Below, piece after piece: positions 1 through 64,000 of a DNA stretch of 64,000 nucleotides. Both the position numbers and the translations under genes were made by a program. The notes under the pieces are model-generated. The model was not told the origin of the DNA and searched no databases. It saw only the letters and a program-made list of their open reading frames with translations. The stretch comes from Candidatus Poribacteria bacterium. GTDB lineage: Bacteria; Poribacteria; WGA-4E; WGA-3G. The stretch lies in assembly GCA_022825665.1 (NCBI GenBank), contig JAJDWI010000060.1:1-64000 (forward strand), read 5' to 3'. Numbering within the stretch: the first letter of the stretch is position 1; each line of letters begins with the position of its first letter.

Positions 1-98
1 TGAGAGCCTAAACGCCTGTGGATAACGTGTTAGACTACACTTTGTAGCAGTGTTAGACGAAGCAGGAAATGTCAGTTAGAGATAAAACTCTAATGTGA
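1..98 (+). pseudogene. tnpB: 3' remnant of an IS200/IS605-type tnpB
   Basis: Reading from base 2 gives ESLNACG and then a stop. Shifting frame at about base 20 continues as DNVLDYTL, with in-frame TAG codons at 45 and 54, then TKQEMSVRDKTLM up to a TGA at 96. From memory, this pattern (SLNACG, then a KQE-containing tail) is typical of the extreme C-terminus of TnpB, the RNA-guided nuclease of IS605/IS1341 elements. The frameshift and two internal stops show it is dead. The rest of the gene would lie before base 1. The identification rests on a short tail and on the hairpin that follows, so it is probable rather than certain. Confidence 0.5.
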
Positions 99-104
99 GA
101 ACAA

Positions 105-140
105 AAGAACCCCCATGCTTTAGCTGGGGGAGTATGTCAG
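105..140 (+). repeat. Right-end hairpin of the tnpB element
   Basis: Bases 110-115 (CCCCCA) pair with 125-130 (TGGGGG). An inner GC/GC pair closes a TTTA loop, and T116 is bulged. GTATGTCAG follows. Subterminal imperfect hairpins directly after tnpB are the usual right end of IS200/IS605 elements and the 3' end of the TnpB guide RNA. The position just after the tnpB remnant supports this. It could instead act as a simple stem-loop upstream of the kinase gene. Confidence 0.5.
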
Positions 141-177
141 ACTATGATGTGTGTATCCCGTATCAAGGAGAAAATGA

Positions 178-1683
178 ATGAGTTTATTGGGTATTGATGT
201 TGGCACAACAGGATGTAAAGTCATCGCATTCCAAGAGGATGGTGAAATCCTTGCACATGCTTATGGTGAATATCCGTTGATACACCCACAGCCCGGTTGG
301 TCCGAACTGGATGGAAATGTCGTATGGGACAATGTATCTAACGGAATTCGCGAGGTAGCAGCACAGACAAAAGACGATCCGATTGAAGCAATAAGTGTGG
401 CATCTCAAGGTGAAGCAGTCACACCTGTATGGGGTAACTGTGATGTCCTCGCAAATGCTATTACAACCTTTGATTCCCGCACTTTAGGAATCTGCGATGA
501 AATTCTACAAGATATAACACCTTTAGAAGTCATGCAAATCACAGGTATGCCACCGAGTGACATACACACGCTTGCAAAACTGGTATGGATACAACGCAAT
601 CAACCTGGCATATATAAAGAAGTATGGAAATTCTTCGGTTTTGAGGACTTTATTAATTTCAGACTTGGTGTGCAGCCTGCTGTGGATTATTCTCTGGCAG
701 CACGCACAATGGCGTTTGATATTATCAACAAATGCTGGTCTGAAAGAATGCTTGAATTAGGAAATGTGGATGTTTCTATATTACCCGACACAGTTCCTTC
801 AGGCACAATCATCGGTGAAATTGGCAAAAAGGTATCAGGTGAACTCGGTCTTCCGTCAGGAGTAGTAGTTGTCGCTGGAGGGCACGATCAACCGTGTGGT
901 GCATTAGGAGCAGGCATTATTCGTGGAGGAGAAGTCATGGATGCCACAGGTACAGTTGAGTGCATTGCACCTGCCTTCGGAGAACCTGTTGTCAACCAAC
1001 AAATGATTGATGGCAATTTTTCTTGCTATCCTCATGTCGTTGAAGGACTCTATGTAACACTTGGTTTTGTTTCAAGCGGTGGTGTTGTACTAAGATGGTT
1101 TCGTGACACATTAGCACAAGCAGATGTTGCACGAGCGTCCGCAGAGAATAGAGATGTGTATGATATTCTGCTTGAGGATATTCCAGATGTTCCTGGAACG
1201 GCTATGTTGCTTCCGCACTTTACAGGTTCAGGCACACCACATCTTGACTTAGAATCAAAAGGAGCGATTGTTGGCTTATCACTTTCAACATCCAAAGGCG
1301 AACTTGTGAAGGCAATTCTTGAGGGAATCAGTTACGAGATCAAACAGAATCTAACGATGTTGGAAGATGCTGGTGTGGAGATCAATGAAGTACGCGCAAT
1401 CGGTGGTGGTGCAAAGTCAGAAAAATGGCTACAACTGAAGGCAGATATGTTTGGTAAAAAGGTCATCGCACTTGATATTTCAGAAGGAGTTTGTCTTGGA
1501 ACAGCGATTCTCGCTGGAACTGCGATTGGCAAATATAACTCTATAGAGGAAGCGGTCGACCTGTTAGTCAAACCACAGAAGGAATACTATCCACGAGAAG
1601 AGATTGCACAAGAATACGATGATAAACTAAAAGTATATCAACAGATCTATCCCGCACTCCGCGGTCTAAATGACCAATTGTAA
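178..1683 (+). CDS. FGGY-family carbohydrate kinase (xylulokinase-like)
   Basis: Predicted cytoplasmic ATP-dependent sugar kinase of the XylB/FGGY family, 501 residues, the normal length. The N-terminal phosphate-binding segment LLGIDVGTTGCK (residues 3-14), the QPGW motif near residue 39 and the AGGHDQPCGALGAG segment near residue 235 are all typical. The start ATG follows AAGGAG (165-170). The next gene begins directly after its stop, so kinase, ROK protein and SIS isomerase form one operon for phosphorylating and isomerising a sugar. The substrate cannot be read from the sequence. Xylulose is the family default, but other ketoses or polyols are equally possible. Confidence 0.85.
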   Translation: MSLLGIDVGTTGCKVIAFQEDGEILAHAYGEYPLIHPQPGWSELDGNVVWDNVSNGIREVAAQTKDDPIEAISVASQGEAVTPVWGNCDVLANAITTFDSRTLGICDEILQDITPLEVMQITGMPPSDIHTLAKLVWIQRNQPGIYKEVWKFFGFEDFINFRLGVQPAVDYSLAARTMAFDIINKCWSERMLELGNVDVSILPDTVPSGTIIGEIGKKVSGELGLPSGVVVVAGGHDQPCGALGAGIIRGGEVMDATGTVECIAPAFGEPVVNQQMIDGNFSCYPHVVEGLYVTLGFVSSGGVVLRWFRDTLAQADVARASAENRDVYDILLEDIPDVPGTAMLLPHFTGSGTPHLDLESKGAIVGLSLSTSKGELVKAILEGISYEIKQNLTMLEDAGVEINEVRAIGGGAKSEKWLQLKADMFGKKVIALDISEGVCLGTAILAGTAIGKYNSIEEAVDLLVKPQKEYYPREEIAQEYDDKLKVYQQIYPALRGLNDQL

Positions 1684-1684
1684 T

Positions 1685-2638
1685 ATGAAGAAAACTTTTG
1701 TAGGAATAGACATCGGAGGAACGAAACTCGCTACCGTCGTTGCCGATGATTCAGGGAAAATACTCAGCAAAGTTAGAAGACCTACTCAAGCAGAAAAAGG
1801 TCCTGAATATATTATTGATCTCCTGTTTGAGATGATAAATGAAACTATCGTACAAGCAGGACTGAAACAGAATGCAATTTCAGCAATCGGTGTCAGTTGT
1901 GGGGGTCCATTAGATACAAAAACTGGGATCGTCTATTCTCCACCCAATCTACCCGGTTGGAATTCGTTTCCACTTAAAGCAAGACTTGAATCAGAGTATA
2001 GTATTCCTGTTACGATTGAAAACGATGCGAATGCATGTGCACTTGCAGAATATCGGTTCGGCGGGGGAAAAGGTTATGATGCTGTGCTTTATATGACTAT
2101 GAGCACGGGAATCGGTGGTGGTATCGTCCTAAATGGACAGGTATATCACGGTGCTAATGACAGTGCTGGAGAAGTCGGTCACCAAATACTATTACCGGAT
2201 GGACCTTTGTGTGGATGTGGACAACGTGGGTGTCTTGAATCTCTCTGCTCAGGACCGGCAATTGCACGCCGTGCAAAAGAAGCAATTCAAAAGGAATCTA
2301 ACACAATGATCTTTGCACTTGCAGATAGACAGATAGAATCAGTGAAATCTGAACATGTTCTGGAAGCAGCTCTCAAGAATGATCCATTAGCACTAAAGTT
2401 AATTGATGAAACAGCATATTATATGGGGTGGGGTATAGCAAATATTGTAAACATATTGAACCCGGACATAGTGTTATTGGGAACGATTGCAATCGCTGCA
2501 GGAGACTTGCTCCTTGTACCTATCCGAAAGTATGTTTCATCATTTGCTATGGCACGTCCTGCTGAAGTCGTTAAGATAATGCCAGCACAGTTGGGTGATA
2601 CATTAGGTGATCTTGCTGCTATCGCATTAGTTGTGTAA
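1685..2638 (+). CDS. ROK-family sugar kinase
   Basis: Predicted glucokinase-like or N-acetylhexosamine kinase-like ROK protein of about 317 residues with no N-terminal helix-turn-helix, so an enzyme rather than a repressor. It has the ATP-binding FVGIDIGGTKL segment at the N-terminus, the sugar-binding ENDANACALAE segment, GEVGH, and the ROK zinc motif CGCGQRGCLE. The ATG at 1685 lies one base after the kinase stop. An ATG at 1670 in the same frame would add MTNCN and overlap the kinase. I prefer 1685 because the family usually starts just before the GIDIGGTK motif. Substrate unknown. Confidence 0.85.
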   Translation: MKKTFVGIDIGGTKLATVVADDSGKILSKVRRPTQAEKGPEYIIDLLFEMINETIVQAGLKQNAISAIGVSCGGPLDTKTGIVYSPPNLPGWNSFPLKARLESEYSIPVTIENDANACALAEYRFGGGKGYDAVLYMTMSTGIGGGIVLNGQVYHGANDSAGEVGHQILLPDGPLCGCGQRGCLESLCSGPAIARRAKEAIQKESNTMIFALADRQIESVKSEHVLEAALKNDPLALKLIDETAYYMGWGIANIVNILNPDIVLLGTIAIAAGDLLLVPIRKYVSSFAMARPAEVVKIMPAQLGDTLGDLAAIALVV

Positions 2639-2660
2639 GATTTACAGGAGCATTAACGGA

Positions 2661-3224
2661 ATGGAGAGAATTCAAAATTATATTTCGCACCTACAGGGTG
2701 TTCTGGAACGTCTAAAACTCGAAGATGTGCGTCAATCCATAGATGTTATTATGGATGCCTATCATGCAGATAAACAAATATTTGTTATAGGCAATGGGGG
2801 AAGTGCATCTACAGCATCACACATCGCATGTGATTTAGGTAAAGGAACAAGCATTGAAGGTAAACCGCGTTTTAGAGTTATCAGTTTAACTGATAACGTT
2901 GCGACAATGACCGCTTGGTCTAATGATGTATCCTACGAAGATGTGTTCGTCGAACAACTGAAAAATCTTGTAAATTCAGGAGATGTCGTAATTGGAATCA
3001 GTGCAAGTGGCAATTCAGAGAACGTAATCCGAGCAATGCATTACGCATCAGAAATAGGGTGTCCGACAATAGGCTGGAGTGGCTTTGGTGGTGGAAGATT
3101 AGCAACGATCTGCGATGTTAATGTTATTGTTGACAGTAATCAGTATGGACCTGTTGAGGATGTACACCTTATATTAAACCATGTCGTTCATGCTTGGATT
3201 AAAGAAGAATTTACAGTGACATAA
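2661..3224 (+). CDS. SIS-domain phosphosugar isomerase (GmhA/DiaA-like)
   Basis: A 187-residue single SIS-domain protein. The segment VIGNGGSASTASHIACDLGKG is the phosphosugar-binding loop of the GmhA/DiaA family, and GISASGNSENVIRAM is the second phosphate-binding loop. The ATG at 2661 follows AGGAG at 2646-2650; an upstream in-frame extension to 2631 overlaps the ROK gene and has no ribosome site. Third gene of the operon, so it probably isomerises the phosphorylated sugar made by the kinases. Sedoheptulose-7-phosphate isomerase activity is possible, but no other heptose genes are nearby. Confidence 0.8.
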   Translation: MERIQNYISHLQGVLERLKLEDVRQSIDVIMDAYHADKQIFVIGNGGSASTASHIACDLGKGTSIEGKPRFRVISLTDNVATMTAWSNDVSYEDVFVEQLKNLVNSGDVVIGISASGNSENVIRAMHYASEIGCPTIGWSGFGGGRLATICDVNVIVDSNQYGPVEDVHLILNHVVHAWIKEEFTVT

Positions 3225-3301
3225 ACATTACACAACATATCTAATTCTGTTTTATATCAGGACATATGCATAATCCATTTTAGATGAGGAAATATTAATC
3301 G

Positions 3302-3330
3302 TTGACATAGAAAATCAGGCAACGTACTAT
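3302..3330 (+). promoter_or_regulatory. Sigma70-type promoter
   Basis: TTGACA (3302-3307), a 17-base spacer and TACTAT (3325-3330). The -35 box is perfect and the -10 box matches TATAAT at 4 of 6 positions. It points at the small gene at 3535, about 200 bases away. An inverted repeat (3375-3397, 10-bp arms with a TTT loop) lies in the resulting leader. Confidence 0.5.
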
Positions 3331-3534
3331 GTTTGACTTGATAAAGCATTTGACCCATTTCATATGAGGAGAATGATTTAAGCATTTTGCTTAAATCCAA
3401 AAATATAATACCTCAGTAAGAACAAATTGGACATAGGTTATAGAACTATTCGGAATTAGTCGTTTTGGACTTGAATAAAATTGTTTAAAAGAGTGTAATA
3501 AACTTTGGAAAATATACTGAGGTCAGAAAGGAAA

Positions 3535-3834
3535 ATGAAGATGCGAAACTTTAATCTGCATGGCAAACTAATAACCGCACCCTGTTTTGAAGAAGTTCCA
3601 ACTCATGAAGCAATGGATAAGTACATTCCTCCTGATTACAACTCTTCAAAAATCGAAAAAGTTACTTTTAGTTTCTGTCGGGATGGTAAATCAGAAAAAA
3701 TAAAGGTGGAAGTTTACGGTCCCTTAGCAATTAAGGTCTTCCAAAATCTTAGACATGGGAAAAACTGTGAACTTGTGTTTGATAGGATAGTTGGCGCAAG
3801 TTTACCACTCTATCCAAATGATGTTATTTATTAA
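3535..3834 (+). CDS. Hypothetical protein
   Basis: A 99-residue protein that I do not recognise. It begins MKMRNFNLHGKL, has no signal peptide or membrane segment, and alternates charged and hydrophobic stretches as a small soluble domain would. The ATG at 3535 follows AGAAAGGA; an in-frame TTG at 3505 is possible but lacks a ribosome site. It stands alone behind a good promoter, with a 170-base gap before the WD40 gene. Confidence 0.5.
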   Translation: MKMRNFNLHGKLITAPCFEEVPTHEAMDKYIPPDYNSSKIEKVTFSFCRDGKSEKIKVEVYGPLAIKVFQNLRHGKNCELVFDRIVGASLPLYPNDVIY

Positions 3835-4005
3835 TAATTACGCAAACTATGTTTAAAAATTTAAATTAGGAAACGGACCGCTAGTCCTGAAAAAGGTATT
3901 TAATCAATGCAAAACTATCGTTTGGACAATATTTTCACTTATATCGTAATTCCTAAATCTTGCATGCGGCAACTTAGGTTAAAATTATTAAAGTGTAATA
4001 TCATC

Positions 4006-5931
4006 ATGAAAAAACTTAGTTTAGAAAATTTATTGATACTTCTTTTTTTATCTATCGTGTTTCTACAGAACAGTTTTGCCGATGTAAAAAACGAAGTTAT
4101 ACTAGAAAGTTCTGTCCCAGATTATACAACATGGTCATTACCAAAAAACGCAAAGTCACGCTTAGGTAAAGGCTATATAAACGAACTCCAGTATTCTCCA
4201 AACGGTACACGACTAGCGGCGGCAAGTAGCACTGGGATTTGGATTTACGATTCAATAACACTTCAAGAAATCCTACTTCTCACAGGACATACGGGAGTGG
4301 TCAATAGTGTGGCATTCAGTCCAGATGGAAAAACTATCGCAAGTGGTAGCTCGGACTACACTATACGATTGTGGAATGCAAATACGGGCAAACACATACG
4401 TTCATTTACAGGGCATACGAGTTCTATCACAAGTGTCACCTTTAGCCCCAATGGAAAATATATCGTAAGCGGAAGTAGGGACCGTACAGTACGATTGTGG
4501 AATGCAAATACGGGTGAAAACACGAAAAAACTTACATCGCATATAGATTCAGGGTCAGCCAATAGCGTCACAGTTAGTCCTGACAGGGAATATATCGCAA
4601 GTGGGAGGGGTGAGGGCAGCATCGCTTCGGGTATCATTGACTTATGGGATGCTAATACAGGTGAGCACATAGGTTCTCTTGTAGGACATGCAAGTTCAGT
4701 CAATAGTTTGACATTCAGTCCTAATGGGAAATATATCATTAGTGGGGGTGATAATGGCATCATTAACATGTGGGACGTAAACACAAAAAAGGATCTGAAA
4801 AAACTTGAAGTACACATCGGGAGTGTCAATAAGGTTGTGTTTAGCCCAAATGGTAAAACTATCGCAAGTTGCGGTGAAGACACTACAATACGAATATGGG
4901 ATGCTATCACAGGATCACACACTACACTTATAGGACATAAGAAGTTTGTCAATAGTGTAGCATTTAGTCCAGATGGTAAAACTATCGCAAGTTGCAGTTT
5001 GGACAATACTATACGATTGTGGGACACTAACACAGGCAAAAACATACACTCTCTAACAAGATCAGGTCATATGCATATTGTCGGTAGCGTTACCTTTAGT
5101 CCAGATGGAAAAATGCTTGCAAGCAGAAGTTGGGATGGGACAATCTTATTGTGGGATGTTAACACGAGCACACATATACAAACTCTCACAAGCGCGACTT
5201 CCCTATCATTCAGTCCAGATGGAAAAACTATCGCAAGTGGTAGTACAGATAACACTATACGATTGTGGGACACCAACACAGGAACACATAACCGAATCCT
5301 TACACGACATACTAATACGGTTAATAACGTAATATTCAGTCCTGATGGAAAATATATCGTAAGCTCGGATGACAATACTATACAATTATGGGACGCTGAA
5401 ACAGGTGAAAAAATACACTCTCTCACTGGGAATACTGATACGGTTTATAGTTTGGCATTCAGTCCTGATGGAAAATATATCGTGAGTGCAGGTAAGGATA
5501 AAAAAGTCCGGTTATGGAATGTTAGCACGGGAACACATATCCGAACTCTCACAGGCCATACGTGGCACGTCAGTAGCGTAGCATTCAGCCCTGATGGAAA
5601 AACCATTGCAAGTGGAAGCGCGGCTTTTGACAATACAATACGACTTTGGGATTTTGCTTCGGGCATTCAACTTCGTATTCTTACAGGACTTACAAACAGT
5701 ATTTTATACCGCCCTGTGTCATTCAGTCCTGACGGAAAATATATCGCAAGTGAAGGAGAGAACCACGCAATACAACTGTGGAATGTGAGGACAGGTGAAC
5801 ACATACACTCTTTTACAGGGCATATGCATAGCATCAATAGTTTAGCATTCAGTCCTGATGGAAAATATATCGCAAGTGCAGGGTGGGACCACACGGTTAT
5901 GTTGTGGGAACATACACTTTCTGATAAATGA
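4006..5931 (+). CDS. Secreted 14-blade WD40 repeat protein
   Basis: A 641-residue protein with an N-terminal signal peptide (MKKLSLENLLILLFLS..., cleavage probably after NSFA, about residue 25) followed by WD40 repeats to the C-terminus. I count 14 blades, each with SPDGK or SPNGK, IASGS or IVSGS and a terminal LWD or LWN, which would fit two seven-bladed propellers. Some blades lack the GH dipeptide. The start at 4006 is chosen because it places the signal peptide at the N-terminus; an in-frame ATG at 3907 would bury it. Probably a periplasmic or surface protein-binding scaffold. No catalytic domain is visible. Confidence 0.85.
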   Translation: MKKLSLENLLILLFLSIVFLQNSFADVKNEVILESSVPDYTTWSLPKNAKSRLGKGYINELQYSPNGTRLAAASSTGIWIYDSITLQEILLLTGHTGVVNSVAFSPDGKTIASGSSDYTIRLWNANTGKHIRSFTGHTSSITSVTFSPNGKYIVSGSRDRTVRLWNANTGENTKKLTSHIDSGSANSVTVSPDREYIASGRGEGSIASGIIDLWDANTGEHIGSLVGHASSVNSLTFSPNGKYIISGGDNGIINMWDVNTKKDLKKLEVHIGSVNKVVFSPNGKTIASCGEDTTIRIWDAITGSHTTLIGHKKFVNSVAFSPDGKTIASCSLDNTIRLWDTNTGKNIHSLTRSGHMHIVGSVTFSPDGKMLASRSWDGTILLWDVNTSTHIQTLTSATSLSFSPDGKTIASGSTDNTIRLWDTNTGTHNRILTRHTNTVNNVIFSPDGKYIVSSDDNTIQLWDAETGEKIHSLTGNTDTVYSLAFSPDGKYIVSAGKDKKVRLWNVSTGTHIRTLTGHTWHVSSVAFSPDGKTIASGSAAFDNTIRLWDFASGIQLRILTGLTNSILYRPVSFSPDGKYIASEGENHAIQLWNVRTGEHIHSFTGHMHSINSLAFSPDGKYIASAGWDHTVMLWEHTLSDK

Positions 5932-6189
5932 TGCACAGCGGGCAAGTTGTGTAAGTTCTAACATATAAATAACCCAAATTGCTATGCATGAAAATTCGGA
6001 CATACATAGACTGTTCTAATAGATAATTATTCGACATATCCCGTAGTGTTAACTCTTAGTTTGCACCATCATATATTCAACTAATAGATTGTGCTACAGA
6101 GGTGGTAACTTAGGTTCAAATAGTAATCAGGACTATTAAATTTTCGGTTTTTCGGATATATTTTTCACAATTCAATAGATACTTTTTAA

Positions 6190-6255
6190 TTCGTGTAGAG
6201 GTGTGCGACACTAGACAGTATGATCGTTGTCTGGTGTCGCACACCTCTACACGAA
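6190..6255. repeat. Long near-perfect hairpin with 28-bp arms
   Basis: Bases 6190-6217 pair with 6228-6255 over 28 positions with a single G/T wobble, around a 10-base loop (6218-6227). It lies in the 499-base gap between the WD40 gene and nfeD. No T-run follows on the plus strand, so it is not a standard intrinsic terminator. The rest of the gap is AT-rich without a gene. Confidence 0.85.
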
Positions 6256-6332
6256 CTACAATATAAACACTTAGTACCACTCATCTACTTAGAAATCTTA
6301 AAACTAAATAGCCTAAATAAAAATGAAGTTTC

Positions 6333-6362
6333 TTGACACCACAATAGTTCTTAAGATATACT
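6333..6362 (+). promoter_or_regulatory. Promoter of the nfeD-floA operon
   Basis: TTGACA (6333-6338), an 18-base spacer and TATACT (6357-6362), 68 bases before the nfeD start. The -35 box is perfect and the -10 box matches at 5 of 6 positions. The next four genes on this strand follow with only one sizeable gap, where the 8488-8722 element sits. Confidence 0.6.
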
Positions 6363-6430
6363 AATAGCGCGAGATAAACAACAATAATATATAAAATGAA
6401 GTGCCATAGCAATCAATCTGGAGTGAAAAA

Positions 6431-7972
6431 ATGAAACGCAAGAGAACTCTACTATTTTATACGCTCCTCATAATTTTCTGCTTATCCTTGTTAGTTAGTA
6501 TATTCGCTCAGGAGACTGCTTTAGTTTATGTTCTGGATATTCGCACTGAAATCGGCGGCGGTGTTAGTTCATATATCATGAAAGGTATCCAAAGAGCAGA
6601 AGCGGCAAATGCAGATGCTATTATCTTTGATGTGGATACACCTGGCGGAAGAGTTGATTCTGCAGTCAAAATTATTAGATTGATTCAAAAGACGGAAATA
6701 CCTACTATTGCTTTTGTCAACCGACAAGCTATCTCCGCAGGGGCTATGATTTCTGCTGCATGTACACAGATTGTGATGACATCGGGGGCGACAATTGGTG
6801 ATTCAGAACCTGTGGACTCAAGAGGGAATGAGGTAAGTGAGAAAGTCGTTTCTTATATTCGAGGCACTATTCGTTCTACGGCAGAACGTCAAGGTAGAAA
6901 TCCGGACATTGCAGAAGCGATGGTAGACAAAAGACTTTTTCTCGTCCGATTAAAAAATGGCGATATAATTAAATTACGACCCGAGGAATACCTTAATGAG
7001 CAGGATGCAGGAACACAGATGGAGATCCTTTGTGCAAAGGGTGAACTCCTTAACATGACAACACGACAGGCTCTTGATTATGGATTCGCAGATGCACAAG
7101 CTGAAACTATATCAGAATTGCTTGAACAATATCAGATCGTGGAAGTAGATTTAAAATATAGAGAAGATAATAATGATGCTTTATTGATGGCACTTACCGA
7201 AGAAGGTATCATCAATAAACAGGAAGACATTGGTGTTGAGCAAGTCACACCCGTAAAATCTTTGAAAAATGCACAGATCAATCGCTTTGCTGTCACTATT
7301 GCTGACCGAATCGTCTTCTTTATAACAAGTCCATACATCAGTGCATTTCTACTATCGTTAGGTGGACTCGGACTTTTTGTTGAAATCCGCACACCAGGTT
7401 TTGGTATTCCAGGATTTCTCGGTATAATGTTCATCGGTTTATTCTTTGGTGGACACATGTTAAACCAAATTTCTTCAGCATGGATGCCACTTATCTTTGT
7501 AGTAGGATTAGCATTAATTGTTTTAGAGGTATTTGTTATTCCCGGTTTTGGAATTGCCGGAATCCTCGGAATAATTTTGATGTTTGGTAGTGTTTTTTAT
7601 GTATTTTTTGACAACACAGATGATATAAATATGGCTCTACTTTGGCTTTCTGTTTCTGTAATACTAACCTCTGTGTTAGCCATTCTTGCCACAATATTTC
7701 TGCCTAAATCAGCTCCATTTCAGCGGTTTTCGCTTTCCACTGTGATGAGTACTGATCTTGGTTACCATTCTGCCGGTCTTGAGGATTTTGAGAGTTTCCT
7801 CGGTAAAACCGGTGTTGCATTAACACCGCTTCGACCCGCTGGTACGGCAAGGATAGATAATAAGCGATTGGATGTAGTTACGGTCGGTGACTTCATCGCA
7901 CAAAATACACCTGTTAAGGTCGCGGAAGTTGAAGGATCGAAAATATCAGTTGAAGCTCTTGAGGACTATTGA
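6431..7972 (+). CDS. nfeD: NfeD-family membrane serine protease (stomatin operon partner)
   Basis: A 513-residue long-form NfeD. It has a signal peptide (residues 1-26), a ClpP/SppA-type protease domain (about 30-235) with PGG near residue 71 and the nucleophile motif SAG (Ser102), several membrane helices (about 290-420) and a C-terminal OB-fold NfeD domain (about 450-513). Lys138 is the likely catalytic dyad partner by spacing. Long NfeD proteins are known to cleave stomatin or flotillin-family proteins and are encoded beside them, and two floA genes follow here. The layout resembles yqeZ-yqfA of Bacillus. Confidence 0.88.
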   Translation: MKRKRTLLFYTLLIIFCLSLLVSIFAQETALVYVLDIRTEIGGGVSSYIMKGIQRAEAANADAIIFDVDTPGGRVDSAVKIIRLIQKTEIPTIAFVNRQAISAGAMISAACTQIVMTSGATIGDSEPVDSRGNEVSEKVVSYIRGTIRSTAERQGRNPDIAEAMVDKRLFLVRLKNGDIIKLRPEEYLNEQDAGTQMEILCAKGELLNMTTRQALDYGFADAQAETISELLEQYQIVEVDLKYREDNNDALLMALTEEGIINKQEDIGVEQVTPVKSLKNAQINRFAVTIADRIVFFITSPYISAFLLSLGGLGLFVEIRTPGFGIPGFLGIMFIGLFFGGHMLNQISSAWMPLIFVVGLALIVLEVFVIPGFGIAGILGIILMFGSVFYVFFDNTDDINMALLWLSVSVILTSVLAILATIFLPKSAPFQRFSLSTVMSTDLGYHSAGLEDFESFLGKTGVALTPLRPAGTARIDNKRLDVVTVGDFIAQNTPVKVAEVEGSKISVEALEDY

Positions 7973-8003
7973 TATATTATAAACTTTTCGGAGGTTTTCA
8001 ATC

Positions 8004-8483
8004 ATGTGGGTACCAACTATTCTCATTGCACTCGGAATACTGTTAGTGTTTGTTGAGATTTTACTTCTCCCAGGATTCGGTGCAGCAGGTATTCCGGGAG
8101 TAATAATATTCTGTGTCGGAATCGGAATGATTTGGGTGAGAGCTGGTGCTACTACCGCACTAATTTATACCAGTGTCGCTTTGATTTTCGTTATACCGAT
8201 ATCTATTATTGGTCTGTCGTTACTCCGTGAATCCTCTATTGGTAAAAGTTTTATTCTGAGTGCTTCTGAGAAGGCTGAGGACGGGTTTCAAGCAGCACCA
8301 CAAGAATTAACAGCACTTGTCGGAAAATCTGGGAAAACGGTTACGCCGCTTCGTCCCGCAGGTGTTGCCCTAATCAACGGTCAACGTGTTGATATTGTTA
8401 CACAAGGAGAGTTTGTTGCACCGGAAACTGAAGTTGAAGTAATATTAGTTGAAGGCAGTCGTGTAGTTGTCCGAAGTTTATAA
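8004..8483 (+). CDS. Short NfeD-like membrane protein
   Basis: A 159-residue protein with two or three N-terminal membrane helices, including LLLPGFGAAGIPG, and a C-terminal OB-fold (about residues 100-159, GKTVTPLRPAGVALINGQRVD) that closely resembles the C-terminus of the preceding long NfeD. It has no protease domain. The ATG follows CGGAGG (7990-7995). Short NfeD proteins are known partners of flotillin or stomatin proteins, and it lies between nfeD and the two floA genes. Confidence 0.8.
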   Translation: MWVPTILIALGILLVFVEILLLPGFGAAGIPGVIIFCVGIGMIWVRAGATTALIYTSVALIFVIPISIIGLSLLRESSIGKSFILSASEKAEDGFQAAPQELTALVGKSGKTVTPLRPAGVALINGQRVDIVTQGEFVAPETEVEVILVEGSRVVVRSL

Positions 8484-8487
8484 AATC

Positions 8488-8722
8488 AGGACTTATGCAG
8501 AAGCGGTAGGCGCGCTTTGATGAAGATTAATTTATTAATTCGGTAATTATGGAAAAGATCCAGTGCGGTTAGGAAACCGCACCTACCGGGTTTGGGAAAA
8601 TTAGAATTACCGAAATATTTACTTAATCCTCATGTAAGCGCGCTGGAAAATCATAATCCTGCTGAAAAACACACCATTTTAGTCATAATTATTGGAAAAA
8701 TTGTGAAAATTGCTTAAGTCCT
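8488..8722. mobile_element. 235-bp inverted-repeat element, copy 1
   Basis: Bounded by AGGACTTA (8488-8495) and TAAGTCCT (8715-8722). The left flank carries GCGGTAGGCGCGC and the right flank AAGCGCGC. Between them is a core (8521-8632) with inverted ends TGAAGATTAA/TTAATCCTCA and a central hairpin TGCGGTT/AACCGCA (8564-8581). It contains no ORF. A second copy of the same length lies at 39703-39937 in the opposite overall orientation, but with the core unflipped. Looks like a non-autonomous (MITE-type) element. It sits inside the nfeD-floA operon gap. Confidence 0.75.
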
Positions 8723-8783
8723 AAAAATAATGAAATTAAAAGTTATGTTTTAAAAACGAACACAAAACAATAGGAGATTCGAT

Positions 8784-9698
8784 ATGGGAGAACTAACTGT
8801 AGTTCCGATAATTGCTGTCGTAGTACTCATTGTAATCTTTATGTTCTTTTGGTTCGTCCCAGTTGGGCTTTGGATTGCTGCTGTTGCAGCAGGTGCCCCA
8901 CTTCGCATTTCTGAACTTATTGGAATGCGTCTGAGACGAGTCAATCCGAACATTATCGTCAAAGCATTAATTAGTGGACATAAAGCTGGATTAACAGTAG
9001 CAACAACCGAATTGGAGGCACACTACCTTGCTGGTGGTAATGTTTTGAATGTTGTGAGTGCCCTCATCGCAGCAGATAAAGCTAAAATTGATCTGACTTT
9101 TCAAAGGTCATCTGCCATTGATCTGGCAGGTAGAGATGTGTTTGAAGCCGTACAAGTAAGCGTTAATCCCCGCGTTATTACTACGCCAAGAATTAGTGCG
9201 CTTGCACTTGATGGTGTAGAACTCATAGCAACTGTCAGGATTACTGTCCGGACAAATATCAATCGTCTTGTTGGGGGTGCTGGTGAAGATACGATTATCG
9301 CACGAGTTGGGGAGGGAATCATCAGTGCAATCGGTGCTTCTGAAACATACGAAGATGTACTTGAAAACCCGGATATTATTTCAAAAACAGTGTTAGATCG
9401 TGGTCTTGATGCGGGTACCGCCTTTGAAATATTATCAATTGATATTGCTGATGTAAACGTAGGTAAAAATATAGGTGCGGAACTTCAAGCTGAACAAGCA
9501 GAAGCGGACCTCGTTGTCGCACAAGCAAAGGCAGAAGAACGCCGCGCACTTGCGGTGGCACGGAAACAACAGATGACTGCAAACGTCCAGGAGATGCGCG
9601 CTAAAGTTGTTGAGGCAGAGGCTACTGTGCCACGCGCCCTTGCAAATGCATTTCGTGAAGGCAATTTAAATATATCACCTATGACTGAAGGAGAATAA
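8784..9698 (+). CDS. floA: FloA-type flotillin-like protein
   Basis: A 304-residue member of the FloA/YqfA (UPF0365) family. It has an N-terminal membrane hairpin (residues 1-35, ending [16 protein letters not shown]), the conserved [16 protein letters not shown] segment, an SPFH-like region with [19 protein letters not shown], and an Ala/Glu-rich coiled coil (about 235-285). Such proteins scaffold functional membrane microdomains. The ATG follows AGGAG (8772-8776). The next gene starts two bases after its stop and is a paralogue. Confidence 0.9.
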
Positions 9699-9700
9699 GG

Positions 9701-10732
9701 ATGGAACCAGTTATACTTGCAATCATCGCTGTCTGTACTTTACTGTTTTTAATTGTTATAGCTTGGTTAGTACCACTCGGTTTGTGGATTACAGCAATTG
9801 CTGCTGGCGTGAAGGTCGGTATTTTCGATCTCGTTGCCATGCGTTTACGTCGTGTCCCTCCGACTGCTATTGTTGAACCACAAATTAATGCTACGAAAGC
9901 AGGGCTGACCCTCTCACTTGACGACCTTGAAGCACATTTTCTTGCAGGTGGACGCGTAGCAAGTGTTGTTGCAGCACTCATCGCAGCTGATAAAGCGAAT
10001 ATCGTGCTTGATTTCGCACAAGCCGCTGCGATTGACTTAGCTGGCAGAGATGTTTTACAGGCTGTCCAAGTCAGTGTTACTCCAGAAATCATTGATATTC
10101 CTGCCCAAGAAGATCCGAACACAGGTATTACCGCAGTTGCCCGTGATGGGATCCAACTCATTGTTAAGGCACGCGTCACTGTCAGAGCAAACATTGACCG
10201 CCTCGTCGGCGGTGCTACAGAAGACACAATACGTGCCAGAGTTGGGGAAGGTATTATTACAACAATCGGGTCTTCAGGAAATCACAAACAAGTTTTGGAA
10301 AACCCCGTGAGAATCTCTGAAACAGTACTTGAAAAAGGGCTTGAGGCAGGAACTGCATTTGAGATTTTGTCTATTGATATCGCTGATATCAATGTCGGTG
10401 AGAACGTCGGCGCAAAATTACAGACGGATCAAGCAGAAGCTGAACTAAAAATCGCACGCGCGAAAGCCGAAGAACAACGGGCACGTGCAGAGGCAGAAGA
10501 GGAAGAAAATAAGGCTCTTGTAGAAGAGATGACCGTCAAATTGATTGAGGAAGAAGCAGAAATTCCACTCTCCATTTCAGACTCCTTCAATTCTGAAAGA
10601 ATGAGCGTGATGGATTATTACACACTCCGCAATATACTTGCAGATACAGAAATGCGTCAATCTATCGCTTCTCCCGGTGGAACTGAAGAAACAGACACAA
10701 CCCGTTCCTCACATTCTCTCGGACTTTCATAG
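9701..10732 (+). CDS. floA: Second FloA-type flotillin-like protein
   Basis: A 343-residue paralogue of the preceding FloA with the same order: membrane segment, [50 protein letters not shown] and a coiled coil. It differs by an insert near residue 140 ([10 protein letters not shown]) and a longer C-terminal tail of about 40 polar residues. Two tandem flotillin-like proteins suggest a hetero-oligomeric scaffold or two microdomain classes served by the upstream NfeD proteins. That pairing is inference. Confidence 0.9.
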
Positions 10733-10750
10733 ATAGGTCAAAAGGAGAAA

Positions 10751-11224
10751 ATGATGGATTTTGATATACAAACGATAATTGCAATTGTTGTTGGAATTCT
10801 ATTTCTAATCTTCGGTGGAGCACGTCGTCGTAAACCCCAACAGAATACATCGCCTCCGCCTCAGAGTAATCCCGATGTTGAAGTACAACCCGATAGCGAA
10901 GTAGTGTTACCGCCCTTTATGCAGAATTTTGAGGATTTTCCTGAAGAAACAGAATTAGCAGAGGAAGTTGTAAACAGTGAGGTAGAAAATGCTCCGATGG
11001 TAACAGAACAATCTGAACCTGAGCCTGAACCGGTTCAAGAACCTGTTTCTGAGAGAGAACCCGCAGTACCACCACCTATTCCACCGGATTCCACTACTCC
11101 ACTACCAACGAGACCATTTCCAGTGACTTCCGTGATTGATCTCTCACCGAATACATTTCGGCAAGGGATCATTCTTTCGGAAATATTAGGTAAACCTAAG
11201 ACACTCAGATCACGTAGAAGGTAA
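10751..11224 (+). CDS. Membrane-anchored proline/glutamate-rich protein
   Basis: A 157-residue protein with one N-terminal membrane helix (about residues 8-22, IIAIVVGILFLIFGG), then the basic stretch ARRRK and a long low-complexity region rich in Pro, Glu and Val (about 30-125), ending in the basic LGKPKTLRSRRR. No known domain. AAAGGAG at 10741-10747 sets the start; ATG codons at 10751 and 10754 are equivalent. It closes the nfeD-floA operon, 18 bases after floA2, so it may be an accessory tether for the flotillin assembly, which is inference only. Confidence 0.65.
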   Translation: MMDFDIQTIIAIVVGILFLIFGGARRRKPQQNTSPPPQSNPDVEVQPDSEVVLPPFMQNFEDFPEETELAEEVVNSEVENAPMVTEQSEPEPEPVQEPVSEREPAVPPPIPPDSTTPLPTRPFPVTSVIDLSPNTFRQGIILSEILGKPKTLRSRRR

Positions 11225-11342
11225 TCAACTGATTGCGTCAGTAAATAGTTTATATTCTGATCTCATCATTGATTATCTTCTATGGACAGTAGTATAGCAA
11301 CATTATAGCGTATGTCAGCAGAATCAAGTTACATTGAGCAAT

Positions 11343-13490
11343 ATGCCACGACTCATTTTTCAGTTTTCTATAATACCCTTCCTGTTCCTGATTTTATCCA
11401 ACTGTGCCCAACCTCATCCAGAGAAATCAACGCAACCGGATACTGTTGAGAAAGAGATACCATCTTATGCACGATTCCTCAAAGGAATTAAGATATGCCT
11501 TGATCCAGGACACGGCGGTCAAGGACATATTCCAGGCTATAAACGCGGACCAACCGGTCTCCGTGAAGCAGAAATTAACCTAAAGGTTGCCTTTTATCTG
11601 AAAGAGTTATTGGAACAAGCAGATGTCACCGTAGTCATGACACGCGTAGACGATTCCTATGTCAGTCTTGCAGATCGAAGTCAAATAGCCAATGATAACC
11701 AAGTGGATTTTTTCATATCAATACACCATAATGGTCTTGATGACAATCCAGAGACAAACTACTCCTCAACGTGGTATCACGGCGATGCTGATGAATCGCG
11801 CGCAAGTTTAGACCTTGCCCGTTACGTTCATCAGGGGGTTACAGATGCCCTTCAATTACCTAATTCTACAGCAACAGGACTCTATTCTGACAAACTTGTT
11901 GTTGCATCCGGTTTCGGTGTTCTACGACTGACAGAATGTCCTGCAATAGTATGTGAAGCATCTTTCTATACAAATCCAGAAGAAGAGACACGACTAAAAG
12001 ATGATGACTACCTCAAGAGAGAGGCTTATGGATATTTTCGCGGAATTGCACGTTATGTTGAAGCGGGGTTACCAAAAGGAGTTCTTATATCACCAGAGCA
12101 TGAGGCTGTTATACAAACGAAAACACCAACTATCAAAATTCAGGTGATGGATGGAATACATGAACGTGGCGCGTGGATGCTCAAACGGCAGCAGGTGTTC
12201 ACTAACACTATACAAGTAAAAATTGATAATGTAATTGTCCCGTTTCAGTATAACCGCGAAACCGATGTGATTACTGTAGACAATCTAAAGCCACTATCAA
12301 ATGGGATTCATTATATCCAAACAGATCTTGTAAATTATTACGGTAATCATAGCCTACCAAAACCACAGCAGTTTAAGGTTGCCCCTTCTGCTGCTGAGTT
12401 ACAACTAAATGCCTGGACGGAAACCCTTCCCGATGATGGAAATAGTTACGTTGGTATTTCTGCAACAGCACTTGACGCTGATGGACTGCCGATTGCAGAT
12501 GATGAACTGATTACAGCAAAAACATCCAACGGTATCCTCAAAAAGGCAGAGAATCTATCCAAGAATGGTATAACACAATTTTATCTGAACGCACCTGAAA
12601 AACACGGGGCTGCAACGGTGGTAGTATCTTATGGAGAAACAAGCAATTCAATCAAAATCCGTTTCGCAGATATTACGAATGCCATTATACAAGGGCAGAT
12701 AACCGACGCTGATACCCACACCCCAATTGCCGATGTTGTATTATATGCTGATACAGAGTTAACCGCAATGACTGATGTCGAGGGACACTACTTTATCCAA
12801 GTCGATCCCGTATTGAAAAATCAGGATGAAACGACACTATTCATCTCAAAACCGGGATATTACCCAGACAGTCATAATATTGTGGTTGAAGAGAATAAAG
12901 CAACAATAGTCAACACCGAACTACAGGCAATTGCTGATGGTGCCTTCTCAGAAACCGTACTGGTGCTTGACACTAAGACAGATACTCTCAAATCCCGTGA
13001 ACTCATTACACTGTTGAAGGAAATGTTAGAGCTTGCAGGAGCAAAGGTATACAACATTCATACAACAGGAGAGAAAATAAATACTAAAACACGGATTCAA
13101 ACAGTGAATAAAATCAAAGATGAAGGATACTACCTCCAAATTAACCATACCTCTAAGCGTAAAGGTGAATCACCAGTTGTAGCAAAACACAACCGTGGTA
13201 ATCAAGGAACTGAGACTTTCCAAAAGCGGATTCTCGAACAATTCAATACTAACCTTTTTGAAACACCAATAGTAACTGTTCAAGACAGAGAAACACCTAT
13301 TATACAACAGACGAACAAACTTGCTATGACACTTGAAATTCGATCCTTAGACATTCCTGATGCCACTGTTATGAAAGAAGCAACTGTAATATTCGTCGGG
13401 GCATGGCTTTATCTTAAGGAGGAAACGGAAATTGATGCAGAAAAACTGAAGCACTTCATGCAATACTTTAACCAGAAGCGAGGTGAATAA
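11343..13490 (+). CDS. N-acetylmuramoyl-L-alanine amidase (Amidase_3), probable lipoprotein
   Basis: Cell-wall amidase of about 715 residues, far longer than a minimal AmiC catalytic domain. A hydrophobic leader ends in LSNC, a lipobox-like site with a less usual Asn at -1. The Amidase_3 domain (about residues 45-245) has its zinc ligands in DPGHGG, REAEINL and SIHHN. A carboxypeptidase-regulatory-like beta domain follows (IIQGQITDADTHTPI...), then another Amidase_3-like region with degenerate motifs. The ATG at 11343 is preferred over an in-frame TTG at 11334; neither has a strong ribosome site. The dipeptide epimerase gene follows two bases downstream. Confidence 0.8.
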   Translation: MPRLIFQFSIIPFLFLILSNCAQPHPEKSTQPDTVEKEIPSYARFLKGIKICLDPGHGGQGHIPGYKRGPTGLREAEINLKVAFYLKELLEQADVTVVMTRVDDSYVSLADRSQIANDNQVDFFISIHHNGLDDNPETNYSSTWYHGDADESRASLDLARYVHQGVTDALQLPNSTATGLYSDKLVVASGFGVLRLTECPAIVCEASFYTNPEEETRLKDDDYLKREAYGYFRGIARYVEAGLPKGVLISPEHEAVIQTKTPTIKIQVMDGIHERGAWMLKRQQVFTNTIQVKIDNVIVPFQYNRETDVITVDNLKPLSNGIHYIQTDLVNYYGNHSLPKPQQFKVAPSAAELQLNAWTETLPDDGNSYVGISATALDADGLPIADDELITAKTSNGILKKAENLSKNGITQFYLNAPEKHGAATVVVSYGETSNSIKIRFADITNAIIQGQITDADTHTPIADVVLYADTELTAMTDVEGHYFIQVDPVLKNQDETTLFISKPGYYPDSHNIVVEENKATIVNTELQAIADGAFSETVLVLDTKTDTLKSRELITLLKEMLELAGAKVYNIHTTGEKINTKTRIQTVNKIKDEGYYLQINHTSKRKGESPVVAKHNRGNQGTETFQKRILEQFNTNLFETPIVTVQDRETPIIQQTNKLAMTLEIRSLDIPDATVMKEATVIFVGAWLYLKEETEIDAEKLKHFMQYFNQKRGE

Positions 13491-13492
13491 GG

Positions 13493-14494
13493 GTGCAGAT
13501 TGTTACAAAAACAACCAAATTGCAACTCAATCACCCATTCAAGATTTCCCGTCGAGAAAAAGATACATACCGAGAAGTAATATCTGTTGAAATTGATGGC
13601 GGCATCGGAGAGACTGCGCCAGCAAAGTTTTACGGTGAAACCGTTCAGTCTGTAGCAACAGCAATAGATAAACTCTCATCAGGACTTGATTGTGACCTTG
13701 ATCAAATCCAAGATGTCATGACTAAGATTGAACAAACGCTTGAAGGTAATTATGCCGCAAAATCCGCAATAGACATGGCATTGCACGACAGACTGGGTAA
13801 GAATCTTGGTGTTCCACTTTACAAACTCTGGGGACTAAATCCGCAAAAAACACCGCGCACCTCATTCACAATAGGTCTTGACGAACCTTCAGTGATGGCT
13901 GAGAAAGTACTACAAGCTAAAGAATATCCAATTCTCAAAATTAAACTCGGCACTCCTCGTGATATTGAAATACTACAGACGCTTCGTGATGTCACAGATA
14001 AACCAATCTATGTAGATGCTAACACAGCGTGGACACCAAATGAGGCAGTTCAGAAAATCCGAGAACTTGCGGATTATGGCGTTGAATTGATAGAACAACC
14101 CACTAAACCTGATGATTTAGTTGGACTGAAATATGTTCGCGAGAATTCAGAGCTGCCGATTATTGCAGACGAAAGTGTGAAACGAGCATGTGATATTCCT
14201 GCATTGGCTGAATCTGTAGACGGGATCAACATTAAATTGGTCAAATGTGGTGGTTTGTTGGAAGCATTACGGATGATACATACAGCGCGGGCACATGGAT
14301 TGCTTGTTATGATCGGATGTATGATTGAAAGTTCTCTCGGTATCACTGCCGCAGCACACTTAACACCACTTGTAGACTATGCCGATTTAGATGGAAATCT
14401 ATTAATATCAAATGATCCTTACTCTGGTGTGATACTTGATAATGGCAAATTGGTTTTACCAGATCGTCCTGGTATCGGGGTCTTAATAAATTAG
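13493..14494 (+). CDS. L-Ala-D/L-Glu epimerase (enolase superfamily)
   Basis: A 333-residue dipeptide epimerase, the usual length. It has the catalytic KIKL pair (around residue 151), metal ligands in VDANTAW, IEQP and IADES, and the second catalytic Lys in NIKLVKCGG, matching the MLE/dipeptide epimerase subgroup. It starts with GTG at 13493, with GAGG upstream inside the amidase gene. The known role is conversion of L-Ala-D-Glu from murein peptides to L-Ala-L-Glu for recycling. The amidase immediately upstream, which frees such peptides, makes this assignment more convincing than a generic mandelate-racemase label. Confidence 0.8.
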   Translation: MQIVTKTTKLQLNHPFKISRREKDTYREVISVEIDGGIGETAPAKFYGETVQSVATAIDKLSSGLDCDLDQIQDVMTKIEQTLEGNYAAKSAIDMALHDRLGKNLGVPLYKLWGLNPQKTPRTSFTIGLDEPSVMAEKVLQAKEYPILKIKLGTPRDIEILQTLRDVTDKPIYVDANTAWTPNEAVQKIRELADYGVELIEQPTKPDDLVGLKYVRENSELPIIADESVKRACDIPALAESVDGINIKLVKCGGLLEALRMIHTARAHGLLVMIGCMIESSLGITAAAHLTPLVDYADLDGNLLISNDPYSGVILDNGKLVLPDRPGIGVLIN

Positions 14495-14546
14495 AGAGGT
14501 GTAATAATTCGTCAAAATATCAGTGTTTATGTTATAATAAATAGAA

Positions 14547-15479
14547 ATGACAGAAATTATAAAACAAACTACATCCAACCAAATATCAGTACAGAGCGGG
14601 CAATATGACACCGTTTCAAAAGACTTAATTCATCAAAATCCAGAGGATTGGATAAAGTTTGGTCTCGGTATATCTGAAGTAAGGGTTATTCAGGTTATTG
14701 ATACTGAACAACCTACTGTTAGATCAAATCGTGCTGATAGTTTTATTCAGGCAGAAGTAAACGGTAGGGAATCAATTGTCCATTTTGAGATACAAACGCG
14801 AGATAGTACGGAAACACCTATGCCGCGCCGTATAGCAGGTTATGCAGGAAGATGTATTGAAAGTTTTGGATTGCCAATCTACTCACATGTCATCTATTTA
14901 CATCCTGATGCAGGTAGGAACGATCCAGGTCAATACCTACAGGAAATGGATGGTTACAGAATTTCGATCCATTACAAGGTAATTAGACTATGTGAATTAG
15001 AAGGTCAAAATGTCCTGGATGCGAAGCTCAAAGGTTTAATTCCCTTTGCAACATTAATGAAACCTAAAGAAGACACGAGTTCTGAGGAGTGGTTACGCCA
15101 GTGTGTTCAGGTTGCTAAATCTGTTACTCAGAATACTTCGCATCAAGCAGATTATCTTACCAACTTAGGTATTTTAAGTGGTATAATATTAGATTACGAA
15201 ACCATTCGTAATATTATAATGGAGGAAATTATGCAAGAATCATCTGTTATACAACACTATACACAACAAGGAATACAACAAGGAATACAACAAGGGGTAC
15301 GAGAGGGAACTATTGATTCTATACTTGATGTCCTTGAGGAACAATTTCAATCCGAAGATATTCAGACCTTAAAACCTGTACTTGAGAAAATTGATGAGCT
15401 GCAATATCTAAAACAATTACTTCGTGAGGCAGCGCGGGCAAATAGTCTTGAGGAATTCAAACAAACACTACCTGAATAG
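14547..15479 (+). CDS. Rpn/YhgA-like PD-(D/E)XK nuclease family protein
   Basis: A 310-residue protein of the type annotated as Rpn-family or putative transposase. Visible features are an Asp in NRADSF (about residue 62), the core VHFEIQTR (E-x-Q in place of E-x-K, about residues 77-84), a helical C-terminus and the glutamine repeat GIQQGIQQGVREG near residue 245, which is common in this family. Rpn proteins are linked to RecA-independent recombination in E. coli. No terminal repeats surround it. The SDR start lies eight bases after its stop. Confidence 0.75.
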   Translation: MTEIIKQTTSNQISVQSGQYDTVSKDLIHQNPEDWIKFGLGISEVRVIQVIDTEQPTVRSNRADSFIQAEVNGRESIVHFEIQTRDSTETPMPRRIAGYAGRCIESFGLPIYSHVIYLHPDAGRNDPGQYLQEMDGYRISIHYKVIRLCELEGQNVLDAKLKGLIPFATLMKPKEDTSSEEWLRQCVQVAKSVTQNTSHQADYLTNLGILSGIILDYETIRNIIMEEIMQESSVIQHYTQQGIQQGIQQGVREGTIDSILDVLEEQFQSEDIQTLKPVLEKIDELQYLKQLLREAARANSLEEFKQTLPE

Positions 15480-15487
15480 GAGTTAGT

Positions 15488-16201
15488 ATGGCGAAACAGA
15501 AGCGAAATGTCCTTATTACGGGTGGAACAGGCTTTTTAGGAAGTACTGTCACCAAAGCCTTCCTTGCGCAAGGTGATACCGTTGCTGTCACATATCTTTT
15601 TGACAATGAGGTAGAACGTTTCAAGGAATATAATCCTGAACTCAGTGACAAAGTTACCTTCATCTATGCAAATGTTATTGAAGAATCCGATGTACAAAAA
15701 ACCGTACAGGATTACTTAAGTCAATTCGGTCACTTGGACATATTGGTGAATATTGTTGGCGGTTTTGTTGGTGGAATTCCTGCTGTAGAACTTGATGAGG
15801 ATAGATGGGATTTTATGATGAACCTAAACCTTAAATCTGTGTTCCTTTGTTGTAAAACAGTGCTTCCACACATGACAGAGCGCGGTTTTGGCAAGATAGT
15901 CAACATCTCAGCACGCGCTGGATTAAAAGGTGAGTCGGGATTAAGTGCCTACTGTGTGTCTAAAGGTGGCGTGCGTACCTTAACAGAAGCATTAGCTGCA
16001 GAAGTAATGGATTCTGGTATAAACGTTAATTGCATCATGCCAAGTATTATGGATACCCCGATGAATCGAGAAGCAATGCCAGACGAAGACCATAGCCGTT
16101 GGGTAAAAACAGAAGATGTGGCAAAAGTTATCTGCTTCCTTACTTCAGATGATTCAGCGATTATCAATGGTGCTGCCATACCTGTATATGGTAGAGCGTA
16201 G
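15488..16201 (+). CDS. SDR-family oxidoreductase
   Basis: A 237-residue classical short-chain dehydrogenase/reductase. It has the NAD(P)-binding TGGTGFLG near the N-terminus, the NIVGG structural motif, and the catalytic Ser (VNISARAG) and YxxxK (YCVSK). The ATG follows TAGGAG, which overlaps the stop of the preceding Rpn-like gene. It resembles 3-oxoacyl-ACP reductases, but the substrate cannot be inferred and no fatty-acid genes are adjacent. Confidence 0.8.
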   Translation: MAKQKRNVLITGGTGFLGSTVTKAFLAQGDTVAVTYLFDNEVERFKEYNPELSDKVTFIYANVIEESDVQKTVQDYLSQFGHLDILVNIVGGFVGGIPAVELDEDRWDFMMNLNLKSVFLCCKTVLPHMTERGFGKIVNISARAGLKGESGLSAYCVSKGGVRTLTEALAAEVMDSGINVNCIMPSIMDTPMNREAMPDEDHSRWVKTEDVAKVICFLTSDDSAIINGAAIPVYGRA

Positions 16202-16556
16202 GCTGTTCTTAGACATATCCACGTCCCAGTGTTTCATTGTAACGTAAACTTAGCATCTTTCAACAAGGTGTTTCGGTCAATACTTTGCAACTGTTACGCA
16301 TTATTTTTACACTCCTGGAAATAATATCCAACTCATCAAATCAATTTCCATTGCCCAAAAAATAAGATTATTTTGCTTAAAAAATAAGCAACAAATTACT
16401 CAGTCTGAGTTTTCAACCTTTGAAAATCAACAAGGATATTGTTGTTAGTTGTTTGTGCATACTTGGCACTGATTTTGCTATAGGTTTTGTGTGAGTTATA
16501 ATAATGATTATATATTTACGCATTTTATTTGATTTGGAAAGGTTTATATTCAACAG
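16202..16556 (+). promoter_or_regulatory. Intergenic region with the nasT promoter
   Basis: AT-rich, no ORF. A hairpin TTGCTTA/TAAGCAA with an AAAAA loop lies at 16373-16391. A promoter fits at TTGCTA (16475-16480), a 16-base spacer and a perfect TATAAT (16497-16502), 54 bases before the ANTAR regulator gene. Confidence 0.45.
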
Positions 16557-17159
16557 ATGGAAGCTGTCGATGAAACACAGAATGTATTAATCGTTGATAA
16601 CGACCTGGAACGGACACATCTGTTGAACCGGGTTTTCGAGGGAAGTAGATATAACATCGTTGCGCACGTAGGACTTGAACACGATCTACTAAATCAAGTT
16701 AAACAAACAAGTCCGGACATAATCCTAATAGGTGTTGCTTCACCCTCTGATGAAACCTTAGCTGACATTGGATCTATCAATCAGAATCAGCCATGTCCAA
16801 TCGTTATGTTTGCACAGGATGACCGTTCTGAAACGATTCAAAATGCTACGTTGGCTGGTGTTTCAGCTTATGTTGTCGGTATGCTGTCTAAGGAACGAGT
16901 TGAAACAATTATTGAAGCAGCAATTGCACGTTTTGGTAAGTTTAGGGCATTACAAAAAGAACTTGAAAAGACAAAAACGAGTCTTGCAGAACGCAAAATC
17001 ATAGAACGCGCAAAGGAAATAGTGGCACAACAACGAGGTACAACAGAGGCAGAAGCATACCAAACTTTACGAAAAATGGCGATGGATCGTAGAAAACGTC
17101 TCGCAGAAATTGCTCAAGATGTCCTATCAATTGCCGCAGTATTGACAAATAAGGTTTAG
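16557..17159 (+). CDS. nasT: NasT-like ANTAR-domain antiterminator
   Basis: A 200-residue regulator. Residues 1-120 form a receiver-like domain (NVLIVDNDLERT...), but the usual phosphoacceptor position reads IILIGVAS instead of an Asp, so it is a pseudo-receiver. A short coiled coil leads into a C-terminal ANTAR RNA-binding domain (about 130-195) with the IIERAKEIVA and AYQTLRKMAMDRR elements. ANTAR proteins bind paired hexaloop hairpins in nascent RNA and prevent termination. Such a leader lies directly downstream (17246-17324), before nirA. No NasS-type nitrate sensor is encoded here, so the signal input is not visible. Confidence 0.85.
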   Translation: MEAVDETQNVLIVDNDLERTHLLNRVFEGSRYNIVAHVGLEHDLLNQVKQTSPDIILIGVASPSDETLADIGSINQNQPCPIVMFAQDDRSETIQNATLAGVSAYVVGMLSKERVETIIEAAIARFGKFRALQKELEKTKTSLAERKIIERAKEIVAQQRGTTEAEAYQTLRKMAMDRRKRLAEIAQDVLSIAAVLTNKV

Positions 17160-17245
17160 CGACCAACTCGCAACTTACTACATAATGAAATAGCGTTTGT
17201 TCGACGTTGAGCGACGCTACTATTACAAAATAAAAGAATAGCAAT

Positions 17246-17285
17246 ACCCAGCCAATGTAGGTATGGGTTCGGACATGGGTGTCCA
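17246..17285 (+). promoter_or_regulatory. ANTAR-binding tandem hexaloop hairpins in the nirA leader
   Basis: P1 (17246-17268): ACCC/GGGT and GCC/GGT stems separated by a small internal loop, with hexaloop AATGTA. P2 (17271-17284): GGAC/GTCC with hexaloop ATGGGT. Both loops have A at position 1 and G at position 4, the known ANTAR signature. The 3' strand of P2 (17281-17284) is also part of the 5' strand of the terminator at 17279-17324, so the two are mutually exclusive. Antitermination by the NasT-like protein encoded upstream is the natural reading. Confidence 0.75.
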
Positions 17286-17324
17286 TTTGGCAGAAGCATT
17301 ATGCATGCCGGTGGACACTTTTTT
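17279..17324 (+). terminator. Intrinsic terminator controlled by the ANTAR leader
   Basis: GTGTCCA (17279-17285) pairs with TGGACAC (17312-17318), with an inner GGCA/TGCC pairing, followed by six T residues (17319-17324). It lies 88 bases before nirA, on the path from nasT or a leader promoter into the nitrate genes. Its 5' strand overlaps hairpin P2. Confidence 0.8.
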
Positions 17325-17411
17325 GTTTTTAACTTTTTATATTGTATGCTGATACATTCCGTATTATTAATTTTTCAGAGTACTACACTATCAAGAATAG
17401 GAGATTAAACA

Positions 17412-18962
17412 GTGAACCAACCTGAGAAAAAATCAAGGATTAATAAAACAGTTTCCAAAAGAAACCGAAAAGCCAAAATTCATCCTGCAGAGGAACTCAA
17501 ACGTGAAAAAAATGGACTTGAGGTAATGGACGACATTCCATACTACGTCCGTAACGGGTGGGAATCAATTCCTCCAGAGAAACGGGACAGACTTAAGTGG
17601 GTCGGTGTCTTTTACAGAAAACAGACTCCCGGTGCTTTTATGATGCGTCTCAGGATGTCAAGTGGGTTTTGCAATGCTGACCAAATTCGAACAATAGCTT
17701 CAATCAGTGAAGCACACGGTCCAGGGTTCGTTGACCTAACGACACGCCAGCAGATTCAATTACGCGGGTTCACAATTGAGAATGTGCAAAACATCTGGAA
17801 TCAACTTGAAGATGTAGGTCTAAATTCTCTTCAAACTGGCTTTGATAATATCCGAGGTGTAACAGGTTGTCCTGTTGCTGGACTGACCCCCAATGAGTTG
17901 TTTGATGCATCACCTGTCGCCCAAAAATATACAGATATCATTACAGGAAACAAGGAATTTACTGACATTCCGCGTAAGTTTAATGTTGGGATAACAGGAT
18001 GCTTAGAGAACTGTACACATGCTGCTTCACAAGACATCGCACTCATCCCTGCTGTGAAAGATATTGATGGTCAAGAAGTCAAGGGTTTTAATGTCTCGGT
18101 GGGTGGGAAGATGGGATCTGGTGGTTACACGCTTGCAAAAGACCTGGATGTGTTTGTTCGTCCTGAAGATGCGGCTGAGTTATGTGCTGAAATTACCTTG
18201 ATATTCAGAGACCACGGACCCCGGACTGTTCGAAATAAATCGCGTCTCGCGTTCCTTATTGCTGACTGGGGAGTAGAAAAGTTCAGAGCAGAATTAGAGT
18301 CCCGTTTTCACAAAACACTTATATCAACAGGCAAAGATATGCGAGGAAAGAAAAAGACTGACCATACAGGCATTTTCTCTCAAAAACAGGAACATCTGAA
18401 CTATGTCGGACTTGTCGTGCCAGTCGGACGAATTACAACTACACAACTATACGAAGTTGCACGTATTGCAGACTTATACGGTACAGGAGAAATCAGGTTA
18501 ACTCAAGGACAGAATCTGATTGTTCCTAATGTACCGGATGCAAAAATTGGGAAATTAACTGCTGAACCACTTCTGCAAGAACTTCGATATGATCCTTCAG
18601 AAGTCATGCGTGGAATGGTTAGCTGCACAGGTATAGATTACTGCCATTTCTCACTCATAGAGACCAAAGAACGTGCTATGGAAGCAATCAAGCATTTAGA
18701 GGAAAAGCTCGGCAATACTAAACCTCTAACAGTGCATTGGTCAGGTTGTCCAAATGGGTGTGGAAACCATACCGCTGCTGATATAGGACTACTGGGTAAG
18801 AGAACGAAAATAGACGGTGTGGTTACTGATGCAGTTGATGTCTTTGTCAAAGGGAACGCAGGTCCAAATCCCAAAATTGCAACCAAATTGTTAGAAAATG
18901 TGCCTTGTGACGATTTACCACAAGTACTTGAAGGACTTGTCCCTTACTTTTCACGGAAATAA
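17412..18962 (+). CDS. nirA: Assimilatory ferredoxin-type nitrite reductase
   Basis: A 516-residue sirohaem/4Fe-4S nitrite or sulfite reductase. It has two ferredoxin-like half domains and the cluster ligands Cys405, Cys411 (SCTGIDYC), Cys446 and Cys450 (GCPNGC). DLTTRQQIQLRG is typical of NirA. It reduces nitrite to ammonium in the cytoplasm. It starts with GTG at 17412 after AGGAG, and has about 50 lysine-rich residues before the core. The nitrate transporter and nitrate reductase downstream decide nitrite over sulfite. Expression is probably gated by the ANTAR leader just upstream. Confidence 0.88.
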   Translation: MNQPEKKSRINKTVSKRNRKAKIHPAEELKREKNGLEVMDDIPYYVRNGWESIPPEKRDRLKWVGVFYRKQTPGAFMMRLRMSSGFCNADQIRTIASISEAHGPGFVDLTTRQQIQLRGFTIENVQNIWNQLEDVGLNSLQTGFDNIRGVTGCPVAGLTPNELFDASPVAQKYTDIITGNKEFTDIPRKFNVGITGCLENCTHAASQDIALIPAVKDIDGQEVKGFNVSVGGKMGSGGYTLAKDLDVFVRPEDAAELCAEITLIFRDHGPRTVRNKSRLAFLIADWGVEKFRAELESRFHKTLISTGKDMRGKKKTDHTGIFSQKQEHLNYVGLVVPVGRITTTQLYEVARIADLYGTGEIRLTQGQNLIVPNVPDAKIGKLTAEPLLQELRYDPSEVMRGMVSCTGIDYCHFSLIETKERAMEAIKHLEEKLGNTKPLTVHWSGCPNGCGNHTAADIGLLGKRTKIDGVVTDAVDVFVKGNAGPNPKIATKLLENVPCDDLPQVLEGLVPYFSRK

Positions 18963-19071
18963 ATAACTGATGTCTGTAGTTCACATAACTTGTAGATACC
19001 CTAAATCAAATCTGCAATATTTAGATTGTAACTAATTGAAAACAGAAAGGAATTACATATTTGGTGAATGA

Positions 19072-20406
19072 ATGGAAATAAAAAATAAAGCAACACAAAT
19101 TAACCTTTTTAGTGTAAAGACGATTCATATGCGTACCTTTCACACGACATGGTTTGCGTTTTTCTTGGCATTTTTTGGTTGGTTTGGGATTGCGCCACTT
19201 ATGGCGATTGTACGTGAAGACCTATTGCTAACCAAGTCACAAATTGGAAATACCATAATTGCGTCTGTCGCAATTACGGTTTTAGTAAGGGTACTCATTG
19301 GTCCGCTTTGTGATCGTATCGGCGCGCGAAAGGCGTATACATGGATTCTAATACTCGGTTCAATTCCTGTCATGGGGATTGGACTTGCCCAAGATTATAC
19401 CTCTTTCTTACTTTTTCGCTTAGCAATCGGTGCCATTGGTGCTTCGTTTGTCATAACGCAGTATCATACTTCAGTGATGTTTGCCCCGAACTGCGTTGGA
19501 ACAGCAAACGCTACGACCGCAGGCTGGGGTAATTTGGGTGGTGGGGTTACCCAAATGGTGATGCCGCTGATCTTAACCGCTGTCCTGAGTTTTGGTGTAG
19601 ATAAGTTTCTTGGGTGGCGTTTGGCAATGATTATACCGGGTATTGCTTTGTTCATCATGGGATTTGTATATTATTTCCTAACACAGGATGCACCTGATGG
19701 AAACTATACAGAACTTAGAGCAAGTGGTCAACTTGAACCTGCTACGGGTAAGGGAATGGAATCGCTTATACTTGCGATTAAAGACTATCGCGTATGGGCA
19801 CTTTTTGTGATTTACGCGGCATGCTTCGGAGTTGAACTTACTATCAACAATGTCGCTGCGCTATATTATCACGATCAGTTTCAATTAGATGTCAAAACAG
19901 CGGGACTCATCGCTGGACTCTTCGGATTAATGAACATCTTTGCACGTTCTGTCGGTGGATATTTTTCTGATTTCTTTGCAAAATTCATTGGTCTCCGTGG
20001 ACGTGTTCTATTTCTGTTTGTTGTTTTATTAGGTGAGGGTATCATGCTCATCATCTTTTCGCAGATGAATGTCCTGATACTTGCTGTTGGTACTATGATA
20101 ATATTCAGTCTTTTTGTTCAGATGTCTGAAGGTGCGACGTTTGGAATTGTGCCTTTTATTAATAAGAAGGCATTAGGGTCTGTTGCGGGAATTGTTGGTG
20201 CGGGTGGAAACGCAGGTGCAGTTGCAGTTGGCTTCTTATTCCGTGCTGAAAACATCACGATACAACATGGGCTGTTTTTCCTCGGTGGAATAGTTGTTGT
20301 TGCAGCCTTTGCTACGGTGTTAGTGCGTTTCTCACCGGAGGTGCAAGCAGCAGAGAAAAAAGCTTATGAAGCCGCGCTCTCTGAAAGATATGCGTTCAAG
20401 AATTGA
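19072..20406 (+). CDS. narK: NarK/NasA-type nitrate/nitrite MFS transporter
   Basis: A 444-residue major facilitator with about 12 membrane helices. The segment NATTAGWGNLGGGVTQMVMP is the nitrate-signature region of the nitrate/nitrite porter family, and GAGGNAGAVAVGFLF is the second signature in the C-terminal half. The ATG at 19072 lies 15-20 bases after AGAAAGGA. Placed between nirA and nasA, it most likely imports nitrate for assimilation. Export of nitrite is a less likely alternative. Confidence 0.87.
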   Translation: MEIKNKATQINLFSVKTIHMRTFHTTWFAFFLAFFGWFGIAPLMAIVREDLLLTKSQIGNTIIASVAITVLVRVLIGPLCDRIGARKAYTWILILGSIPVMGIGLAQDYTSFLLFRLAIGAIGASFVITQYHTSVMFAPNCVGTANATTAGWGNLGGGVTQMVMPLILTAVLSFGVDKFLGWRLAMIIPGIALFIMGFVYYFLTQDAPDGNYTELRASGQLEPATGKGMESLILAIKDYRVWALFVIYAACFGVELTINNVAALYYHDQFQLDVKTAGLIAGLFGLMNIFARSVGGYFSDFFAKFIGLRGRVLFLFVVLLGEGIMLIIFSQMNVLILAVGTMIIFSLFVQMSEGATFGIVPFINKKALGSVAGIVGAGGNAGAVAVGFLFRAENITIQHGLFFLGGIVVVAAFATVLVRFSPEVQAAEKKAYEAALSERYAFKN

Positions 20407-20447
20407 AACGGTATGTTCCTACTTGATTATATAGATTGGAGAAATCA

Positions 20448-22556
20448 GTGAATAGTTCAACAGGAAAAGCTGTCTGTCCTTATTGTGGTGTTGGTTGTGT
20501 AATTCGGGCAGAGGTTAGGGAAAATAAAATTACAAGGATTTCAGCCGATGATGATGTTGCGCCAAATTTCGGTATGCTTTGTCCAAAAGGCGCACATCTA
20601 AAACAGGTATTTCAGAACCATGACGGACGGTTAGCATACCCAATGATTCGTGAAAGTAAGAGTGAACCGCTGCGTCAAGTTTCTTGGGAACAGGCAATAG
20701 CATTTGCAGCAAATCGGCTTCAAAACATCCGTTTAGAACACGGGAAGGATGCACTTGCACTCTACGGTTCAGGACAATTAGATACAGAAACATCTTACGT
20801 TTTCAATAAGTTATTTAAAGGGTTTTTGCGGACAAACAATATTGATACCAATAGCAGGCTCTGTATGTCTTCTGCGGTAGTTGGTTATATGCAAGCATTC
20901 GGTTCGGATGGACCGCCGACTTGCTATGACGACATTCAACATGCGGATGTGTTTCTGATTATCGGCGCGAACATGGCGGCAAACCATCCAGTTCTTTTTC
21001 AGATGATTCGCAAACGGAGGGCATCAGAACCTAATACACGGATTATCGCAGTAGACCCCAGACGCACCCAAACAGCAGATTACTCAGATATACATGTTCC
21101 GCTTGCACCGGGCAGTGATGTTGCTTTCCTTCAACTTATTGCCAAACGTCTACTTGCGAATGGACGTGTTGATAAACGTTTCATCCAAAGAGACACTGAG
21201 AACTATAGTGCGTATAAAAACCATCTTGAAAGTCTGGATGAGGACGAACTTCTTTCTATTTCTGACATACATCCCGGACGTGTTGATGAAATCGTAGAGT
21301 TTCTATCTAAACCGAATCGTTTGCTAAGTTTCTATTGTCAAGGAACAAACCAGAGCACGAGTGGTGTAGATAAAAATGCTGCGCTAATCAATCTCCATCT
21401 TCAGTTAGGTGAAGTTGGCAAAAGAGGTGCAGGTCCCTTTTCATTGACTGGACAACCGAATGCCATGGGAGGGAGAGAAGTTGGATATTTATCACACCAG
21501 TTACCCGGATATCGTGTTGTTACCAATGACATACACCGTGCCTATCTGGAAGGAGCATGGAGAATTCCACCCGGTAGCATAGACCCGAACCCTGGCTTAA
21601 CAGCAGTGCCTATGTTTGAGGCTGCTGCAGCTGGGGATGTCCGCGCGCTCTGGATTGTATGTACAAATCCTGCTGTCAGCATGCCCGATACAAAGGTTTC
21701 TCAAGCGGGACTAAAACGTGCTGACTTGGTGATTGTGCAGGATTGTTATTATCCGACAGAAACAACGGAATATGCGGATGTGTTGCTTCCTGCTGCACAA
21801 TGGGGTGAAAAGCGCGGCACAATGACGAATAGTGAACGTCTCGTTGTCCGCAGTGATAAATTCCTTACATCTCCTGGAGAAGCAAAACCGGATTGGTGGA
21901 TATTCTCACAAGTTGCGAAGGTGATGGGTTTCAAACGAGATTTTGATTTCCACAACCACGAGGAAATATGGGATGAATACCGCCTATTGACTGCTGGTAC
22001 TCCGTGCGACCAGATGGGTATGACTAATGAACGTCTTGAGAAGACATCACTCCGATGGCCCTGTCCTCATCCGAAACATCCTGGAACACTCCGAAGATAT
22101 ACTCGTCGAAAGTTCTTCACGTCATCTGGAAAAGCACAATTTAAAACACCTATTTATCGTCCACCGGATGAAAAAACAGATGAGGAATATCCACTCGGTT
22201 TAACAACGGGACGTGTTGCGAGTCAATGGCACACCCGCACTCGTACTGGGAAAGTACCACAACTTACTAAGAAAGATCCTGAACCCTTTGTTGAAATTCA
22301 TCCTGATGATGCTGAGGAAAACGGTGTAGAGGATGGCAATTGGGTATATCTTGTTGGAAGGCGAGGGAGATGTTATGCACAAGCACGTGTAACGGAGACA
22401 ATCAGGCGTGGGTTGCTCTTTACGCCATTTCACTGGGGAGACTTATTCCATGCTGAGTCCAATACCAATTATGTAACGAATCCAACATTTGACCCAGTGT
22501 CTAAACAACCTGAGTTGAAATTCTGTGCTGTGCGGATTGAGGTAGATAATTCGTAG
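20448..22556 (+). CDS. nasA: Assimilatory nitrate reductase, molybdopterin catalytic subunit
   Basis: A 702-residue molybdopterin oxidoreductase. The N-terminal 4Fe-4S ligands are Cys10, Cys13, Cys17 and Cys45 (CPYCGVGC ... CPKG). GQPNAMGGREVGYLSHQLPG is the nitrate-reductase region of the NasA/NarB group, and a molybdopterin-dinucleotide domain ends the protein (about 590-700). No Tat signal, so cytoplasmic and assimilatory. I chose GTG at 20448 because TTGGAG at 20436-20441 is its ribosome site; a TTG at 20436 would overlap that site. It lacks the C-terminal 2Fe-2S extension of some NasA proteins. Confidence 0.9.
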   Translation: MNSSTGKAVCPYCGVGCVIRAEVRENKITRISADDDVAPNFGMLCPKGAHLKQVFQNHDGRLAYPMIRESKSEPLRQVSWEQAIAFAANRLQNIRLEHGKDALALYGSGQLDTETSYVFNKLFKGFLRTNNIDTNSRLCMSSAVVGYMQAFGSDGPPTCYDDIQHADVFLIIGANMAANHPVLFQMIRKRRASEPNTRIIAVDPRRTQTADYSDIHVPLAPGSDVAFLQLIAKRLLANGRVDKRFIQRDTENYSAYKNHLESLDEDELLSISDIHPGRVDEIVEFLSKPNRLLSFYCQGTNQSTSGVDKNAALINLHLQLGEVGKRGAGPFSLTGQPNAMGGREVGYLSHQLPGYRVVTNDIHRAYLEGAWRIPPGSIDPNPGLTAVPMFEAAAAGDVRALWIVCTNPAVSMPDTKVSQAGLKRADLVIVQDCYYPTETTEYADVLLPAAQWGEKRGTMTNSERLVVRSDKFLTSPGEAKPDWWIFSQVAKVMGFKRDFDFHNHEEIWDEYRLLTAGTPCDQMGMTNERLEKTSLRWPCPHPKHPGTLRRYTRRKFFTSSGKAQFKTPIYRPPDEKTDEEYPLGLTTGRVASQWHTRTRTGKVPQLTKKDPEPFVEIHPDDAEENGVEDGNWVYLVGRRGRCYAQARVTETIRRGLLFTPFHWGDLFHAESNTNYVTNPTFDPVSKQPELKFCAVRIEVDNS

Positions 22557-22630
22557 GTATGAACCAAATTGTATTGTGGAATAGATCCCAACGTCTCATA
22601 TTTCTTCAATAATCTGTTATGGAGTTAATG

Positions 22631-22957
22631 TTAACTCGTTATCACATGAATGACCTGTCCGGGTTGAACTTCTTTTACCAATTCGTTGACTTTCAACATA
22701 GCGGGTAGGACATCCTGAATCCGATTGCTTCTTGCAGATATTAGAACGACACCTATCGCGTATTTGCGGAGGTTCTGTTGATGTTCAATGCCTCTATCCA
22801 TTGTCACCAACACATCAAACTCTGTTGCAGCTTGCTGAAGTAACTCACTATTTCGCTGTCCTTTCCAACCTTGGCGAGAAACGGTCGTGACTTGGAAATC
22901 AGCGTCAAAATATCGCACCAACCTCCAGTCCAAGTTTTCATCAAGTAGTACGCGCAT
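22631..22957 (-). CDS. DUF5615 PIN-like toxin-type protein
   Basis: A 108-residue protein that begins MRVLLDENLDWRLV and contains TMDRGIEHQQN, the acidic motifs of the DUF5615/PIN-like family (DEN near residue 6 and the Asp in MDRG). These proteins are commonly paired with a DUF433 gene in a toxin-antitoxin-like arrangement, and that gene lies 105 bases upstream here. Nuclease activity is predicted from the PIN-like fold and is not shown. Confidence 0.75.
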   Translation of the reverse strand: MRVLLDENLDWRLVRYFDADFQVTTVSRQGWKGQRNSELLQQAATEFDVLVTMDRGIEHQQNLRKYAIGVVLISARSNRIQDVLPAMLKVNELVKEVQPGQVIHVITS

Positions 22958-23062
22958 GTTGTTTCAAATCTCTGAATGTTGTTGTCCCATTGAACTTCTA
23001 TGATATCAAGGGTTCACGAATACTTAAACCTTGAAGCAACACAACAACACTAAAGTCTGATC

Positions 23063-23281
23063 TTACTGTAGGTGTGGTCTAATTGCTTGGGTTAACGCGA
23101 ATTCTAAAAAAGCGATTGCCTGTTCCCGAGAAACAGAAGGGAATCCTTCAAGAAAATAGTCAAGACTTTCACCAGCTTTAAGATGATCAATAAGTGTTTT
23201 CACGGGAACACGGGTGCCTGTAAAAACAGGTGTTCCTCCGTGAATCTCCGGATCTCGTTTTATCACTTGTTCTAGTTTCAT
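23063..23281 (-). CDS. DUF433 antitoxin-type protein
   Basis: A 72-residue DUF433 protein. PEIHGGTPVFTGTRVPVKTL is the family hallmark, followed by a helical half (AGESLDYFLEGFPSVSREQ). DUF433 proteins are small winged-helix-like proteins encoded upstream of DUF5615 genes and are thought to act as antitoxins. The order DUF433 then DUF5615 on this strand fits. The 105-base spacing is wider than in a tight operon. Confidence 0.78.
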   Translation of the reverse strand: MKLEQVIKRDPEIHGGTPVFTGTRVPVKTLIDHLKAGESLDYFLEGFPSVSREQAIAFLEFALTQAIRPHLQ

Positions 23282-23309
23282 CTTTAGGTGTTCTCCTTGT
23301 TAATTTCTT

Positions 23310-23527
23310 TTACTGAGATATAGGTTCATCAAGCAAATCCAATACTTCCCGTTCAGCGGAGCTTGATATCCTTATTTCTAACAAGTTTTCGTCTGTAAGG
23401 TCAATAAATTCAGAAATCCGATTCTGACCTTTACTGCAATTGTCGGATGCCATTCCGTAATTTCGCTTCTTTTTTTAGCCAATGCTTCCATCACTTTGTA
23501 ATATAACCCGAGCTGCTTATCCGCCAT
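23310..23527 (-). pseudogene. Small hypothetical gene with a frameshift
   Basis: The ATG at 23527 follows AAGGA and opens MADKQLGLYYKVMEALAKKR, ending at a stop at 23378 (49 residues). After IAVKV the adjacent frame continues as QNRISEFIDLTDENLLEIRI and ends DLLDEPISQ at 23310. The 218-base span is two bases over a multiple of three, consistent with one single-base indel near 23430. Either a recent frameshift, a sequencing error or a programmed shift. Family not recognised; it lies between the DUF433 gene and the ATPase-nuclease gene. Confidence 0.5.
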
Positions 23528-23597
23528 ATTCTTCGATCCTTCACCCCTCAGATACAGCATTTACTACATATAGATTCATCAAGTCCATCAATAATCG

Positions 23598-25205
23598 CTA
23601 TTCAACGGGGTGGGAAGGACGCTCTTGCACTACAGGAATAACGTAACTCCGAATCGTCAATTCATTTATCAACTCTGTTTCTGTACGCGGTTCTGGGACC
23701 TTGCGATGATCGAATACCACATAGTAGCCCTCGGCTACTCCCTCAGTTACCAGATACGCGGCGAGTTGCTGTTTTCCTTCGGCATAGTGACGGTCACTTT
23801 GCCATATCTTTGTTTCTATGACATATTTTCGCTGATTGTGAAAGATAATCAGATCCATCCTACCGCGCCCTGTTGGAACTTCCATATACATTGCCCCGTT
23901 CACGCTGGTAACGAACTGGTCCAGATAAGCAAAGAGTAAGTGCTGTCCGATGAATTCTTGAGGGGTTTTGGGAACTTGTAGAATCCTGAATCCAACGCGG
24001 GCAATAAAGTCTCGGAAGTTATCCAAAAGCCGTCCCATCAGGATCTGTCCGGTGTCGGTGAGGTACTGAAACCTATTGGAATCTTCGGGGAAGTAATCGC
24101 GCTCCAATCCATTGACTAATGGTTTGAATGCTTGTAGAATGCAATGTAGATAAATTGGATTAGCAATTTTACACATTCTGTCAGAACCCCTCGTAAGTAC
24201 TCCGTAAGTCGCAAGTTCATTAATTAGTTCATTACGGAGCGTAAAAGGCACCCCTTCCTCGTACAGGACGATTTGCATCAAAAAACTTTCAAAGCGAGGG
24301 TTTCGGCGGATATTGGTTGTCAAATGTGATAGGTTGGTGTTCCGTTCCTCCAGAAGTTGTCCGTGTGCCTGTGAAAAATGTGTCATTGTGAGTGTTTCAG
24401 TTTTTGGAATGTCCATCTCTTCAGTGAGTATCTGCGCGAGTCGATTGACAAGGAAGGGTTGTCCTCCTGTCTGTTTGTGAATGGATTCAAGGACTTTTGG
24501 GTCGAAAGCCTGTCCCGTTTCGTCTGTATATTGCCCTAACAGTTCTTGCACCTGAACAAGCGTAAAATTGGACAAAGCAAAATCGTCCTGGATATTGAAC
24601 GGGGAGACAGAGCGATCGTAATCCAGTTGTGTGATATTTTTCACACCCACAATACCAAGGCTGTGAGGACATTGAAACGTAGCGTGAGTAATGTAAGTAT
24701 GTCGAAACGCGTGCAGAAATCCCTTCAGAGCAGATGTAGGAATGCCATCAAACTCGTCAATAATGAGGATAACTTTCTGCCAATTTTCTCCGTTCTTCAG
24801 GAAACGTTGAACCTGTTCAAAAAACTCCATCATTGACAAATGGTTAGTTATTTGGGCATTGTCAAGAAAATGTTCTAATGCTTCGTCAGGTTCCTTTCCG
24901 CGTCTTTGGAAAACGTGCTCAATTTCCTTACAAATTTGTTTGGTAAGAGAGTTGTAAAATTCGGAACGGTCACAGTCTACATATATTTCAAAATTCAGTT
25001 GAATGGGAAAATAGGTTAGGTCTTCAGCGGTAAGTGCTGCAACAGCGCGTTGAAAGAAAGTCGTCTTACCCGTTTGCCGAGGTGCGAAAACGACAATATA
25101 ACGTCCCTCTTTAACGCGTTTAATGAACTCTTTGAGTTCTTCCGTACGTGCGACAATATAGTGCTGTTCAGGGTTCACGGGTCCCAGTGTTCCAAACCTT
25201 CTCAC
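23598..25205 (-). CDS. AAA-type ATPase fused to a PD-(D/E)XK nuclease-like domain
   Basis: A 535-residue protein. The N-terminal P-loop is VVFAPRQTGKTT (about residues 38-49) with Walker B VILIIDEFD; a helical middle region follows. The C-terminus has a nuclease-like core: an Asp in GRGRMDLIIF and E-x-K in KYVIETKIW, then YAEGKQQLAAYL. This is the AAA-ATPase_like plus PDDEXK_9 architecture, common in Bacteroidetes and related phyla and of uncertain function. It starts with GTG at 25205 after AGAGG. Its position beside a DUF433/DUF5615 pair makes a conflict or mobile role possible but unproven. Confidence 0.75.
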   Translation of the reverse strand: MRRFGTLGPVNPEQHYIVARTEELKEFIKRVKEGRYIVVFAPRQTGKTTFFQRAVAALTAEDLTYFPIQLNFEIYVDCDRSEFYNSLTKQICKEIEHVFQRRGKEPDEALEHFLDNAQITNHLSMMEFFEQVQRFLKNGENWQKVILIIDEFDGIPTSALKGFLHAFRHTYITHATFQCPHSLGIVGVKNITQLDYDRSVSPFNIQDDFALSNFTLVQVQELLGQYTDETGQAFDPKVLESIHKQTGGQPFLVNRLAQILTEEMDIPKTETLTMTHFSQAHGQLLEERNTNLSHLTTNIRRNPRFESFLMQIVLYEEGVPFTLRNELINELATYGVLTRGSDRMCKIANPIYLHCILQAFKPLVNGLERDYFPEDSNRFQYLTDTGQILMGRLLDNFRDFIARVGFRILQVPKTPQEFIGQHLLFAYLDQFVTSVNGAMYMEVPTGRGRMDLIIFHNQRKYVIETKIWQSDRHYAEGKQQLAAYLVTEGVAEGYYVVFDHRKVPEPRTETELINELTIRSYVIPVVQERPSHPVE

Positions 25206-25615
25206 TATATTTCCTCTCAGATATTAAGTGTTCCCATAAGGTTTTCATTAGTAATACCAATTCTAATAAATAAAACCACATTTTGAGACTTAATAAATTC
25301 AAATGTCCGAGGCGCAATGAATTGCGCGACTACGAACGCATCCGATATGTAAAGTGTCAATACGGGCGGGGAAACCCCGCCCCTACGATGTGCATGAGGC
25401 GACAAATGCCATAAGAGCATGCTGCCTCTCCGAGACTTAATGTCCTTGTAGTATAGTCGCGATTCGGAGATCGCTCCTACAGAATGTAATACCCAATTCT
25501 ATAAATTTTTTTCCCATTTAGATTTGAATGTCCGAGGCGTAATGAATTGCGCGACTACGAACGCATTCCGGATCGAAATTGGTGACCCCGATATAACCAT
25601 TATATACAATCATTG
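25206..25615. repeat. Repeat-rich intergenic region
   Basis: No gene. It holds a composite repeat at 25263-25341 (CTAATAAATAAAACCACA start, then the 39-base GAGGCGCAATGAATTGCGCGAC unit without a gap), a hairpin GGGCGGGG/CCCCGCCC with an AAA loop (25364-25382), a 66-base unit at 25425-25490 repeated at 29515-29580 that contains GCGAT/ATCGC (25459-25474), and another 39-base unit at 25527-25565. Related copies occur at 29578-29817, 32016-32095 and 33295-33376. Confidence 0.8.
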
Positions 25616-26563
25616 CTAAAACCCAAGCTGCTTATCCACAACATTCTTCAACTCTTTACCCTTTAGATACCGATCAAGGTTATCTAAGAAAAACTCGGTG
25701 ATGCGGCGCATGCGGTGCTGAGAACCACCCGCTGCGTGTGGTGAAATAATTACGTTATCCATATCCCACAACGGACTATCTTCGGGCAGTGGTTCAACTT
25801 CCGTAACATCCAATCCTGCACCAGCGATTTTGCCTTCCTTCAATATCTCAATAAGGTCTGCCTCGTTTACAATCGGACCGCGGGCAACGTTTATTAGATA
25901 TGCTGTCGGTTGCATCACAGACAGGTTTTCAGCATTAATCAGTCCGCGTGTTTCCTCAGTCAATGGACAAGCAATCATAACAACATCTACACGACTCATT
26001 ACATCTGCCAGTTTATCCATAGGCAACAGTTCATCAACGTTTTCCGGTTTTTCTGTGCGGTAAGCATCAACAGCGATAACGTGCATGTCAAAACCTTTCG
26101 CACGTTTTGCCATCTGCATACCGATACCGCCTAACCCTACAATGCCGATATTGAAACCGTCTATCTCAATCATCGGAGATTTGCTGCCACCCCACTTGTG
26201 GTTGTCTTGGTTACGTACAAAGTGGTGGATACATCGAGTTAAGCCGAGTAAAAGTGCAAAGGCTTGGTCAGCAACGTGTGTTCCGTAAAGTCCAGCAGCG
26301 TTTGTTAAAATAACATCGCTTTCACGTATTGCGGGATACATGTGTTTATCCATGCCTGCACTGGATGCTTGAATCCATTTTATATTCGGTAGAAGTGGGA
26401 ATATATCCTCACTACAGAACCCGAAGTAAATATCGGTATCTTTACCCTCTTCAGCAATTTCTTCTTTTGAACTCGGAGCAACATAGGTATGTTCATCGCC
26501 AATAATGTCTTCTAACCGCTTTAATTGATCATCTTCTACTCGATGTTGTAATATTATCTTCAT
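25616..26563 (-). CDS. D-isomer-specific 2-hydroxyacid dehydrogenase
   Basis: A 315-residue NAD-dependent dehydrogenase of the D-2-hydroxyacid family. The Rossmann motif is GIVGLGGIGMQMA (about residue 140). Catalytic residues lie in NVARGPIVNEADL (Arg), TEVEPLP (Glu) and ISPHAAGG (His). GxGxxG followed by an acidic residue (VDAY) favours NAD. The ATG follows AAGGAAA. It is the last gene of a minus-strand group after gnd and the HAD gene (33-base gap), so probably part of sugar-acid metabolism. Substrate not inferable. Confidence 0.85.
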   Translation of the reverse strand: MKIILQHRVEDDQLKRLEDIIGDEHTYVAPSSKEEIAEEGKDTDIYFGFCSEDIFPLLPNIKWIQASSAGMDKHMYPAIRESDVILTNAAGLYGTHVADQAFALLLGLTRCIHHFVRNQDNHKWGGSKSPMIEIDGFNIGIVGLGGIGMQMAKRAKGFDMHVIAVDAYRTEKPENVDELLPMDKLADVMSRVDVVMIACPLTEETRGLINAENLSVMQPTAYLINVARGPIVNEADLIEILKEGKIAGAGLDVTEVEPLPEDSPLWDMDNVIISPHAAGGSQHRMRRITEFFLDNLDRYLKGKELKNVVDKQLGF

Positions 26564-26596
26564 ATATTTCCTTTCGTATACTGTTTACGATATTTT

Positions 26597-27490
26597 TTAC
26601 CAAGGCGGAGTATCTGGCAGTAGTTCTTGAAATTTGGTAAGCAACTTATCTTCATAGCTGCCTGCATATTGTCCATTAAAGAATCTTCCAATGCCTTCGT
26701 CAAGGAAGTGTGCCCAAGATGTGTCCTCTGCACCGGGATTGACAGGGAAAAACAACGCGTCTACACTACGACCCGCTTTTAAGTCCCCCGGTGAATCACC
26801 TATCATAAGGACATGGTTATCAGGATACTTATCCTTTGTTGTGATGGTAAGGTGTTCTGTTTTCGTTCCCATCTCTTGTCCCGCAATCAAAGCAACGTAT
26901 TGGTCAATATTGTGTTCGTCCCATTCCCGTATGAGTGCTTCATCTGGCGTAGCAGAAACTACAATTACATCTGCCTTTCCTTGTAAACGTTGCAAGGCTT
27001 CACGGACACCGGGAAATGGAGGTAGATTGTAGACAATTTCAGCAACACTTTCATTTACACCGAGACTCCATTGCATCACATGTTTCAATTCGTCTTGTCT
27101 TTCACCAGATGCATTGTCAATTGCTTCCTGAAGTGCCGGATTCCCAAGTTTCGTTTCAGTTTCAGTCCATTCTCGTAAATGTGGCAGTTCTGGAATTTCT
27201 AAACCCATCTTTTGCACCAGAGACATTTCCCGTAAATAATCAAACACAAGAAGGACAGCTTTAAACCGATTTGTGCCCCGCATTGTGGAGTAAAGGTTGA
27301 CAAAATCCCATGCCTGATGAACTTGTCGTGAAATAGATGCCAATCCAAAATGTTTGACAACATTCACGCTGAAACAGTCGTTATGTTTTACCTCCATGCT
27401 ATTGAAAACACATCCATCTGAATCGATGCCAACAAAAAAATCGTGTTGAGGTTTAAAATCATATAAAGCTTGTTGTGGTCCTTGAGCCAT
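26597..27490 (-). CDS. HAD-superfamily hydrolase
   Basis: A 297-residue HAD phosphatase. Motif I is GIDSDGCVFNSME (DxD), motif II is VVSAT and motif IV is LMIGDSPGDLKAG, with a large helical cap between motifs I and II. The ATG at 27490 follows AAAGGAG; a longer in-frame start at 27511 would overlap gnd. It starts ten bases after gnd ends, so the two are co-transcribed. A role in hydrolysing a phosphorylated sugar or sugar acid is likely but not specific. Confidence 0.8.
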   Translation of the reverse strand: MAQGPQQALYDFKPQHDFFVGIDSDGCVFNSMEVKHNDCFSVNVVKHFGLASISRQVHQAWDFVNLYSTMRGTNRFKAVLLVFDYLREMSLVQKMGLEIPELPHLREWTETETKLGNPALQEAIDNASGERQDELKHVMQWSLGVNESVAEIVYNLPPFPGVREALQRLQGKADVIVVSATPDEALIREWDEHNIDQYVALIAGQEMGTKTEHLTITTKDKYPDNHVLMIGDSPGDLKAGRSVDALFFPVNPGAEDTSWAHFLDEGIGRFFNGQYAGSYEDKLLTKFQELLPDTPPW

Positions 27491-27500
27491 AAGTTCTCCT

Positions 27501-28964
27501 TTATTCAACAATCACTTCTGGACGGTTTTCTAACATCCATTCGGTATGGAACACCGTCGGTTCACCGTCATCACCAACTACGGTGTTACCATCTGCATCT
27601 AATTTATTGTAGGTATGTGCCCCGAAATAGTCACGCATTGCTTGAATCAGGTTAGCAGAAAGCCTACTACTGCGGTAACTATCAAAATAGGCTAACGCTG
27701 AACTAAACGCAGGAATCGGAACACCGAGTTGTGTGGCAGTGCTGATAACATTTCGCCAATTGGGTTGTGCTGCTTCTATGATTCCACGGAAATAGGAGTC
27801 AAGTAGCAAATTCGGCAGATCAGGATTTCGTTCAAACGCTTCTGCTATCCGATGTAGGAATTTTGCCCGAATGATACAACCGCCACGCCAACCTAAAGCG
27901 ATTTTACCGAGATCCAGATTCCAATCATTTTCTGCACTTGCTTCGCGCATCAATGCAAATCCTTGTGCATAAGAGCATATTTTTGCAGCATAGAGTGCAT
28001 CGTGGATAGCATTTAGTGCTGCGTCACGGTCACCATCAAAATTGCCTTTCGGTCCGTTAATTACTTCGGATGCGTCAACGCGTTCGCTTTTAATAGCAGA
28101 GATACAACGGGCAAAAACTGCCTCTGCAATAGTAGGAGCAGATATACCCAGATCAAGCGCAGAGATACTTGTCCATTTACCAGTTCCTTTTTGTCCCGCT
28201 TTGTCCAAGACAACATCAACGAAAGGTGTGCCATTTGCATCCCTTTGTGTGAATATATCAGCGGTAATTTCAATAAGGTAGGAATTAAGTTCGCCTTGAT
28301 TCCATTCGTTAAAAACTTCCTGCATCTCATCTGCGTTCATATCCAAAACGCTTTTCATGAGTGAATACGCTTCACATATCAGTTGCATGTCCCCGTATTC
28401 AATGCCGTTATGCACCATTTTGACATAATGACCTGCACCGTTCGGACCAATGTAGGAACAACAAGGCATCCCCTCAACTTGTGCTGCTATTTTTGTGAAA
28501 ATCGGTTCTACGAGTGCATACGCTTCTTGCGAACCACCTGGCATCATTGCTGGCCCCTTTAGCGCACCTTCTTCACCGCCAGAAATACCTGTACCGATGA
28601 ATAGTATATCTTTTTCGTTTAATTCTTGATGCCGACGCATTGTATCATTGAAATTAGAGTTGCCACCATCAATAATCAGGTCACCCTTTGAAAGATGTGG
28701 TAATAACAACTCAATAAATGCGTCAACAGGTTCACCTGCTTTAACCATTAATATTATTTTTCGTGGTGTCTCTAATTTACTAATGAATTCAGGTATGGAA
28801 TGTGTTCCGATTATATTTTTGCCATTTGCTGACCCTTTAATGAAATCATCTACACGCGAGACAGTTCGGTTAAAAACCGCTACCTCAAAGCCTTTGCTTT
28901 CCATATTCAGTGCGAGGTTTTCACCCATCACTGCTAATCCGATGAGACCAATATCTGCTGCCAA
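27501..28964 (-). CDS. gnd: 6-phosphogluconate dehydrogenase, decarboxylating
   Basis: A 487-residue 6PGDH, the standard length. The N-terminal NADP site is IGLIGLAVMGENLALNM, the substrate signature is HYVKMVHNGIEYGDMQLICE and the catalytic Lys is in KAGQKGTGKW. It oxidises 6-phosphogluconate to ribulose-5-phosphate in the pentose phosphate pathway. I chose TTG at 28964 because GGAGG lies eight bases upstream; the TTG at 28979 would include that site within the gene. First gene of a minus-strand operon with the HAD and 2-hydroxyacid dehydrogenase genes. Confidence 0.92.
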   Translation of the reverse strand: MAADIGLIGLAVMGENLALNMESKGFEVAVFNRTVSRVDDFIKGSANGKNIIGTHSIPEFISKLETPRKIILMVKAGEPVDAFIELLLPHLSKGDLIIDGGNSNFNDTMRRHQELNEKDILFIGTGISGGEEGALKGPAMMPGGSQEAYALVEPIFTKIAAQVEGMPCCSYIGPNGAGHYVKMVHNGIEYGDMQLICEAYSLMKSVLDMNADEMQEVFNEWNQGELNSYLIEITADIFTQRDANGTPFVDVVLDKAGQKGTGKWTSISALDLGISAPTIAEAVFARCISAIKSERVDASEVINGPKGNFDGDRDAALNAIHDALYAAKICSYAQGFALMREASAENDWNLDLGKIALGWRGGCIIRAKFLHRIAEAFERNPDLPNLLLDSYFRGIIEAAQPNWRNVISTATQLGVPIPAFSSALAYFDSYRSSRLSANLIQAMRDYFGAHTYNKLDADGNTVVGDDGEPTVFHTEWMLENRPEVIVE

Positions 28965-28979
28965 ATTCGTTTCCTCCAA

Positions 28980-30091
28980 TCAAAGCCTATCTTTTTCATA
29001 TCATACACTGCAAAAGGTAAGAATGTCAACTGTAAAATAAGTGCAGTCTAGAACCCTTCCGTTATCAATATCTCATGATTTCAATATTAATCCTTGAAGT
29101 GAACTGTCTGAATCACTGAAGGCGCGGATTATTGTCTGAACCAGGATTTTCAGGATTTCAGGATTTTCAGGATTATAGTATTTTCTCATATACATGTGCT
29201 TTCTTAGTATAGATGTCCTATTATGAATTAAATTGCTTCGAAAAAAACGCACTAAAAAAGGGTGTTTTTCGCACATTGGTGCGTTTTGATATTCGGGTTT
29301 ATACCAGTCTGGAACTGAGTTTATGGGGTGGTACGAAATTTTTGAAATTTTCATTTTAGTGCGTTTTTCCTTTTCGGTTTTTTTTCATATTTAGTCGTTA
29401 GTATTCGGATTATTATAGAAACAAAGGATTTTTAATTTTTCCGCGTTTACTATACACCTTTCGCCCTGCTGGGGCTTATTTGTTGGTGGATACACGGTAA
29501 CTATACACCTTTCGCCTCTCCGAGGCTTGATGTTCTTGTGGTAGAGTCGCGATTCGGAGATCGCTCCTACAGAATGTAATGTAAGAGGCGCAATGAATTG
29601 CGCGACTACAAACGCATTTTCTCCTTAAATTGACGCATAGAGGGCGGGAAACAACGCCCTTACGAGAATGTAAGAGGCGCAATGAATTGCGCGACTACAA
29701 ACGCATTTTCTCCTTAAATTGACGCATAGAGGGCGGGGAAACAACGCCCTTACGAGAATGTCCGAGGCGTAACAAATTAATGTAAGAGGCGCAATGAATT
29801 GCGCGACTACAAACGCATTTTTGAGATAATAAAAAGTTTTCATTTCGAAATGATGTTATAGTTTAACGGATGGTGATATGTGAAGTGAAATTAATCAAAA
29901 GAGTGGAACAATATATATCCAATATGTTTTATGTAATTTTCAGAATTTCGATTGTCTGAACCAGGATTTTCAAGATTATAGGATTTTCAGGATTAGGAGT
30001 TGGTGAGTATATATTCCGTTGTCCAGGATAAAAGTCTATCTTTGCCAAGGAATATTGGCATACAGATTTCATCTGAAAAACAGATGTTATC
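28980..30091. repeat. 1.1-kb repeat-rich intergenic region
   Basis: No convincing gene. Copies of a unit containing CTGAACCAGGATTTTCA are at about 29139 and 29953. A 66-base unit at 29515-29580 matches 25425-25490. The 39-base GAGGCGCAATGAATTGCGCG unit occurs at 29578, 29667 and 29779; the first two, with their tails, form a tandem duplication of 89-90 bases. Each tail carries an AGGGCG/CGCCCT hairpin (29641-29660 and 29730-29750). Confidence 0.8.
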
Positions 30092-30529
30092 TCATATTTT
30101 GCTATATTCAAAGACTATTTTGGAACAAGTAACCTCATACTTCGTTTCCCCACATAGAAAATAAAAATCCCAAAAGATGTCTTTTCCATCAGGTATCGGC
30201 TCGTGCATTACTAATGCCTGACAAATCCCCCATGTTGGACCCGCTTTTGGTCCTTCATCCATTCCGGATATTATCTCAAATGATTTTACATCCTTGAACT
30301 CTACATGAACAATCTTGTCATGTTCTTTTCCATACGGATATGGGTTGACAGAGAGTATAATGGTTTTTTCTGAGTTTCCAATTCCTGTGGACGCACCCTC
30401 GTCATCAAAACCCTTATAATTCTCAAACTTGATTTCAATACCCTCAACATAACCGTCATGGAACCGATTAAAACCTAATAATGCCTCATCTGCTTCATCC
30501 GCATTTGTTGTTTCAATTCTTTCATTCAT
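30092..30529 (-). CDS. Hypothetical protein
   Basis: A 145-residue acidic soluble protein, not recognised. It begins MNERIETTNADEADEAL and contains FNRFHDGYVEGIEI, a pattern seen in several unrelated small proteins of unknown function, and an Asp/Glu-rich surface. No signal peptide. The ATG follows GGAGAG, and the gene sits alone between repeat-rich DNA and the enolase-superfamily gene. Confidence 0.5.
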   Translation of the reverse strand: MNERIETTNADEADEALLGFNRFHDGYVEGIEIKFENYKGFDDEGASTGIGNSEKTIILSVNPYPYGKEHDKIVHVEFKDVKSFEIISGMDEGPKAGPTWGICQALVMHEPIPDGKDIFWDFYFLCGETKYEVTCSKIVFEYSKI

Positions 30530-30738
30530 AATTCTCTCTCCATTGTTTGAAGTGCTTTTGGTGTTATTTTTTGTGTTTATCTCTTAATCATAGAATAATA
30601 ACATGTCAGACAACACTTAATCTATGTAAAATAACATAACTATGCAAGTTGATATTTAGGTGGACTAAAAACCTTCATGAAATTGCATTTATCTTGACAT
30701 CAATGGTAAAACCTGAAATAATAGCATTGAGGAAAGCA

Positions 30739-31881
30739 ATGAAAATAACAGCAATACATACATTCATGGCGAACTTCGGAAACCGTCCGCGTGGGTTAAT
30801 CAAAGTCGAAACTGATGAAGGCATACACGGATGGGGTGAGGCATATTCTACAGGTCCTGATCTCTCTGTTGAACCGATCGCTAACTATATTTTTGAGATG
30901 ATTCAAGGTGATGATCCGCGTCGAATAGAATACATCATGTTGAAACTACACCAGCAGTTTCGATTTCCGCCTGGAGGCGCGGGTCTTGCTGTTATCTCTG
31001 CGATTGACCATGCGCTCTGGGACATCAGTGGAAAAGCTGCTGGACTACCAGTATATATGCTTCTCGGTGGACATGCGCGTGATCGGATACGTGTTTATCG
31101 CGGCATCGGAGGAAGGGATGGTATAGAAGCAGCTGACCAAGCACGGAAACTAAATGAGGAGTGGGGTTTCACCGCTTTCAAGACAAGTCCGTATAAACTT
31201 AATCCGGATGCTGACCGATGGGGAAGAGTCTGCGAAGCTGCGGCTACATACTTTGAACAGATACGTTTGAATACTCCAGATGATTGGGAGTTTGCATTTG
31301 ATCCGCATGCTAAAATCTTTGAACCGATCCGTGCATTACAACTTGCCAATGCACTTGCACCGTATGATCCATATTTCTATGAGGAACCGCTGCGTCCTGA
31401 GCATATCCCAGCGTGGTCACGTCTTCGTTCACAGATGCAAGTGCCTCTCGCTACTGGTGAGTCACTCTATACGCGATTTGAATTCCTTGATATTATTGCC
31501 GCGCAAGGCGCAGACATTATACAACCGGATATTTGTGTGTGCGGTGGATTGTTGGAAATGCGTAAAATCGCAGCGATTGCTGAGGCACACTATGTGACCG
31601 TTGCTCCACACAACCCGATGGGACCCCTGGCAACTGCCGTTAATGTTCACTTCGCTGCTGCTACTCCGAACTTCAAAATATTGGAATATTTACTGCCAAC
31701 TGATGCTGCATGGAATTCATGGGTAGATGAACCGTACATGCCAAAAGATGGGTATTTGGCGTTGCGAGATCGTCCCGGATTCGGCGTGGAAATTAACGAA
31801 GACGCGGTAACAGATAACGAGTATGTTCATTGGCAAAGAACCTGTCCAATCCGACCAGATGGATCAACAGGTTACATTTAA
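30739..31881 (+). CDS. Mandelate racemase/D-galactonate dehydratase-type enzyme
   Basis: A 380-residue enolase-superfamily enzyme. It has the N-terminal capping domain (residues 1-120), a Lys in FKTSPYKL, metal ligands in FAFDPHAK (Asp), YEEPLR (Glu) and LATGES (Glu), and a His/Asp pair in QPDICVCGG and VAPHNPMGP, the pattern of the galactonate dehydratase subgroup. The ATG at 30739 follows GAGG; a longer reading to 30649 has no ribosome site. It probably dehydrates a sugar acid, and the downstream Gfo/Idh/MocA gene may share the pathway, although 280 bases of repeat DNA separate them. Confidence 0.82.
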   Translation: MKITAIHTFMANFGNRPRGLIKVETDEGIHGWGEAYSTGPDLSVEPIANYIFEMIQGDDPRRIEYIMLKLHQQFRFPPGGAGLAVISAIDHALWDISGKAAGLPVYMLLGGHARDRIRVYRGIGGRDGIEAADQARKLNEEWGFTAFKTSPYKLNPDADRWGRVCEAAATYFEQIRLNTPDDWEFAFDPHAKIFEPIRALQLANALAPYDPYFYEEPLRPEHIPAWSRLRSQMQVPLATGESLYTRFEFLDIIAAQGADIIQPDICVCGGLLEMRKIAAIAEAHYVTVAPHNPMGPLATAVNVHFAAATPNFKILEYLLPTDAAWNSWVDEPYMPKDGYLALRDRPGFGVEINEDAVTDNEYVHWQRTCPIRPDGSTGYI

Positions 31882-31972
31882 AACCGTACAGGATAATCGA
31901 AATGAACTTGTTTTTCACATCATCAAAAACTATGGTGAATTAGAAAATTAATATACACTTTTCCCGCGGTAG

Positions 31973-32095
31973 GCGAGGTTTCCTAACCTCGCGGATTCAG
32001 AGTGTCCAATTAGTTCTAATAAATAAACCACATTTTGAGACTTTAATTCTAATTCAAATTTAAGAGGCGCAATGAATTGCGCGACTACAAACGCG
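31973..32095 (+). repeat. Hairpin and composite intergenic repeat
   Basis: A hairpin GCGAGGTT/AACCTCGC with loop TCCT (31973-31992) is followed by a composite repeat (32016-32095). The repeat begins CTAATAAATAAACCACATT and ends in the GAGGCGCAATGAATTGCGCG unit. It parallels 25263-25341 and 33295-33376, in the same orientation. Confidence 0.75.
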
Positions 32096-32163
32096 TTTTT
32101 TGTTAATGAGAAGTTATTATTTAGAAATGGTATAACATTACCTTAAATCAGAATGGAGAATAT

Positions 32164-33222
32164 ATGGATCCAGTAAAATTAGGTGTAATTGGCTGTGGTG
32201 TTATCGGAAGTAGACATCTCAGCATCGCATCAGAATCTGAAAATATTGAGTTAGTCGCTGCGGCGGATTTGGTTGATTCCTACAGAGAACGCGCTGCTGA
32301 ACGTTTCAATCCTCCGAATATGTACACGAATGATGTTGATCTTCTTGATAATGAAGAGGTAGAGGCAGTCGTGCTTGCTTTTCCAACACAATTCCGCACC
32401 GAAGTTGCATTGCGTGCCTTTGAAAGAGGAAAACATGTCCTGATTGAAAAACCGATCGCAATGAACGTAGACGAAGTGAATCAGTTAATTGCTGCTCGTG
32501 GTGATTTGGTCTCAGGCTGTTGTTCGTCGCGTAATCGTTTCAACAAAGCTGCTCGACTCGCAACGGAACTGATAACGTCAGGTGGATTAGGTGACCTCCG
32601 CACGGTACATTGTCGTGCAATTCGGGGTTGTGGGAAAGAACCTGATTCGCCACGTCCCGCATGGCGATTGATAAAAGCACTCAACGGTGGCGGCATACTT
32701 GTTAACTGGGGATGTTACGACATTGACTTCCTGCTCGGTATTACTGGATGGAAACTCAAACCGAAAACCGTGTTTGCTCAAACGTGGACGGTCCCTTCTG
32801 TTTTTACATCACATATTGCCCCCGGTTCCGATGCTGAAACGCATTATAACGCTCTGGTTCGGTGTGAAGATGGCACTGTGATTACACTTGAGCGGGGTGA
32901 ATTCATGGCAGCAAATTCAAACTCCAATTGGGAGATAATAGGTTCTGAAGGTGCGCTTAAACTGAACATGGGAAATGGAAACCCAGCAAGTATACAGCAT
33001 ACACAAACTACAACGACTGACGGAGCAAGTACAGATGCGTTGGCTGATAGTGATGACACTGAAGGACCGCATTATGGCGATCCAACGACCGATTTTGCTG
33101 CAGCAATCCAAGAAAACCGACAACCCATTACTGGTTTAGAACAAGCTCTTGTCGTTCAACAGATAACGGATGCTATCTATGCATCGGCAGAAAGCGGTAC
33201 TGCGGTTGATATAGAGGCATAA
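32164..33222 (+). CDS. Gfo/Idh/MocA-family oxidoreductase
   Basis: A 352-residue NAD(P)-dependent dehydrogenase. The N-terminal Rossmann motif is GVIGCGVIGSRH, and the EKP motif is present in HVLIEKPIAMN (about residue 95). The C-terminal half is the alpha/beta substrate domain (NGGGILVNWGCYDIDFL). The ATG follows GGAGAATAT. The substrate is probably a sugar or inositol derivative. It lies between two intergenic repeat zones, so an operon with the upstream gene is uncertain. Confidence 0.85.
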   Translation: MDPVKLGVIGCGVIGSRHLSIASESENIELVAAADLVDSYRERAAERFNPPNMYTNDVDLLDNEEVEAVVLAFPTQFRTEVALRAFERGKHVLIEKPIAMNVDEVNQLIAARGDLVSGCCSSRNRFNKAARLATELITSGGLGDLRTVHCRAIRGCGKEPDSPRPAWRLIKALNGGGILVNWGCYDIDFLLGITGWKLKPKTVFAQTWTVPSVFTSHIAPGSDAETHYNALVRCEDGTVITLERGEFMAANSNSNWEIIGSEGALKLNMGNGNPASIQHTQTTTTDGASTDALADSDDTEGPHYGDPTTDFAAAIQENRQPITGLEQALVVQQITDAIYASAESGTAVDIEA

Positions 33223-33615
33223 TGACTATTATATATCTCATAAAATATTGTAGGGCAAGGACTCTGTACCTCGTCATGTTTCTTTATACCAATTGTAATA
33301 AATAAAACCACATCTTGGGACTTTAATGCTAATCCTAATGTAAGAGGCGCAATGAATTGCGCGACTACAAACGCATCTCTGCCTAAAATTGACGCTTATG
33401 GGTAGAGCCGTGCGAAACCCGACACGTATGATTGTTTTCGGGTTTCGCTTCGCTTGCTCCCACCTACCGGACTGTATGTGAGAATACGGGCGAGGAGACC
33501 TCGCCCCTACGATAATGTAAGAAGCGTAATGAAACGCGCTTCTCTTTGTCAGAATTGTGTAATCCGAGATTCTGACAGGTGAGGATACACAAAATAGATT
33601 ACCAAGACATTATCC
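33223..33615. repeat. Repeat and hairpin cluster
   Basis: No gene. Contents: composite repeat 33295-33376; hairpin GCGAAACCCGA/TCGGGTTTCGC (33412-33448); hairpin GGGCGAGG/CCTCGCCC with loop AGA (33488-33506); a degenerate GAAGCGTAATG unit at about 33514; and TGTCAGAAT/ATTCTGACA (33547-33577), which could end transcription of either flanking convergent gene, although no clear T-run follows. Confidence 0.7.
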
Positions 33616-35238
33616 TCAAGGATGGGGTTCACCCGATTTTGGTTTTTCCTTAGGTGCGTTTGAATCTTCGCCAAAACGTATATGTAGTGCTGCCCCAGGG
33701 GCATGTTCTTTTCCATAAAGCGCATGTTTGATTCCCCAGAAAGCGAATGTTGTCCCTACCATCACTATAATACCCCAGATTAAAACCTTCCATATCGCAT
33801 CTGAAAAAGAGAATATGCTTCCTGTCTGTTTCAATATTGTTTGAGGATATATTGCTACCAGAATTGTGCATATAATCGCATTAAGGATAATAACACCTTC
33901 AGTTACCAACCGATGTGGACTGAAGTTAACCAATGCTCGTTCAAAGTTGAATATTACAATCCACCACACAAAAACAAGATATAATAGTTGTCCTTTCCCA
34001 AGCCAACTTCCTGAAATAAATGGAATAGGTTCTCGAAGATTAACTGCTAAAATAGCAATAAGCGCGATCGTAAGTGCAATATAAAAAACTTCAAACCATC
34101 CTATCCATCCTCTGGAATGACGAAACCAACCGACGACTGGTAACCCAAAGAAACGATCAGGAAGTGATTCTATTGTATCAACCCAAGTTTGCACCGCCTT
34201 ACGATAATTCAGATATGTCAATGCGATAATGACACAAAAAACAGTGAAAATCTCAATCCACCGTGGGATATTTGGATTCGTTTCTAAGATCGGCGCGCGA
34301 CTGATTATATAGCCAAATGTGATCGCTAAACCGATACCAAAAAGCAAACCTTGCACCTGTTCCATAACACTGTGCCAGTTGGTTTGCAGTCTTGTCCGAA
34401 TGCATAGCAATTTGATCAATTGTCCAAATGAAAATGCAATTCCACCTGTAAATCCAGCCATCAGTGTTACATAGGCAACGCCAGAGAGTTTATATTGCCA
34501 ACAATACACCAATACGCCGACAACCATGCCCACACACCCTGCCCAATTGTCCCCTCGTGGTGGTGTCATGCGAAGTTTGAGGATATTTACCAATAACAGA
34601 AACGCAACAAACCATCCGATTCCCATATATAGGATGAGCGAAGTTCCGATATCTATCTGCCCTCGGATTATGATGACGATGAGAGCAGCTACGATTGCCA
34701 CAAGTGCTGCTAACCAATCGGAATCATACCAGTAAAGAGGACTTTCGTGCCGTTGCATACGCTTCGGCGCAAGGATACGATCAACGATAACTGCCTGAAG
34801 CGACCATCCTATAAATACAACACAAATTGGAAGAAAGAATACGGACAATGAAGATGTCGACCCATTTTGTTCAATACCTGAGAGAAACGCTGGCAAAGCA
34901 GTTCCTGCACCACCGAGTGATGCCCATAAAAAACCTATGACAAATAAGTTGGCAAATCCGTATAACACAGTCGGGGAATGAGAGGAATGCGAATAACCGA
35001 CAACCATCATATATGACATACTACCACCGAATGACCATCCTATAGCACCGAACAGTGCAAAATAGTGGATGTATCGCCACCAATCTTCACGTCCGGAGAG
35101 CAGCACAATCGCCATAGCAGCGAGTGCTCCCGGTAGAGCAGCACCATATTCATGACCGAAGTTACCACGTATTCCCCACCCAACGCAGAGAGACAAACCG
35201 CACAATAGAACCAGTTGCCATGTGATAGTTATTTCCAT
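33616..35238 (-). CDS. Polytopic membrane protein of unknown function
   Basis: A 540-residue protein with about eleven predicted membrane helices and a polar C-terminal tail (FGEDSNAPKEKPKSGEPHP). I do not recognise the family. The first helices contain the unusual WGIRGNFGHEYGAALPGA, with charged residues placed inside a hydrophobic segment. The ATG at 35238 follows TAGGAGTT; an upstream in-frame ATG at 35256 is unlikely because that ribosome site lies between them. No neighbouring operon partner. Transport or a membrane enzyme role are both possible. Confidence 0.65.
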   Translation of the reverse strand: MEITITWQLVLLCGLSLCVGWGIRGNFGHEYGAALPGALAAMAIVLLSGREDWWRYIHYFALFGAIGWSFGGSMSYMMVVGYSHSSHSPTVLYGFANLFVIGFLWASLGGAGTALPAFLSGIEQNGSTSSLSVFFLPICVVFIGWSLQAVIVDRILAPKRMQRHESPLYWYDSDWLAALVAIVAALIVIIIRGQIDIGTSLILYMGIGWFVAFLLLVNILKLRMTPPRGDNWAGCVGMVVGVLVYCWQYKLSGVAYVTLMAGFTGGIAFSFGQLIKLLCIRTRLQTNWHSVMEQVQGLLFGIGLAITFGYIISRAPILETNPNIPRWIEIFTVFCVIIALTYLNYRKAVQTWVDTIESLPDRFFGLPVVGWFRHSRGWIGWFEVFYIALTIALIAILAVNLREPIPFISGSWLGKGQLLYLVFVWWIVIFNFERALVNFSPHRLVTEGVIILNAIICTILVAIYPQTILKQTGSIFSFSDAIWKVLIWGIIVMVGTTFAFWGIKHALYGKEHAPGAALHIRFGEDSNAPKEKPKSGEPHP

Positions 35239-35910
35239 TATGTAACTCCTATCCATTAGTGTTTGTTATTGAATGTAAAGAGTTTTGGAATGCGATACCT
35301 ATACATTGACGATCTTTTTTGCAATTATGTAGGATTATAGGATTGTTGTCAACATGCAAACTTCAATATTGGAACCATTCAATTGTTCTTGTAAGAGCTT
35401 GATATATACTTTATTTTTTCCCTCCAGTTCTCTGGATTTTGCTTCCTTCAAACCGTACCAATTTTCGTTTTTTGGTACGGTTTTGGTACGGTGATGTTTT
35501 CCCAGTCCCTGTCTGGGTTTACTGGGGTTTTTATGTGGGTTTTTGCATTTTTTAATTTGGCATTTTTGGTACGGTTCGGGATTTGTATGATTGACTGTTT
35601 TTTGGTGTTAATATCTTGTATGGAACATTGGAGGTGACGGTTCCGTTTTGAGTTTGATTCTGCTTTATTCGGAATAGTTTTTCTTTAACTTTCATTTGTA
35701 TGTTGGTATTGTGAAATGTTAACATAATTGGGTTATCCATAAATATAATTAAATATGTGACTTGTATTATAACATAAGTAAAATACGAATGTCAAATAAA
35801 TGTTTACAATTTTCATATTTTTTACAGTTTTTATCGAATGTGTTATACTACTTTTACAATAGTTCACGTAATGTTATAACTGATAACAGATTTCATAAAA
35901 AAATATCTAT
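35239..35910. other. Intergenic region with GGTACGGT repeats
   Basis: No gene seen. An inverted repeat AACCGTACCAA/TTGGTACGGTT (35451-35461 with 35472-35482) is followed by further GGTACGGT copies at about 35485 and 35567. CCCAG/CTGGG (35501-35516) lies between. From 35740 the DNA is AT-rich and runs up to the propeller gene start, where its promoter should be. Confidence 0.6.
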
Positions 35911-37251
35911 ATGCAACTTCAATTAAAATATACACAACTTCTGCTTATATCATTACTACTGTTTGTTAATCCAGATGTTTATGCATCAGATTGGTACGAT
36001 TTCCTTGGACCAGAACGAAACGGTAAATCTCAAGAAAAGATAAATATCACACCTTGGGGTGAATCAGGTCCACCCGTGCTGTGGACAATAGAGATTGGGA
36101 CAAGTTACGGACCACCTACGATTGCTGATGGATATGTGTATCTATTCGCACGGCACGGTGATATGGCAAGATTGACCTGTTTAAATAGCGATTCTGGCGA
36201 CGAACGTTGGAGATATGAATATCCGACTGACTATGAGGATATGTATGGCTATAACAACGGTCCAAGGTGTTGTCCAGTAGTAGATAATGATCGAGTCTAC
36301 ATCTTTGGTGCTGAAGGAGAATTACACTGTGTAAATAGCAAAACTGGTAAACCTGTTTGGAAAGTCAATACGACAACGAAGTTTAATGTCACAACTAATT
36401 TCTTTGGTGTAGCATCTGTTCCTGCGGTTGAAGGTGAATTGCTTATCGTTCAAATTGGCGGTTCTCCTCCTGGAACACCAAGGGACATCTGGGAATCAAG
36501 CGGAAAACCAAAACCCAACGGAAGTGGTATCGTTGCCTTTAACAAACATACAGGAGAAGTAGTCTACCAAATTGCTGATGAATTAACCAGTTATGCGAGT
36601 CCCGTCTTTTCCACTATCAATGGGAGACGGTGGGGTTTTGCTTTCCTACGCGGTGGACTTGTCGGATTTGAACCAGAGACTGGTAAAATTGATTTCCACT
36701 ACCCATGGCGACATCCAACGATTGAATCAGTCAATGCATCATGTCCGGTCGTTGCTGATGACTATGTTTTTATTAGCGAATCCTATGGGATCGGTAGTTC
36801 AGTACTTCAAGTATATCCGGGTGGGTACAAAGTCGTATGGAAAGATCGCGCAAATTCGCGAAACAAAGCAATGAAAATGCATTGGCACACACCTATCCAT
36901 CATCAAGGTTACCTCTACGGGTGTAGTGGAAGACATTCAGGTGGTGCTGAGTTCCGATGCGTTGAATTGAAAACTGGAAAGGTAATGTGGCGGCAACGAG
37001 TCAACGAACGCGCATCTCTACTCTGGGTAAATGACTACTTCATCTATCTTGGAGAGTATGGACGGATGATGTTACTGAAATGCACACCGGAAAAAATGCA
37101 ACTCATATCCCAAGCAAATCCAACTGACAAAAATGGGAGAAAGTTGATAAACTATCCAGCGTGGGCAGCACCTGTATTAGCAGATGGTCGCTTGTATATT
37201 CGTGGTAGAAACCGACTTGTATGTTTCGTGTTGGATTCAACTAAAGATTGA
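35911..37251 (+). CDS. Secreted PQQ-like beta-propeller protein
   Basis: A 446-residue protein with a signal peptide (residues 1-25, LLLISLLLFVNPDVYA) and about seven PQQ/BamB-type repeats, such as YVYLFARHGDMARLTCLNSDSG and VYIFGAEGELHCVNSKTGKP. DWYDFLGPERNGKSQE at the mature N-terminus is characteristic of this group, which is widespread in Planctomycetes and related lineages. No lipobox and no PQQ-specific catalytic Asp that I can point to, so a binding or structural role is as likely as dehydrogenase activity. Confidence 0.75.
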   Translation: MQLQLKYTQLLLISLLLFVNPDVYASDWYDFLGPERNGKSQEKINITPWGESGPPVLWTIEIGTSYGPPTIADGYVYLFARHGDMARLTCLNSDSGDERWRYEYPTDYEDMYGYNNGPRCCPVVDNDRVYIFGAEGELHCVNSKTGKPVWKVNTTTKFNVTTNFFGVASVPAVEGELLIVQIGGSPPGTPRDIWESSGKPKPNGSGIVAFNKHTGEVVYQIADELTSYASPVFSTINGRRWGFAFLRGGLVGFEPETGKIDFHYPWRHPTIESVNASCPVVADDYVFISESYGIGSSVLQVYPGGYKVVWKDRANSRNKAMKMHWHTPIHHQGYLYGCSGRHSGGAEFRCVELKTGKVMWRQRVNERASLLWVNDYFIYLGEYGRMMLLKCTPEKMQLISQANPTDKNGRKLINYPAWAAPVLADGRLYIRGRNRLVCFVLDSTKD

Positions 37252-37257
37252 CAGTAG

Positions 37258-37327
37258 CGGGACTTACGTGCAAACGGTAGGCGCGCTTTGTAAGCGCGCT
37301 CTCTGCACAATAGGACAACGCAAATCC
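37258..37327 (+). mobile_element. Core-less relative of the 235-bp element
   Basis: Starts with GGGACTTACG and CAAACGGTAGGCGCGCTTTG, like the left flank of the 8488-8722 copy. There the core begins, but here the sequence passes straight to TAAGCGCGCT. GCGCGCTT/AAGCGCGC thus forms a tight hairpin. The right end decays into AAATCCTG. It is either the empty form into which the core inserted or a deletion derivative. Confidence 0.6.
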
Positions 37328-37344
37328 TGTTAATTTGGTATCAC

Positions 37345-38433
37345 TTACGGTTTCCACAACGTTGCCTCAATGAACCGTTCACCATCTGGTTCCTCATCAA
37401 AATAGTATACAGTAACAACAACACCGTCGGGACGTTGTATCGTGCGCGGGTATCCAATATCCGGATCACCTCCGTTGTCACGCAACACAATTTCATCTCC
37501 CCATGTATTGCCATTGTCGTTGCTCAACTTTGCACAGATACGATGCGGCGCATCACGATAGCCATAAATCAGACACAATCTTCCATCATGGAGGCGAGTT
37601 AACGTTGGAGGGTTGCCTCCACGTCCTGTATCCTCAACCGGACGGTTCACGTAGTTCCATGTTTTCCCATCATCATCCGAAGCATATAGGTCAATCCAAT
37701 TTAGCAAAGTTTCCCAGTTCTTACCAGTTTTATCGCTCTTTCCTCGGCATCGGACAGCAACCAAAATTTGTGTGTCGGAGAGTCGAACACTTGCTGGCAT
37801 AATAGCGAAACCCTCAGGTTCAGGTCCAATCTGTGAATGCAATGAAAAGGTCTGACCACCATCTGTTGTACGTGCGCAGAATACTAACCCTTCACCACCA
37901 TCTGATTTAGATGCTGTCAAGAACACAAGGCATTCCTCAGAATTGGTGATAAGGTAATCTGTCCGTGCTGCAATTCCTGTGTAATCAAACATGGGGAATT
38001 GAAATGGACCTTGCCAACTATGACATCTATCTGTAGAGGTATAGTACCATGACTGTGCACCTGCTCTTAAACCTGATCTGCTGCACATCATAGCGAAATC
38101 GGGATGTTCTAAATTGACGCTCTGCGGTGTGCTGTATGAGCTATCATCTTGTTGTCTGTCTTTATCCTGCACATGTTCATTGGCAGATAAAGTGCCTGTT
38201 CCTGGCAAGCGACACGGTGTTTCTGATAATGTCCATGTTTCTCCACCATCAGTACTCCGCGCCTGCATGGCTGTAAAAGGTTTATCTCGGTCACGTCGGT
38301 GAAATCCTGCATCCGATTTGTGGTATCCCACTGTAAAACCGACTACGATTTCGTTGTCCCATGACCAAATGCCGTAGTTCGCTGGCCAACCTGCATAACG
38401 ACCCGGCTCACGATAAATAGTAACTTGACGCAT
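37345..38433 (-). CDS. Sialidase-like BNR/Asp-box protein
   Basis: A 362-residue six-bladed propeller-type protein with four visible Asp-box motifs: STDGGETW, RTDGGQTF, SDDGKTW and SNDNGNTW. RQVTIYREPGRYAGWPANYG opens the mature core. No signal peptide. I chose ATG at 38433 because GGAG lies eight bases upstream; an in-frame TTG at 38493 would add 20 residues. The catalytic Arg triad and the Tyr/Glu pair of true sialidases are not clear, so glycosidase activity is uncertain. Divergent from the Ldh2 gene. Confidence 0.75.
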   Translation of the reverse strand: MRQVTIYREPGRYAGWPANYGIWSWDNEIVVGFTVGYHKSDAGFHRRDRDKPFTAMQARSTDGGETWTLSETPCRLPGTGTLSANEHVQDKDRQQDDSSYSTPQSVNLEHPDFAMMCSRSGLRAGAQSWYYTSTDRCHSWQGPFQFPMFDYTGIAARTDYLITNSEECLVFLTASKSDGGEGLVFCARTTDGGQTFSLHSQIGPEPEGFAIMPASVRLSDTQILVAVRCRGKSDKTGKNWETLLNWIDLYASDDDGKTWNYVNRPVEDTGRGGNPPTLTRLHDGRLCLIYGYRDAPHRICAKLSNDNGNTWGDEIVLRDNGGDPDIGYPRTIQRPDGVVVTVYYFDEEPDGERFIEATLWKP

Positions 38434-38598
38434 TCTATATGCTCCAATTGGTAGTTTTTCAGATAGTATAGCAGTAATGTCTTGTATGTTCAACCTTCAT
38501 GTTTTTGTTGAGATAAATAGATATATCGTATAAAATATTAACAGATTTACGAAATTTTATCTGATAGATACATACAATTAACCCAAAGGACTGTATAC

Positions 38599-39666
38599 AT
38601 GGAAAAAACACATCTATATCAAGCCCCTCACCTTCATGCACTTTCCCGCACACTTTTCATTGCCGCTGGTGCATCTGAACACATAGCAAACGAGGTTGCT
38701 GAACATCTTGTTAATGCACATTTAGCTGGACATGATTCACATGGTGTCCTTCGAATTCCTGCATATTTAAATGCGATAGAGGCTGGAAGTATCAAACCTT
38801 CAACAGAACCTGAAGTTGTGGCAGAAACCGACAACACCTTACGGGTTGATGGAAACGGGTGCTTTGGACATTATGTTTCACGTTGGTCTATACGAAAAGC
38901 GATAGAGAAAGCTAAAATATCAAACACATGTTGTGTAAGCATCTTCAATACTGGACATATCGGACGTTTAGGGGAGTATGCCGAAACTGCGGCTGCAGCA
39001 GATTGTATTGGACTCATAACCGTCGGTAAAGGTGGAAAAGGGGCAGGTCCAACAGTGCCTTTTGGCGGTTCACAGGGAACTTTTAGCACGAATCCTATGG
39101 CAATCGGTGTGCCGACAGGAGACGATAGACCTTTCGTCATTGACTTTGCAACGAGTGTTATTGCAGAAGGTAAAATTCAGGTGGCACGAAGCAAAGGAGC
39201 AGATTTACCGGAAGGATGTATATTAGACAAACACGGCGCACCGAGTGTAAAACCTTCTGACTTTTATGATGGTGGTGCCCTTTTGACTTTCGGTAGACAT
39301 AAAGGATACGCGCTTGCTATGTTCACATGTCTACTCGGTGGTTTGGCAGGAACATTTAACACCGAAACTGGTGAGATGGGTGGTATTTATATGCAAGTCG
39401 TTGATGTCAATGCATTTACACCAATTGCCGAGTATCAGAAAGGTGTCCGTGCTTTCTTAGATGTGATAAAGTCCACACTACCTGCTAAGGGTTTTGATGA
39501 GGTGTTGGTTCCAGGAGACTATGAATCTCGCAACCGTGCGGAACGTTTAAAAACAGGTATTGAAATACCCGATACGATCAACACACAGCTTCAGGAATGT
39601 GCCGACAAATTGGGTGTTTCTATCGGTGAAGATATTGTAGAGGCAGAAGATATAGACCGATATTAA
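38599..39666 (+). CDS. Malate/L-lactate (Ldh2) family oxidoreductase
   Basis: A 355-residue NAD(P)-dependent dehydrogenase of the YlbC/AllD/Ldh2 fold. GHDSHGVLR (about residue 48, catalytic His) and GPTVPFGGSQGTFSTNPMAI are the family motifs, and GRHKGYALA follows. Candidate substrates include malate, lactate, ureidoglycolate and sugar acids; none can be chosen from sequence. Alone on this strand, followed by a 235-bp element and then the WD40-protease gene. Upstream it shares a 165-base divergent promoter region with the sialidase-like gene. Confidence 0.85.
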   Translation: MEKTHLYQAPHLHALSRTLFIAAGASEHIANEVAEHLVNAHLAGHDSHGVLRIPAYLNAIEAGSIKPSTEPEVVAETDNTLRVDGNGCFGHYVSRWSIRKAIEKAKISNTCCVSIFNTGHIGRLGEYAETAAAADCIGLITVGKGGKGAGPTVPFGGSQGTFSTNPMAIGVPTGDDRPFVIDFATSVIAEGKIQVARSKGADLPEGCILDKHGAPSVKPSDFYDGGALLTFGRHKGYALAMFTCLLGGLAGTFNTETGEMGGIYMQVVDVNAFTPIAEYQKGVRAFLDVIKSTLPAKGFDEVLVPGDYESRNRAERLKTGIEIPDTINTQLQECADKLGVSIGEDIVEAEDIDRY

Positions 39667-39702
39667 ATTACTTGTTGGTTAATGGTACAAATAAAACATC
39701 AT

Positions 39703-39937
39703 AGGACTTACGCATTTTCCACGATTTATCCAATAATTATGAATAAATGGTTCAATTTTCAGCAGAATTGTGGGTTTTTTGCGCGCTTACTTGAAGATTA
39801 ATTTATTAATTCGGTAATTTTGGAAAAAGATCCAGTGCGGTTAGGAAACCGCACCTACCGGGTTTGGGAAAATTAGAATTACCGAAATATTTACTTAATC
39901 CTCATCAAAGCGCGCCTACCGTTTATACGTAAGTCCT
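39703..39937. mobile_element. 235-bp inverted-repeat element, copy 2
   Basis: Bounded by AGGACTTA (39703-39710) and TAAGTCCT (39930-39937), and the same length as copy 1. The outer flanks are the reverse complement of copy 1's: its left matches copy 1's right, and its right (GCGCGCCTACCG) matches copy 1's left. The core (39792-39904) keeps the plus orientation. The central hairpin is at 39836-39853. It ends 12 bases before the WD40-protease start, so it may supply or disrupt that gene's upstream signals. Confidence 0.75.
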
Positions 39938-39949
39938 GACATTATTCTT

Positions 39950-42457
39950 ATGCAAAACAGATCCCTCTTTCTCATACTATTTATTCTCATCATATTTCCT
40001 TTCGCAACCTTTGCGCAAGAACACACTGTCTATACGCATGGCGGAAGTGTTGAAACTGTAGCGTATTCTCCTATCAATTCATCACTTATTGTAAGTGCAG
40101 GTAGTGATAACACTGTCAAACTGTGGGATTTGGCGGATAGTGTTGTTACGACTTTAGGCAGCCATAGAGATACAGTCAATTCCGTTGCATTTTCTCCGGA
40201 TGGGAAGAAACTTGTTAGTGGAAGCGATGACTTTACGTTGAAAATTTGGGATATTACAAATAAACGTCACCTTTCCACACTTTCGCATGTCACAGACTTT
40301 CTCCGTTCACAAATCAAGAAAGTTGCATTTTCTCCAGATGGGCAAAAATTCGTGACTGCTGGTCGTCACGTCAAAATTTGGGATATTCACACACTTCGTG
40401 AAATTATGACAATTAGACATAGTGGATGGATATATGCTGTTGCTTTCTCATACAATGGTAAATACCTCGCAATAGGAGATACAAGTGGACAGATAAAGAT
40501 AAGGAATCTACAAAACCAACAAGATGTCATTGAATTCAGAGGTGATGCGGATTCTATAACTGCTTTACAGTTTTCTCCTGACGACCAAACACTCGCAAGT
40601 GCGGGGTATAACGGTGGGGTAAAATTGTGGAATGTGTCGAATTGGGAGCACATTGGTACGTTACCTACTAACGCAACAGTTACTGATCTGAGTTTTACCC
40701 CTGATAGCAGCACACTTGCCAGCACGGATTATGAAACAGTAATCCTTTGGTCAATTCTTAGTGGTGAGAATATAGTTACACTGACAGGACACAAAGGTTG
40801 GGTGTATGCTGCTTCATTTTCTCCTGATGGCAATTCTCTAACAACAGGTGGTGACGATGGAACGTTACGGCTTTGGGATATAACACAATATCAGTCCTCT
40901 ACATCTAATTTAGTGAGAATCATCTATTTCATTCCAAGTGGTCGCACAGCACAACCTGATATGTGGACGAAACTGGATCGTCTCATTAGAGATGTTCAGG
41001 ATTTATATGCAGATCAGATGGAAGCAAACGGATTTGGTAGAAAGGCATTTACTTATGAAACGGATGAAAACGAGCAAACAGTTGTCTATCGCGTTGATGG
41101 GTTATACAGGGACAGTTATTATCATACAAACACAACTCAGAAGATTCGGCAGGAAATCGCACCGTTGTTTGATTTTGAAAAACATGTATATCTGATTGTT
41201 GTAGAGGTGAGTAGCCAAGCCATTGAACATAAAGATACCTGTGGTGTTGGCGGTAGTAATTGGTTTATTGGGCAACATGACAGAAAAGTGCAGGGAGGAT
41301 ATGCAGTTGTCCCCGCATCCGGAGATTGTTTTGACGATGAGGTCGGCGAGATTGTCACAGCACATGAACTTGGACACGCCTTCGGATTGGAACACGATTT
41401 CCGAGATGATAGATACATCATGTCTTATGGGAGATCTCCCAATCAATTTTCCAAATGTGCTACAGAATGGTTGAATGTCAGTCGGTTCTTTAATTCTGAC
41501 AACATATCTTTCGATGACAAAACATCCATACAAATGCTCACTTCAGATATATATCCACCGAACGCAACGGAATTCAATGCTCTATTTCAGGTTACCGATT
41601 TTGATGGCGTTCATCAGGTGCAGTTGCTTGTGCCAACAACAGACGCAGACCCAGCACTTGGCGACAAATTACATAGTTGTCAGTTAGTTAATGCACAAAG
41701 CACCGCTGTTGAATTCGATATTACATCGCTAACGACATTTCCAACAAACACTATTGCTATCCAAGTAATTGATGTACACGGAAATATCACACGACAGGGA
41801 TACGCACTTCGTGTTGGAGAACCATCTGCTGTTGAGAACCGCACTGATGTAAATGGAGACGGAACTGTTGATACGACTGATCTCGTTCTTGTTGCCGCAC
41901 ATTTCGGTGAAACAATTATCGGTGGTGCCAATCCGAATCCTGATGTTAATCGGGATGGTGTCGTGGACATTATTGATATACTATTGGTAATATCTGAACT
42001 CAATAACGGGGACGCTGCGCCATCTATATCTCATCAGACAGCATCTCTTAGTCCGAATATGATTCAGCAGTGGATTTATCAGGCAAGACAATTACCGATT
42101 AAAGATACGTACGTTGAGAAAGGTATTGAGGTACTTGAACAACTCCTTGCTTCTGTGTTGCCAACAGAAACGCGTCTGTTGGACAACTACCCAAATCCGT
42201 TCAATCCAGAGACGTGGATTCCGTATCAGTTATCAACTGCTGCGGCCGTTACGATAACGATATATGATGTGCGTGGAAACCTTATCCGAAGGTTAGATTT
42301 GGGACATCAACCTGCTGGAACATACTTTGCACGTAGCTCTGCAGCGTATTGGGATGGACGTAATGATAGGGGTGAGTCGGTTGCGAGTGGTTTGTATTTT
42401 TGTGTCTTCTCTGCAGGTGGGTTTAATGCTTCGCGGAAGATGTTGTTGAGGAAGTAG
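39950..42457 (+). CDS. Secreted WD40 propeller-metzincin-dockerin fusion protein
   Basis: An 835-residue secreted protein. Signal peptide (residues 1-23, ending ATFA). Seven WD40 blades (about 25-310) form one propeller. A metallopeptidase region (about 320-560) has the zinc motif HELGHAFGLEHD and the Met-turn YIMSYG, matching metzincins. Two dockerin-like calcium repeats follow (DVNGDGTVDTTDL and DVNRDGVVDIIDI, about 625-685). The C-terminus starts LDNYPNPFNPETWIPYQL and ends SASRKMLL-like, an export/attachment-type domain common in this lineage. The catalytic residues look intact. Extracellular protein degradation or binding is likely. Confidence 0.82.
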   Translation: MQNRSLFLILFILIIFPFATFAQEHTVYTHGGSVETVAYSPINSSLIVSAGSDNTVKLWDLADSVVTTLGSHRDTVNSVAFSPDGKKLVSGSDDFTLKIWDITNKRHLSTLSHVTDFLRSQIKKVAFSPDGQKFVTAGRHVKIWDIHTLREIMTIRHSGWIYAVAFSYNGKYLAIGDTSGQIKIRNLQNQQDVIEFRGDADSITALQFSPDDQTLASAGYNGGVKLWNVSNWEHIGTLPTNATVTDLSFTPDSSTLASTDYETVILWSILSGENIVTLTGHKGWVYAASFSPDGNSLTTGGDDGTLRLWDITQYQSSTSNLVRIIYFIPSGRTAQPDMWTKLDRLIRDVQDLYADQMEANGFGRKAFTYETDENEQTVVYRVDGLYRDSYYHTNTTQKIRQEIAPLFDFEKHVYLIVVEVSSQAIEHKDTCGVGGSNWFIGQHDRKVQGGYAVVPASGDCFDDEVGEIVTAHELGHAFGLEHDFRDDRYIMSYGRSPNQFSKCATEWLNVSRFFNSDNISFDDKTSIQMLTSDIYPPNATEFNALFQVTDFDGVHQVQLLVPTTDADPALGDKLHSCQLVNAQSTAVEFDITSLTTFPTNTIAIQVIDVHGNITRQGYALRVGEPSAVENRTDVNGDGTVDTTDLVLVAAHFGETIIGGANPNPDVNRDGVVDIIDILLVISELNNGDAAPSISHQTASLSPNMIQQWIYQARQLPIKDTYVEKGIEVLEQLLASVLPTETRLLDNYPNPFNPETWIPYQLSTAAAVTITIYDVRGNLIRRLDLGHQPAGTYFARSSAAYWDGRNDRGESVASGLYFCVFSAGGFNASRKMLLRK

Positions 42458-42481
42458 TAATGCAAAAAATGAATAAAATTC

Positions 42482-42510
42482 TTGACATTTTTCGTCTATT
42501 TTGCTATATT
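42482..42510 (+). promoter_or_regulatory. Promoter of the PLD-helicase operon
   Basis: TTGACA (42482-42487), a 17-base spacer and TATATT (42505-42510). Perfect -35 and five of six at -10. It would start RNA about 40 bases before the helicase gene, and is one of the best promoter matches in the window. Confidence 0.65.
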
Positions 42511-42559
42511 CATTCTGTTAAGTTATGATCTGATTTAAGTTGTGAACTAATAAAAATAT

Positions 42560-44623
42560 ATGTCACTAAAAGAACTTTCCCTCAAACACGAATACCGTTC
42601 CGATAAGACAGAACTTATAAAGGACTTTTATACTCCGTGTCTGAAAAATGCCACTCGGTATTGTCGCGCTGTTGCTTATTTTAGCAGCAACGGACTTCAG
42701 AAGATTGTTGATGGATTACCTTCCTTAATCAGCAATGGAGGACATATAAGTTTGGTAACAGGTCCTAAATTAACGGCAGATGACATTGAAGCAATCAAAA
42801 ATGGTTACGAAGCAAGGACAGATGGCTTAAATTCCTACATTGATTGTGATTTTGATGTTGTTTCTCAAGATAGATTAATGTTACTTACTTGGTTGATAGT
42901 ACATAAGTATCTAGACATCAAAATCGCAGTTCCCACCAAAACAAATAAAACATATCCCCGTGGCGTATATCATGAAAAGATTGGCATATTCTTAGATAGT
43001 AATAGCAACGCTGTTTCATTTTCTGGTTCTTCAAATGAAACTGTCGGAGGATTAATAAACAATTTTGAATCCATTGATGTTCATTGGTCATGGGATGATA
43101 CACAAGGTCGTGTTCAACAAAAGATTGCAAATTTTCAGAGATTATGGGAAAACAATACAGATAAATTGGAAGTAGTAGATTTTCTTAATGCTGTATCGGA
43201 TGATATACTAATCAATCAAACTGTTTATGAAACAGAAGATACAACAACGGATACACCTGAAATAATTGAAAATACGATGTCTTATTTGCCAAATAATATA
43301 AAATTAAGAGACTATCAAGATGAAGCGATTGATGCCTGGTTCCAAAATAGTTGTCATGGTCTATGGGAAATGGCAACGGGAACCGGAAAAACGATTACGA
43401 CTCTATCAGCCCTCGCGAAACTTAGAGAAGAAAAAAGACGTTTGTTTGTAGTTATTGTATGTCCGTATCAACATCTTGTTGATCAGTGGCATGAAGATGT
43501 TCTGCGATTTGGATTTAAGCCTATTCTTGCGTATAAAAATTCGAAAAAGTGGATCGCGCAATGGGGAGAGGCTGTTGCACTATACAATTGGTGTGTTGAT
43601 AACGAAGTTTGTATAATAACAACTTACAAAACATACATTGGTAGCAAGATGCAAGCACTCCTTTCTGGATTAAAAAATACAACTAGTGTCTTTGTTGCTG
43701 ATGAAGTACATCACTTCGGAGCAGAACAATGTCGACGTAATTTGCCTGAAGTCTTTGACTTTAGACTTGGACTGTCTGCAACACCTAACAGATGGTTTGA
43801 CCAAACAGGTACAGACGCACTTAGAAAATTTTTTGGAGAAACCGTGTATGAATATCCTCTTGATAAAGCAATTGAAGAGGGTTTTCTTTGCAAATATTAC
43901 TATCACCCTCATCTTGTAGACTTGACAGAGGATGAATTTGAAGAATACGAGCATCTTACTGAAAAAATCGGCAAACTGTACTATAGAGTCGAGCAGGACC
44001 AGACAAATAAAACACTTGAACACCTGCTAATAAAACGTGCAAGGCTGCTTAACAACGCTACAAATAAGTTGAGTAAACTGAATGAATTATTAGAAGACAA
44101 AGTTGACTCACTTCATCACACACTGTTTTACTGTGCTCCAGGGAAAATTAATCCTGTCTTGGAATTATTAAATGATTTAGGCTTGCGAATAGCAAAATTT
44201 ACCGCAGAGGAATCTTCGGACAAAAGACAAGAACTCTTGGAAATGTTTGATGCTGGACATCTTCAGGCACTTGTAGCAATGAAATGTTTGGATGAAGGGG
44301 TTGATGTGCCGAGTACCCAAACAGCATATATACTTGCAAGTAGTAGCAATCCGAAAGAATTCATTCAACGACGTGGGCGTATTCTTCGTCAATTCCCAGG
44401 TAAAGAGCACGCAGAAATTCACGATCTCATTGCAGTCCCACCTGCAGAATACCGACAACATTCAAGTGCAACATTTGACACGGAACGCAAAATTATTCAA
44501 CGTGAATTAAAACGCTTTAGTGAATTTGCTGGAAGTGCATTGAACGAATTTAGTGCTCGTGATATAATTTGGCAACTAGCTAAAGATTATAACCTATTAG
44601 ATATATTCGGAGATTCAAGATGA
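42560..44623 (+). CDS. PLD-SF2 helicase, probable phosphorothioation-linked restriction protein
   Basis: A 687-residue protein. Residues 1-210 resemble a phospholipase-D-type nuclease domain with H138-E-K140 (YHEKIGIFLD) and a distal SFSGSSNET. The remainder is an SF2 helicase: LRDYQDEAIDAW (Q-like), Walker A ATGTGKT (272-278), Walker B DEVHH (381-385), SATP (motif III) and QRRGRILR (motif VI). As I recall, proteins of this kind are annotated as phosphorothioation-system restriction enzymes beside dnd genes. It heads an operon whose next two genes overlap head to tail. Predicted to recognise or cleave DNA lacking the phosphorothioate; untested. Confidence 0.75.
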   Translation: MSLKELSLKHEYRSDKTELIKDFYTPCLKNATRYCRAVAYFSSNGLQKIVDGLPSLISNGGHISLVTGPKLTADDIEAIKNGYEARTDGLNSYIDCDFDVVSQDRLMLLTWLIVHKYLDIKIAVPTKTNKTYPRGVYHEKIGIFLDSNSNAVSFSGSSNETVGGLINNFESIDVHWSWDDTQGRVQQKIANFQRLWENNTDKLEVVDFLNAVSDDILINQTVYETEDTTTDTPEIIENTMSYLPNNIKLRDYQDEAIDAWFQNSCHGLWEMATGTGKTITTLSALAKLREEKRRLFVVIVCPYQHLVDQWHEDVLRFGFKPILAYKNSKKWIAQWGEAVALYNWCVDNEVCIITTYKTYIGSKMQALLSGLKNTTSVFVADEVHHFGAEQCRRNLPEVFDFRLGLSATPNRWFDQTGTDALRKFFGETVYEYPLDKAIEEGFLCKYYYHPHLVDLTEDEFEEYEHLTEKIGKLYYRVEQDQTNKTLEHLLIKRARLLNNATNKLSKLNELLEDKVDSLHHTLFYCAPGKINPVLELLNDLGLRIAKFTAEESSDKRQELLEMFDAGHLQALVAMKCLDEGVDVPSTQTAYILASSSNPKEFIQRRGRILRQFPGKEHAEIHDLIAVPPAEYRQHSSATFDTERKIIQRELKRFSEFAGSALNEFSARDIIWQLAKDYNLLDIFGDSR

Positions 44624-44796
44624 ATAAGAAAGAAAATTTAGAAGAGTTAATACGTAATTTGCCTCCTCAGGTTTCTAATGTAATTGTTAAGGTAATTAAA
44701 GCAGAATGCGAAAAATCACATATGAAAAAGCCAAAAGGTATCATTGATGAAATACGCCAGATTATAGAACAGGAGTCTGATCGTAATGAAACTTAA
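44620..44796 (+). CDS. 58-residue protein between the helicase and the DndD-like ATPase
   Basis: The sequence MNKKENLEELIRNLPPQVSN begins at ATG 44620, which overlaps the helicase stop (ATGA), and its TAA (44794-44796) lies inside the ATPase start region (ATG at 44786, an 11-base overlap). Lys- and Glu-rich with two predicted helices; a protein-binding role is suggested only by size and position. Codon use matches the neighbours, and both end overlaps argue that it is a real, translationally coupled gene rather than chance. Confidence 0.65.
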   Translation: MNKKENLEELIRNLPPQVSNVIVKVIKAECEKSHMKKPKGIIDEIRQIIEQESDRNET

Positions 44797-46726
44797 CTAT
44801 ATTACTTTGAAAAATTTTCGTCAATACTGCGGAGAACAAACTATTCACTTTGCTATCAACAATGAACGTCATGTGACAGTAATTCATGGTGTTAATGGTG
44901 CTGGGAAAACTTCTATATGTATCGCTCTGAACTGGTGTTTATATGGGACTGAATTTATCAATAATAAATTTGGACAAATTGGTGAATTAGTGTCTAAACA
45001 CCTAGTTGCACGTATTGCGGGGGATGACACATCAGTAAAAGTCGGTTTTACATATCAGGATGAGGAATATTTTGCTGAACGGAAGTATGTTAGGCAAGGT
45101 AAAACATCATTTTTTCTTAAAAAGGTAGGAGCTACTCCACCATATCTTGATGAAGACGCAGAAGATCGAATTCAGTTGATGATTCCTAAAGAAATAAGTG
45201 TTCATTTCTTTTTTGATGGCGAAAAGATAAACAACTTTGCATTGCCAGAAAGTAACGAGGAGGTACGGCATGCTGTATGTAATATTCTTAATATTGAGGC
45301 GGTTGAACGCGGTATACAACATTTAGAAAAGGTTGCAGGAAATTACAATAGCGAACTCAATAAGGAATTAAAAAAACAACCCGAAAGCGGATTGCAAATA
45401 TTGCAAAATAAAAAGGAAGAGTTGAAAAAAAGACGAAGAAAACTGACGGAGTCAGTTACAGAAAAACGGCAAGAAATCGCAAAGGCGAAGAAACAGATCG
45501 AGGATATTGACGAAGAACTTGAAGCCAATATAGCATCTCAAGAATTAGCAGAGAACAGGAAAAATATTGAAGAGAAATTAAATCAATTTAAGCATACTAA
45601 ATCACAAGTTGAGGAAAGAATACGTGAACTTGCCAATCACGGATATATTCCTATAGCAAAACCTGTTATGGATAAAGCATTGGAAATCCTTAAAAATAGA
45701 GATATTCTAACTATTCCAGAACCATTACTTCAAGAATTACTAAAACAGATGCATTGTCTCTGTGGTAGACCAATCAATCCAGACAGTCAAGAACACCAAA
45801 CAGTCCAGTCATTGCTGAGGAAAATTACTTCTTCAAAGCTTACTACTGTATTGAGTGAGGTTTTTTCGGATTTGAAATATGTTTCATTATCCCGCGTCAG
45901 TGATATTTCAAAAGATCTAAAATCAACTCTTAGTGATAACCAAGAACTTGATCGGAAAATTGCTTCACATGAAGCAAACTTAATTGAGATTGCGAAAAGG
46001 TTAAAAAATTTTAATCAAGTTGACATACGAAGTCTTCAAAATGATAGAGATAAATGCCAAAGGAAGATCGGAGGGTATGAGAAAGAAATACAACATAACC
46101 AAGAAGAAATAAAGAAAACAGCCAAAGCAATTAATGAAGTGAATGAAGAAATCAGGATTGCATCGACTTCCTCGGATAAGGTGGAGAGACTGAAACGGTA
46201 TGCAGACATTGCGGAACAAGTTTTTGGTGTTATGAAAAGAATTCATGCGTTATTCGCAGAGAACATGCGTAAAAAAATTGAACCTATTGTTGAGGATATT
46301 TTTAAACAATTAGTGTGGAAATCAAGTTCGTTTCAAAATGTTCAACTTAGTCCAGATTTCGAGTTACAAGTAATTGACAAGTTTGGTGAACAAGCCAAAC
46401 CTGAGTTGTCTGCAGGTGAACGTCAGGTACTAAGCCTCGCTTTTATTTTAGCTATGGCTCAGGTAGCCGCTGAAAAAATGCCACTAAATATGGTCAATGA
46501 ACCGTATCCAATTTTAATGGATACTCCTTTTGGTAAGTTGTCGGAAGAACCAAGAAAAAACATCACAAAGACAATTCCTAATATAGCTGATCAATTGATT
46601 CTGTTTGTTACCGATACAGAATTAGGGGACGAAGCAAGAAAAAACTTAAACTCGCGAATTGGGAAGGAATACAATCTACAATTTGATCAGGAAATGAGTG
46701 CGACAAATGTCACAACAATATTATAG
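44786..46726 (+). CDS. DndD-like SMC-type ATPase in the restriction arm
   Basis: A 646-residue ATPase with Walker A GVNGAGKTS (35-43), a long coiled coil (about 190-290 and 390-470) split by a small cysteine motif (HCLCGRPI) and a C-terminal ABC signature ELSAGERQVLS with Walker B ILMDTPFGKL. Overall layout matches DndD and Rad50. AGGAG at 44771-44775 precedes the start. It is a second, distinct DndD-type protein besides the one at 48681-50693, and sits between the 58-residue gene and the associated protein gene, so I infer that it powers the restriction complex. Confidence 0.78.
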   Translation: MKLNYITLKNFRQYCGEQTIHFAINNERHVTVIHGVNGAGKTSICIALNWCLYGTEFINNKFGQIGELVSKHLVARIAGDDTSVKVGFTYQDEEYFAERKYVRQGKTSFFLKKVGATPPYLDEDAEDRIQLMIPKEISVHFFFDGEKINNFALPESNEEVRHAVCNILNIEAVERGIQHLEKVAGNYNSELNKELKKQPESGLQILQNKKEELKKRRRKLTESVTEKRQEIAKAKKQIEDIDEELEANIASQELAENRKNIEEKLNQFKHTKSQVEERIRELANHGYIPIAKPVMDKALEILKNRDILTIPEPLLQELLKQMHCLCGRPINPDSQEHQTVQSLLRKITSSKLTTVLSEVFSDLKYVSLSRVSDISKDLKSTLSDNQELDRKIASHEANLIEIAKRLKNFNQVDIRSLQNDRDKCQRKIGGYEKEIQHNQEEIKKTAKAINEVNEEIRIASTSSDKVERLKRYADIAEQVFGVMKRIHALFAENMRKKIEPIVEDIFKQLVWKSSSFQNVQLSPDFELQVIDKFGEQAKPELSAGERQVLSLAFILAMAQVAAEKMPLNMVNEPYPILMDTPFGKLSEEPRKNITKTIPNIADQLILFVTDTELGDEARKNLNSRIGKEYNLQFDQEMSATNVTTIL

Positions 46727-46835
46727 TCATGCTCAAGATAAACAGATTGTGGATAATACTAAAAGAAACATTAATCAGCGAAGATTGACCAGATTTAACG
46801 ATTAGGGTATATCCTCTGTATGAGTTATAGTTATT

Positions 46836-47297
46836 ATGAAATCTAAGAAGAAATCAAACCCACGTAACAATCGAATTCATATCGATAAAATCCATCATCC
46901 GGTATACAAAGTACTAACTGAAAGCGAAGAAGTCAAACAACCTTTTGATTCCATGAAGAACGTGTTTTTGTTGGCTACGTTCTTAGGATACCATCAGAAT
47001 AAACGGCTTCCATTAAAAGACAAGGTTGACATCTTTTCCTGGGATGTACTTACAAGAGATGAAGAGAATGTATCTTTGCTCCGTGCTTTAGCACTTGTCG
47101 TAACTGAGGATATTGAGGTCTTGACAGATCAAGGTAGAATTTTAGATATAGCCGAAGAATTTGCAAATGCTGGTATCATAGAGATTAATGAAAAGATTGC
47201 AGAAATGCAGGAAAACAAAGTTATGCATATGGTTAGTTTGGTCGGGGAATACACTCCAGATGATATAATTTTAAGTTTGACAGAGGACTCAATATAA
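46836..47297 (+). CDS. DNA phosphorothioation-associated protein 4-like
   Basis: A 153-residue basic-then-acidic protein. It begins MKSKKKSNPRNNRIHIDK, followed by MKNVFLLATFLGYHQNKRLPL and an acidic helical C-terminus. As I recall, this matches the small family called phosphorothioation-associated protein 4, which occurs beside dnd genes; function unknown. It has no clear ribosome site and a 109-base gap behind the ATPase gene. The assignment rests on the general pattern and on context. Confidence 0.6.
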   Translation: MKSKKKSNPRNNRIHIDKIHHPVYKVLTESEEVKQPFDSMKNVFLLATFLGYHQNKRLPLKDKVDIFSWDVLTRDEENVSLLRALALVVTEDIEVLTDQGRILDIAEEFANAGIIEINEKIAEMQENKVMHMVSLVGEYTPDDIILSLTEDSI

Positions 47298-47440
47298 GCC
47301 ATTATTCTCATGTAGTTTATTTATCAAACTAGTTTATCAGTTAATTTAATAAGTCAAATCTGATAATGTGCTTATTTATTTTTTGAGTTTATGTACACAG
47401 ATTAATTTATAATGGATATATGGAATAATAGGAATTAATC

Positions 47441-48259
47441 ATGGATAAATTGGGAAAGCGTATAAAAGAACGACGTGCTGAATTAAATATAACACAGACA
47501 CAATTAGCTTCGGCTGCAAAAATGACACCTGCTGCCATATCTCAATTTGAATCAGGTAGTAGAATGCCTTCTTTTGATAGTCTCTCAAAGTTAAGTGAAG
47601 TATTAAAGGTATCAACTGATTACTTGATTGGCAAAACGGACATAGGAAATGCTGGTTTAGATGGAAACGCGGTGATTGAGTCTATGATGAAAGGATTGAT
47701 AGAGTTTTCAGACAAAGATATAGAAATTTTGTATGTATTCTATCAATATCTTAGTCATAAGAGTATGTCAACACCTATTTCTGGCAAAGACATAAAAAAT
47801 CAACATTATCATCCAAATCACGAAAGTGAATTACAGGAGCGAAATCTTACTAAAAGTGATGGCTGCAATCTGCAAACAAATGACATAAATGATGCTTTCC
47901 ATACCGTGAAAAATTATGAAGAATTAATTGGATTGTTAAGCGATTTTTATTTACACGATCAAAATAGCAATAGATTAACACTAGATAAGATCTCAACGAC
48001 GAGTGATCCCAATTCTGTCAATTCTTTTATTGAAGATTTAATGCCTATAGTATTTAAAAAATTGGTTTTTGTTAAAAGTTTTGAAAATATGACATTGTCA
48101 CAAATTGTCAATTCTATTGGACGATTGGCAGATAATCTGATTACAGATGTAATTCAATTGGTATTACAAAAAAATAAAACCAATGTTTCCCGAAACAATC
48201 AGAAAGATAAATTCGATGAAATTGATGACTTATTAAATCTTTTAGGAGAAAATCATTAA
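47441..48259 (+). CDS. XRE-family transcriptional regulator
   Basis: A 272-residue protein. Residues 1-65 are a classic XRE helix-turn-helix (GKRIKERRAELNITQTQLA, then MTPAAISQFESGSRMPS), followed by about 200 residues with no domain that I recognise, possibly a dimerisation or sensing region. The ATG follows AGGAATTAATC. It is the last plus-strand gene before the convergent dndE. No dndB, the usual dnd repressor, is in the window, so this regulator is a plausible stand-in. Target unknown. Confidence 0.75.
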   Translation: MDKLGKRIKERRAELNITQTQLASAAKMTPAAISQFESGSRMPSFDSLSKLSEVLKVSTDYLIGKTDIGNAGLDGNAVIESMMKGLIEFSDKDIEILYVFYQYLSHKSMSTPISGKDIKNQHYHPNHESELQERNLTKSDGCNLQTNDINDAFHTVKNYEELIGLLSDFYLHDQNSNRLTLDKISTTSDPNSVNSFIEDLMPIVFKKLVFVKSFENMTLSQIVNSIGRLADNLITDVIQLVLQKNKTNVSRNNQKDKFDEIDDLLNLLGENH

Positions 48260-48311
48260 CAGGCTACTAAATATTAAGATATTTTTATATTTGGACATAG
48301 ACAAATAGACT

Positions 48312-48674
48312 TTAGGATAATAAGTTAACTATCTCTCCTAACCTTTTTACACGTGCATAAAGCAGACGCACACCGCGATTTAGATGTGCCCGAAAGTATT
48401 TTACAAGTGTATCATTATTCTCACACATACCGTTAGCAGTCCCTCGTTCCTCCAAGAGTGCGACAATCAGCGGATCCCACTCTCCCATCAGCGTATAGCG
48501 ATTAAACTCTGAACCATCCGATGTATCTGCATCAAGTTCCGGTTCATTTTCCTCAGCAAGTGAAAGCATTAAGCCAATTCTACTGAGAACGTTTGGGAGT
48601 AGACCTGTCCGACCTTTCAAAATTCTGAGTTTATTACGTGAATCTTCCGAGATATGAATTCGGTTTAACTGCAT
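48312..48674 (-). CDS. dndE: DNA sulfur modification protein DndE
   Basis: A 120-residue small DndE. It begins MQLNRIHISEDSRNKLRILKG and contains LLPNVLSRIGLMLSL, the conserved N-terminal part of the family. DndE is reported to bind nicked DNA and to be essential for phosphorothioation. It lies seven bases after dndD in the order C-D-E, the usual operon order. No strong ribosome site precedes the ATG, suggesting coupling to dndD. Confidence 0.85.
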   Translation of the reverse strand: MQLNRIHISEDSRNKLRILKGRTGLLPNVLSRIGLMLSLAEENEPELDADTSDGSEFNRYTLMGEWDPLIVALLEERGTANGMCENNDTLVKYFRAHLNRGVRLLYARVKRLGEIVNLLS

Positions 48675-48680
48675 AGTATT

Positions 48681-50693
48681 CTACCGGAAATAGCCTTCAT
48701 TAATGTTTGAGTGTTCGTCTGATTTATGATACTCTAAATGGAACGTGTGTGAGATAGATGGTTCCAAAAGTGAGAGTAAATGTTCGTCAATTTCAGTGTC
48801 AGTAGAGAGCATGATGACTTGGTGACTCACGTAAGGAAAATAACGTTTGACAAGTAGTTCTCGGTGGCTGGCATCTAAACGTCCGAGTGGTGTGTCAAGA
48901 ATCATCGGGAGTGGTTTACCTGAAGTTCTTGCCAATCCCCATAAAAGAGCAGTTGTGTATATCTGCTTTTCACCTGCCGACAATTCTTCCTTTGCCAGCG
49001 GTTGATTATAGGTGTCATAAAGCGTGACGCTAAAGGTTTTGGGGTGTATTTGAACTCGTCTAATTCGGTCTGGCTTATGTGATAGATAGTTGAAACTTTC
49101 AACGATAGAATCACTTAACATAGAAACTTTTGCCTGTGTGAGTTCACTTGTATAAGTAGATAAAACCGAGTTTACATCACGTACCTGTTCTTGACGTCGG
49201 ATATGATCTTGACCGAGTTGCTGGGAAACATGTAAGTTCCCAAGTTTTTTTTCTGCGATATTAAGTTGATGAGATAAAGAATGGATAGATTCATCAACTT
49301 CATGTGTTTCCTTTTTTAACTGTCCAAGTTTTTGGTTTAATGTGGACAGTTTCTCAATCATCGGTTTCAATACCTCTTCGGCAGGGACTCTCTGAAGATC
49401 TTCTTCTACCTTTTGTAATTCTGATTGTGCTTCCTTTAGTGCATTGCTCAATTCGAGAAATACTTGAGGAACATCGTTTAGACAGGCATCAATCCACTCA
49501 AATAAGTTTCCATACTCAGCGGGAGATCTGTCATGAATTTTTTCAAATCCGTGCAATTCCTCCGGACGCTCAAGTCGCTTTTCAAAAACTGAGGTAAGTT
49601 TAGCACGGACAACTTTAACCTGTTCATCGGACAGAGTTGATTTATCCCAAGAAGTAGCGGTAGCAAGAGTATCATTAAGTTCAGACTTTAGAGATTTCAA
49701 AGCACGATTTTCCGCTTCCCACGCGTCTAATTCAATTTCTTTTTGGAGTCTGTCATTTAACTTTTCAAGTAAGTCAGGGACTAATGTAAAAGGAAACAGT
49801 TCTTCACAAAGCATCCGAATATCATTTTCATATGCTTCAATATCAGCGAGGAGTTGTCCCTGTTGCAAAGTTAAACTTTCTCTCTTTGTAGCATATCCAC
49901 CACCTTCTGCAGCAATGCGTGATTCTTGACGTTCAATTTGTGCTTCTAACTTCTCTATTTTGGAATGCAATGATTCCTTGTTGTCTTGTGCGTCTGATAA
50001 CGACATTTTAAGTGAATCAATTTCGGATTCTAATACTTCTATTTCTTCCTGTACTGGTTCTGGACTGTTCTGTTTAACCAAACGGTTGGCATAGATATTC
50101 AAATCAGATTTCAACCGCTCCACTAAGTTTAACCCAAGCAATGATTTGATCGATTCGGCAAGAAACTCATCATGACTTGAATCATCAACCAATTTCTGAA
50201 TATCTTCTCCGTCAAAAAAGAAAAATTGCGATACTCCAACTGGAACAAGTTCATTAATATAATCTTGCCACTGGGATGTTTCATCGTTGACGTTAAAATC
50301 ATCGTTTTCAGTAAATGTTAAACCTTCATTTACTGAACGGTAGGTTTTACCGTGCTGTCTCCAGGAACGTTCAACACGGTATAGATTTTTTTCACTACCG
50401 CGTGCGTATTCAAATTCAAGTGATACAGAGGCATGGTTTAATGGTAATATTGCGGAAGGAGTACGGTGGATCATTGTAGAAAGGTACTCGTAATATTCAT
50501 CTTGACTAACGCGAGGACCTAATGAACGTTTACCATAAAGACAAAGACGAACTGCATCAAGAAGAGTTGTTTTTCCGGAACCATTCATACCACCAATTAA
50601 GATAATATTTCCTGTACCGTTTGGTTTCAGTTGTACAGTCTGCAATCCCCGGAACAAACCGAAATTGTTGAGAGTAAGTTTGTGGAGAATCAT
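48681..50693 (-). CDS. dndD: DNA sulfur modification ATPase DndD
   Basis: A 670-residue Rad50-like ATPase. Walker A is GGMNGSGKTT (34-43), with a long coiled coil (about 190-300 and 400-500), ABC signature ELSAGEKQIYTTALLWGLA and Walker B MILDTPLGRLD. It starts with ATG overlapping the dndC stop by four bases. It provides DNA nicking or ATPase functions for phosphorothioation together with DndC and DndE. Confidence 0.9.
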   Translation of the reverse strand: MILHKLTLNNFGLFRGLQTVQLKPNGTGNIILIGGMNGSGKTTLLDAVRLCLYGKRSLGPRVSQDEYYEYLSTMIHRTPSAILPLNHASVSLEFEYARGSEKNLYRVERSWRQHGKTYRSVNEGLTFTENDDFNVNDETSQWQDYINELVPVGVSQFFFFDGEDIQKLVDDSSHDEFLAESIKSLLGLNLVERLKSDLNIYANRLVKQNSPEPVQEEIEVLESEIDSLKMSLSDAQDNKESLHSKIEKLEAQIERQESRIAAEGGGYATKRESLTLQQGQLLADIEAYENDIRMLCEELFPFTLVPDLLEKLNDRLQKEIELDAWEAENRALKSLKSELNDTLATATSWDKSTLSDEQVKVVRAKLTSVFEKRLERPEELHGFEKIHDRSPAEYGNLFEWIDACLNDVPQVFLELSNALKEAQSELQKVEEDLQRVPAEEVLKPMIEKLSTLNQKLGQLKKETHEVDESIHSLSHQLNIAEKKLGNLHVSQQLGQDHIRRQEQVRDVNSVLSTYTSELTQAKVSMLSDSIVESFNYLSHKPDRIRRVQIHPKTFSVTLYDTYNQPLAKEELSAGEKQIYTTALLWGLARTSGKPLPMILDTPLGRLDASHRELLVKRYFPYVSHQVIMLSTDTEIDEHLLSLLEPSISHTFHLEYHKSDEHSNINEGYFR

Positions 50694-52093
50694 TGTAACT
50701 CGCTGTTATCTAAACTGCCGCGTACTTCTTCTTCCGAACGCCAATCCTCGTGAAAAATAGTATCAATTCGAGATTGGATTCCAGCACGTCGACTCATTCC
50801 ATCCATCTGTCTCTCGGTATCTAACAATTTAGCCACAAGCGTAACAGGAACTCCATTTTCGTCACAGATTCTTGATAACAGTTTCTTATCAGACGCAGTA
50901 AAAGCAGTTGTATCGTCAACAATCCATTCACGTTTACCAACCGTGTCAGCATAAATCTGGGGGACTGCATCATCCCAGTCTTGTCGTTCTGTTCTCCATA
51001 TTCTTCGGATTTCTTCAAGTTCGTCGTCAGTAATGAGTTTTATATTTGGGTCAGGACCTTCTTTTCGCACTTTTTCTTGTGTTTCAAGCAGTTTTCTTAA
51101 TAGTTCTTTACAAAACTCAAGTTTATAAGGACCGTGGATGAGTTTATTGTTCATGATGGTTATTTGACCTTTACTACGCCTGTGTTCCCGGATTTTAGGT
51201 TTATTTGCAGGGTCTTGTGTTTCGGCAAGGAAGTCTCGGTACTCAAGTAGAGGTAACATCCAATCTTCTCCATTATCGATAAATCCCTCCATTGATTTGT
51301 CTTTTGTAACAACGGTACAGGTCCAGCAACCAAAGCGACTGTTACCACAAGAAGGTGTCGTTTCATCAACAACAAGAGGACATTCACCTTGAGCATTTGA
51401 GTTTCGGTATAGGGTGACAAGTTCCTTATTGTCGTTATTCCAAGGTGAAGGATTATTTAATAAATAGAACCAAACATCGTTCAAACCAAAATCAACAATT
51501 GGGGCGTAGACAAAGGCATTCGGTAACGTGGTATGCCGCATCAGCGGAGAATCTTTTATGCTGTGCATACTTAAAACTTGATCTCGCGTTGTACTTTCCC
51601 CCTTACGAACACCAAGCACCATAATAACTTCACCATACTCAGCAACTTTATCCAAAATAAACTTATTGGCAGGTTTTATCTTCATACGGTCAGTACACCA
51701 TCTAAATTTGCTGTAAGGTGCAGGATATCCTTTGCCTATTAGGTTTACCCAAAACGTATCTGTGATTTTAGGACGGACTATATCTGTATGAAAAGGCATG
51801 TTTTCATCACGCGCAACAACTTCAAGTCTATCCAACGTCCCTGTAATGTAACTAACGATTACGGGCGTTTCAACGAGTGTATCGGAGGAGATCACATAGA
51901 CAGGGTATTTACGTTCTTTTGGCGACAACTCTTTGAGGGCATACCAAACGAGTTGGAGTGCTGTGGTAGAATCTTTTCCACCGCTGTATCCAATGACCCA
52001 TGGACGCGCGTTTTCAAGATAAACTTGTTGAATTTCTTGGTGTATATCTTCGGGAGTGCGTGATTCAAAGATACTGTAAGAGGATTCTGCCAT
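50690..52093 (-). CDS. dndC: DNA sulfur modification protein DndC
   Basis: A 467-residue PAPS-reductase-like sulfurtransferase. The PP-loop SGGKDS (37-42) binds ATP. Four cysteines in GECPLVV...SCGNSRFGCWTC (spacing C-x10-C-x6-C-x2-C) fit the known 4Fe-4S cluster. It passes sulfur to the DNA backbone. The ATG at 52093 follows AAGGAAGG. First gene of the minus-strand dndCDE operon. The cysteine desulfurase (DndA/IscS) that feeds it is not encoded in this window. Confidence 0.92.
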   Translation of the reverse strand: MAESSYSIFESRTPEDIHQEIQQVYLENARPWVIGYSGGKDSTTALQLVWYALKELSPKERKYPVYVISSDTLVETPVIVSYITGTLDRLEVVARDENMPFHTDIVRPKITDTFWVNLIGKGYPAPYSKFRWCTDRMKIKPANKFILDKVAEYGEVIMVLGVRKGESTTRDQVLSMHSIKDSPLMRHTTLPNAFVYAPIVDFGLNDVWFYLLNNPSPWNNDNKELVTLYRNSNAQGECPLVVDETTPSCGNSRFGCWTCTVVTKDKSMEGFIDNGEDWMLPLLEYRDFLAETQDPANKPKIREHRRSKGQITIMNNKLIHGPYKLEFCKELLRKLLETQEKVRKEGPDPNIKLITDDELEEIRRIWRTERQDWDDAVPQIYADTVGKREWIVDDTTAFTASDKKLLSRICDENGVPVTLVAKLLDTERQMDGMSRRAGIQSRIDTIFHEDWRSEEEVRGSLDNSELQ

Positions 52094-52186
52094 AGTTCCG
52101 TACCTTCCTTCAATAGCTAAACGATTCGTTACAAATTAGAGTTTCAATTACATAAGAAACAGATACAAAAATTGCACGAAAGTAAA

Positions 52187-52528
52187 TCAATTATTGAAAA
52201 CCATAGGTTCGAAAAAATCAGGACTAATATCTTTGAATGAGAGAACCGTAATTTTAATTTGTTCTAATAGAGCATTCTGGTCAAAATCAATTTTCCATGG
52301 TGTTTTGAAAAAGAAGTAGTGTGTTCCTTTAGGTATATCGTGTGGTTTATTTTCTACTTGGAAAACTGAAAGTTTCGCAGAGTCAACATAGTAGCAATTA
52401 TCAAAGTTGTCATAGAATCCTCCATCACCACCAGTCCAAAAATACGCATAAGGTTCATAATCCTTAAAATAATTAGGATCAGCAATAATATAATGTCCTG
52501 GTGGTAAGGTGGCTGTGTCTATTGGCAT
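52187..52528 (-). CDS. Hypothetical protein
   Basis: A 113-residue soluble protein that begins MPIDTATLPPGHYIIADPNY and is rich in aromatic and acidic residues (FWTGGDGGFYDNFDNCYY). The LPPGxYIIADP opening recurs in phage-like and small hypothetical proteins, but I do not assign a function. The ATG follows GGAG. It is transcribed toward dndC from 93 bases away and might be co-transcribed with dndCDE. Confidence 0.5.
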   Translation of the reverse strand: MPIDTATLPPGHYIIADPNYFKDYEPYAYFWTGGDGGFYDNFDNCYYVDSAKLSVFQVENKPHDIPKGTHYFFFKTPWKIDFDQNALLEQIKITVLSFKDISPDFFEPMVFNN

Positions 52529-52659
52529 TTAAGTTTCTCCGTTTATATTTATGTTATTTATCCTATCTTATTATATTTTGTCAGAGTATTGTAGCATTTT
52601 AACTGTAAAAGGACAACAAAATTCGTAAATTGCGATCCAAGCACCTGTACCAACAAAAT

Positions 52660-52860
52660 TCATTTTTTAGATTGCAATTCATAGATAACGTCATCATGAT
52701 TGACAGAAGCATCAGTTGGATCAAAATCAGCGATTCCAATAATCTTAGCAAAAGCAGCATATCCATCTTCTATTTTCTTCTTATCAACCTTTTTACGAAT
52801 TCGATCACTTTTATTTTTCTGTGTTTCAACCTGTCGTTGTTTATCTTTTTTAATACTCAT
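52660..52860 (-). CDS. Small Lys/Glu-rich hypothetical protein
   Basis: A 66-residue protein with a highly charged, probably helical first half (SIKKDKQRQVETQKNKSD, then KVDKKK) and a more ordinary second half ending DVIYELQSKK. The ATG at 52860 is chosen because GGAGGG lies just upstream. No family recognised. It may be a leader gene before 52528, or independent. Confidence 0.45.
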   Translation of the reverse strand: MSIKKDKQRQVETQKNKSDRIRKKVDKKKIEDGYAAFAKIIGIADFDPTDASVNHDDVIYELQSKK

Positions 52861-52919
52861 AGTGCCCTCCTGTCTACCATCGGAATAAATATACAGATTG
52901 ATTATAACACACTTTTCCC

Positions 52920-52948
52920 TTGCAATCCAACCCAATATCCTCTAAACT
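52920..52948 (+). promoter_or_regulatory. Promoter of the first tandem Gfo/Idh/MocA gene
   Basis: TTGCAA (52920-52925), 17-base spacer, TAAACT (52943-52948). The second copy of the gene has the same arrangement at 54116-54144 (TTGCAT, 17 bases, TAAACT), and the shared block CTAAACTAACACATCAAAT follows in both. Conservation across the duplication supports function. Confidence 0.55.
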
Positions 52949-52986
52949 AACACATCAAATCTTATGCAATGGAGAAAGGAATCATT

Positions 52987-54072
52987 ATGCCAATACGCGT
53001 GGGTATTGTGGGTACAGGTGGTATATCACGGGCACATCATAGAGCATACAACAAAGTAAATGGTTTTGAGATCGTTGCGGTGTGTGATATTATTAAGGAA
53101 AAAGCACTACAAGCTGCGGAAAACTGGGGTGTGCCGAAAAAGAATGTATTCACAAGCTACAACAAAATGCTTGAAATAGATGAAATTGACACGGTGAGCG
53201 TCTGCACATATAACCAAGCACATCGCAGACCTACTGTCGCGGCGTTGAACGCAGGTAAGCACGTCTTCTGTGAAAAACCGATGGCAGCAACCCTCTCGGA
53301 TGCAACCGCTATGGTGCGTGCAGCAAAAGCGTCTGGTAAAATACTACAGATTGGCGTAAAAAGTGCATTTACCCCACAACTTCAATTTGCCAAGAAAGTT
53401 ATTGATGAAGGTTTCCTCGGAGATATTTACTATTCAGAATCAGCAAGGTGTCGTAGGCGTGGGAATCCGGGACGAACATTTATCTACAAAAGGACCGCGG
53501 GTGCTGGCGCAATCGTTGACATCGGTATCTACAACTTACACAACTCGCTTTATGCTATGGGATATCCGAAACCGGTGCGTGTCTCTGCTATCACCGAAGA
53601 CTATATCTCAATGCAAGATCCAAGGTTCAAAGATAAAATGGATGTAGAAGAATTTGGCGCAGCGTGGATTCGTTTTGAAAACGGTGGCGTGATGGTATTC
53701 AAGATTTCGTGGGCAGTACATGCAAACTCTCTCGGAGGTCTCTTCTGCCTCGGTAAGGATGCTGGAATATCTATAGACGGACCGATTATCTTTGCGGATT
53801 CATATAGCAAAGATCTGCAGAAACTTGTTGAGTCAGAAGGATTAACTGCCAAAGCGGATCCACCTGAGGGTATGACAACAATCAGTGTCTCAGGTTTTCC
53901 GCAGGTAGACGTTTGGGAAGCACAGATAACAGCATTCCGTGATGCGGTCAATTCCGATGGTGTGTCTCCACTTCCACCAGAGGGTGTTTTACTTACCAAT
54001 GTCATCATGGATGGTATTTTTCGCTCACACGAAAGTAAGAAAGAGGTAGCAGTAAAAGTCCCTGAAATTTAA
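52987..54072 (+). CDS. Gfo/Idh/MocA-family oxidoreductase, tandem copy 1
   Basis: A 361-residue dehydrogenase. Rossmann motif GIVGTGGISRAHHRAY, EKP motif VFCEKPMAAT (about residue 97) and a C-terminal substrate domain with AGAIVDIGIYNLHNSLYAMGYP. The ATG at 52987 follows AAGGAATC; an upstream ATG at 52969 is weaker. The next gene is a close paralogue (about three quarters identical by eye), so the pair arose by local duplication. Substrate unknown. Confidence 0.87.
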   Translation: MPIRVGIVGTGGISRAHHRAYNKVNGFEIVAVCDIIKEKALQAAENWGVPKKNVFTSYNKMLEIDEIDTVSVCTYNQAHRRPTVAALNAGKHVFCEKPMAATLSDATAMVRAAKASGKILQIGVKSAFTPQLQFAKKVIDEGFLGDIYYSESARCRRRGNPGRTFIYKRTAGAGAIVDIGIYNLHNSLYAMGYPKPVRVSAITEDYISMQDPRFKDKMDVEEFGAAWIRFENGGVMVFKISWAVHANSLGGLFCLGKDAGISIDGPIIFADSYSKDLQKLVESEGLTAKADPPEGMTTISVSGFPQVDVWEAQITAFRDAVNSDGVSPLPPEGVLLTNVIMDGIFRSHESKKEVAVKVPEI

Positions 54073-54115
54073 TATTTATGACCTGGTGTTATTTCACTAT
54101 TCAAGCAAATATTGC

Positions 54116-54144
54116 TTGCATTTCAATATAATATCATCTAAACT
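54116..54144 (+). promoter_or_regulatory. Promoter of the second tandem Gfo/Idh/MocA gene
   Basis: TTGCAT (54116-54121), 17-base spacer, TAAACT (54139-54144). Retained from the duplication together with the downstream CTAAACTAACACATCAAAT block (54138-54156). Confidence 0.55.
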
Positions 54145-54186
54145 AACACATCAAATTAATAGTATTTCTCGTAAGGAGATAACAGT

Positions 54187-55275
54187 ATGGCTGTTAAAGT
54201 AGGTATTATTGGTACAGGTGGCATCTCACGTGCACATAGGGGTACCTATGAGAAAGTAGGTGGATTTGAGATTATTGCAGTGTGCGACATCATAAAAAGT
54301 AAGGCAAACCAAGCCGCTGAAGAGTGGGGAGTTCCCAAAAAGAACGCTTTCTCAAGTTACAACAAGATGCTTGAAATGGATGAGCTTGATGCTGTGAGTG
54401 TCACTACTTACAATCAGGGACATCGACGACCAACCGTTGCTGCATTGAAAGCAGGTAAACACGTCCTCTGTGAGAAACCGATGGCAGCGACACTTCCAGA
54501 TGCAACTGCGATGGTACGGGCAGCTAAGGAAACAGGTAAAATCCTACAAATTGGTCTAAATCCCACATTTGATCCGAGACTCCAATTTGCGAGGAAGGTA
54601 TATGACGAAGGATTACTCGGTGATATCTATTACTCTGAATCAGCAGGGTGCAGACGCCGCGGAAATCCCGGACATACCTTCATTTACAAAAAGACTGCGG
54701 GAGCGGGGGCAACCGTTGATATCGGTGTCTACAATATGCATAGGTCGCTATTTGCAATGGGGTATCCGAAACCGGTGCGGGTCTCTGCTATCACTGAAGA
54801 CTACATATCAATGCAGGATCCCAGGTTTCAGGGAAAAATGGATGTTGAAGAGTTCAGTGTGGCTTGGATCCGATTTGAAAATGGTGGTGTAATGGTGTTT
54901 AAAATATCTTGGGCAGTACACGCCAACTCACTCGGTGGAAACTTCCATCTCGGTACAAAAGCGGGGATTTCATTGGATGGACCGGTTATTTACGCTGATG
55001 CATACGAAGGTGATCTCAAGAAACTCGTCGAATCGGAGGGGTTAACAGCAGAACCTGACCCACCGGAAGGCATGACGACTATTCAGTTCTCAGGATTCCC
55101 GGCGTCTGATAACTGGGCGGCACAGATGATCGCATTTCGTGAAGCGATCAAAGCAGACGCGCCATCACCAATTTCACCAGAGGGTGTTCTCCTCACAAAT
55201 GTAATTATGGATGGTATTTTCCGTTCGCATGCAGCGGGTAAAGAGGTTGCAGTCAAGGTTCCAGAATTCGATTAG
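54187..55275 (+). CDS. Gfo/Idh/MocA-family oxidoreductase, tandem copy 2
   Basis: A 362-residue paralogue of the preceding gene with the same motifs: GIIGTGGISRAHRGTY, VLCEKPMAAT and GATVDIGVYNMHRSLFAMGYP. The ATG follows AAGGAGATAAC. The copies differ mostly at the surface, with the NAD-binding and catalytic regions nearly unchanged, so they may have diverged in substrate or been kept for dosage. Its stop lies just before a strong hairpin (55299-55326). Confidence 0.87.
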   Translation: MAVKVGIIGTGGISRAHRGTYEKVGGFEIIAVCDIIKSKANQAAEEWGVPKKNAFSSYNKMLEMDELDAVSVTTYNQGHRRPTVAALKAGKHVLCEKPMAATLPDATAMVRAAKETGKILQIGLNPTFDPRLQFARKVYDEGLLGDIYYSESAGCRRRGNPGHTFIYKKTAGAGATVDIGVYNMHRSLFAMGYPKPVRVSAITEDYISMQDPRFQGKMDVEEFSVAWIRFENGGVMVFKISWAVHANSLGGNFHLGTKAGISLDGPVIYADAYEGDLKKLVESEGLTAEPDPPEGMTTIQFSGFPASDNWAAQMIAFREAIKADAPSPISPEGVLLTNVIMDGIFRSHAAGKEVAVKVPEFD

Positions 55276-55298
55276 TTATAGATTGTTTATGAGTAAAT

Positions 55299-55326
55299 GT
55301 TGGTGAGGCATCCGTGCCTCACCAAC
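55299..55326. terminator. Hairpin between convergent genes
   Basis: A perfect 12-bp stem, GTTGGTGAGGCA with TGCCTCACCAAC, and loop TCCG. It lies between the converging ends of the second Gfo/Idh/MocA gene and the THUMP methyltransferase gene. No T-run follows, so it may act as a bidirectional barrier rather than a textbook intrinsic terminator. Confidence 0.55.
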
Positions 55327-56370
55327 TCAATAACAGTGTACAACAAATATCCTTCCCCGTTTTCCACCTACATTGATTCCCACCTGCTGTCTCGTTTTCA
55401 TTGATTCCTGCTGTTTGAGTATCTTGTTTAAAAGGGTAGGTTGCATGGAAAGCAGGACAATTCTTCCACCGGGCTTTGTTACTCTTTCAAATTCAGTGAG
55501 GACTTTTCTATATAGTAGTGGTAGGTTAGACTTGTTTTCGTCTATAGGCAGGTTGCAGACGATTTTGTCAACAGAATTGGTTTGTATAGGTAAAGATTGT
55601 GCGTCCCAGTGAAAAAACTGACGTGGTTGGTGCTGCCTTCCGAAATTCTTCTTGGTTGCATCTACTGCTATTTTAGATATGTCTCCACCGATAAGGTAGC
55701 GATAACGACCAGAAAAGGCACGTTCCAGCAGAATAGTTCCCGCACCACACATTGGATCTAAAAAGATGTCGTTGGGTTGCGGTTGTGATAGTCTCACCAT
55801 ACTGGACGCTATCGTCGGTTTAAGCGTATGAGGAACACTTGTTTGCTTGTATGTACGTTGAGCCATGTCAGGTTTGGAAAGTCGAATACTAATATATGCA
55901 TCCTCACCATGCATCTCTGCCCACACATCTATTCCCGAACCTGATCGTGTCAATTGCCAACCACGGTCAATCAAGCTTCTTTCAATGATCTGTTGAAAAT
56001 CCTTTTTTTGAAAGTTGCGGAAACCCGACATCCGTGTCATCACACGAAACTGAATTCGTTTCCGCATTTTGATACCTACTTGCCGACAACATGCTAACAT
56101 TTCCTTGAAGTTAAACCGACTGAGTGAATTCTTTATAGTAGTTAAAGAACTACGCGAACGCGTCATCTTCGGAAAATGTTTTATCACAAGGAATATTTGT
56201 TCCGCTGTGCGTAGTGCTAATAAATCTTTCGGACTACCAGAATATTGGAAGACTATCCGTTGCGGTTTTCGCAGTATAATTTTGAATTGTTTAGTATCAC
56301 CGAAACGAGAATTGATTTCTTGTCGTGCAATGTTCTCCAATCCCGCAGTGACAGATATTGAATATATCAT
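55327..56370 (-). CDS. THUMP-domain RNA methyltransferase (Trm14/RlmL-type)
   Basis: A 347-residue SAM-dependent RNA methyltransferase. An N-terminal THUMP-like region (about residues 50-160) precedes the methyltransferase domain, with FLDPMCGAGTILLERA (motif I) and DKIVCNLPIDENKS in place of the common N-PPY (motif IV). The variant NLP resembles archaeal Trm14. The likely target is a guanosine N2 in tRNA or 23S rRNA. It ends 10 bases after the hydrolase gene begins its own stop, in a three-gene minus-strand operon. Confidence 0.75.
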   Translation of the reverse strand: MIYSISVTAGLENIARQEINSRFGDTKQFKIILRKPQRIVFQYSGSPKDLLALRTAEQIFLVIKHFPKMTRSRSSLTTIKNSLSRFNFKEMLACCRQVGIKMRKRIQFRVMTRMSGFRNFQKKDFQQIIERSLIDRGWQLTRSGSGIDVWAEMHGEDAYISIRLSKPDMAQRTYKQTSVPHTLKPTIASSMVRLSQPQPNDIFLDPMCGAGTILLERAFSGRYRYLIGGDISKIAVDATKKNFGRQHQPRQFFHWDAQSLPIQTNSVDKIVCNLPIDENKSNLPLLYRKVLTEFERVTKPGGRIVLLSMQPTLLNKILKQQESMKTRQQVGINVGGKRGRIFVVHCY

Positions 56371-56380
56371 TTTTATCCTT

Positions 56381-58636
56381 TTAGGGTTGTTGCCAATTCA
56401 GGTGTCGATACAGGAATTGGAATGTCTTATCTGAATTGATTTGATGTCCGCCATCAAAGAATTCAATCTCAGTTTTATCTGCTATACCCAGACGGACATA
56501 TAGACGACGAACTCTCGCGAATTCGTGTGCAACCCATTCATCTGGTGCCACTCCGTCATCATGACCGCGTTCAACCATAAATGGGCGCGGTGCGATCAAC
56601 CCTGCCATCTCAGCATAATTGAAAGTGTTTCCTAAATCAAACTCAGGCATCTCATATTCCCCTGTGAACATATAACTATACCTTGAATCAAAAGTTGCAT
56701 TTTTCACAATCCACTCGTTGAAATCTGCTGAACAGATGGAACATGCGTATCGTTCAAGGACTGCTGGCACTCGCATCGCTGTTTTTCCGCCATAAGATAA
56801 TCCGTAAAAGCCGAGACGATCTTCATCAACGAAAGGCAGTTCTGCTAACCAGTCAAGTGTGCGTTCATGCTGCCGGATAATCAACGAAAAGAGCGACCAC
56901 TTAATCGGATTTGCTTTCCTTTGGATTACCCGAAAAGCATCTTGACCAATATACGGGTTCTGTGGTGCGTAAGTAATAAAACCCCTATCTGCCAACTGTG
57001 CAGCGTAGGAGTGATAGACAGAATTTATGTTAGGATCAGCAGTGTCTTGTGGTCTACCCTCTAACCCATGTTGACATACAACAACTGGTCGTTTCTCACC
57101 CGACTCAATGTCATTTGGGAGTAGCAAAATGCCGTAAGCAAAAACATCCTTCCACACATCAAGTGTAACTTCATAGCCAGTCCATTTTGGTTCATCATAT
57201 ATAAGGCGGGTTTTTGGATTGGCAGGAACATTAGGTGCAGGACACCGACCTATTACATCATCCCAGAAATAGGCTTTGGCATCTTCACATGTTTCTTCCC
57301 ATTTTGCAAGCGATGATGTATCTGTCTTGTTCCAGAAGAACTCCTGCCTTCGCGTTTCCGCTTCCCTTAAAAACCTTTGTGTCAGATTGACGAGTTGCAT
57401 AAACTGCCGTTGTTGACGCGCATCGTGATCGGACGTTTCAGTGTTTTGAATGGAAATAGGTTGGTCATTGTCAATATCAGGGTTTTCAATACCGAGACAC
57501 GAAAGAAAAGTTGATAATGTTTCTTCAGAACCGGGTAAACGATCCTGAGGTGAAAATATATGGATGTTGTCTTCGCAACCAAGTTCTTGGAATACAGCGC
57601 GTGCACGATTATATTCACTTTCTGCTGATTTAACAGGCGGTGAGACAAGTTGTCCTGGGGCAGCACCACCTCTGCCATCACGTGCATTTGGAGGTCCGAT
57701 TACCTCAGGACCTCGACTCGTTTCAATTATTAACGGACGCGGTGCAATGAGACTCGCAATTTCCGCATCACCGAATTCATGCAGTAGTCCCCACACGTTA
57801 CGATAAATCGGCTCACGCCATACTTCTTCACGCGCTTGAAAATATCCGCTGACCACCGTAGCCTGAATTCGTGTGTCTACAGCAGCACTGTAAAGGGCAA
57901 TCAGTCCCCCTTCACCATAACCTATAACACCGATGGGTTTATCATCGGAAGTCATCCAATCTACGAGTGATAAGACCTTCTGAACCTCATACCCGATGAT
58001 ATGTCTTCCCAATTGATATGCCATACGGTAGATGAATTCACGATGCGGTTGATTGGTAAATTTTCCGATTTTCGGGTTGCCAGAATAAGTGTCGTCACGA
58101 TTCATGAGTAGCGGCACGACAACACGCAATCCTGCCGCTGCTAAAGTGCGCGCAAACTGCGCGGAAAGTGGAAGTTCATCTGTCACACCAGCAATCATTT
58201 CTGGTGTCCAATCTGCATCTGGAAGAGCGATAACCTGTGCGACAACTTGTGATGTGTCATCAGGTTCTAAAAGCAGCCCTTCACCTTCTACCTCATCAAA
58301 CACCTGCCACCGAACACGCGATACTGTAAAATTCTGACCTGTTGCAATTTGTGCAGTGGATTTTGTCGTTCCATGATAAGCAAGTGAGTCTATCGGTAGA
58401 CGTTCATCATAACAGCCAACCTGCTTTATGAAACGTTGTCTGTTCGGTTCAACAGATTCGGTATATGCCGTATTTGAACTATAATCCCGATTCCACAATG
58501 TTTCGCGTTTTTCTGTTGCTATCTTTATAGCACGAGATACATAGTTATCAAGGTCTTCAACCATTTGTGCGGCAAGGTCACCTTCAAAGGTAAGATTATC
58601 GGTGTCCGTTAATACTTGATCGGGTTTTTCAGACAT
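56381..58636 (-). CDS. Double alpha/beta-hydrolase protein with a degenerate first domain
   Basis: A 751-residue protein holding two alpha/beta-hydrolase units. The first (about 100-310) has GYGEGG (239-244) where the nucleophile elbow G-x-S-x-G should be, so Ser is replaced by Gly241 and this half is probably inactive. The second (about 485-751) keeps GLSYGG and a later GHDDG acid and GGHQ His region, resembling acetyl-xylan esterase/dienelactone-type hydrolases. No signal peptide. The ATG follows AGGAG. Likely cytoplasmic esterase or hydrolase; it lies between the CaiB and methyltransferase genes. Confidence 0.75.
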   Translation of the reverse strand: MSEKPDQVLTDTDNLTFEGDLAAQMVEDLDNYVSRAIKIATEKRETLWNRDYSSNTAYTESVEPNRQRFIKQVGCYDERLPIDSLAYHGTTKSTAQIATGQNFTVSRVRWQVFDEVEGEGLLLEPDDTSQVVAQVIALPDADWTPEMIAGVTDELPLSAQFARTLAAAGLRVVVPLLMNRDDTYSGNPKIGKFTNQPHREFIYRMAYQLGRHIIGYEVQKVLSLVDWMTSDDKPIGVIGYGEGGLIALYSAAVDTRIQATVVSGYFQAREEVWREPIYRNVWGLLHEFGDAEIASLIAPRPLIIETSRGPEVIGPPNARDGRGGAAPGQLVSPPVKSAESEYNRARAVFQELGCEDNIHIFSPQDRLPGSEETLSTFLSCLGIENPDIDNDQPISIQNTETSDHDARQQRQFMQLVNLTQRFLREAETRRQEFFWNKTDTSSLAKWEETCEDAKAYFWDDVIGRCPAPNVPANPKTRLIYDEPKWTGYEVTLDVWKDVFAYGILLLPNDIESGEKRPVVVCQHGLEGRPQDTADPNINSVYHSYAAQLADRGFITYAPQNPYIGQDAFRVIQRKANPIKWSLFSLIIRQHERTLDWLAELPFVDEDRLGFYGLSYGGKTAMRVPAVLERYACSICSADFNEWIVKNATFDSRYSYMFTGEYEMPEFDLGNTFNYAEMAGLIAPRPFMVERGHDDGVAPDEWVAHEFARVRRLYVRLGIADKTEIEFFDGGHQINSDKTFQFLYRHLNWQQP

Positions 58637-58690
58637 AATTCTTGTTACTCCTGTGCCACCTTGTACAGACGAGAATGTGCTTCTACGAGG

Positions 58691-59878
58691 TTATATTATT
58701 TCTTCTACTTTCAACTGTTTTACTTCATCAGGTGAAATGTCCAACAATTTTGTCAATACTTCATACGTATGTTCTCCAAGGCTTGGTGCGGGAGCATCCA
58801 CATCTCCAGGAGAATCAGAGAGTTTAATCGGTAATCCGGGCACTTCAACCGCACCTGTTATTTCATGAATCACTTTAGTAATCATATCCCGTGCTTGAAC
58901 CTGTGGGTGATTCACTACCTTATCAATAGTGTTGATCGGACCACACGGCACTCCGATCTTTTCAAGGGATTCTATCCATTCGTCCGTTTTTCGTTCACGC
59001 ATGATCTCTGAGAGTATAGGAAACAAATCGCTGTGATTTTCAGTTCGGTCTGCGTTAGTTTTGAACCGTTGATCGTAGATAAGATGTTTATGGTTTACGT
59101 GTTCACAGAATTTTGCCCACAATGTATCGTTACCAATCGCAATAATAATGTGTCCATCCGCGGATTCATATATTTCAAAAGGTGTGATTGCTGGATGCCG
59201 ACTCCCAAGGGGTTGTGGGATTTTATCTGTTGCAAAATAACGGACAATTGCATTCTCCAACACTGCCACAAGACTATCCAACATTGCTACATCCACTAAC
59301 TGCCCTTTTCCAGTATTGTTTCGGTGGTGTAATGCAGACATTATGCCTATAGTCGTGAAGAGTGCTGCTGTAATATCGCTAATAGATGTGCCGACACGTA
59401 CAGGAGAGGCATTAGGTTCACCTGTAATACTGATAATACCACCCATGCCTTGAATTATCATGTCGTAAGCACCTTTTGCAGCATAGGGACCTGTCTGTCC
59501 AAAACCGGAACATGAGGCATATATCAATGACGGAAATTCATCTCTTAACGTCTCGTAACCCAAGCCAAGTTTTTCCATTGTTCCCGGTCGAAAATTTTCT
59601 ACCAAAATATCGCTCTGTTTGACAAGTTGTTTGAATATCTGGATACCACGTTCAGTTTTTAGATTAAGTGTTACACTTTGTTTGCCGCGATTCACGCTCA
59701 TAAAGTAGAGACTAAATCCGTTCTTGAATGGACCAAATCGTCTGGATTCATCTCCGGATTCAGGTTGTTCAATTTTAATGACTTCTGCGCCGAGGTCACT
59801 TAGTATCATCGTAGCATAAGGTCCTGCCAGTACTCTTGTTAAATCCAATACCTTTATTCCTGTCAATGGTCCTGGCAT
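58691..59878 (-). CDS. CaiB/BaiF family III CoA-transferase
   Basis: A 395-residue class III CoA-transferase, the standard length. LTGIKVLDLTRVLAGPYATM opens the protein, the catalytic Asp lies in GAYDMIIQGMGG, and RPGTMEKLGLGYETL follows. These enzymes move CoA between carboxylic acids through an aspartyl-CoA thioester. The ATG follows AAGGA. First gene of a minus-strand operon that continues into the hydrolase and methyltransferase genes; divergent from the third Gfo/Idh/MocA gene. Confidence 0.88.
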   Translation of the reverse strand: MPGPLTGIKVLDLTRVLAGPYATMILSDLGAEVIKIEQPESGDESRRFGPFKNGFSLYFMSVNRGKQSVTLNLKTERGIQIFKQLVKQSDILVENFRPGTMEKLGLGYETLRDEFPSLIYASCSGFGQTGPYAAKGAYDMIIQGMGGIISITGEPNASPVRVGTSISDITAALFTTIGIMSALHHRNNTGKGQLVDVAMLDSLVAVLENAIVRYFATDKIPQPLGSRHPAITPFEIYESADGHIIIAIGNDTLWAKFCEHVNHKHLIYDQRFKTNADRTENHSDLFPILSEIMRERKTDEWIESLEKIGVPCGPINTIDKVVNHPQVQARDMITKVIHEITGAVEVPGLPIKLSDSPGDVDAPAPSLGEHTYEVLTKLLDISPDEVKQLKVEEII

Positions 59879-60018
59879 GTTTTTTCCTTTGCATTCAAAA
59901 AAGTTGTTTTTCTAATACACACGTGCTAAAATGGTCTAATGTCCTATATTACCAATAAATAGTGTCAATGTCCATAGATTTTAAATTGTGAAATAGTAGC
60001 ATTAACAGGAGGACATAC

Positions 60019-61095
60019 ATGGATAAACTAAAAATTGCACATATCGGAACAGGTAACCGTGGGACCAATACATATCTACCTCTTATTTCAAAACTGTCTG
60101 TTGATATGGAACTTGTTGCAGTATGTGATGTTCACGAAGGAAGGGTTACAGAACAGGGAGAAAAGTATAGTGTCCCCGCTTTCACAGACACCGCTGAAAT
60201 GTTAGAAAAGGTAAAGCCAGATATATGTTCTATTGTCATTACACCCAGTAATAACCACATCCCAGGCAACATTTGTTCCGAACATGGAGTTAGTTATTGC
60301 ACGGAAACACCTATAAATACTGATCTTAGTCGCGCTGATACGATGATTGAGATAGCTAAAGAGCACGGTACAAAGTTGGAAGTAAACGAGAACTATTACC
60401 GCCGTCCGTCTGAACGGATAAAACGCCAAATGATTCTTGAGGGGATATTCGGAAAGGTCAACGTTGCTCACAACGATTTTCGCGGGCACGGCTACCACGG
60501 TATTGGTTTAATCCGAAGTTATGTCGGTTTTGATAATGAACCTGTCAAGATTTATGGGTTCAGTAATAGGTTTAAGGTTCAGGAACATGAGTGGAGAAAA
60601 GGACAACCAAGACGTAAGAATGAAGATTGGCAGCATGCAGTTATTGAGTTTGCTGATGGTGCAGTCGGGATTTTCAACTTCTCCAGTCTGTCTTACGGTT
60701 CACCGTTGCGTGGTTTTAATGGAACGAAATTCTATGCGGAACGTGGTATGTGTTTCAGAGACGATGCGGTTATTCTGAATGATAACGCAGATGAACAACG
60801 TCCAGTGACGATTACACGCAAGACGAACAATGTAGATGGATACGAAACACTTGCTGCACTTATTGCTGATACTGATCCAGAGGTAATTTGGGAAAATCCG
60901 TTGCACTATTATCCACTCAGCGATGGTGAAATCACTGTCGCCTCTGAATTAATGAGTCTTGTGAATGCTGTCCGTAACGATATAGAACCAGAATACGGAG
61001 CATACAACGGACGAAAAGATCGAGAAATTGATGTTGCAATGGGACGTTCAATTAAAAATAACGGTGCCGCTGTTGACTTTCCATTAGAATACTAA
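60019..61095 (+). CDS. Gfo/Idh/MocA-like protein with ETP in place of EKP
   Basis: A 358-residue Rossmann-fold protein (HIGTGNRGTNTYLPL). The catalytic Lys position of the EKP motif reads E96-T97-P98 (YCTETPINTD), so the usual hydride-transfer Lys is missing and the activity may be changed or lost. The second domain follows the family (EVNENYYRRPSERIKRQM). The ATG follows AGGAGG. It shares no close relationship with the tandem pair at 52987-55275. Confidence 0.75.
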   Translation: MDKLKIAHIGTGNRGTNTYLPLISKLSVDMELVAVCDVHEGRVTEQGEKYSVPAFTDTAEMLEKVKPDICSIVITPSNNHIPGNICSEHGVSYCTETPINTDLSRADTMIEIAKEHGTKLEVNENYYRRPSERIKRQMILEGIFGKVNVAHNDFRGHGYHGIGLIRSYVGFDNEPVKIYGFSNRFKVQEHEWRKGQPRRKNEDWQHAVIEFADGAVGIFNFSSLSYGSPLRGFNGTKFYAERGMCFRDDAVILNDNADEQRPVTITRKTNNVDGYETLAALIADTDPEVIWENPLHYYPLSDGEITVASELMSLVNAVRNDIEPEYGAYNGRKDREIDVAMGRSIKNNGAAVDFPLEY

Positions 61096-61268
61096 TCAAT
61101 GGTTATACCGTAGATCGGTGTGAGCATAGCGACCTACCGATTTTTCAGATGCTAATCAAAGGCAATATAATGTCTTTCAGTATGACTGTTCACAACAATT
61201 TCCTTGTTATCAGTAGAACGTTGGTGTATACTAAAAGTCATGTGTAAACAATAATGGAGGACAATAAA

Positions 61269-62162
61269 GTGTTCAAATTTAACCGAACGATTTTCACATT
61301 CCTGCTTGTATTTGGCTTGACTGCTACGTTGATGGGTAACGAATGGGCTGACTACTACTTTCCAGATAAAATCGGAAGTTCATGGGTTTATGTCAATGAA
61401 GATGGAGATGAAATAACCCGGACTTCTGTTGAGGGAGAAGAGGTAGATGGAACGCCGTATCGCGCCTTTACTTATGAACCCGCAATAGAAGATTGGGAAA
61501 AGTATCAGTATGTTGTTCATCCTTATCTGTATCAAGTCGGTGAGGAATGGATTACATTTCTTGTCGGCGATGAAATAGAACAAGCAACCAAGTCTATCCT
61601 TGAGAAAAAACTTAATGAAACAATTGCACTGATGCAGGAACAGATTGCTGGACAACTACCCCCAGGGATTACAATTGATTTTGATTTTGATGTTGACCCG
61701 AAAGCACAAGATTTATTTTATCTATTTCCACTTCCGATTGCATATAATGAAGAATGGGTCGCAATGCATTTGGACATAACAGTAGATATGACAATGGATG
61801 TTCAAGGTGCACCTGCTGAACTTCCTGAAGAACTCAAAACAATTACTTCTACTACGAGTATTGAGGAAACAGGGGTTATTTTAGGAACAGAAACTGTTGA
61901 GACTGAAGCTGGAACCTTTGATGACTGTTTAATAATTGAATATAAAACTAAAACAACAACGGATACAGATTTACCCCCAGAATATAAGCAAATGATACCA
62001 GAAACACCAACCAACGAGGCAACGACAACGTTATGGTTAGCTCCTAATGTCGGTATTGTCAAATTCAGAAGTGAAAATGAGAATAGCGATGATGTGGCTA
62101 CCTTGGAATTAACAAGTTATGAGATCATATCTGATGAATCTGATGAGGAAAAAAAAGAATAG
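61269..62162 (+). CDS. Secreted protein of unknown function, paralogue A
   Basis: A 297-residue protein with a signal peptide (residues 1-22) and a mature N-terminus EWADYYFPDKIGSSWVYVNE. A beta-rich body and acidic C-terminal tail (SDESDEEKKE) follow. Not recognised. I chose GTG at 61269 because GGAGG at 61256-61260 is its ribosome site; the ATG at 61254 overlaps that site. The adjacent gene at 62329 is a diverged paralogue with the same order of motifs. Periplasmic or surface location likely. Confidence 0.6.
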   Translation: MFKFNRTIFTFLLVFGLTATLMGNEWADYYFPDKIGSSWVYVNEDGDEITRTSVEGEEVDGTPYRAFTYEPAIEDWEKYQYVVHPYLYQVGEEWITFLVGDEIEQATKSILEKKLNETIALMQEQIAGQLPPGITIDFDFDVDPKAQDLFYLFPLPIAYNEEWVAMHLDITVDMTMDVQGAPAELPEELKTITSTTSIEETGVILGTETVETEAGTFDDCLIIEYKTKTTTDTDLPPEYKQMIPETPTNEATTTLWLAPNVGIVKFRSENENSDDVATLELTSYEIISDESDEEKKE

Positions 62163-62205
62163 TCACTTGGTTTGCTGAATCATCTGGATACTAAATTAGA
62201 TTAAA

Positions 62206-62302
62206 TAACGTGAGTTTGATAAAAGATATATGAACTTCATTTTGCATAAAATCTTATGCTCATAAGTTGAGTCCGATAATCTGGTTTATCGAACTCACGT
62301 TA
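62206..62302. repeat. 97-bp inverted-repeat element
   Basis: TAACGTGAGTTTGATAAA (62206-62223) matches the complement of 62285-62302 at 17 of 18 bases. A second internal hairpin, GAGT and CGATAA with TTATCG and ACTC (62269-62295), uses part of the right arm. No gene. It sits between the two secreted paralogues and could be a small mobile element or a terminator-like structure. Confidence 0.6.
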
Positions 62303-62328
62303 AATTCAATCTTTTTAAGGATAATTAC

Positions 62329-63303
62329 ATGTATAAAAGAACTTGTTTTGTTACTACAATCTTTCTTGTCTTATTTTTTAGTACAGCACTACGAGGGAAT
62401 GAAACTTTACAACTTTATTTTCCAAGCACTGTAGGAAGTTTTTGGGTCTATGTAGATCAAGATGGGAATGAGTTCGTGCGTCATGCAATCGAAGGTGAAG
62501 AAATAGACGGTACGGTTTATAACGCATTCAGTTATAACCCTGAATTGGAAGATTGGGTTGATTTTAACCGTCATACAGTGCCATATCTGTATAATGTAAA
62601 TGATGAGTGGATTAGTTTATTAGTCGGTGAGGAAATAGAAAACGCTGTTCATGCACGTCTCACCAAAGAATTTGAAACTTTCTCTGCATTGGTAAAGAAT
62701 TTATTTGCGAACCTGATTCCGCCTGAAGAGAATGTTACCGTTGACTTTCTATATGATATAGAGGTTGATGCGGATGAACATTTCAATTTTTTGCCAGCAG
62801 ATGCATCTATTGATGATGAATGGGAAACCGTTGAGATAACTGCTACAGTCACAATGTCGTTTGAATTTCATGGTTTACCTGAGGAATTAGCAGCAGCTGC
62901 ACCTCCGATGCCTCCTGTCACAGCCACTTTTTCTATTCTTGAAACAGGGATAATCCTTGATACAGAAACAGTTGAAACTGCGGCCGGTACATTTGAAGAT
63001 TGTTTGAAAATAGAATATCGTACTGAGACAGAACTCACAGCTGACCAACAAGAGGACCCTGAACCCGATAACCCACCCGGTGAAACAGTTACAACATTAT
63101 GGTTAGCACCTAATATCGGTATTGTGAAGTATCACCAAGAAGCACAAAAGATGTTTCTTAATGTAATGTCTGACAAAGAATTTGCTGAGGCATCAGTACC
63201 TGCGGAAGAAGCAGCCGAGATCACTGCTACAACAATCAAGTCATTTGAATTATCAAATTACGAGATTGCACCTGATCCTGCACAAGAAGATAGGATTGAA
63301 TAA
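62329..63303 (+). CDS. Secreted protein of unknown function, paralogue B
   Basis: A 324-residue protein with a signal peptide (residues 1-22) and a mature N-terminus ETLQLYFPSTVGSFWVYVDQ that aligns with paralogue A. Shared later segments include VETAAGTFEDCLKIEYRTET and TLWLAPNIGIVKY. It is longer through an acidic Glu/Pro region. The ATG follows AAGGA. No known family; local duplication with moderate divergence is clear. Confidence 0.6.
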   Translation: MYKRTCFVTTIFLVLFFSTALRGNETLQLYFPSTVGSFWVYVDQDGNEFVRHAIEGEEIDGTVYNAFSYNPELEDWVDFNRHTVPYLYNVNDEWISLLVGEEIENAVHARLTKEFETFSALVKNLFANLIPPEENVTVDFLYDIEVDADEHFNFLPADASIDDEWETVEITATVTMSFEFHGLPEELAAAAPPMPPVTATFSILETGIILDTETVETAAGTFEDCLKIEYRTETELTADQQEDPEPDNPPGETVTTLWLAPNIGIVKYHQEAQKMFLNVMSDKEFAEASVPAEEAAEITATTIKSFELSNYEIAPDPAQEDRIE

Positions 63304-63338
63304 AACTAAATAACTTGATCGATCGCATCGGAGATTGA

Positions 63339-64000
63339 ATGAGCGTTTTCCCTATATATCGTCCCAGACGATTACGTTCAAATGAAAACCTAAGACGACT
63401 CGTCCGAGAGACGCATCTATCTGTAGATGACCTTATATATCCGATGTTTGTTGTTCATGGACAGGACACTGCAAATGAGATTACTTCCATGCCGGGATGC
63501 TACCAATACTCGGTGGATAGACTCGTAGAAGCTGCGAAAGAACTTGTTTCGCTTGGTATTCCTGGAACTATTCTGTTCGGAATTCCTGAGAATAAAGACG
63601 CACACGGTTCTGAAGCATACGCGGATGATGGAATTATTCAACAAGCAGTTCGTGCGATTAAGGATGCAATGCCAGACCTACTTGTAATAACAGATGTCTG
63701 TTTGTGTGAATACACCGATCATGGACATTGCGGTGTCATTGAAGATGGTGAGGTGCAGAACGATCCAACGCTTGATCTGCTTGTCCAAGAGAGCGTATCG
63801 CATGCACAGGCAGGGGCAGATGTTATCGCGCCATCAGACATGATGGATGGTCGTGTCGGAGCTATTCGATACGCCTTAGACGAGGAAGGATATGAGAACA
63901 TCCCAATAATGGCATATTCAGCAAAATATGCGTCTGCATTTTATGGACCCTTTCGTGATGCTGCAGAATCCGCACCGCAATTTGGTGATCGTCGTTCGTA
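63339..64000 (+). CDS. hemB: Porphobilinogen synthase (ALA dehydratase), partial
   Basis: The first 220 residues of HemB; the gene runs off the end of the window. It begins [13 protein letters not shown], has the metal-binding Cys121, Cys123 and Cys131 ([12 protein letters not shown]) of the zinc-dependent type, and the first Schiff-base Lys196 in [15 protein letters not shown]. It condenses two 5-aminolevulinate molecules in haem synthesis. The ATG follows CGGAGA. The missing C-terminus would carry the second catalytic Lys. Confidence 0.93.

Follow-up and report, generated by a model that had tools for sequence, protein, structure and literature searches.

The leader that separates an ANTAR regulator gene from a nirA-like gene in a genome of Candidatus Poribacteria is very probably a NasT-type ANTAR transcription-antitermination switch, which features a third hexaloop hairpin, P0, as a likely extra docking hairpin. 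The stretch of DNA that was analyzed (the window, 64,000 nucleotides) belongs to a Candidatus Poribacteria MAG of 4.53 Mb that is 95% complete, from a phylum with sponge-associated members, and the closest named matches are Candidatus Poribacteria in 46/46 cases. The features of the locus are as follows.

16463..16479, + strand: sigma54-type promoter site TTGGCACTGATTTTGCT, 12/13 consensus positions
16557..17159, + strand: ANTAR regulator gene, 200 aa, Asp-less receiver and ANTAR domain (Pfam Response_reg, ANTAR)
17191..17219, + strand: P0, third hexaloop hairpin, loop GACGTT at 17203-17208 (G1, G4), from folding and the arm-swap and loop-identity tests
17246..17268, + strand: P1 hexaloop hairpin, loop AATGTA at 17254-17259, one bulged A
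17271..17284, + strand: P2 hexaloop hairpin, loop ATGGGT at 17275-17280
17277..17324, + strand: intrinsic terminator overlapping P2, U-tract at 17319-17324
17412..18962, + strand: nitrite/sulfite reductase family gene, nirA-like (Pfam NIR_SIR, NIR_SIR_ferr)
19072..20406, + strand: MFS transporter (Pfam MFS_1), presumably for nitrate/nitrite, a substrate assigned from the operon
20436..22556, + strand: molybdopterin oxidoreductase (Pfam Molybdopterin, Molydop_binding, Molybdop_Fe4S4), presumably an assimilatory nitrate reductase, a function assigned from the operon

Further upstream, a 310-aa open reading frame at 14547-15479 is without any Pfam match. The 252-base gap between the ANTAR gene and the nirA-like gene contains P1, P2, and the terminator. 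P1 reads CCCAGCC-AATGTA-GGT(A)TGGG, P2 reads GGAC-ATGGGT-GTCC, and both loops feature A1 and G4. The 5′ arm of the terminator (from 17277) is made of the end of the P2 loop and the P2 3′ arm, and its 3′ arm, GGTGGACAC, lies at 17310-17318 and is followed by six T (17319-17324). The terminator region folds with -21.8 kcal/mol (z -3.9; 0/200 shuffles were equally stable) and is by far the strongest fold in the leader, and the whole leader has a z of -3.1. P1-P2 alone has a z of -0.97, no better than shuffles, so that the case for the dual hairpin comes from comparison between leaders and not from folding energy. In the window, no Rfam family scored as high as its gathering threshold.

An ANTAR domain is found in 56/84 genomes of the phylum, each of which has exactly one ANTAR gene, and the gene in the window is the only one in its genome. 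The poribacterial leader covariance model gives 56.7 bits at 17245-17287, a leader that is itself one of the 45 training rows, and the next best score in the window is 8.1 bits. The model matches all 56 ANTAR genomes (55 at E ≤ 4.1e-4 and G077 at 0.0056), while the 28 genomes that have no ANTAR gene yield one weak match only (G023, 0.0045), which upholds the reading of this leader as an ANTAR leader in the first-pass annotation; one additional weak match was found in G079. In 55/56 loci no more than 480 bases separate the P2 motif from the ANTAR stop codon upstream of it, and in the other locus (L018, genome G069) the leader is ~530 bases downstream of the ANTAR gene. A single TAG inside the ANTAR reading frame of L012 (G037) may be a pseudogene, a sequencing error, or the true end.

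The leader alignment, A2, contains 45/56 leaders, with the ten that carry an insertion in P1 and L018 left out. In P1 and P2, 94.9% of the cells are paired, the covariation score is 0.211 (shuffled, 0.140), and five pairs show changes on both sides (shuffled, 2.2); the covariation is higher than in column shuffles and in slid controls. Further pair types are no more numerous than in shuffles (99/500), and three of the four P2 pairs are invariant. In 56/56 leaders P2 is overlapped by a terminator stem with 10 or more uninterrupted pairs; the best-fitting stem was taken in each case, which makes its length an upper bound. The variable base that P2 and the terminator have in common finds a partner in either fold in 56/56 leaders, and the triplets formed by the P2 partner, the shared base, and the terminator partner are G-C-G (31), A-T-A (12), A-T-G (7), and G-T-A (6), so that the letter changes still follow both partners. 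Two hexaloops with A1 and G4 and a mutually exclusive terminator had been claimed for the window from its sequence, and this arrangement, like the covariation that was to be sought in homologous leaders, was borne out. Drift of the hexaloops would have counted against it: the P2 loop is conserved (the P2 regular expression requires A1/G4, and the covariance model, which has no strict requirement, finds the same sites), whereas P1 drifts in some relatives, with C1 in L013 and L014 and an interrupted hairpin in ten loci.

Folding of the gap revealed the further hairpin, P0, shortly after the ANTAR stop codon. P0 is present in 46/56 poribacterial loci with the form (N)TTC-hexaloop-GA(A/G) and absent in 10/56. 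Its loop features A1 in 43 loci, G1 in three (the window, L003, as well as L004 and L005), and G4 in 46/46, where A1-or-G1 and G4 are built into the search pattern and L005 was added by eye. A pattern-free test covered the gap hairpins that have a hexaloop and four or more Watson-Crick pairs in 55 poribacterial leaders (L018 out) and found A1/G4 in 38/55 leaders; the next loop class occurs in 10 and the shuffles give 1.9. The outer stem of P0 varies between species and makes a mean of 3.80 pairs with its own partner versus 2.29 with the arms swapped, and 0/5000 permutations paired as highly. RNAalifold on the P0 alignment (the 46/56 loci with a P0 call) returned four inner pairs only, with a covariation term of -0.21; it is limited to the inner pairs because the bulge beyond them moves, and the arm-swap test was therefore used instead. 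The poribacterial leader thus does not have exactly two hexaloops, as a dual-hexaloop leader does, since P0 is found in 46/56 loci and that of the window features G1.

The poribacterial model extends to Proteobacteria, where many of the leaders that it finds lie within 100 bases after an ANTAR gene. Forty proteobacterial NasT-type leaders were chosen by P1-P2 or by protein only, regardless of P0, and consist of 16 covariance-model leaders and 24 of 30 further loci; L154-L156 (apparent duplicates of L117, L114, and L110), L166 and L181 (no P2 found), and L180 (no T-run) were left out, and leaders found later were not added. An A1/G4 hairpin lies upstream in 17/40 of these leaders, of which several are close relatives and hence not independent, and other loop classes occur in at most three (shuffles, 1.1). 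When G-U pairs are allowed as well, P0 is called in 20/40 and not called in the other 20; its distance from the P2 loop downstream is mostly constant, at 52-65 bases in 18 leaders and 88 bases in two. Nine of the proteobacterial leaders that bear P0 have a sigma54 site with a score of at least 11, and in 9/9 the predicted start precedes P0, which would place P0 within the RNA. One proteobacterial leader, L182, features four A1/G4 hexaloop hairpins, 109, 57, 21, and 0 bases upstream of the P2 loop, with one terminator. In K. pneumoniae nasF a third A1/G4 hexaloop lies 58 bases before P1; judged by eye, it falls inside a sigma54-like -24 element and hence outside the likely transcript, and this leader was counted as dual. 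Among nine plasmid loci, leader model R2 gave E < 0.01 for the Klebsiella one only, and a third hexaloop was not seen in the intervals shown, with no A1/G4 hexaloop in L184, one in L185, and two each in L139 and L188.

Some leaders have lost or interrupted one of the upstream hairpins. In ten loci of one genus (L017, L019, L021, L022, L025, L028, L029, L031, L035, and L039) a perfect or near-perfect hairpin of ~39 bases is inserted in the 3′ strand of P1; A1 of the old P1 loop has become G in four of the ten, P2 is intact, and P0 is kept in nine. The script tally over the 56 leaders is 36 with P0 and P1, 10 with P0 only, nine with P1 only, and one, L028, with neither by the strict script, where the P1 calls of L025 and L029 are doubtful and those of L006, L012, and L049 seem too strict. 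On the protein tree each label, P0 loss and P1 interruption, needs two changes, and few events are thus involved. Mutual compensation between P0 and P1 was considered and is not proven by this tally, because approximately two leaders with neither hairpin are expected by chance and one was seen.

A sigma54-type site (score of at least 10 of 13 against the sigma54 consensus) lies upstream of the ANTAR gene in 52/56 loci, compared to 27/1120 shuffled regions, and is located 76-352 bases before the ANTAR match in those 52 loci. The loci that have no such site are three of family f3 and one contig end. In L058, a family f3 locus inspected by eye, an ammonium-transporter-like open reading frame (2437-3804) precedes the ANTAR gene and a 1060-aa NirB-like one (4683-7865) replaces nirA; no sigma54-type site was found there. 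The sigma54 factor family (rpoN) is present in 79/84 genomes. An internal promoter before the leader was rejected, since the ANTAR-leader intervals of the surveyed loci have no sigma54 site scoring above 8 of 13 and the + strand of the window at 17160-17246 has no sigma70-like site. The site before the ANTAR gene and the lack of one between that gene and the leader suggest that the ANTAR gene and the leader and operon are probably on one transcript. A palindrome, TTGCTTA-AAAAA-TAAGCAA, at 16373-16391 of the window, ~70 bases upstream of the sigma54 -24 element, is a possible activator site. The first-pass annotation is supported in its account of P1, P2, and the terminator and was incomplete in that it missed P0, the sigma54-type site, and the probable shared transcript.

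The window regulator features Response_reg and ANTAR domains (Pfam) and is 36-48% identical to homologues outside the phylum. Among solved ANTAR structures, 1s8n and 6wsh align with almost the entire protein and 4akk with its ANTAR part; 1s8n and 4akk are presumably Rv1626 and NasR. The 6WSH structure is that of EutV, in which Arg142, Lys143, Lys147, Glu160, Tyr164, and Met172 contact the RNA (PMC8934654). These residues align with Arg146, Lys147, Arg151, Glu164, Tyr168, and Met176 of the window protein, which are invariant in 56/56 Poribacteria. The phospho-acceptor Asp is replaced in 56/56 Poribacteria (Gly in 53, Cys in two, Asn in one; Gly59 in the window protein), whereas the same position is Asp in 32/34 homologues outside the phylum. 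This agrees with the earlier description of the regulator as a pseudo-receiver, and the protein does not have the Asp of a phospho-activated response regulator of the EutV type. Asp-less receivers joined to ANTAR domains were already known (PMC4395418, PMC8934654).

As in NasS-NasT systems, a NasT-type REC-ANTAR gene adjoins nitrate-assimilation genes; the NasS sensor of those systems was not found. The absence of an adjacent NasS, remarked on from the window alone, extends to the phylum, in that a Paracoccus NasS protein query has no match in 84/84 Poribacteria genomes and, as a positive control, finds relatives in 10/10 genomes elsewhere. A NasS/NrtA-like gene is found within the fetched ANTAR locus in 0/46 poribacterial versus 33/34 non-poribacterial cases, although some of the 33 are probably NrtA transporters and not NasS. 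NMT1_2 has a single weak match in the window's own genome, inside the binding protein of another transporter, and a NIT domain search gave no match in this genome, nor in the control, so that it carries no weight. The genomes of L105 and L124 (G084 and G089) have only one NasS/NrtA-like match each, and some proteobacterial NasT systems may also be without a separate NasS. Two inputs are possible: the sigma54 promoter could set how much regulator is made, or the Asp-less receiver could respond to an unrelated partner or ligand.

In the mechanism that we propose, the sigma54-type promoter would drive a transcript that starts with the ANTAR gene, after which P0, P1, and P2 would be made. If ANTAR is not on P2, the shared strand would pair downstream into the terminator and transcription would stop before nirA, and if ANTAR holds P2, no terminator would form and nirA, the transporter, and the nitrate reductase would be transcribed. 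P0 would most likely be an extra ANTAR docking hairpin, at which the nascent RNA captures the protein while P1 and P2 are yet to be made. The core of this scheme follows the dual-hexaloop model, in which ANTAR binding to P2 prevents the terminator (PMC3369931, PMC8934654).

Several alternatives were weighed against it. A plain intrinsic terminator, or chance hairpins between unrelated genes with no antitermination, would explain that the terminator dominates the folding, but it is extremely improbable given conserved loops and two-way pairing in all 56 leaders, the strict association with the ANTAR gene, and the fact that other phyla have matching leaders. Another alternative accepts the ANTAR switch and takes P0 to be a hairpin that stabilizes the 3′ end of the ANTAR mRNA, or else a dyad in the DNA to which another protein binds. 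In Poribacteria the inner stem, (N)TTC/GAA, keeps its sequence, as expected of a DNA dyad, RNAalifold finds little covariation in P0, and ten loci have no P0. The dominance of the A1/G4 loop class in the pattern-free test, its recurrence in the 17 proteobacterial leaders with different stem letters, the far better fit of the outer stems to their own partners, and the position of P0 downstream of the predicted start in all nine proteobacterial cases make this alternative unlikely, albeit one to be reckoned with, and favor P0 as an ANTAR docking hairpin.

The remaining alternative concerns the signal, namely that nitrate or nitrite is sensed through a protein like NasS that has diverged beyond the reach of the query, and not through the amount of regulator or an unrelated partner. 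Proteobacterial NasT works with NasS (PMC3795266), and the genome is 95% and not 100% complete. Both the query, silent across the phylum while recovering every control, and the empty poribacterial loci speak against such a protein, which we regard as improbable.

The poribacterial system resembles NasS-NasT of Paracoccus denitrificans and Bradyrhizobium in its same-family REC-ANTAR protein, its hairpin leader before nitrate genes, and antitermination (PMC3795266, PMC5424462, PMC6759348). It differs in that no NasS was found, there is no phospho-Asp, P0 is present, and the leader is in the regulator's probable own transcript; the P. denitrificans nasA leader is described with two hairpins, HI and HII (PMC5424462). 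The dual-hexaloop leaders of eut, nasF, and amiE share the A1/G4 P1-P2 and the terminator overlapping P2 (PMC3369931, PMC8934654), whereas the poribacterial leader has a third hexaloop upstream and K. pneumoniae nasF looks dual. The EutX / rli55 small RNA also features a dual hexaloop and an additional single hexaloop with G4 (PMC8934654); however, EutX is a small RNA that sequesters EutV, and the extra poribacterial hexaloop belongs to an mRNA leader, in which it precedes the terminator. AmiC-AmiR likewise uses an ANTAR antiterminator with an Asp-less receiver (PMC4395418, PMC8934654) and has different target genes. A three-hexaloop mRNA leader was not found in the open-access literature searched, where EutX is the nearest case and a report elsewhere is possible, and in the same literature "Poribacteria" and "ANTAR" co-occur as whole words in one paper only, on Asp-less receivers in general. 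The kind of switch is therefore a known one, NasT-type; what appears to be new, at the level of sequence, is the frequent third hexaloop and the absence of the usual NasS partner.

With moderate confidence, we favor a wider picture in which three hexaloops are common in the NasT-type antiterminators of at least two phyla and the first hairpin to be transcribed, P0, also binds ANTAR and can take the place of P1. In this picture, the loss of P0 and the interruption of P1 with P2 kept are natural experiments on the number of hexaloops that an ANTAR switch requires, and Poribacteria run the switch without a phospho-Asp or NasS, on a new sensor or on the amount of regulator alone. Judging from the EutV-RNA structure, a single dimer cannot bind the two hexaloops at the same time, yet both are needed (PMC8934654). 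The use of two hexaloops by an ANTAR dimer is thus unsettled, and the triple leaders and the sister lineages with P0 and P2 or with P1 and P2 make the question testable. For Poribacteria, an ANTAR nitrate switch that operates without NasS or a phosphorylatable Asp raises the question of what its signal would be.

What the first reader, a model, noticed from the sequence alone, without database searches (positions are those of the whole stretch)
42482..52093. DNA phosphorothioation island with a non-DndFGH restriction-type arm
dndC-dndD-dndE face a plus-strand operon with its own strong promoter: PLD-SF2 helicase, a 58-residue protein, a second DndD-like ATPase, a phosphorothioation-associated small protein and an XRE regulator. 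No dndB, dndA, dndF, dndG, dndH, sspE or obvious archaeal-type Pbe gene is recognised. The gene set is the best candidate here for an undescribed or under-described phosphorothioation-dependent defence module. Some pieces, such as the PLD-helicase and the associated protein, are known as dnd-linked families; the exact combination with a second DndD is the point of interest.
Basis: partly seen in the sequence, partly recalled or inferred. Interest (0 to 1): 0.85.

Follow-up and report, generated by a model that had tools for sequence, protein, structure and literature searches.

The report
Known anti-virus DNA-sulfur defence cassette
This stretch of a Candidatus Poribacteria genome carries an already described two-part defence, in which one gene set marks the cell's own DNA with sulfur (DndCDE) and the other acts against unmarked DNA (PbeABCD); the one fresh clue is that a tiny, unexplained Pbe protein looks like a detached copy of the part of DndC that grips its ATPase partner.

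Summary
The gene layout is real, but it is not an undescribed module. The minus-strand genes are dndC, dndD and dndE. The plus-strand operon is pbeA-B-C-D, the archaeal-type phosphorothioation (PT)-dependent defence arm (Xiong 2019), also widespread in bacteria: PADLOC PbeA 8e-245, PbeC 3e-126. The "second DndD" is the CxC-hook ATPase PbeC, the 58-residue protein is PbeB, the associated protein is PbeD.

The host is a Candidatus Poribacteria genome. Nine of 85 phylum genomes carry this PbeA type, and all eight readable loci share the convergent layout. The XRE gene is not conserved and sits in a variable slot. Congeners with 82-94% identical flanks have other genes at this site, so the island is exchangeable cargo.

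New here: PbeB is homologous to the C-terminal tail of DndC, which a 2025 paper showed (modelling plus mutant pull-down) docks DndC on DndD. I propose that PbeBCD copies the DndC-tail/DndD/DndE scaffold and carries the nuclease-helicase PbeA instead of a sulfurtransferase. In passing: SspBCD-PbeABCD operons in relatives. Modification, defence and mechanism are untested.

The parts
42482..42510 (+). Promoter-like site of the pbe operon (TTGACA-17-TATATT, TG before -10), about 50 nt before pbeA
   Evidence: 11 of 12 consensus positions; promoter-like sites as a class not enriched over shuffles
42560..44623 (+). pbeA: single HKD (PLD-type) nuclease domain fused to an SF2 (ResIII/helicase_C) ATPase, 687 aa; HKD-type motif H-E-K-x5-D...GSSN, Walker A and DEVH intact
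   Evidence: (PADLOC PbeA 7.9e-245)
44620..44796 (+). pbeB: 58-aa protein, family homologous to the C-terminal tail of DndC
   Evidence: (own protein vs DndC C-terminus E 0.002)
44786..46726 (+). pbeC: DndD-like ABC ATPase of the CxC clade, 646 aa, CLC zinc-hook motif at residues 324-326; Walker A, LSAGE, Walker B intact
   Evidence: (PADLOC PbeC 2.8e-126)
46836..47297 (+). pbeD: dnd_assoc_4 family (TIGR04062, below cutoff), 153 aa; predicted fold resembles DndE
   Evidence: 3.4e-16; PbeD E 0.0016
47441..48259 (+). XRE-type regulator, 272 aa; not conserved in other pbe-dnd loci; lies in a variable slot between the two operons (passenger, not core)
48312..48674 (-). dndE, 120 aa; closest solved relative is archaeal DndE 7x4e
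48681..50693 (-). dndD: ABC ATPase without CxC hook, 670 aa
50690..52093 (-). dndC: PAPS-reductase-type sulfurtransferase, 467 aa; SGGKDS P-loop at residue 37; specificity loop GYPAPYSKFRW
50738..50887 (-). C-terminal tail of DndC (residues 403-452), the DndD-docking segment and homologue of PbeB
   Evidence: (PF20306 at 403-447)

Best explanation
This is a DndCDE-PbeABCD phosphorothioation defence island. DndC, DndD and DndE, with sulfur from a housekeeping IscS/NifS-type cysteine desulfurase encoded elsewhere in the genome, replace a backbone oxygen by sulfur at a short motif in the host DNA (inferred from the families). PbeA-D form the second arm, which acts on DNA lacking the mark. PbeC, a CxC-hook ABC ATPase, and PbeD, a DndE-like protein, form a DNA-scanning scaffold parallel to DndD-DndE. 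PbeB is the free-standing counterpart of the DndC tail that docks on the DndD ATPase head, so I propose that it docks on PbeC. PbeA, an HKD nuclease fused to an SF2 translocase, is the effector carried by that scaffold. The gene identities and the PbeB/DndC-tail homology are shown here; sulfur marking, PT dependence, PbeB-PbeC docking and the fate of target DNA are inferred. The literature disagrees on whether target DNA is cut or only blocked from replicating.
For: Gene identities. pbeA-B-C-D order and full set as published (PMC6459918; PMC10853773). CxC hook: present in 24 of 27 full-length PbeC proteins read here (CxxC in the other three) and absent from all 12 DndD. Eight Poribacteria loci share the convergent pbeABCD / dndEDC layout. 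PbeB versus DndC tail: (a) a 12-sequence DndC-tail profile run over 5,341 ORFs ranks PbeB proteins as its 15 best non-DndC hits (E 3.7e-5 to 0.027; first non-PbeB at 0.049). (b) Profile-profile P = 8.6e-5, above all 300 column-shuffled tails, with the DndC tail the best of 175 segments of all system proteins, and 3.5e-5 with 17 tails. (c) Pfam PF20306 exceeds its curated cutoff both on DndC tails and on two PbeB proteins. Function of the tail: in E. coli B7A, DndC residues 433-482 contact the DndD head (AlphaFold3 model) and L458D/E462A/R471A breaks the DndC-DndD complex (PMC12193691). An E. coli DndC read here has exactly L458, E462 and R471, aligning to L423, E427 and R436 of the window DndC. 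SspD, whose partner SspC is not an ABC ATPase, gives no tail match. The PbeD model's best fold match is DndE, with 8 of 41 hits being DndE chains (TM-score by target 0.53-0.62; all others at most 0.22). Two NifS/IscS-type cysteine desulfurases are encoded in the genome.
Against: The window's own PbeB is a weak match to the tail profile (E 6.7; PADLOC DndC models E 0.002), so the homology rests on the family. The second PbeB subgroup is weaker (P 8e-4 to 0.002). PbeD and DndE show no sequence similarity (hhalign probability 0.9%) and the fold match has E 1.7. Only 35-44 columns align between PbeB and the tail. Rakesh et al. (PMC10853773) read PbeB as disordered and regulatory. Nothing was measured: no PT, no phage assay.
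Confidence: 0.8

Rival explanations
1. PbeB is a disordered, fast-evolving negative regulator or viral-trigger sensor that restrains PbeA until infection (Rakesh et al. 2024), not a structural docking piece.
For: Proposed in PMC10853773. PbeB sequences are diverse, with two subgroups that barely match each other.
Against: Significant homology to the DndD-docking tail of DndC, a region with mutational evidence for binding. All four pbe genes, pbeB included, were needed for protection in the archaeal system (PMC6459918), whereas loss of a pure inhibitor would be expected to be toxic rather than silent.
Confidence: 0.2
2. PbeC-PbeD and DndD-DndE compete for the same DndC, so the plus-strand operon tunes or retargets modification rather than restricting.
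For: PbeC is a DndD paralogue and PbeB mimics the DndC docking tail.
Against: PbeABCD occurs without any DndC: beside methyltransferases (L060, L063) and beside Ssp genes (L052, L070). PbeA carries nuclease-helicase motifs. In the archaeal system dndCDEA-pbeABCD gives about 10^4-fold virus resistance.
Confidence: 0.05
3. It is an undescribed defence module.
For: The PbeD and PbeB members are divergent: PbeD is below the TIGR04062 cutoff and PbeB has no family hit of its own beyond DndC C-termini.
Against: Full pbeABCD set in canonical order with strong PbeA and PbeC models; published system.
Confidence: 0.03
4. The XRE protein is the controller of the island and part of the system.
For: It lies between the two operons, on the same strand as pbe; control proteins are common in R-M systems.
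Against: No homologue in any of the other loci examined. Its N-terminal 110 residues belong to a regulator family found in 67 of 85 phylum genomes, and no match lies in another dnd-pbe locus. The same slot is empty in L041 and L055 and filled with other genes elsewhere.
Confidence: 0.15

Closest known systems
DndCDEA-PbeABCD of Haloterrigena jeotgali A29 (Xiong et al. 2019, PMC6459918)
   Same: Same gene families and pbeA-B-C-D order; dndC-D-E beside them; no dndFGH seen
   Different: Bacterial (Poribacteria) host; the two operons converge; no dndA in the locus; XRE passenger gene; PbeD and PbeB divergent
CxC-ABC-ATPase/DndE-anchored systems (Rakesh et al. 2024, PMC10853773)
   Same: PbeC has the CxC hook; HKD-SF2 effector, small protein and DndE-like partner; adjacent DndDE system, as reported in 936 bacterial taxa
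   Different: This report adds the homology of the small protein to the DndC tail, which I did not find stated in that paper's text
DndABCDE-DndFGH
   Same: Modification genes dndC, D, E
   Different: No DndFGH found (models not validated by a positive control); no dndB, no dndA in the locus
SspABCD-SspE / SspFGH
   Same: PT-based defence in general; related Poribacteria carry sspBCD running into a pbe operon
   Different: Window locus has no Ssp gene

Membership tests
PbeABCD | Four genes pbeA-B-C-D in this order, co-directional | tested here: met
PbeABCD | PbeA = PLD/HKD domain + ResIII + helicase C | tested here: met
PbeABCD | PbeC = CxC-type ABC ATPase | tested here: met
   (CLC at 324-326)
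PbeABCD | PbeB small protein between pbeA and pbeC | tested here: met
   58 aa, overlaps both neighbours; same family in relatives
PbeABCD | PbeD (dnd_assoc_4 / DndE-like) | tested here: met
   TIGR04062 3.4e-16 but below cutoff, PADLOC PbeD 0.0016; clear orthologues in relatives; model resembles DndE
PbeABCD | PT-dependent block of virus replication | not testable with these tools
   needs phage or virus assays
Dnd PT modification (DndCDE) | DndC, DndD, DndE over curated cutoffs, adjacent | tested here: met
Dnd PT modification (DndCDE) | Cysteine desulfurase (DndA or IscS/NifS) | tested here: met
   none in the locus; NifS over cutoff (L002), an IscS/NifS-like protein (L003) and SufS (L001) in the genome; that one of them serves DndC is inferred
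Dnd PT modification (DndCDE) | PT present in DNA | not testable with these tools
   needs LC-MS/MS
DndFGH restriction | dndF, dndG, dndH present | tested here: inconclusive
   DndF and dnd_assoc_1 not found in the genome, but the models rang in no control; the other components were not searched

The most novel reading that the evidence does not exclude
PbeABCD is a duplicated Dnd scaffold in which the sulfurtransferase part of DndC is gone and only its ATPase-docking tail survives as PbeB; PbeB seats on PbeC and couples the nuclease-helicase PbeA to it. Marking and attacking complexes would then share one architecture with exchangeable effectors, which would explain why the same Pbe arm is found with Dnd, Ssp or methyltransferase marking systems.
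Probability: 0.5. Interest if true: 0.6.

Novelty: new member of a known kind. Interest (0 to 1): 0.33.

Why it matters
The system itself is known, so the finding mainly adds a Poribacteria example of PbeABCD. How PbeABCD works is still open: a 2025 review says the nature of the restriction event "remains obscure" (PMC12707154), and PbeB has had no assigned role beyond a guess. Linking PbeB to the mapped DndD-docking tail of DndC gives a specific binding test on two or three residues and a reason why all four genes are required.

Tried and rejected
"Undescribed module": rejected by PADLOC and NCBIfam matches and the literature. XRE as core component: rejected by its absence in the other loci examined. 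PbeD as a DndE homologue by sequence: not detected, so I rely on the fold comparison and on the published claim. AlphaFold2 model of DndC: too poor to use (mean pLDDT 37). DndF and dnd_assoc_1 searches found nothing but have no positive control. A further PADLOC model tried by number was Orf5 and not informative. No solved structure matches DndC by sequence; PbeC and PbeA match mainly Rad50 and XPB/restriction-helicase chains. Krishnan 2020 (PMC7544218), which reported the CxC system and its small protein, is not held, so I could not check whether it already notes the DndC link.

Full report
What is there. The window lies in contig C57 of a 4.53-Mb, 95%-complete genome whose closest PbeA relatives come from Candidatus Poribacteria records. 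On the minus strand, 52093 to 48312, lie dndC, dndD and dndE, each over its curated NCBIfam cutoff. On the plus strand, 42560 to 47297, lie four overlapping or close genes. PADLOC names them PbeA (7.9e-245), PbeC (2.8e-126) and PbeD (0.0016; NCBIfam dnd_assoc_4 3.4e-16). The 58-residue ORF between pbeA and pbeC matches only the C-termini of PADLOC DndC models (E 0.002 and 0.005). Position, size and family in relatives make it PbeB. An XRE-type gene follows at 47441. Catalytic motifs are intact: the HKD-type motif and helicase motifs in PbeA, Walker A, signature and Walker B in PbeC and DndD, and SGGKDS with the cysteines in DndC. PbeC carries the CxC hook and DndD does not, which is the published distinction. 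The pbe promoter at 42482 is the best sigma-70-like site of the region, but such sites as a class are not enriched.

What it is. Xiong et al. described DndCDEA-PbeABCD in a haloarchaeon: all four pbe genes are needed to protect against a virus in a PT-dependent manner, without visible DNA cleavage, and pbeAC occur beside dndCD in many bacteria (PMC6459918). Rakesh et al. re-annotated the cassette as the CxC-ATPase system, found in tandem with DndD systems in 936 bacterial taxa, and argued that cleavage must occur because PbeA has an HKD nuclease (PMC10853773). The window is a member of this system.

Distribution and context. A PbeA search of 85 genomes of the phylum finds nine of the window type, eight of a second type and one further member. 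Eight window-type loci that can be read through, the window included, show the same convergent pbeABCD / dndEDC layout. The space between pbeD and dndE is variable: nearly empty in L041 and L055, a DndB-family (DGQHR) gene in L045, a HATPase gene plus a second gene in L042 and L043, a weakly DpdB/DndB-like gene in L040 and L046, and the XRE gene only in the window. The XRE N-terminus belongs to a regulator family found in 67 of 85 phylum genomes, but not in the other dnd-pbe loci. In three congeneric genomes with 82-94% identical flanks, the left flank ends exactly at window base 42457 and the right flank resumes between 52632 and 52914, with 2.2-3.3 kb of other genes in place of the island: a gene that looks HNH-like in two and a PIN-domain toxin-like gene in two (those names are by inspection only). 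The pbe half and the XRE gene are lower in GC than the surroundings (0.36 and 0.29 against 0.42). The island is therefore exchangeable cargo.

PbeB and the DndC tail. PbeB has been called a mostly disordered small protein of unknown role. A profile of the C-terminal ~56-residue segment of 12 DndC proteins was run against 5,341 ORFs of all loci: after the DndC proteins themselves, the 15 best hits are all PbeB (E 3.7e-5 to 0.027), and the first other ORF is at 0.049. Profile-profile comparison gives P = 8.6e-5. No shuffle out of 300 reaches the score, and among 175 segments of all proteins of the system the DndC tail is best. With 17 DndC tails it is 3.5e-5. Pfam PF20306 exceeds its gathering score on DndC tails (window, L046) and on PbeB of L065 and L069. 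The window's own PbeB is a weak representative (E 6.7), and the second PbeB subgroup is weaker (P 8e-4 to 0.002). Homology of the family is, in my judgement, about 85% likely.

Why the tail matters. In E. coli B7A, AlphaFold3 places DndC residues 433-482 on the DndD ATPase head, and the triple change L458D/E462A/R471A abolishes the DndC-DndD pull-down (PMC12193691). An E. coli DndC read here has L458, E462 and R471 in the conserved segment KLIELEVSMEGLSRR, which aligns with KLLDTERQMDGMSRR of the window DndC. PbeB keeps the hydrophobic pair, the glutamate and the following G-I-x3-I pattern. SspD, whose partner SspC is not an ABC ATPase, shows no tail match. PbeB is kept where pbe sits beside methyltransferases or Ssp genes instead of dndC. 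The economical reading is that the tail is an ABC-ATPase docking element and that PbeB docks on PbeC. PbeD adds to the parallel: its model (mean pLDDT 77) has two strand-helix-helix units, and its best PDB match is DndE, with only DndE chains reaching TM-scores by target above 0.5. The Foldseek E-value is not significant (1.7) and no sequence similarity is seen.

How it most likely works. Shown: gene families, motifs, layout, homology of PbeB to the docking tail. Inferred from the families: PT marking by DndCDE with an IscS/NifS desulfurase (two NifS/IscS-type enzymes exist in the genome). Proposed: PbeB-PbeC-PbeD scan DNA as DndC-DndD-DndE do, and PbeA acts on unmarked DNA. Cleavage versus replication block is unresolved in the literature, and nothing here decides it.

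Prediction on the motif. The DndC specificity loop in the window is GYPAPYSKFRW, and all eight Poribacteria loci read Y-[STN]-[KR] at the three specificity positions. The three classes tied to known motifs are T-R-S, T-Q-N/N-Q-T and R-x-K/R. A motif other than the known ones is possible, untested.

Novelty. New member of a known kind. The PbeB/DndC-tail link was not found in the papers I could search, but the 2020 paper behind the small protein is not held, and PF20306 already groups some of both, so priority is uncertain.

Noticed in passing
L047-L054 (Poribacteria), L064 and L070 (Rhizobium and Sphingomonadaceae plasmids): A second PbeABCD lineage coupled to Ssp modification genes: sspB-sspC-sspD run directly into pbeA-B-C-D (L052: 42-bp gap; SspB, SspC, SspD confirmed by PADLOC). 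I found no paper describing an SspBCD-PbeABCD pairing.
   Followed up: partly
window 42458 to about 52630; L090, L091, L092: Exchange hotspot: congeners with 82-94% identical flanks carry other genes (an HNH-like gene, a PIN-domain toxin-like gene) exactly where the window has the dnd-pbe island. Window ORF 52660-52935 looks like the two ends of a sister species' 629-aa gene with the middle missing.
   Followed up: partly
window 51698-51730 (dndC residues 122-132) and homologous loops in L040-L046, L055: DndC specificity loop Y-[STN]-[KR] in Poribacteria fits none of the three published loop classes, so the phosphorothioation motif may be new.
   Followed up: no
window 39702-39941 (also around 8480-8723): Dispersed repeat of up to about 240 bp with more than a dozen copies at 85-99% identity in the same genome and relatives in congeners; MITE-like.
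   Followed up: no
L058-L071, L098: pbe loci on plasmids: PbeABCD sits next to DNA methyltransferases (L060, L063, L065), Ssp genes (L064, L070) or dnd genes (L059, L062, L098); in L067, L068 and L071 PbeA lacks the HKD half, and in L067 and L071 a large (over 1,000 aa) protein sits directly upstream of it.
   Followed up: no
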